From the NCBI GenBank assembly GCA_003132905.1, contig PKZC01000203.1, positions 2,780 to 21,556 of the forward strand: a stretch of DNA of 18,777 nt. The letters run 5' to 3'. This document shows, one piece after another, positions 1-18,777 of the stretch (its first letter is position 1; each line of letters begins with the position of its first letter). Below the pieces are notes generated by a model. The model worked only from the letters and a program-made list of their open reading frames with translations, made no database searches and had not been told where the DNA came from. The DNA is from Bryobacterales bacterium (GTDB lineage: Bacteria; Acidobacteriota; Terriglobia; Bryobacterales; Bryobacteraceae). The position numbers and the translations under genes were made by a program.

Positions 1-2
1 TC

Positions 3-329
3 GACGTGGGCCTCGAGATGTCGGGAAATGCCGGCGCTTTCCGCGAGATGATCGCCAACATGAGCCACGGCGCGAAGATCGCGATGCTTGGGATACCGAC
101 GCAGGAAATTGCCATCGATTGGACCACGGTGGTGTTCAACATGCTAACCATCAAAGGCATTTATGGCCGTGAAATGTACGAGACCTGGTACAAGATGGGC
201 GTGATGCTGGAAAATGGCCTGGATATCCGGCCCGTGATCACGCACCGTTTTTCCTGTCGCGATTACGAGCAGGCGTTCCAGGTGATGCGCTCGGGAAACG
301 CCGGCAAAGTGATTCTGGAATGGGAGTGA
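3..329 (+). CDS. tdh: L-threonine 3-dehydrogenase, C-terminal part (5' end outside window)
   Basis: This is the last 108 or so residues of a zinc-dependent medium-chain dehydrogenase that oxidises L-threonine with NAD+ to 2-amino-3-ketobutyrate in the cytoplasm. The visible stretch includes [44 protein letters not shown] and PVITHRFS, and ends in GKVILEWE. These match the end of the Rossmann domain and the C-terminal catalytic-domain strand of bacterial Tdh almost segment by segment. The reading frame is open from the first bases, so the start, the Zn sites and the NAD glycine motif lie upstream of the window. A GTG at 6 is only an internal Val codon. The usual family length is about 340 residues. 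Tdh often pairs with 2-amino-3-ketobutyrate CoA ligase (kbl), which is not seen downstream, so a partner would have to be upstream. Confidence 0.95.
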
Positions 330-455
330 CAGGCGCTCGCATTCGCTCACGCGGGGCTGGTGATTGGGGATTGGCAGCGCAGGCCAGGTCCGGGACGCCA
401 CTTCCGGCCAATCATTTCCGGCCGACTTTTACTTATGCAACGCTGACACGATTTC

Positions 456-472
456 CTTTAGCTCCGCTAAAG
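456..472. other. short perfect hairpin in the tdh/tannase convergent gap
   Basis: CTTTAGC at 456-462 and GCTAAAG at 466-472 are exact reverse complements around a 3-base loop. The hairpin lies in the 225-bp gap between the converging ends of tdh (329) and the tannase gene (555), so it could slow transcription from either side. No T-run follows on either strand, so it is not a textbook intrinsic terminator. The gap also holds a small direct repeat of TTCCGGCC near 403-425 and no convincing gene. Confidence 0.3.
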
Positions 473-554
473 CTTCCGGGTCAGGTGGCGCATGAGAGTT
501 GACGCGCGGATCAAGTTCGTAGCATCTTTTCCGATGCGGTTCCACTTTTCTCGC

Positions 555-2063
555 CTACGGCGCGGCGCATACGAAGTTCGCGGCCTCGTCGGTGCTGCCC
601 GATCCTTTATAGTGCGCCGTCTGTGGATACGGACACAACGGACGCGTGCGATCGATCGCGCCCTTGGTCTTATGCGCCGCCGGAATATGATCGGGCGCTT
701 TGTTCGATTCCACCCAAGTTGCCAGCGTGCCGATCTTGTCGAAATCGTCGGTGCCATCGCCGCCGCGGCAGTGGCCCATGCCCGGAACCATAAATAGCCG
801 GATGGAATTGGATGCCTTCACCCTCCCGCCCATGGCATCCTCGACGCTGGTGAAATAATTCACGCTGTTTTCAGGCGCGATGCCTGGGTCCGCCCAGCCG
901 TGATACATCAGAAGCTTTCCACCGTGGCTGAAAAATGGTTTGAGGTTGGGATCGATCGAATTCATGGTTGGTCCTATCACTTTGTCGGCGGTCGCAATGT
1001 CGCGCGCGGGATCGAACTTTAAGTAATCCCAGCTAGGATCTTTGAACACTAAGTATTGATAGGTCTCAGCCGCCAGAGCCATGGGCGTGGGCCCTGAAAG
1101 GGTGGCCCATCCGAGTTCGCTGCCGCGTTCCAGGCCAGGAAAAATCGACGCGCCGGGCCCGGCATAAATTTTGCGCGCCACTGCCACTTGCGCGGGGGTG
1201 AGACACGTCGGTGAGTCGCCTCCTTGACCAGGGCCCTTACAGTCCAGCGCTTGTGGATCGAAGTGGCAGCGGCGCGGATCTTCCAGCACGCCATCTTTCA
1301 CACCATCCAGCGCATCGCAAGCTTCGAGCACGGCTTTGTGGATGAGCTGATATTTCGCCGGCGGGATGTAGCCGTCGCTTTGGTTCGTAATCTCGGTGGT
1401 CCACACCTGCGCGCCTTGTAGATGCGTGGGATAATTCGCGGCTGCTCCCGCGACGATGCCGTCGTAATCGTTGGGATAGCGCTGCGCTTCGGCCAGCGCC
1501 TGCCGGCCGCCAGTGGAGCAACCGTTGAAGTACATTCGCGTTGGATTCTTGCCGTAATAGGACGCGACAATCGGCTTGGCCGCGAGCGTCATTTCATGCA
1601 CCGCGCGATAAGCGAAGTCGATCAGCTTTTCCGGATGTCCCACCACAAATACCGCTGTAGTCTCTGTGTGGCCGGTGTCGGTGCCGGCAACCGCCCAGCC
1701 TGCCGTGACAGCCGTGGCCAGATCGCGATATCCGATGCTTCCCGCCCACGCCCCATTGCCGACGGACTCCAGCTTCCCATTCCATCCCGTCGCCGGCATC
1801 CAAACTTCGATCTTGATGTCGGAATCGCTGGTCGGCTTCAGCGTGGCAGCCACGCGGCAAATGGCGGGAAGATTTCCGAAGTTCGGCGGCGGAACACCTG
1901 GAAATGCCTGTACCGCGTCGGCCGGCAATGTTAACTGTCCGGCGGCGACGGCCTGCGCCAAAGTGACGGTCGAGTGCGGCAGGGCCAGATTGGCCAAACT
2001 CTCACAGGTTGTGGCAGCGCCCAAAGGCCACGAAAGCGCGATCACAAACACGAGGTATCGCAT
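555..2063 (-). CDS. secreted tannase/feruloyl esterase family hydrolase (catalytically complete)
   Basis: This 502-residue protein has an N-terminal signal peptide (about residues 1-17, MRYLVFVIALSWPLGAA). The rest matches the tannase/feruloyl esterase alpha/beta-hydrolase family, whose members cut ester bonds in galloyl or hydroxycinnamoyl (plant polyphenol) conjugates outside the cytoplasm. The family's linked catalytic set is present: nucleophile Ser183 in GCSTGG preceded by Cys182, acid Asp392 in HGWADPG, and His431 followed by Cys432 in PGMGHCRGG. In the family the two Cys form a disulphide that holds Ser and His together. A lid-like insert with CLTPAQVAVARKIY (287-300) lies between them, and the end reads GSTDEAANFVC. 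It is divergent from the PQQ dehydrogenase with 79 bp between the starts. No clear Shine-Dalgarno site precedes the ATG. The substrate cannot be fixed from sequence. A paralogue lies at 4990-6510. Confidence 0.93.
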   Translation of the reverse strand: MRYLVFVIALSWPLGAATTCESLANLALPHSTVTLAQAVAAGQLTLPADAVQAFPGVPPPNFGNLPAICRVAATLKPTSDSDIKIEVWMPATGWNGKLESVGNGAWAGSIGYRDLATAVTAGWAVAGTDTGHTETTAVFVVGHPEKLIDFAYRAVHEMTLAAKPIVASYYGKNPTRMYFNGCSTGGRQALAEAQRYPNDYDGIVAGAAANYPTHLQGAQVWTTEITNQSDGYIPPAKYQLIHKAVLEACDALDGVKDGVLEDPRRCHFDPQALDCKGPGQGGDSPTCLTPAQVAVARKIYAGPGASIFPGLERGSELGWATLSGPTPMALAAETYQYLVFKDPSWDYLKFDPARDIATADKVIGPTMNSIDPNLKPFFSHGGKLLMYHGWADPGIAPENSVNYFTSVEDAMGGRVKASNSIRLFMVPGMGHCRGGDGTDDFDKIGTLATWVESNKAPDHIPAAHKTKGAIDRTRPLCPYPQTAHYKGSGSTDEAANFVCAAP

Positions 2064-2142
2064 ATATATCTGTCATATATTAGAACTGCCTTGCGGCCTG
2101 CATGCAACGTTCGATATGCTGTGGGATCGTAGAGGAATCACT
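2064..2142. promoter_or_regulatory. divergent control region between tannase and PQQ dehydrogenase genes
   Basis: All control of two oppositely oriented secreted-enzyme genes must sit in or near these 79 bases. The tannase-proximal side is AT-rich, with ATATAT arms around CTGTC (about 2064-2082). This could be a -10 region or an operator half-site pair, although ATATAT is self-palindromic and so weak evidence. On the PQQ side AGAGGA at 2131-2136 is a good ribosome binding site six bases before the ATG at 2143. I see no convincing -35/-10 pair. Confidence 0.35.
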
Positions 2143-3993
2143 ATGCAAACTCATTTCCGCCTGGTGGCGATCGCGACCGCGAGCTTGTCGCTTGTTCTGA
2201 CCGCTACTCAAGCGCAACCGCCGAGCCAGCCCGCGCGTTTTGCAGGAACCGAAACCGGATTCGCTGTATTCCAGACCAAGTGCATGGGTTGTCATGGCAA
2301 CCCAACGATGGCTGGTCGCGTACCCGATCCCGCGACGCTGCGGCAATTGTCACCCGAAAAAATTTATGAAGCGCTCACTACCGGGCCGATGAAGGTGCAA
2401 GGACAATCCCTGGCCGACGACCAGAAACGGATGCTCGCGGTCTTCATGAGCGGCCGGACGTTTGGCAGCGCCGAGCAGGGCGATGCGAAGAGCATGCCCA
2501 ACCATTGCGAAGCGAATCCCCCGAACGACTCCAAGAAACCGCAACCGGAATGGAATGGCTGGAGCCCCGATGTCACCAATTCGCGCTATCAGTCTGAAAA
2601 AGGCGCCGGACTCACGGCGGATCAAGTGCCGCATCTGAAGTTGAAGTGGGCCTTCGGTTATCCAACCGGCGTTTCGGCATTCGGGCAGCCGGCCGTCGCC
2701 TCAGGCCGCGTTTTTGTCGGCAGCGATATCGGCTATGTTTATTCGCTGGATGCGAAAACGGGTTGCATCTACTGGTCCTATCAAGCCAAGGGAAATGTGC
2801 GCGGCGGACCAAGCGTCGGCCCGGTGAAAGGCCATGGCGACACCAAGTACGCGGTCTTCTTCGGCGATGCGCATGCCAACGTTTATGCGGTGGACGCGCA
2901 GACCGGACAGGAACTGTGGACCAAGAAGGTGGACGATCACTTCGTGGCGCGCATCACGGCGTCGCCCAAGCTATATGAGGGAAACCTGTACGTCCCCGTA
3001 TCGTCGTCCGAAGAATTCGCAGCCGCGAATCTCGATTATCCATGCTGCACCTCGCGCGGAAGCGTAGTGAAGTTGAACGCCAGTACCGGCGAGCAGGCCT
3101 GGAAGACTTATGTTATTCCCGAAACGCCCAAACCCACACGTAAGAATTCGAAAGGCGTGCAGCAATACGCGCCGGCCGGAGCTTCGGTGTGGAATTCGCC
3201 CACCATCGACGAGAAGCGTCACGCCGTCTATTTCGGCACCGGCGATTCAGAGACCGAGCCCGCGGGCAAGATGTCAGATTCCGTGATGGCGGTGGATATG
3301 AAGAGCGGCAAGGTGCTCTGGTATTACCAGGCGCAGGCTGGCGATGCGTTCCTGGGTGGCTGCACTGGTCCCGAGAAAACCGACAATTGCCCCAGCGAGA
3401 ACGGTCCCGATCTGGATATCGGCAACTCTCCCGTCCTGCACTCGCTGCCGGGCGGCAAGAGCATCGTAGTGGCTGGAACAAAAGACGGCAAATTGTTCGC
3501 GCTCGATCCGGACAAGAAGGGCGCCGTGGTGTGGCAGACGAAACTGGTGGACAATCCCCCGGGAACTCCGTTGTTTCGCCTGAGTGGTACCGTCTGGGGA
3601 GGCGCTTTCGATGAGAAGGCCGCCTACTATGGCCAGACGGGAGGAGGCATCACCGCGATTCAATTGACCACCGGTGAGAAGCTCTGGCACAAACCGTTGG
3701 CCGAGCCGGGCCAGCACGTCAACAACGGCGCGGCTGCTACTGCGATGCAGGGTGTTGTGTTCATCGGAGGAACCGATGGCAAGCTACACGCGCTTGCATC
3801 AGCCGACGGCTCTGAGATCTGGTCGTATGCAACGGACCGCCCGTTTGACACCGTGAACAAGGTGGAAGCCAAGGGTGGATCCATCGCGTCCATTGGTCCA
3901 ACCATCGTGAACGGAATGTTGTTTATCGGATCGGGGTACGGGGTGATCGGTGGCCCTACCGGTAACGTGCTTCTGGCATTCGGCGTCGAATAG
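2143..3993 (+). CDS. secreted quinohaemoprotein: cytochrome c domain fused to PQQ beta-propeller dehydrogenase
   Basis: The reading frame is open much further upstream, but the ATG at 2143 is chosen because AGAGGA precedes it and it begins a signal peptide (residues 1-24, hydrophobic core LVAIATASLSLVLTATQAQ). The mature 616-residue precursor has an N-terminal cytochrome c domain with haem motif CMGCH at 47-51 and a possible axial Met near 83. An eight-bladed-type PQQ propeller follows, with repeats such as GYVYSLDAKTG, NVYAVDAQTGQELW, GKLFALDPDK and GKLHALASADGSEIW. A vicinal Cys301-Cys302 pair (DYPCCTSRGS) resembles the disulphide ring that lies on PQQ in quinoprotein alcohol dehydrogenases. 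The domain order resembles polyvinyl-alcohol dehydrogenase-type quinohaemoproteins. It probably oxidises an alcohol or polyol in the periplasm and passes electrons through its own haem. The substrate is unknown. The add-like gene starts 21 bp downstream. Confidence 0.88.
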   Translation: MQTHFRLVAIATASLSLVLTATQAQPPSQPARFAGTETGFAVFQTKCMGCHGNPTMAGRVPDPATLRQLSPEKIYEALTTGPMKVQGQSLADDQKRMLAVFMSGRTFGSAEQGDAKSMPNHCEANPPNDSKKPQPEWNGWSPDVTNSRYQSEKGAGLTADQVPHLKLKWAFGYPTGVSAFGQPAVASGRVFVGSDIGYVYSLDAKTGCIYWSYQAKGNVRGGPSVGPVKGHGDTKYAVFFGDAHANVYAVDAQTGQELWTKKVDDHFVARITASPKLYEGNLYVPVSSSEEFAAANLDYPCCTSRGSVVKLNASTGEQAWKTYVIPETPKPTRKNSKGVQQYAPAGASVWNSPTIDEKRHAVYFGTGDSETEPAGKMSDSVMAVDMKSGKVLWYYQAQAGDAFLGGCTGPEKTDNCPSENGPDLDIGNSPVLHSLPGGKSIVVAGTKDGKLFALDPDKKGAVVWQTKLVDNPPGTPLFRLSGTVWGGAFDEKAAYYGQTGGGITAIQLTTGEKLWHKPLAEPGQHVNNGAAATAMQGVVFIGGTDGKLHALASADGSEIWSYATDRPFDTVNKVEAKGGSIASIGPTIVNGMLFIGSGYGVIGGPTGNVLLAFGVE

Positions 3994-4014
3994 CACGCGC
4001 TAACCTGGGATGTT

Positions 4015-4989
4015 GTGAAGCAACTTCCCAAAGTCGAACTTCATCTGCATCTCGATTGCTCGTTGAGCTACGCCGCCGTGGCGCGGCTGGACGACTCTGT
4101 CTCGCTCGAAGAGTACCAGCGCGAGTTCATCGCTCCGCCGCGCTGCACCAATCTCGCGGATTTTCTAACCCGCGCACCGCGTGGCTTCAAACTGATGCAG
4201 GACGAAGCGGCACTGGCGCTGGTGGTGGAGGATCTATTCGAGCAACTGGCCGCCGACGGTGTGCTGTACTCTGAGATTCGCTTTGCGCCGCTGCTGCATC
4301 TCGAGCGTGGGCTAACACCTGAGCAAGTGGTGGCCGCTGTAGATCGCGCAACGGAATCCTGCATCCGGTCCAGCGGCATCCAAGCCCGGCTCATTCTGTG
4401 CACTCTCCGCCACTTTGATCGCGAGCAAGGCCTAGTGACCGCGAATCTGGTGCAGCAATTTCGAGGCAGCCGGGTAGCCGCGCTCGATATCGCGGGTGAC
4501 GAGGCCGGCTATCCGATCGACGCGCAGGTTCCGGCCTTTCGTTTCGCAATCGATCACGGCCTCGATCGCACTGCCCATGCCGGCGAAGCTCGTGGCCCGG
4601 ATAGTGTTTGGGAAACGCTGCGTGAATTTCAGCCATCCCGAATCGGGCACGGCGTCCGAAGCATTGAAGATCCCAACTTGATCGATCATCTGAAGCGCGA
4701 GCGCATTCATCTCGAGGTTTGTCCCACCAGCAACCTGCAGACCGGCATCTCGCGCGAGTTTGCGGAGCATGCAGTCGACGAGCTATATCGGGCGGGCGTT
4801 CCGCTGAGCATCAGCACCGATACGCGCACCATCACCAACATCACGTTGACGGAAGAATATCGCAATCTTCAGGAACATTTCGGTTGGACTTCGGCGGATC
4901 TGCTGGCTTGCAACCAGGCCGCGATCGATGCAGCTTTCATCGAAGAATCCATCAAGCGCGAATTGCGCGAACGGCTTGTCGCGGCCTAA
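4015..4989 (+). CDS. add: adenosine deaminase family protein
   Basis: This 324-residue cytoplasmic protein belongs to the metal-dependent adenosine/adenine deaminase family, whose members hydrolyse an exocyclic amine (adenosine to inosine in the classic case). The metal and catalytic residues are visible: His10 and His12 (ELHLHLD), His188 and Glu191 (AHAGEA), His212 (IGHGVRS) and Asp269 (STDT). HLEVCPTSN at 232-240 is also typical. Two departures from the classic enzyme stand out: HxHLDCS instead of HxHLDGS, and STDT instead of TDD/TDG at the metal Asp, so the residue after Asp269 is Thr. The subgroup reading PPRCTNLADF with a Cys in HLDCS is a recognised bacterial branch, so the first change is not damage. 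The start is a GTG at 4015 with only a weak upstream GGGA. The gene sits 21 bp after the PQQ gene and ends directly against the converging second tannase gene with no gap. Confidence 0.88.
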   Translation: MKQLPKVELHLHLDCSLSYAAVARLDDSVSLEEYQREFIAPPRCTNLADFLTRAPRGFKLMQDEAALALVVEDLFEQLAADGVLYSEIRFAPLLHLERGLTPEQVVAAVDRATESCIRSSGIQARLILCTLRHFDREQGLVTANLVQQFRGSRVAALDIAGDEAGYPIDAQVPAFRFAIDHGLDRTAHAGEARGPDSVWETLREFQPSRIGHGVRSIEDPNLIDHLKRERIHLEVCPTSNLQTGISREFAEHAVDELYRAGVPLSISTDTRTITNITLTEEYRNLQEHFGWTSADLLACNQAAIDAAFIEESIKRELRERLVAA

Positions 4990-6510
4990 CTAAGGCTTTT
5001 TGCAGACGAAATTCGCGGCATCGTCCGTACTGCCGCTGCCTTTGTAAGTCGCAATTTCCGGATACGCACACAACGGGCGCGTGCGAACTTCCTTGCCGTT
5101 CTCAATGCGCGAAGCAATCAGATTGGCCGGCGCTTGCTTCTGCTCCACCCATTGCTGCAGCGCAGGGAACAGATCGAAGTGGTCGGTCCCTTCACCGCCG
5201 CCGCAGTGCCCCACGCCCGGAAGCATGTACAGTCGCACGGCGCTCATTGCGGGTTTGGCCCCGATGGTCTTCAACACGTTGTTGTAGTAGTTCACCACTT
5301 CGAGCGGAGGCACGCCCGCGTCGTTCCAGCCGCCCCACAGCATCATCTTGCCGCCGCGAGCCACAAACTTCTTGATATCGGGATCGGCCGCGTTCACCGG
5401 CAGGTTTGCAGGTTTGTCCGCCAGTGCGACGTCCGAATCAAAATTGATCGGTCGCGTTTTATAATCCCAGGCGGGATCTTTGAACACGAAATACTTGAAG
5501 AAATCCGTCGCGATGAAAATGGGCGCATCGCCTGTGAGTTGTCCCCATCCAAGCTCGCTGCCAGGATACAGCGGCGAGTAAATCTGCTCGCCCGTGCGCG
5601 GATTCCTGGGGCCCGCGTAGAGCTTGCGCGCGGCCGCCACTTGCCCCCTTGTCAGGCAGCTATTGTTGTCCGGGCCTCTGCATTCGAGTAGAGTAGGATC
5701 GAACTTACAAGACGGCGGATTCTCGATCACTCCGTCTTTCACCCCGTCGTTGGCATCGCACGCGGCGAGCGCGGCTTGGTGAATGGCCGGAAATTTCGTC
5801 GGTGGAATAACGCTGTCGGCATCCTTATGCGTGGCCTGCCAGATCCACATTTGCGCGAAAGTGTGATGCGTCAGATGCGCCGCGAATCCGCCCACCACCA
5901 CGCCGTTATAGTCGTCTGGATATTTCTGCGCTTCCTTCAGCGCCCCGATGCTGCCGCCTCCGCATTCGTCCATGTAGGAAAATTTAGGCGCTCGGCCGTA
6001 GAACGCCGCGATAGCGGCTTTGGCTGTCACGGTCATCTCGTGTGCGGCGCGATCGCCGAAATCGACGATCTTCTCCGGATGCGAAAGAGCATAGCTGGAG
6101 CCGTTCTCGTGTCCGGTGTTTTCCGCCGCCGCCGCGAAACCGCCCTGCATGGCCGTGGCCAGTCCACCGTAACTCAGATTGCCGCCCAATCCGCCATTGC
6201 CGGTGCCGCGCAGTTTGCCGTTCCAGCCGGAGACCGGCATCCAGACTTCGATTTTGATTTCGGAATCGCTGGTGGGCGTCGCAGTGGCCGTGACGCGGCA
6301 AAACTCCGGAAGATTCTTGAAGTTCGGCCCCGTGGCGCCAGGGAACGGCGGTGAAGTTCCGGCCGGCAGCGTGAATTGGCCTGCCGCAACCGGCTGCGCC
6401 GACGTAACCGTCGTATGTGGAATCTTGATCGATTGCAGGCTTTCGCAAGTGGCAGCGGCCAAGACGAACCCGGCGAACAGAAATAACGCAGTGGCTCTTG
6501 GGATGATCAT
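4990..6510 (-). CDS. secreted tannase/feruloyl esterase family protein lacking the nucleophilic serine
   Basis: This 506-residue paralogue of the product of 555-2063 shares its layout: signal peptide (1-20, ATALFLFAGFVLAAA), TCESL, then the hydrolase domain, ending GSTDDAANFVC. Asp397 (GGWNDAG) and His435-Cys436 (PGVGHCGGG) are kept. At the nucleophile elbow the paralogue's GCSTGGRQAL aligns without gaps to ECGGGSIGAL. Cys183 is therefore kept but the Ser position is Gly184 (codon at 5959-5961, read on the minus strand), and the nearest Ser is Ser187. The reading frame is otherwise intact and the fold residues are preserved, so this looks like a maintained non-canonical or non-hydrolytic member rather than a decaying gene. 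It lies 16 bp downstream of the DoxX gene, probably in one transcript. Its 3' end abuts the adenosine deaminase gene. Confidence 0.9.
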   Translation of the reverse strand: MIIPRATALFLFAGFVLAAATCESLQSIKIPHTTVTSAQPVAAGQFTLPAGTSPPFPGATGPNFKNLPEFCRVTATATPTSDSEIKIEVWMPVSGWNGKLRGTGNGGLGGNLSYGGLATAMQGGFAAAAENTGHENGSSYALSHPEKIVDFGDRAAHEMTVTAKAAIAAFYGRAPKFSYMDECGGGSIGALKEAQKYPDDYNGVVVGGFAAHLTHHTFAQMWIWQATHKDADSVIPPTKFPAIHQAALAACDANDGVKDGVIENPPSCKFDPTLLECRGPDNNSCLTRGQVAAARKLYAGPRNPRTGEQIYSPLYPGSELGWGQLTGDAPIFIATDFFKYFVFKDPAWDYKTRPINFDSDVALADKPANLPVNAADPDIKKFVARGGKMMLWGGWNDAGVPPLEVVNYYNNVLKTIGAKPAMSAVRLYMLPGVGHCGGGEGTDHFDLFPALQQWVEQKQAPANLIASRIENGKEVRTRPLCAYPEIATYKGSGSTDDAANFVCKKP

Positions 6511-6526
6511 GCGCTGTACATTGTAT

Positions 6527-6964
6527 CTAGCCGGCGTGCCGGAAGAACTTCGCGTCCAAAGAAAAGCGATTATACGAGCGATTCATCAGCAGCAGATAGT
6601 AAGTGATCGCGTAGATCATCTGAACGCCAACCGTGTTCCAATCGCTCCGCATGGCCGTGCCGAAAACCAGAGCGGTGATTAAAAGTCCGCCCAGCACCAA
6701 GGCCCAGCGCGTCCACAGGCCGAGCGTCGTCAGCACGCCCAGCACCAGTTCGGCGAACGGCACCACAACCAGGAACGCGTGCACCATCCCCGCCGGCAGA
6801 GGAGTTTTCGCGAATTCCACAGCCGTAGTTGTTGCAAACGCATCGGCCCCAGGGCCGAAGATGCGCCCCGCACCATGCACCAAAATGTTGATGCCAAGCG
6901 TGAGGCGAAACACGGCGTAGGCGAGTTGTCGGTCGAGAGCGATGGAATTCGTTTTGGGTGTCAT
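6527..6964 (-). CDS. DoxX-family integral membrane protein
   Basis: The 145-residue protein starts at the ATG at 6964. The open frame extends further upstream to 7243, but that part is low-complexity, overlaps brnT on the other strand and has no family features. Four hydrophobic segments are visible, near 14-32, 61-81 (AFLVVVPFAELVLGVLTTLGL), 84-104 (LVLGGLLITALVF) and 112-127 (GVQMIYAITYYLLLM). The first contains the RLTLGINILVHGAGRI pattern typical of the DoxX/DoxD family. Family members sit in the cytoplasmic membrane and are linked to quinone-coupled redox or thiol chemistry, but the role of this one is unknown. It is the first gene of a two-gene unit with the Ser-less tannase, 16 bp downstream. 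It shares an 83-bp divergent region with brnT. Confidence 0.82.
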   Translation of the reverse strand: MTPKTNSIALDRQLAYAVFRLTLGINILVHGAGRIFGPGADAFATTTAVEFAKTPLPAGMVHAFLVVVPFAELVLGVLTTLGLWTRWALVLGGLLITALVFGTAMRSDWNTVGVQMIYAITYYLLLMNRSYNRFSLDAKFFRHAG

Positions 6965-7020
6965 GCGGTCTGATTCCGATGTTTCGCTAACGCGTGCAAG
7001 GGGTAACTCACCATTCCAGA

Positions 7021-7041
7021 AGTATACGATAGTTATATACT
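7021..7041. promoter_or_regulatory. probable brnTA operator and promoter (inverted repeat)
   Basis: AGTATA (7021-7026) and TATACT (7036-7041) are exact inverted repeats with a 9-base spacer, a layout suited to a ribbon-helix-helix antitoxin dimer pair. The right arm TATACT is itself a good -10 hexamer, and its end lies six bases before the brnT GTG at 7048. Transcription could therefore begin at or next to the start codon, giving a leaderless mRNA; no normally spaced ribosome binding site is present. I see no convincing -35. Binding by the antitoxin is inferred from known autoregulation in BrnTA systems. Confidence 0.5.
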
Positions 7042-7047
7042 GAAGGC

Positions 7048-7362
7048 GTGGCCACCAGAGATCCATTGGATGGGTGCGTCGGATTCGACTGGAACCAGGC
7101 CAACGCGCAAAAGAACTGGGAGCGGCATGCTGTAACGCCCGAAGAGGCGGAGGAGGTCTTCTTCCAGGAACCTCTCGTAGTTCGCAGCGACGTGCGGCAT
7201 GGCAAAGCGGAAAAACGTTATTACGCGCTGGGGCAGACGACATCGGGGCGACTTCTCTTTATAGCGTTCACGATCCGACGCAACCTGATCCGCGTTATCT
7301 CGTCAAGGGACATGAGTCGAAAGGAAGTGGAGGTCTACCGAAACCATGAAAGAAATTCCTAG
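7048..7362 (+). CDS. brnT: BrnT-family ribonuclease toxin
   Basis: The 104-residue protein has the BrnT pattern. VGFDWNQANAQKNWERHAVTPEEAEEVFF (about 11-39) matches the N-terminal F-x-W-D...K-x-x-x-N...KHGV/HAV...EEA signature. The core (RYYALGQTTSGRLLFIAFTIR) and the C-terminal IRVISSRDMSRKEVEVY follow the RelE-like fold of this family. Known BrnT proteins are small ribonucleases that stop translation and are neutralised by BrnA in a tight complex. The start is the GTG at 7048, which lacks a good Shine-Dalgarno site; an internal TTG at 7066 is a weaker option. The 3' end overlaps the antitoxin start by 17 bp, giving translational coupling. The order toxin then antitoxin is normal for brnTA. 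Confidence 0.9.
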   Translation: MATRDPLDGCVGFDWNQANAQKNWERHAVTPEEAEEVFFQEPLVVRSDVRHGKAEKRYYALGQTTSGRLLFIAFTIRRNLIRVISSRDMSRKEVEVYRNHERNS

Positions 7363-7624
7363 GTTCAAGAGTGAAGACGAAGAGCGGAAATTCTGGGAGA
7401 CTGCCGACTCTACGAAATACATCGATTGGTCGCAAGCCAAGACGAAGAACCTCGTCAAGTTAAGGCCTTCATTGCGGACGATATCGCTTCGCCTGCCCGT
7501 GGCGATGATCGAAGATCTGAAGCTGCTCGCAAATCAGCGGGACGTGCCGTATCAGTCTTTGCTGAAGGTGTTCCTAGCGGAGAGGCTGGCCAAAGAGCGG
7601 CCGAAAAGAGCCAATGCGAAATAG
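7346..7624 (+). CDS. brnA: CopG/BrnA-type ribbon-helix-helix antitoxin
   Basis: The 92-residue partner of BrnT carries an N-terminal segment EIPRFKSEDEERKFWETADSTKYIDW, which is typical of the CopG-antitoxin family paired with BrnT. The C-terminal ribbon-helix-helix reads RTISLRLPVAMIEDLKLLANQRDVPYQSLLKVFLAERLAKE (about 44-84). In this type the RTISLRLP strand contacts DNA and the acidic N-terminal part helps wrap the toxin. The start lies inside the end of brnT, in a different frame. It probably represses the operon through the inverted repeat at 7021-7041. The gene ends 17 bp from the converging frameshifted gene at 7642. Confidence 0.9.
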   Translation: MKEIPRFKSEDEERKFWETADSTKYIDWSQAKTKNLVKLRPSLRTISLRLPVAMIEDLKLLANQRDVPYQSLLKVFLAERLAKERPKRANAK

Positions 7625-7641
7625 ATGCGCGGATGCTGTAC

Positions 7642-8110
7642 CTACTGTTTCTTCATCGTATAAACGTTGTTGTTAAGGCCGAAATCGGCGGTCGTGGGGT
7701 CCAGGAAATGGTAATCCAGCTCATTACCGCAGCCCGTTTCCAGCGTCTTCCATGACGAACCTCGAAAACCCAGTTTCGCCGCGATCTTGGCCGGGTCGGC
7801 GGATTTGTCGCGCCGATGCATCTCGCCGAACGCGCCTTGGAAAAGCATGTCGGCGGGATATTCCTTCACCCGATACTTCGGACCTTTGCACGCCACCGGT
7901 CGGGGTCCCTTGATTGCCGCTGTTTGAATTACCACGAGCTTGTCTACCAGCGATTTCATTTCCGCAAGATCGCTCGTACGGACGGCCATCCTGCCACGGC
8001 GCGACGGCTGCGGAAGTGATCTTCCAGGTCCCCAAATAGAACGTCTCGGCGGCCAGCGCCGAAGAGACCATCGCGCACGCCAGGGCCGTCATAACAAGAA
8101 ACATCTTCAT
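7642..8110 (-). pseudogene. frameshifted gene for a small secreted protein of unknown function
   Basis: Two overlapping minus-strand frames together make one plausible protein. From the ATG at 8110, the first frame gives a signal peptide (KMFLVMTALACAMVSSALA) and a mature start ETFYLGTWKITSAAVAPW. It then becomes implausible, with Gly/Ser/Asn-rich filler. The second frame takes over near 7984-7995 with RTSDLAEMKSLVDKLVV, CKGPKYRVKEYPADMLFQGA, KIAAKLGFRGSSWKTLETG and NELDYHFLDPTTADFGLNN, and ends at 7642. Moving between them needs a +1 shift; removing one G from the GATGGCC run (minus strand) would give APWQDAVRTSDL and restore about 155 residues. The mature protein would have few Cys and looks like a small periplasmic binding or inhibitor-like domain. 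I do not recognise its function. The shift may be a true mutation or a sequencing error. Confidence 0.7.
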
Positions 8111-8148
8111 AATCGCTTGCGAGGTTATCACAAGACGGCGTATTCGAT

Positions 8149-9057
8149 ATGATGTTGGCTTCAACTCCTATGCGAGATTTTGACGAGAACAACATCACGG
8201 CCGCGGTAATCGATCGCTACCAGAACACCCCCGATCCGCGGCTCAAGAAGATCATGACCAGCCTGGTGCAGCACCTGCACGATTTTGTGCGCGACGTCGA
8301 ACCAACCGAAGCCGAATGGGAACAGGCCATCGAATATCTCACGCGCACGGGCAAGCTGTGCACCGACAAGCGGCAGGAATTTATTCTGCTGTCCGACACG
8401 CTGGGTGTTTCCATGCTGGTGGACGCTATCAATCATCGATTTGCCAAAGGCACAACGGAGACCACGGTGAAGGGTCCGTTCTATGTACAGAATCCCCCGG
8501 AAGCGGCATTCGGCGCCGACATCCGCGGCGAAGCAAAAGGCGATCCGCTCTATATCGATGGCTCCATTCTTTCCGAAGACGGTAAGCCCGTGGCGAACGC
8601 GATCGTCGACGTGTGGCATTCCGATGCCGAGGGTTTCTACGACGTGCAATTACCGGAGCTGGAAGAACCCACGTTGCGCGCGCGCTTCCACAGCGATTCG
8701 CAGGGCCGCTTCCGCTTCTGGACCATCATGCCGAGGTATTATCCGATTCCATACGATGGCACGGTTGGCGACATGCTGAAGGCGACCGAGCGGCATCCTT
8801 ACCGCCCCGCGCACGTGCACTTCATGATCCTTGCCGAGGGACATGAGCCGCTTGTCACGCATCTCTTTGTTGATGGCGATCAATATCTGGATAGCGACGC
8901 CGTGTTTGCCGTGAAGAATTCGCTGATCCGCGATTTCACGCGCGAAGCGCCCGGCATTGCTCCGGATGGCAAAAAGGTCGACGTCCCGTGGCGCAAGCTG
9001 CATTCCGATTTCGTGTTGTCCAAAGTAGCAGTGAAGAAGACTGCGCCCGCGGCCTAG
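8149..9057 (+). CDS. intradiol ring-cleavage dioxygenase, probably hydroxyquinol 1,2-dioxygenase
   Basis: The 302-residue cytoplasmic non-haem Fe(III) enzyme opens a catechol-type ring between the two hydroxyls. The N-terminal helical dimerisation domain (TPDPRLKKIMTSLVQHLHDF, about 27-46; EAEWEQAIEYLTRTGKLCTDKRQEFILLSDTLGVSMLVDAI) is of the catechol/hydroxyquinol dioxygenase type. The Fe ligands are visible as Tyr164 (EGFYDVQ), Tyr198 (RYYPIPYDG), His222 and His224 (RPAHVHFMI). YPIPxDGxVGxML together with THLFVDGDQYLDSDAVFAVK is closest to hydroxyquinol 1,2-dioxygenases, which give maleylacetate, but catechol activity cannot be excluded. Starts at 8149, 8152 or 8170 are all possible; 8170 (MRDFDENN) is the most family-like. 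No maleylacetate reductase is visible nearby. The 3' end overlaps the converging gene by 4 bp. Confidence 0.9.
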   Translation: MMLASTPMRDFDENNITAAVIDRYQNTPDPRLKKIMTSLVQHLHDFVRDVEPTEAEWEQAIEYLTRTGKLCTDKRQEFILLSDTLGVSMLVDAINHRFAKGTTETTVKGPFYVQNPPEAAFGADIRGEAKGDPLYIDGSILSEDGKPVANAIVDVWHSDAEGFYDVQLPELEEPTLRARFHSDSQGRFRFWTIMPRYYPIPYDGTVGDMLKATERHPYRPAHVHFMILAEGHEPLVTHLFVDGDQYLDSDAVFAVKNSLIRDFTREAPGIAPDGKKVDVPWRKLHSDFVLSKVAVKKTAPAA

Positions 9058-10778
9058 GGCCGGCATAAATTCGCATCCGCATCGTAAGGCCGCACGCGCT
9101 GAGGGATGGAGTCCGCGTTGAGGGTCCACACCTCGCGATCCCTGAAATACTGGATCAATTGCGCGTCCGACCGCGGGTCCATCTCGCGCGCCCACACCAC
9201 TTTGCTGTCGTCGATATCAGCGCCGTTATACACCCACTCCTGGTCCGGCGAATGCAGCGTCGAGTAATGCACGATAACCAGTTGCTTCTTCGGACGGCGC
9301 GATAGCCAGGTTTGCAAATACGCCCGCGTGTCTCCGTGCGCCTCCGCTCCGTTCTCCCAATAGGTGAGTGGGATTCCGAGATCGGATGCCTCCAGCTTCA
9401 TCGTGCTCACCAACGCCACACAGAGCGGAAGCACGAGAGCAAAAGCCAGCGCTCGCGCCGGCCGGGTTCGGGATAAGAGCACGTAAACGTGCCGCGCACC
9501 CTGCGCAATCACCGCGAAAATGGCCGGCACAATCGGCCCCAAGTGGTAAGGATACAAAACCATTTGAAACAGATTCAGCCCCAACATGACGGCTAGAATC
9601 AACACCAGCGGACGAGTGCGCCGATCCCGAAACACTCGCGGCAGCAGCAGAAGTGGAATGGTTAAAACCGGTCCGCAGAAGAACGACCAGTTTTCAAACG
9701 CCCGCACATCCAGGCTATCCAGAAACGCGTGCCACGAACTGTAGATAGTGTGATGCGCAATTTCCTTGCGATACATGTCGCGCAGCACGCGGTGCGGGAA
9801 CGTCACGTCTTTAGCGGGAAGGAAGCCCAGGTTCTCCGGCCATCCGTACGTGTCGCGATTGACTTCGTAGGGCATGCGAATCGGACTGCCTGTCACTCGA
9901 AAGTTGTAGTAGCCGGTAAAAGCCAGGCCCGCGCTGAGTATCAAGCCCGCGGGAACCGCCATTTGCACCCATCGTTTGCGCGACGCTTCCAGAGCCAGAT
10001 ACACCAGCGCGATCGCTGTCAGAACCATGCCTTCAAACGGCCGCGTATTCATCAGCAGCACGATCCCAATGCCCAGCAGAACGGATTGCCGAACGCCGGA
10101 TCTGGGCCGCCGGAGACGCCGCACAGCGCCCAACACCAGCGCCCCGCCGATCCCCGACACCGCTCCACTCAAGTAGCTGTTCATCCACAGCGTGGTAACT
10201 CCGAACGCGAGGATCGCCAACATCGTCCCAAAGAGCGCCCACTTCGCTGGCAGCCACGCCTGCAGCATCCAGCACATCGCGGCAAACATCAGGCCCACGC
10301 TCAACACCACGCCTACCCAGGGCTCGTGAAACAGCCATTCGCCGAAAGCCAGAAATGCGCCTTGGCCAGGCGGGTACATCGAGTTGTAAGTCGGCTGCTG
10401 AATAATGTGGATCGATTCGAAATGCTGCCACATTGGATGCGGCGGATTGCTGAGCCGGCCATGAACCAATGTGTCGGCCAGCAGCAGATGGCTGAACTCG
10501 TCGTGAATACTCGGTTCCGGCACGGGATAAATCCCCAACAGCGACAACCGGATTGCGATCGGCAAAAGGCCGCACACTGCAATGGAAGCGGCGCGATGAT
10601 TTGCCAGCCGCCCGAACGCGGCTCGAAGTGGCCGTAGTCGGTTGGCGAACGCCGCCGGCAACAGCCAAATGGCCAGCGCGGCCAGAAACACAAGTTCCCA
10701 CTGAACGGCGACGGCTAACGGCGATACAAAATGAGCGGCTTCGTCAAGAAAGAAGCGAACGGTCTCAGCGAAGGTCAT
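9054..10778 (-). CDS. polytopic membrane glycosyltransferase-like protein (GT-C/PMT type)
   Basis: This 574-residue protein has an N-terminal membrane part with about ten to twelve hydrophobic segments (for example WELVFLAALAIWLLPAAFA near 27, GVVLSVGLMFAAMCWML, PLVLILAVMLGLNLFQMV) and a soluble C-terminal tail from about residue 450. The first large loop carries EPSIHDEFSHLLLADTLVHGRL with Asp93-Glu94, like the acidic pair in the first external loop of GT-C enzymes that take sugars from polyprenyl-phosphate donors. NPPHPMWQHFESIHIIQQPTY and YPPGQGAFLAFG follow, as in PMT/ArnT-like proteins. It probably transfers a sugar to a glycan or lipid on the outer face of the inner membrane; donor and acceptor are unknown. 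It is the third gene of a minus-strand operon, 26 bp after the epimerase gene. Confidence 0.78.
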   Translation of the reverse strand: MTFAETVRFFLDEAAHFVSPLAVAVQWELVFLAALAIWLLPAAFANRLRPLRAAFGRLANHRAASIAVCGLLPIAIRLSLLGIYPVPEPSIHDEFSHLLLADTLVHGRLSNPPHPMWQHFESIHIIQQPTYNSMYPPGQGAFLAFGEWLFHEPWVGVVLSVGLMFAAMCWMLQAWLPAKWALFGTMLAILAFGVTTLWMNSYLSGAVSGIGGALVLGAVRRLRRPRSGVRQSVLLGIGIVLLMNTRPFEGMVLTAIALVYLALEASRKRWVQMAVPAGLILSAGLAFTGYYNFRVTGSPIRMPYEVNRDTYGWPENLGFLPAKDVTFPHRVLRDMYRKEIAHHTIYSSWHAFLDSLDVRAFENWSFFCGPVLTIPLLLLPRVFRDRRTRPLVLILAVMLGLNLFQMVLYPYHLGPIVPAIFAVIAQGARHVYVLLSRTRPARALAFALVLPLCVALVSTMKLEASDLGIPLTYWENGAEAHGDTRAYLQTWLSRRPKKQLVIVHYSTLHSPDQEWVYNGADIDDSKVVWAREMDPRSDAQLIQYFRDREVWTLNADSIPQRVRPYDADANLCRP

Positions 10779-10804
10779 CTACACCCGCGTGACATTTTTG
10801 CTTG

Positions 10805-11839
10805 CTACGAGACCCATTTGAGCAGCCGGATCACACCCATCTTCGCTGCCTTGCGATGCGCCGAAACATCCTGGCGCGATTCGATTTCGCGGCGGTTCTC
10901 GCTGTAGTATTGATAGGCCCGCCAAAGCATTTCTTCGTTCGTCATGGTAGGACGCCAGCCCAGGCGTTCCTTGATGCGCGATGTATCGAACAGAAAATCC
11001 TCGGCGATCATCTTATAGTGATAAGGCCCCAGCGGCGAAAGTTTAAGATGATACGCCAGCTTCATCGCGGCAAGCGCGGGCCCTCGCGGTAGCGTGGCCA
11101 CCTTCGCCTTGCTCTTGGAGTTGCGAATCACGTATTCGTAAACTTCGGCGATCGATTTCACGTCGTCCGAACCGATATTGAAGGTGTCGGAATGGGGGTA
11201 ATCCAAAGCTAAGATGCAGGCGTTCGCCAGGTCCTGCGCATAAATGAACTGATACCGGTTCCGGCCGCCGCCCACCGCCCACACCCGCCGTCCTTCATCG
11301 ATGAATTCGAAAAGAATCGAGAGCAGGCCCAGGCGTCCAAAATCAATGATGGTGGGACAGCGCAGCAGCACGGAATTGATATCGGGATACTCCTGAATAA
11401 TGCGCTCACCTTCGAGTTTGGAGCGGCCATACAGCTCCACGGGATTGGGTGGGTCGTCTTCTCGCACTGGCCTGCCCATAGCCTCGCCCCACAAACAATT
11501 CGACGACGTGAACACGTGCTGGTGAACGCCGTGCTTGCGCATCGCTTCCATCAGGTTGCGAGTTCCATCTACGTTGCTGCTCCACAACTCCTTGGGATCT
11601 TCGGAGCCGTGCGCCAGCATGGCCGCGCAATGCGCCACGCCGTCGATCTTGGCGCCCGCAAACACTTTGTCCAACGCCGCCCGATCCCGCAAATCGATCT
11701 GATGTTTCTGAAGATTCGGATGCTCATCGTGATCGGGAACAACGTCCACGCTGATACAGCGATCCCCGGATTCCAGAATCGCGCGCTTTAGAATCCCGCC
11801 GAAAAATCCGGCGCCTCCAGTAACCATGACTATTTTCAT
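10805..11839 (-). CDS. NAD-dependent epimerase/dehydratase (extended SDR family)
   Basis: The 344-residue protein begins with the dinucleotide-binding motif VTGGAGFFGG (6-15). Asp32 ends beta-2 (SVDVVPDHDE), so NAD is more likely than NADP. The catalytic centre appears as TSSNCLWGE (111-119) and Tyr137-x3-Lys141 (ELYGRSKLEGER). RYQFIYAQDLANACILAL and FNIGSDDVKSIAEVYEYV fit the substrate-binding part of nucleotide-sugar epimerases and dehydratases. The C-terminal tail ends SAHRKAAKMGVIRLLKWVS. The nucleotide sugar cannot be named. A ribosome site AGGA lies five bases before the ATG and overlaps the stop of the lipoprotein gene (6 bp gap), which points to coupled translation. Next to a GT-C protein it probably supplies or modifies a sugar for a surface glycan. 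Confidence 0.85.
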   Translation of the reverse strand: MKIVMVTGGAGFFGGILKRAILESGDRCISVDVVPDHDEHPNLQKHQIDLRDRAALDKVFAGAKIDGVAHCAAMLAHGSEDPKELWSSNVDGTRNLMEAMRKHGVHQHVFTSSNCLWGEAMGRPVREDDPPNPVELYGRSKLEGERIIQEYPDINSVLLRCPTIIDFGRLGLLSILFEFIDEGRRVWAVGGGRNRYQFIYAQDLANACILALDYPHSDTFNIGSDDVKSIAEVYEYVIRNSKSKAKVATLPRGPALAAMKLAYHLKLSPLGPYHYKMIAEDFLFDTSRIKERLGWRPTMTNEEMLWRAYQYYSENRREIESRQDVSAHRKAAKMGVIRLLKWVS

Positions 11840-11845
11840 AAATTC

Positions 11846-12346
11846 CTATTTCGGCTCCAGCCCCGCCATCAACACCACCGCGCCCAGGTCGCGACCCTCG
11901 GCGGTCGATCTCGGCGAGTACGGATCAAAGCTAAAAGTGATCGGCAGCACGTTGGTCTCAAGAAAGCAGGCCGGTACATCCCGGACGAAATCATAGCTGC
12001 CGCCCTGAGCATAAGTTTCGGGCGCAAGCGGCTCCCCGTCGACAAAAGCGGTTAATGTCATTGGACCGAGTTTTTGAATTTGTGTTTCAGGAAAATATAG
12101 TTTCAGCAATAAACGGACGCCGTGCGGCGCTTGCGCCGGTGGGGCTAGCGCAACAGAAAAATCGGGACCAGTCCAACGCCAGGCGTCGTCCCCTCCGCTG
12201 CCCTCCACCCCATAGAATCCGCTGATCAGTTGCGTGGCCGCCGACGGATCGCCCATGCGAACCACGCTGGCAGGCGCGTTCAGGCGGTGGCATCCGGCCA
12301 GCGAAAACAAGAGTATGGTTGCGGGCAAAGCTCGCCAGACGGTCAT
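11846..12346 (-). CDS. small predicted lipoprotein of unknown function
   Basis: The 166-residue protein has a lipoprotein signal peptide: WRALPATILLFSLAGC with lipobox LAGC, lipidated Cys19. The mature part is beta-rich and starts SVVRMGDPSAATQLISGFYGVEGSGGDDAWRWTGPDFSVAL. The Gly-Phe-Tyr-Gly-x-Glu...Trp-Arg-Trp-Thr pattern is of the kind found in jelly-roll add-on domains near glycosyltransferases. LTAFVDGEPL and ITFSFDPYSP are further strands. No catalytic motif is seen. It is the first gene of the operon with the epimerase and GT-C genes, and it is divergent from the GH79-like gene. A role in binding or presenting a surface glycan is an inference from context only. Confidence 0.68.
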   Translation of the reverse strand: MTVWRALPATILLFSLAGCHRLNAPASVVRMGDPSAATQLISGFYGVEGSGGDDAWRWTGPDFSVALAPPAQAPHGVRLLLKLYFPETQIQKLGPMTLTAFVDGEPLAPETYAQGGSYDFVRDVPACFLETNVLPITFSFDPYSPRSTAEGRDLGAVVLMAGLEPK

Positions 12347-12391
12347 GTAATTATGATCCAGAGCATTGCTGAAATACTATTATGGCAGCGA

Positions 12392-13813
12392 ATGTCAGCC
12401 TCAAATGGACTCAACCGGCGCGCATTTGTCTCCGGGATGCTAGGAGCATCGGTCCCCACCGCCCAAAGTGCGGCGCAGGGTAATGCTGTCCGGATTCAAA
12501 TCCAGCCAGAATCGCGCCTGGGCCGCATCCCGGCCGGTTTCATGGGCCTCGGCTATGAGGTTTCTTCGGTCTCCGAGCGCGGTTTGCTCACGGCTTCCAA
12601 TCGTCCATACGTGCAGTTGGTGCGCACGCTTTCAACGTCCGGCGTCATTCGTGTCGGCGGCAATACCAGCGACTACGCCTCCTGGTCGCCCAACGGTCCC
12701 GCGATTTCTGCGCCCAAAGCGACAGTCGTCGATCGGCGCGGTCTCGCCGATCTGGGAACGTTCCTTCGCGCCACCGGCTGGCGTCTGATTTGGGGATTCA
12801 ATCTCGGGCGGGGCAGCGTGGAACAAGCCGTCGATGAAGCCATCGCAGTGGCGGCCAGCGCCGGCAATAGTTTACTGGCGTTCGAAATCGGCAATGAACC
12901 CGATCTGTTTGCGGGAGTCCATCGGCCAGGCAATTACTCCTACGCCGACTATTACGCCGAGTACCGCCGCTTCAAAAAGGCGATTCGCGACAAGCTGCCG
13001 AACGCGCCGTTTGCAGGACCCGACGTCATCGTTCGTCCCGATTGGTTGGAGCAGTTCGCGGCCACCGACGCCCGGGATCTGCAGTTGCTCACGCATCATT
13101 ACTATGCCGAGGGGCCGCCCGATAATCCAACCAGCACCATCGATACGCTGTTGAAGCCGAATGCGATCCTGCCGGGATTGCTGGGCCGTCTGGAAGCTGC
13201 TTCGCGCGCCGCTGGGGTTCCCTATCGGATTTGCGAGACCAATTCCTGTTTCGGCGGCGGCAAGCCTGGCGTGAGCGATACCATGGCCGCGGCTCTGTGG
13301 GGCCTCGACTTCATGTTCACGCTGGCGCAATTCAACGCCGCCGGAGTGAACATGGAAACCGGCGTCAACCATTTGGAATTCCTGAGTTACTACTCACCCA
13401 TCGGTCTGGATTCGGCGCGCCGCTTCGTCGCCACGCCGTTGTACTACGGGATGCTAGCGTTTCGATTGGCTAGCCAAGGGGAACGCGTCAAACTGATGTT
13501 GGACCCAGCAGGTCTGAACATCACTGCCTATGCGGTTCGTTCGGATCGGGGCGAAGTTTGGCTGACGCTGGTGAATAAGGAGGCAACTCGCGACACTCAA
13601 GTGCGCGTGTCTTGCTCCGGCGTCTCCAGGGCCTATGTCATTCGTCTGACTGCGCCTTCGCTTTCAAGCAAGGAGGGCGTACGCTTAGGCGGATCGGCCG
13701 TGACCACCGGTGGCAACTGGAAAGCGAGTCGATCCGAGCGGATACGAGTAACGACGGGAGAAGCAGAAATCCAAGTTCCACCCGCGAGCGCCGCTATAGT
13801 CGAATTGAGGTAG
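12392..13813 (+). CDS. Tat-exported glycoside hydrolase, GH79-like
   Basis: The frame is open from 12230, but the start at 12392 puts a twin-arginine signal at the N-terminus (GLNRRAFVSGMLGAS, 6-20); an ATG at 12353 is the alternative. The 474-residue protein has a (beta/alpha)8 domain, with GVIRVGGNTSDYASW (84-98) as in GH79 glycosidases. The acid/base Glu169 lies in FEIGNEPDLF and the nucleophile Glu282 in RICETNSC. A C-terminal beta-domain (LNITAYAVRSDRGEVWLTLVNKE, IQVPPASAAIVEL) is also typical. Known GH79 enzymes remove glucuronic or methylglucuronic acid from glycans. The substrate here could be a plant arabinogalactan side chain or a self-made glycan from the divergent operon. The assignment to GH79 over related clan A families rests on motif pattern only. 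Confidence 0.82.
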   Translation: MSASNGLNRRAFVSGMLGASVPTAQSAAQGNAVRIQIQPESRLGRIPAGFMGLGYEVSSVSERGLLTASNRPYVQLVRTLSTSGVIRVGGNTSDYASWSPNGPAISAPKATVVDRRGLADLGTFLRATGWRLIWGFNLGRGSVEQAVDEAIAVAASAGNSLLAFEIGNEPDLFAGVHRPGNYSYADYYAEYRRFKKAIRDKLPNAPFAGPDVIVRPDWLEQFAATDARDLQLLTHHYYAEGPPDNPTSTIDTLLKPNAILPGLLGRLEAASRAAGVPYRICETNSCFGGGKPGVSDTMAAALWGLDFMFTLAQFNAAGVNMETGVNHLEFLSYYSPIGLDSARRFVATPLYYGMLAFRLASQGERVKLMLDPAGLNITAYAVRSDRGEVWLTLVNKEATRDTQVRVSCSGVSRAYVIRLTAPSLSSKEGVRLGGSAVTTGGNWKASRSERIRVTTGEAEIQVPPASAAIVELR

Positions 13814-14013
13814 CAGTTGAAGTAGGGCAGGGTCGTTTGAACACCCGTTTGCGATCTCTCGATACTCATGAAGACCCAGCATCGAGACCGCCACTCCCAA
13901 ACATACCGGTATCGAGCAGAGCGGCGTTAGAACCTCCCGATGATTCTAGTTGGAATAAATCTCTTTCATTGTAAGGCTATAAAGATATCCGAAGGACCAA
14001 CCGAATACTGCGC
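13814..14013. other. 200-bp gap at the left edge of the accessory island
   Basis: No gene is supported here. A 10-bp palindrome ATACCGGTAT lies at 13903-13912, and ATCGAG occurs on both sides of it. TATAAAGATAT near 13979-13989 is AT-rich and could be part of a promoter for the gene at 14014, with no clear -35. Base composition becomes richer in A/T towards the right end. Confidence 0.35.
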
Positions 14014-14754
14014 GTGAGAGCTATACTGCTTGCCTTTCTAACGTCGGTGGTCTGTTCGGCTCAGGAACACCCTGGACAAGTTCAATCGCAACCAGAGGGC
14101 TTGGCGGTGTGTCCAGCCATCATTTCAACTGACCTGCCGAAAAGCTCATTTGGCCTCGTCAAAGCAACCCTTGTGTCACTTTGGTATGCGAGAAACTCAA
14201 TGGAGCACGGCACCGACTTTGGAGCGTCTAACCTAAACGATGATGCCGTTAGCCTTCTAACAACGCAAATGGCCATTCAAAAAGCCTCAATCCAAGATTT
14301 CTATTGTGCGCAACGATCACTGAAGTCGTTTACTGATTCTAAAGATTCGGCCACACAAACCGCTTCCAGTGCCATGATTGTCTTCTACGAAGACTTCATC
14401 AATTTAAACAAACGCAGACTAGAGCTGATTAAGAAGATAGGCCGTATCAGTCAGGTGGAGTTCTCTGACCAAGTTTCCACTATTGACGTTGAAAGCAGCC
14501 GCCGCTGGCTGGAACTCGCGCAAGCCGTCGGTCTTGCATTATTATCGCTAAGGGACTTCGATCATCACCTGAACGAAAAAGGCGAAGCGACTCGCTTGAT
14601 TATTACAACTGTGCAGAAGAAGGCACTATTGGATTGGATTGATCGGAACTTCCCTGAGTTGAAGAAGACTTCCGAGGCACAATGGCGTGGACCAACGCAA
14701 ATAGTGCAGATATGCGTCGACTTCCTCGCCGTCAACAAATGCGCTGATGAGTGA
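14014..14754 (+). CDS. predicted secreted helical protein of unknown function
   Basis: The 246-residue protein starts with GTG at 14014, the only usable start, and has a short signal peptide (VRAILLAFLTSVVCSAQ). The mature part is mainly alpha-helical: SSFGLVKATLVSLWYARNSMEHG, LLTTQMAIQKASIQDFYCAQRSLKSF, SSAMIVFYEDFINLNKRRLELIKKI, RRWLELAQAVGLALLSLRDFDHHL and TRLIITTVQKKALLDWIDRNF. It has four Cys in the mature part or near its ends (CPAI, DFYCAQ, QICV, NKCADE), which could make two disulphides. I do not recognise a family. Its codons use more A and T than the flanking metabolic genes, which suggests transfer. No neighbour forms an obvious operon with it. Confidence 0.65.
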   Translation: MRAILLAFLTSVVCSAQEHPGQVQSQPEGLAVCPAIISTDLPKSSFGLVKATLVSLWYARNSMEHGTDFGASNLNDDAVSLLTTQMAIQKASIQDFYCAQRSLKSFTDSKDSATQTASSAMIVFYEDFINLNKRRLELIKKIGRISQVEFSDQVSTIDVESSRRWLELAQAVGLALLSLRDFDHHLNEKGEATRLIITTVQKKALLDWIDRNFPELKKTSEAQWRGPTQIVQICVDFLAVNKCADE

Positions 14755-14907
14755 ACGGCAGACCTAGCCGACGCAGCACAGGCCAAAGTCGCCTGCGGAG
14801 AACGCTACGCTCATCGACTTCCACCTCCCAACTGCTCAAAGAGAACACGCTCGCCACGTTTGTATTCGACCAGTGCGGTTTGATTTCGATGTGTCTGCCG
14901 TGATTTT

Positions 14908-15090
14908 TCAATACCAAACCACCTTGCCGGTTCGATCCTGCTGTAGCTGCCGCTCCGCTTGGTCGCGGGAATCAAAGCAGTCATAAATCTCGGCGCGGTG
15001 CTGTCGCGCTAGCGTATCTGGATTTGAACCTGACGGCCATTCGATTATCGCGCGCGTTCCATCTTCACAGGAAAGCAGAAGGTGTCGCAT
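14908..15090 (-). CDS. possible small protein, 60 residues, unknown function
   Basis: The frame starts with ATG at 15090 and encodes MRHLLLSCEDGTRAIIEWP, a middle part with DTLARQHRAEIYDCFDSRD and an end with AERQLQQDRTGKVVWY. The amino acid mix (two Cys, Trp at 18 and near the end, balanced charges) looks like a real protein rather than a shadow frame, and no longer gene overlaps it. A beta-hairpin followed by a helix is a likely fold. No Shine-Dalgarno site precedes the ATG. Family and role are not recognised. Confidence 0.42.
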   Translation of the reverse strand: MRHLLLSCEDGTRAIIEWPSGSNPDTLARQHRAEIYDCFDSRDQAERQLQQDRTGKVVWY

Positions 15091-15257
15091 GCAGAAATGC
15101 TACACGGAGATTGGCGGCGAATCAAGACTCCGCAAAGGTGGTGGTGGGAAATCGACACGGTTCCGGCACGGTTTGAACATGAGACTGTAAGCTGTTTTCG
15201 CCTTGCGCTCAGTGCGTTACGGATGCGGACACCTCAATCGCCGCGAGAAGCCACAGT

Positions 15258-15389
15258 TCAGGCCGTCAGTTGCCGGTAGACACCGGAGACCAGTTCCGTC
15301 TCCCGGCCTGGACTCAGGACGGTGTAATGCGCCGTCATCGCCTGGTCGGTGTGGCCTACGAGCCTGGAGACTTCCAAGCCGCTGCCGAC
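15258..15389 (-). pseudogene. C-terminal remnant of a tyrosine recombinase/phage integrase
   Basis: Read on the minus strand, the 43 codons before a TGA at 15258-15260 give GLEVSRLVGHTDQAMTAHY, then TVLSPGRETELVSGVYRQLTA. This is the end of the catalytic domain of a tyrosine recombinase: the GHTD/GHSS motif with its catalytic His, and the nucleophile Tyr in AHY nine residues after that His, as in many family members. A TAA in the same frame directly upstream (about 15390-15392) and the start of the next gene region mean the N-terminal domain and the Arg/Lys residues are missing. It is therefore a dead stump, marking a former integration event. Confidence 0.75.
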
Positions 15390-15451
15390 TTACTAAGTCG
15401 TGCCCGGTGGCCTTATCCGGCCCTTTTGCAAGAGTGTCTGACAATGCCCAG

Positions 15452-15895
15452 TCATCCGAGTAGGACTCCATGTCTCGCCAATTCCGCCTTGAAGGCGGCC
15501 ACGGCGATGTCGCGCATTATGCTGAGGCTCGAACTTACGAGTGATTTTTTCACCGCCTCAAATGCCTTGCTGTTTCCCATGGCTTCGGCGAACGCATGAC
15601 CGCTGGCAGTAAGGCGCAATGGAACCGCCGACCAAGAATAATTGCCGCTCATGTCGACATTCACCCCGAGACCAGGTTCCCCGTCGTCTCGCTCTACGAA
15701 TCCTTGGTCATTCAACAGCCGCATATGAAAGTAGAACTCCGACATTTGATACGAGAGGCCAAGTTCCGCCAATTGGTTGATATCCATGGTGGGATCTGAG
15801 TGCTCCCGAAACGCATCAAGCACCTTTTTGATATAGTCCGGGTCTGGCTTCATATCTTTAGTCGATTGTACCGCTCGTTCTCCTACAGACCACAT
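15452..15895 (-). CDS. DUF2513-like winged-helix protein
   Basis: The 147-residue frame probably begins at the ATG at 15853 (MKPDPDYIKKVLDAF), because this matches how DUF2513-family proteins begin; the ATG at 15895 would add 14 residues of no clear type. Features of the family are YIKKVLDAFREHSDP, YQMSEFYFHMRLLNDQGFVERDD (a winged-helix-like helix-turn-helix region) and the strand LRLTASGHAFAEAMGNSKAFEAVKK, equivalent to the LTxxGHEFLDxI motif. Members are widespread in phages and islands and their role is unknown; DNA binding is an inference from the helix layout. It is divergent from the gene at 15904, and with the longer start only 8 bp would separate the two. Confidence 0.65.
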   Translation of the reverse strand: MWSVGERAVQSTKDMKPDPDYIKKVLDAFREHSDPTMDINQLAELGLSYQMSEFYFHMRLLNDQGFVERDDGEPGLGVNVDMSGNYSWSAVPLRLTASGHAFAEAMGNSKAFEAVKKSLVSSSLSIMRDIAVAAFKAELARHGVLLG

Positions 15896-15903
15896 AGCTA
15901 ACC

Positions 15904-16386
15904 ATGCCTCGCAGAGTCAATTGGCTTCGACCGCTGGCTGGACGCACTCCGAAACAAGACGCATTCCTTGCCTTGCGCGGAGCTAGTTACCACCTTGCCC
16001 AAGTCATCGAGCAATTCAAAAACGGACTCACCACCAATGACAAGAAAAGTCTCTTTCACTGGCATCTGCGGGGTTTTTTCTGGGAGTTAGCGGCGGTGCG
16101 GGATACCCTGCGACGCGCCGCCAGTGCTGACCCTGCTATTGCTGCAGCGCTCGCCGAACTTCACGGGTCAGATTGGTTTATCGAAGTACTCGCCTATCGC
16201 AACTTTGCCCACCAGTCTTTTCAGGTGGTAGAAGCAGTAGCATCGCGCGCGACCGGCCAAGTTGTCGCATTCCAACTTCAGGTTACGCACGACAGTCAAG
16301 AATGGAATCCCGAGGGTCCGGGGCATCTGCAAAGCTACTGGGATAAAATGCAGCAGTTCTTATTGGGGCTTTATCCTCCAGGTTGA
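15904..16386 (+). CDS. small helical protein of unknown function
   Basis: The 160-residue cytoplasmic protein is largely alpha-helical (GASYHLAQVIEQFKNGL, KSLFHWHLRGFFWELAAVRDTLRRAASADPAI, DWFIEVLAYRNFAHQSFQVVEAVASRA). The layout of two long helices and a YRNFAHQSF segment recalls HEPN-type proteins, but the spacing here is R-x3-H while the HEPN nuclease motif is R-x4-6-H. I therefore treat that only as a possibility, and a nuclease activity is not supported. There is no signal peptide and no clear ribosome binding site before the ATG. It lies between a divergent DUF2513-like gene and the higBA module, typical island cargo. Confidence 0.6.
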   Translation: MPRRVNWLRPLAGRTPKQDAFLALRGASYHLAQVIEQFKNGLTTNDKKSLFHWHLRGFFWELAAVRDTLRRAASADPAIAAALAELHGSDWFIEVLAYRNFAHQSFQVVEAVASRATGQVVAFQLQVTHDSQEWNPEGPGHLQSYWDKMQQFLLGLYPPG

Positions 16387-16449
16387 ACCCTCAGTTCCAC
16401 GCTTTCGAGAAAGATCTCTTATCCGAACGGAAGTGCCATTGCGCTGTTT

Positions 16450-16472
16450 CCATTATGGTATTACCATATTGG
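16450..16472. promoter_or_regulatory. 23-bp palindrome, probable HigA operator
   Basis: The core TATGGTA (16454-16460), one central T, then TACCATA (16462-16468) is a perfect inverted repeat. CCA on the left (16450-16452) and TGG on the right (16470-16472) extend it to 23 bp, with one mismatched pair (T at 16453 against T at 16469) and ten of eleven pairs complementary. It lies 3 bases before the higB GTG at 16476, where an antitoxin dimer would block transcription and translation start. XRE-type HigA proteins are known to repress their own operon through such palindromes; binding here is inferred. Confidence 0.6.
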
Positions 16473-16475
16473 TAA

Positions 16476-16748
16476 GTGACGTTTCGGGACAAGGAAACCA
16501 AGCGCCTGTCATAGCGTGTCCGCGTCAAGCGATTTGAGCAGATAGAGAAGGTCGCTAGAATCAAACTCGCCTTGCTGGGAAATGCAAAGGACCTGACTGA
16601 CCTTCGGCGCATTCCCGGTTTACGGCTCGAAAAGCTTTCTGGAAATAGAACCGGCCAACACAGTATCCGCATTAACGATCAGTATCGAATTTGTTTTCGC
16701 TGGGAGAAGGACGAGGCTCAGGATGTCGAAATCACGGATTACCACTGA
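16476..16748 (+). pseudogene. higB: HigB toxin gene interrupted by an in-frame amber codon
   Basis: From the GTG at 16476 the frame reads VTFRDKETKRLS, then TAG at 16512-16514 (codon 13). It continues unbroken to the TGA at 16746-16748 as RVRVKRFEQIEKVARIKL, LRRIPGLRLEKLSGN, RTGQHSIRINDQYRICFRW and DVEITDYH. Apart from the stop codon this is a full HigB/RelE-type plasmid-killer toxin of 90 residues, the normal length, and the C-terminal RTGQHSIRINDQYRICFRW is the family's strongest signature. HigB proteins are ribosome-dependent mRNA interferases. No start codon suitable for skipping the stop is seen before an internal TTG that would remove the first helices. It overlaps higA by 26 bp. The toxin is probably dead unless the amber is read through or is a sequencing error. 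Confidence 0.82.
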
Positions 16749-17070
16749 GAAACCCACAGCGCGGGACGCTACTGAAAAGCTGCCACCCATTCATCCGGGC
16801 GACGTTTTGGCCGATACCCTTCGTGAGGCCGGGATCAGCGCAACCAGCGCCGCCATCGCTATGGGGCTGCCGCCCAGCACCCTCACCAGAATCATAAAAG
16901 GCCAGAGAAATGTCACGGCTCCGATAGCCTTGCGCATCGCCCGCTACTTTGGCACCTCACCTGACATCTGGATACGAATTCAGACCGCCTTCGATCTTGA
17001 AATGGCCAAAGACCGCGAGGGAGCAAGAATAGAACGCGACGTGCGTCCCCTGGGTCAGCTTCAGACCTAA
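16723..17070 (+). CDS. higA: HigA-type XRE antitoxin
   Basis: The 115-residue protein has LPPIHPGDVLADTLREAGIS (about 24-43), the HigA hallmark of a helix-turn-helix preceded by PIHPGE/D. The XRE helix-turn-helix follows in TSAAIAMGLPPSTLTRIIKGQRNVTAPIALRIARYFGTSPDIWIRIQTAFDLEMAK. The last part, W-x-R/N-x-Q-x-x-(F/Y)-D-L, is a conserved end of the domain. It starts inside the end of higB in another frame, with AGGA close upstream. It would neutralise HigB and repress the operon through the palindrome at 16450-16472. It is intact although its toxin partner is broken, so it may now serve only as a repressor or protect against related toxins. Confidence 0.9.
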   Translation: MSKSRITTEKPTARDATEKLPPIHPGDVLADTLREAGISATSAAIAMGLPPSTLTRIIKGQRNVTAPIALRIARYFGTSPDIWIRIQTAFDLEMAKDREGARIERDVRPLGQLQT

Positions 17071-17089
17071 TCCGCGCGGCGTACTCGCG

Positions 17090-18112
17090 CTACGACGTCG
17101 CCTGTCTTCGATACACGGCGGGTGAAACGCCCACCTGCCGGATGAACCAATGAGACAAGTGGCTCTGCGACGAAAAGCCCGACGATAATGCCACATCCAC
17201 CACCGGCAAATCCGTGTTGCGCAGCAATTCCTTGGCCCGCTCGATGCGCCGCCCCAGCACATATTGATGCGGCGATTGTCCGACGGCCGCCTTGAACGCC
17301 CGCGCCAGATAAAGCGGGCTGATGTCCACTTCCTCGGCCATGGCTTGCAAGCTCAGATCGCCTTCGAGATTATCCTCAATGAATTCGATCACGCGCCGCA
17401 TTTTCCACCCGGCCAAGGGCTTCGCGGGAAGAATGCGCACCGGACGCGAGCGCGAAGAATGCGTGCGAGCCAGATGCACGGCCATCATCTGCGAAATGGT
17501 GTCGATATACAAGCCGTCACTATACTGCCCATCTGTGGAATTCCCATCGCGCAACGCGTTCGTGATGGCGATAGCCAGCTGCTCCAATAACGGATCCAGA
17601 ATCGCAAAGCGCGGCACCAGCTCCGCGCCCGAGCTGTCGCATCCATAGATTTCGCTGACCGCCGCTTCATAAACCGATTGGCGCAGGTACACCTGCAGAA
17701 TCTCCGGATGTCCCGAGTGCTGCCATTGCGTGGTGGCGTCGCCCGGCGTCAGGCAAATGCGGCGCGGCCCGATCAGCGCGCTTTCCCGCGCGGCGCCTTC
17801 AATCTTACGGGTCACCTGCGTCGGGCGGCTCAAATGGTAGATCAGCGAAGGATGGCGAATCGGCCGCTCCACCGCTTGGAACGGCGCTTCTTCGAGAATC
17901 GCGGCATGCAGCGACCGCCAGCCCGCATCCTGGCTGTGCGCGATCAGCCGGTTCCCAGAGCGAAGCACCCGGCCGTGTGTTTCGCGAGCGGTAAATACGG
18001 AATTGGGTGGTACTATCACGGCATCACTCCCGACGTGGAGGTGCGTCCAACTTTCGGTGGCTTTATTGTACATCACGGCCGCGCGTTCGTATCTCGTTGA
18101 GAACTTTGTCAT
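17090..18112 (-). CDS. AraC-family transcriptional regulator
   Basis: The 340-residue protein has a beta-rich N-terminal ligand-type domain and a C-terminal AraC DNA-binding domain (about 236-338). The first helix-turn-helix is DLSLQAMAEEVDISPLYLARAFKAAVGQSPHQYV and the second is RIERAKELLRNTDLPVVDVALSSGFSSQSHLSHWFIRQVGVSPAVYRR. The spacing and the closing SHxSHxF-x3-GxSPxxYRR are typical. The ligand is not evident. Neither the ATG at 18112 nor that at Met14 has a good ribosome binding site, so the start is uncertain. Its nearest partners are the higBA end (17070) and the divergent transpeptidase gene. Targets cannot be inferred. Confidence 0.9.
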   Translation of the reverse strand: MTKFSTRYERAAVMYNKATESWTHLHVGSDAVIVPPNSVFTARETHGRVLRSGNRLIAHSQDAGWRSLHAAILEEAPFQAVERPIRHPSLIYHLSRPTQVTRKIEGAARESALIGPRRICLTPGDATTQWQHSGHPEILQVYLRQSVYEAAVSEIYGCDSSGAELVPRFAILDPLLEQLAIAITNALRDGNSTDGQYSDGLYIDTISQMMAVHLARTHSSRSRPVRILPAKPLAGWKMRRVIEFIEDNLEGDLSLQAMAEEVDISPLYLARAFKAAVGQSPHQYVLGRRIERAKELLRNTDLPVVDVALSSGFSSQSHLSHWFIRQVGVSPAVYRRQATS

Positions 18113-18165
18113 TTGAGGTACACTAGTAGAATCAAACCGAAATATTGACTGGTAGCATTCAAGTC

Positions 18166-18194
18166 TTGACGAAAGATTGCCGATAACTCATAAT
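18166..18194 (+). promoter_or_regulatory. sigma70-type promoter for the transpeptidase gene
   Basis: TTGACG (18166-18171) and CATAAT (18189-18194) are separated by exactly 17 bases and match the -35 and -10 consensus at five of six positions each. The predicted start of transcription near 18201 would leave a leader of about 80 bases before the ATG at 18280. A second TTGACT at 18145-18150 has no -10 at the right distance. The opposite direction, towards the AraC gene, shows no equally good pair. Confidence 0.6.
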
Positions 18195-18279
18195 GTGGGA
18201 ACGGTTTGCCCAGAAGTTCTCAAGTGACGCATTTGCGCCACCGCAGTAGCATTGTGTGAGCTAGGACTTATATTCATCT

Positions 18280-18777
18280 ATGCGCCGACGGATTCTTCTT
18301 CTTTTTGTTACGATTACCCTCCTGACGGGTTCCGCGTTCGGAACCACCAGTAACCGCAAAAAACGACATCGTGCCTTACGCGCCACAGCCAACGCTGTGA
18401 AAGTGTCGTTCACCGCTGCTCCCAAGTTTATAGGTCACCGGTTTAAGAAACACCTCGCCCAGCCTTTCGTCGATCCCACGATTGGCGATTCGGTGGATGG
18501 TGAGGACTTGATGGCTCGCCGCGCGGCGGTGCAAGCTCTCGGACCACAGAATGGAGCTGTAATCGTCGCGGATCCGAACACCGGGCGCATTCTTTCCGTC
18601 GTGAATCAGAAGCTGGCATACCAGGGTGCGTATGAGCCTTGTTCCACGATCAAAATCGTCGCGGCACTGGCGGGATTGAACGAGGGCATCATCAATCAGG
18701 AAACCGCGCTGCACATCACCAAACATCATTCGGTGGATTTAACCGAAGCGATCGCGCATTCCAATAACGCGTACTTC
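18280..18777 (+). CDS. penicillin-binding protein transpeptidase, N-terminal part (3' end outside window)
   Basis: The frame opens with ATG at 18280 and stays open to the window edge (166 codons). A basic-hydrophobic N-terminus (MRRRILLLFVTITLLTGSAFG) acts as signal or membrane anchor, followed by a very basic stretch (NRKKRHRALRATANAVK). From residue 91 it matches the transpeptidase domain of penicillin-binding proteins: NGAVIVADPNTGRILSVVN, then the active-site motif PCSTIKI with nucleophile Ser122 and Lys125, and SNNAYF with Ser161-Asn162-Asn163 as the second motif. The KTG motif would lie outside the window. The domain starts very early, so there is almost no dimerisation domain, unlike PBP2 or FtsI. 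It resembles the short secreted transpeptidases seen in class D beta-lactamase and PbpA-like groups. Its job is peptidoglycan cross-linking in the periplasm. Confidence 0.85.
   Translation, partial: MRRRILLLFVTITLLTGSAFGTTSNRKKRHRALRATANAVKVSFTAAPKFIGHRFKKHLAQPFVDPTIGDSVDGEDLMARRAAVQALGPQNGAVIVADPNTGRILSVVNQKLAYQGAYEPCSTIKIVAALAGLNEGIINQETALHITKHHSVDLTEAIAHSNNAYF

Follow-up and report, generated by a model that had tools for sequence, protein, structure and literature searches.

The tannase family (PF07519) includes the feruloyl esterases FoFaeC and AoFaeB and the MHETase of Ideonella sakaiensis. The catalytic triad of FoFaeC consists of Ser201, His452 and Asp412 (PMC5967792), and the nucleophile of MHETase is Ser225 (PMC6461665, PMC7568301), whose replacement by alanine in the S225A variant is reported to give an inactive enzyme (PMC7568301). 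In the cofactor-free alpha/beta-hydrolase-fold dioxygenases HOD and AqdC, a His-Asp pair supports chemistry without a nucleophile: HOD deprotonates its substrate with the pair, and AqdC naturally carries Ala at the elbow (PMC10548524; PMC3961685).

Here we describe a clade of tannase-family proteins with Gly at the nucleophile position, starting from P0001 (506 aa), which is encoded at 4990..6510 on the minus strand of an 18,777-nucleotide stretch of DNA from a Bryobacterales bacterium (the window). P0001 matches PF07519 over residues 71-504 (E 6.1e-98, 329.2 bits against a gathering cut-off of 29.8, covering profile positions 1-490 of 490). The other PF07519 protein of the window, the Ser-type tannase/feruloyl esterase paralogue P0002 (555..2063, minus strand; Ser183 at 1515-1517), also covers nearly the entire profile. 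The NCBIfam scan returned no family for P0001 or P0002, and the Rfam and tRNA scans across the window were empty. The AF2 model of P0001 has a mean pLDDT of 93.9, and the top matches in a fold search with it were FoFaeC, AoFaeB and MHETase, pointing to the tannase-family fold with its lid domain.

The original prediction, that P0001 lacks the nucleophilic Ser and retains its catalytic partners in an intact frame behind a signal peptide, is borne out by translation and alignment. The span 5950-5972 encodes residues 180 (partial) to 187, in which E182-C183-G184-G185-G186-S187 lies opposite G181-C182-S183-T184-G185-G186 of P0002. The residue at the nucleophile position is Gly184 (codon gga, 5959..5961, minus strand), equivalent to FoFaeC Ser201 and, by motif, to MHETase Ser225. 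Cys183, the triad acid Asp397 (5320..5322, minus strand), the triad His435 and the disulfide Cys436 (together 5203..5208, minus strand) are all present. Compared with the standard motif of tannase-family serine esterases (CS-D-HC), P0001 has the Asp acid and the His-Cys pair and lacks the nucleophilic Ser. The frame is open from 6510 to 4990 and begins with 20 signal-peptide-like residues (6451..6510, minus strand) upstream of Cys22. Of the Gly-type proteins retrieved, 238 have 15 or more residues before this Cys position, and 234 of these carry a hydrophobic 10-mer there; by its N-terminal sequence P0001 is most likely an exported protein.

The Gly is a clade feature, a point that had been put forward for checking. 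Our sample comprises 395 unique near-full-length tannase-family sequences from three homologue searches, two of which started from divergent Gly members, and from genome loci. The nucleophile column holds Gly in 241 of these, Ser in 153 and a gap in one, proportions that do not measure how common the Gly type is, since the sequence lists are top matches to Gly queries. The Gly itself defines the group, and its presence in 241/241 members of the clade as sampled is to be read in that light. Among the best 119 of 7014 homologues of P0001 (P0003-P0121, E up to 1e-20), 118 have Gly and none has Ser, the remaining one (P0050) having a one-residue gap at this column. Identity to P0001, counted as matches over 506 columns, falls as low as 42% within the clade.

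Three trees were built with the elbow, lid-signature and His-Cys columns masked, and in each of them the Gly rows form one side of a branch. These rows number 29 of 115 in the first tree (SH-aLRT 100), 38 of 118 in the second (SH-aLRT 99), where midpoint rooting places the Gly clade inside the Ser family, and 38 of 74 in the third, careful tree (UFBoot 100, SH-aLRT 99, 100% of 200 bootstrap trees). The Ser-type protein P0171 is the sister of the Gly clade, with SH-aLRT 90 in the 118-row tree and support of 99/96 in the careful tree. The nucleophilic serine was lost once, with a single origin in the sampled set.

Five Gly proteins (P0066, P0080, P0093, P0202 and P0222) have source names that give an organism, and all five belong to Acidobacteriota (Vicinamibacterales, Bryobacteraceae or an unclassified Acidobacteria bin). 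Together, the genomes and the window yielded seven distinct Gly genes (the window, G001-G004, G180 and G151). A DNA pattern search of the phylum matched 3 of 396 genomes, and only the match in G001 is a Gly tannase gene, the other two loci having no tannase ORF; this search is not a census, because clade members whose elbow is spelled differently escape it. With E values up to 1e-150 accepted, the Gly profile A2 matched 83 of 200 family genomes, a count that also takes in Ser types, and typing as Gly or Ser covered the 30 matches given as loci. Among open-licence papers, aimed literature searches listed none that mentions a Ser-less tannase clade.

The original prediction had the nucleophile as the only loss, which proved too narrow: positions 182, 185, 187, 188, 208, 216, 220, 224 and 228 are also unlike Ser types. 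In the elbow, column 182, two residues before the nucleophile position, is Glu in 198 of the 241 Gly types (Gly in 26, Gln in 13, others in 4), and this Glu182 (5965..5967, minus strand) is the sole conserved new side chain within 182-190. Gly is found at 185 in 229 of the 241, and at 208 in 236 of them and in no Ser type. The lid helix carries a signature of four residues: His216 (5863..5865), present in 230 of the 241 Gly types and in 2/153 Ser types; Gln220 (5851..5853), in 234; Trp224 (5839..5841), which is Trp in 211 and Tyr in 30, accounting for all 241; and His228 (5827..5829), in 237, all on the minus strand. The four letters read HQWH in 208 Gly types, HQYH in 11, HHYH in 7, LQYH in 6, MQYH in 5, HQWQ in 2, and HQYQ and HQWN in one each, so that the exact H216-Q220-W/Y224-H228 signature is found in 219/241 Gly types versus 0/153 Ser types. 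Agreement of the 153 Ser types with the HQWH letters is at no position in 83, at one in 56, at two in 13 and at three in a single protein, the sister P0171 (QQWH); none agrees at all four. Site rates, estimated in a P0001-like subset of 121 Gly and 133 Ser sequences, place H216 and Q220 at percentile 1, H228 at 3, E182 at 10 and W224 at 15 in the Gly clade (low values being slow), and the same five sites between the 23rd and 67th percentiles in Ser types.

In the AF2 model, residues 213-226 form one helix and His228 lies directly past it; Gln220, Trp224 and His228 follow His216 at approximately one-turn spacing. By gap-free alignment from the elbow, His216 corresponds to FoFaeC Leu233, three residues past Phe230, which lies in the substrate pocket of the FoFaeC homology model (PMC5967792). 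In MHETase, the spacing-equivalent Leu254 packs against the ring of the substrate, and position 257, the spacing equivalent of His216, is among the active-site positions of low conservation (PMC6461665; PMC7568301); this lid numbering rests on equal spacing (Ser+29, Ser+32), the alignments being to fungal feruloyl esterases. Given the FoFaeC and MHETase spacing and the modelled helix, His216 very probably faces the pocket. A metal site made up of His216, His228 and Glu182 is unlikely: the two His residues are twelve positions apart, about 18 Å along a helix, and so improbable ligands of one metal, and Glu182 is missing in 43/241.

Some further variants of the elbow and lid were seen. A subgroup of the Gly clade with a one-residue-longer elbow (ECGGGGSRDA) includes P0237, P0240, P0247 and P0258, whose triad acid is Glu, not Asp. 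Two loci, one titled Candidatus Marinimicrobia (L068) and one titled uncultured bacterium (L069), hold Ser-type tannases in tandem arrays of three, and four of these Ser-type ORFs have the lid string LQYH, partly Gly-clade-like, yet are distant in the tree.

The His-acid dyad has been largely retained. In the 241 Gly types the triad acid is Asp in 236, Glu in 4 and Asn in 1, the triad His column holds His in 235, Met in 5 and Glu in 1, and a DH or EH pair is present in 235; in Ser types both residues are kept in 153/153. The six members without His435 (P0054, P0056, P0058, P0059, P0060 and P0067) all keep the lid signature, and the one with Glu in place of His435 also has Asn in place of Asp397. 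The dyad is therefore not essential in every lineage. Since the rate percentiles of the triad acid and His sites, both 0 in Ser types, are 9 and 10 for the Gly sequences of the subset, the hold on the dyad may be slightly looser in the Gly clade, its constraint having eased a little. Columns 183 and 436 are both Cys in 164 Gly types and lack Cys altogether in 77 (GG in 68, SG in 7, SQ in 2), with no mixed case; because Cys never occurs alone in the pair, the pattern is as expected for loss of the disulfide as a unit in some lineages. The AF2 model of a disulfide-less member has a pLDDT of 92.5. Oxyanion-hole column 107 holds Gly in 165/241 of the Gly clade, another residue in 74 and a gap in 2, and is thus not Gly in 76/241, versus 27/153 in Ser types.

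The gene has been maintained, as the original prediction supposed. Relative to its counterpart in G001 (L146), dN/dS is 0.105 for the Gly tannase, close to the 0.082 of the Ser paralogue, compared with 0.097 for the PQQ-cytochrome protein, 0.094 for the dioxygenase and 0.205 for DoxX, all of these values being approximate, because dS approaches or exceeds 1 and some bases from upstream are included. The Gly tannase gene is thus under purifying selection of nearly the same strength as its Ser paralogue.

The window and G001 share a block of genes arranged as Ser tannase / PQQ-cytochrome c protein / Gly tannase / DoxX / intradiol dioxygenase. In the window, these neighbours are a cytochrome c and PQQ-type beta-propeller protein (1666..3993, plus strand; ORF start probably over-long), a DoxX-family protein (6527..7243, minus strand; ORF start probably over-long) and an intradiol ring-cleavage dioxygenase (catechol 1,2-type; 8149..9057, plus strand), which is below the NCBIfam equivalog cut-offs. 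This polyphenol/aromatic neighbourhood is only suggestive as a clue to the substrate. The window also contains an adenosine deaminase gene (4015-4989, plus strand; TIGR01430 above cut-off), which converges on the Gly tannase gene with the stop codons of the two adjacent, and which is missing at the equivalent place of the syntenic G001 locus. Just past the DoxX gene is a BrnT-type toxin gene (PF04365; 7048-7362, plus strand), which probably encodes the toxin of a BrnT/BrnA toxin-antitoxin pair, and further on are an epimerase-family gene (10805-11839) and, near it, the gene for a GH79 C-terminal beta domain protein (PF16862; 12230-13813, plus strand).

For 5/7 Gly genes (the window and L001-L004), the stretch examined also includes a Ser-type tannase, these five loci representing two groups of close relatives. 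In L002, L003 and L004 the Ser-type gene directly follows the Gly gene on the same strand; L144 and L145, which span 14 kb and 5.8 kb, contain the Gly gene without a Ser-type tannase. In L002, a metallo-beta-lactamase-fold domain protein (PF00753; L002:19673-21385), which has a below-cut-off match to quinoprotein relay metallohydrolases, comes after a Ser-type tannase and a large beta-barrel protein of the outer membrane. Look-alike ORFs occur in the same order in L003 and L004, the domain scan having been made on L002.

The explanation that we tentatively favour, at somewhat less than an even chance, is that P0001 is a neofunctionalised exported tannase-fold protein that has given up the acyl-serine route and relies on non-covalent work by His435 and Asp397 under a remodelled lid. 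The acyl-enzyme route would be closed, and P0001 should be unable to form the usual acyl-serine intermediate, because the serine is absent and S225A MHETase is inactive. In the proposed mechanism, a polyphenol-like aromatic ligand would be held by the new lid and acted on non-covalently. Asp397 would polarise His435, which could then serve as a general base, acting either on a hydroxyl group of the substrate or on a molecule of water or O2 that would sit next to the oxyanion hole, in the room freed by loss of the serine side chain. Such a model would parallel the cofactor-free alpha/beta-hydrolase-fold dioxygenases, in which the nucleophile is likewise dispensed with. Non-covalent catalysis is favoured because the dyad, which should disappear from a dead relative, has almost never been lost in the clade, and because the new lid residues are fixed. 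Several observations count against it: the lid signature persists in the six of 241 members without His435 (five Met, one Glu), the dyad sites are the slowest of all in Ser types and less so in the Gly subset, column 107 departs from Gly more often than in Ser types, and MHETase without its serine is inactive (PMC7568301). A more specific form, which we regard as unlikely, is that this secreted lineage of Acidobacteria is a cofactor-free His-Asp enzyme (an oxygenase, a decarboxylase or other C-C-bond chemistry) acting on soil polyphenols, with a lid partly remodelled before the nucleophile was lost. If true, this would be an independent switch of the hydrolase-to-oxygenase type, as in HOD/AqdC, with P0171 as a surviving Ser-type intermediate.

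Close behind stands the quite plausible alternative that the Gly types are pseudoenzymes, exported non-catalytic ligand binders or scaffolds (e.g. for polyphenol or lignin fragments) that work beside Ser paralogues, with the dyad being structural or ligand-touching. It ranks this high because the lineages of the six His-less members keep the protein, with its lid signature intact, without a dyad. The absence of the nucleophile in every Gly type, the lid being the most conserved new feature and the Ser-type tannases near five of the seven Gly genes (in two groups of close relatives) fit the same picture. Neuroligins, cholinesterase-like adhesion proteins with an alpha/beta-hydrolase fold in which Gly replaces the nucleophile, offer a precedent for use of such a fold in binding. 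However, the acid (Asp or Glu in 240/241) and the His are nearly always kept across the clade down to its most divergent members, the changes of the acid are mostly to Glu, and the oxyanion-hole Gly is retained in the majority. The original prediction of a pseudo-esterase, perhaps a binder or scaffold, is weakened in its simple form, because the dyad has barely drifted and the lid signature has newly arisen; a binding role is still viable, given the His435-less members that keep the lid.

General-base ester hydrolysis, in which His435 and Asp397 would activate water in the Ser-less elbow to give a slower or narrower-range ester hydrolase, overlaps with the non-covalent reading favoured above and differs in the reaction. 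Retention of the dyad, the family fold and most oxyanion-hole residues is compatible with it, as is the polyphenol/aromatic block formed by the neighbours. We nevertheless consider it rather improbable: an enzyme for plain ester hydrolysis would gain nothing obvious by dropping a working nucleophile, and S225A MHETase is reported inactive (PMC7568301).

A substitute nucleophile in the elbow is very improbable. The candidates would be Ser/Thr187, Ser185 or Ser186 in some members, or the Glu182 carboxylate. P0001 does have Ser187 (5950..5952, minus strand), which the original prediction proposed for this role, and Ser or Thr occupies the position in 152/241 Gly types, as Glu does 182 in most. 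But position 187 is unconserved (Thr in 83, Ser in 69, Gly in 56, Ala in 33), and the 89/241 members with Gly or Ala there rule out Ser187. Another elbow Ser fares no better, as columns 182-190 have no conserved Ser, Thr or Asp: Ser/Thr is found at 185 in 6 members and Ser at 186 in 16. Glu182 is absent from 43 (1 of these having Asp), and the common Cys183 (164/241) is the disulfide Cys. Finally, sequencing error, a pseudogene or misalignment can be ruled out for practical purposes, given that 241 unique sequences drawn from several sources share this Gly, that the P0001 elbow has no indel, that dN/dS is low (0.105) and that the gene order is kept as in G001.

The clade-level loss of the nucleophile, coupled with remodelling of the lid and elbow within the known family PF07519, is robust. 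At least 241 proteins, many of them labelled feruloyl esterase or tannase at source, lack the reaction-defining residue; when polyphenol-ester hydrolases are counted in soil genomes, proteins that are probably unable to work in this way are therefore included. P0001 itself probably does chemistry other than its database name says. The clade provides a test case for a fold changing its job, with one nucleophile loss, a Ser-type sister having three of the four lid residues, a mostly retained dyad and, in some lineages, joint loss of the two disulfide Cys.

P0001 differs from FoFaeC and AoFaeB in having Gly184 in place of the catalytic Ser201/Ser203, Glu instead of Gly before the disulfide Cys, and the lid helix HxxxQxxxWxxxH. 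It likewise lacks Ser225 of MHETase, and the solved MHETase chains are longer. With HOD and AqdC, it shares a His-acid pair and a dispensable or replaced elbow nucleophile, a likeness of layout and not of family membership, P0001 belonging to PF07519; the HOD substrate is a quinolone (1-H-3-hydroxy-4-oxoquinaldine). Neuroligins, which have Gly in place of the nucleophile too, are eukaryotic synaptic binders, whereas P0001 is a bacterial, most likely exported protein in which the His-acid dyad is held.
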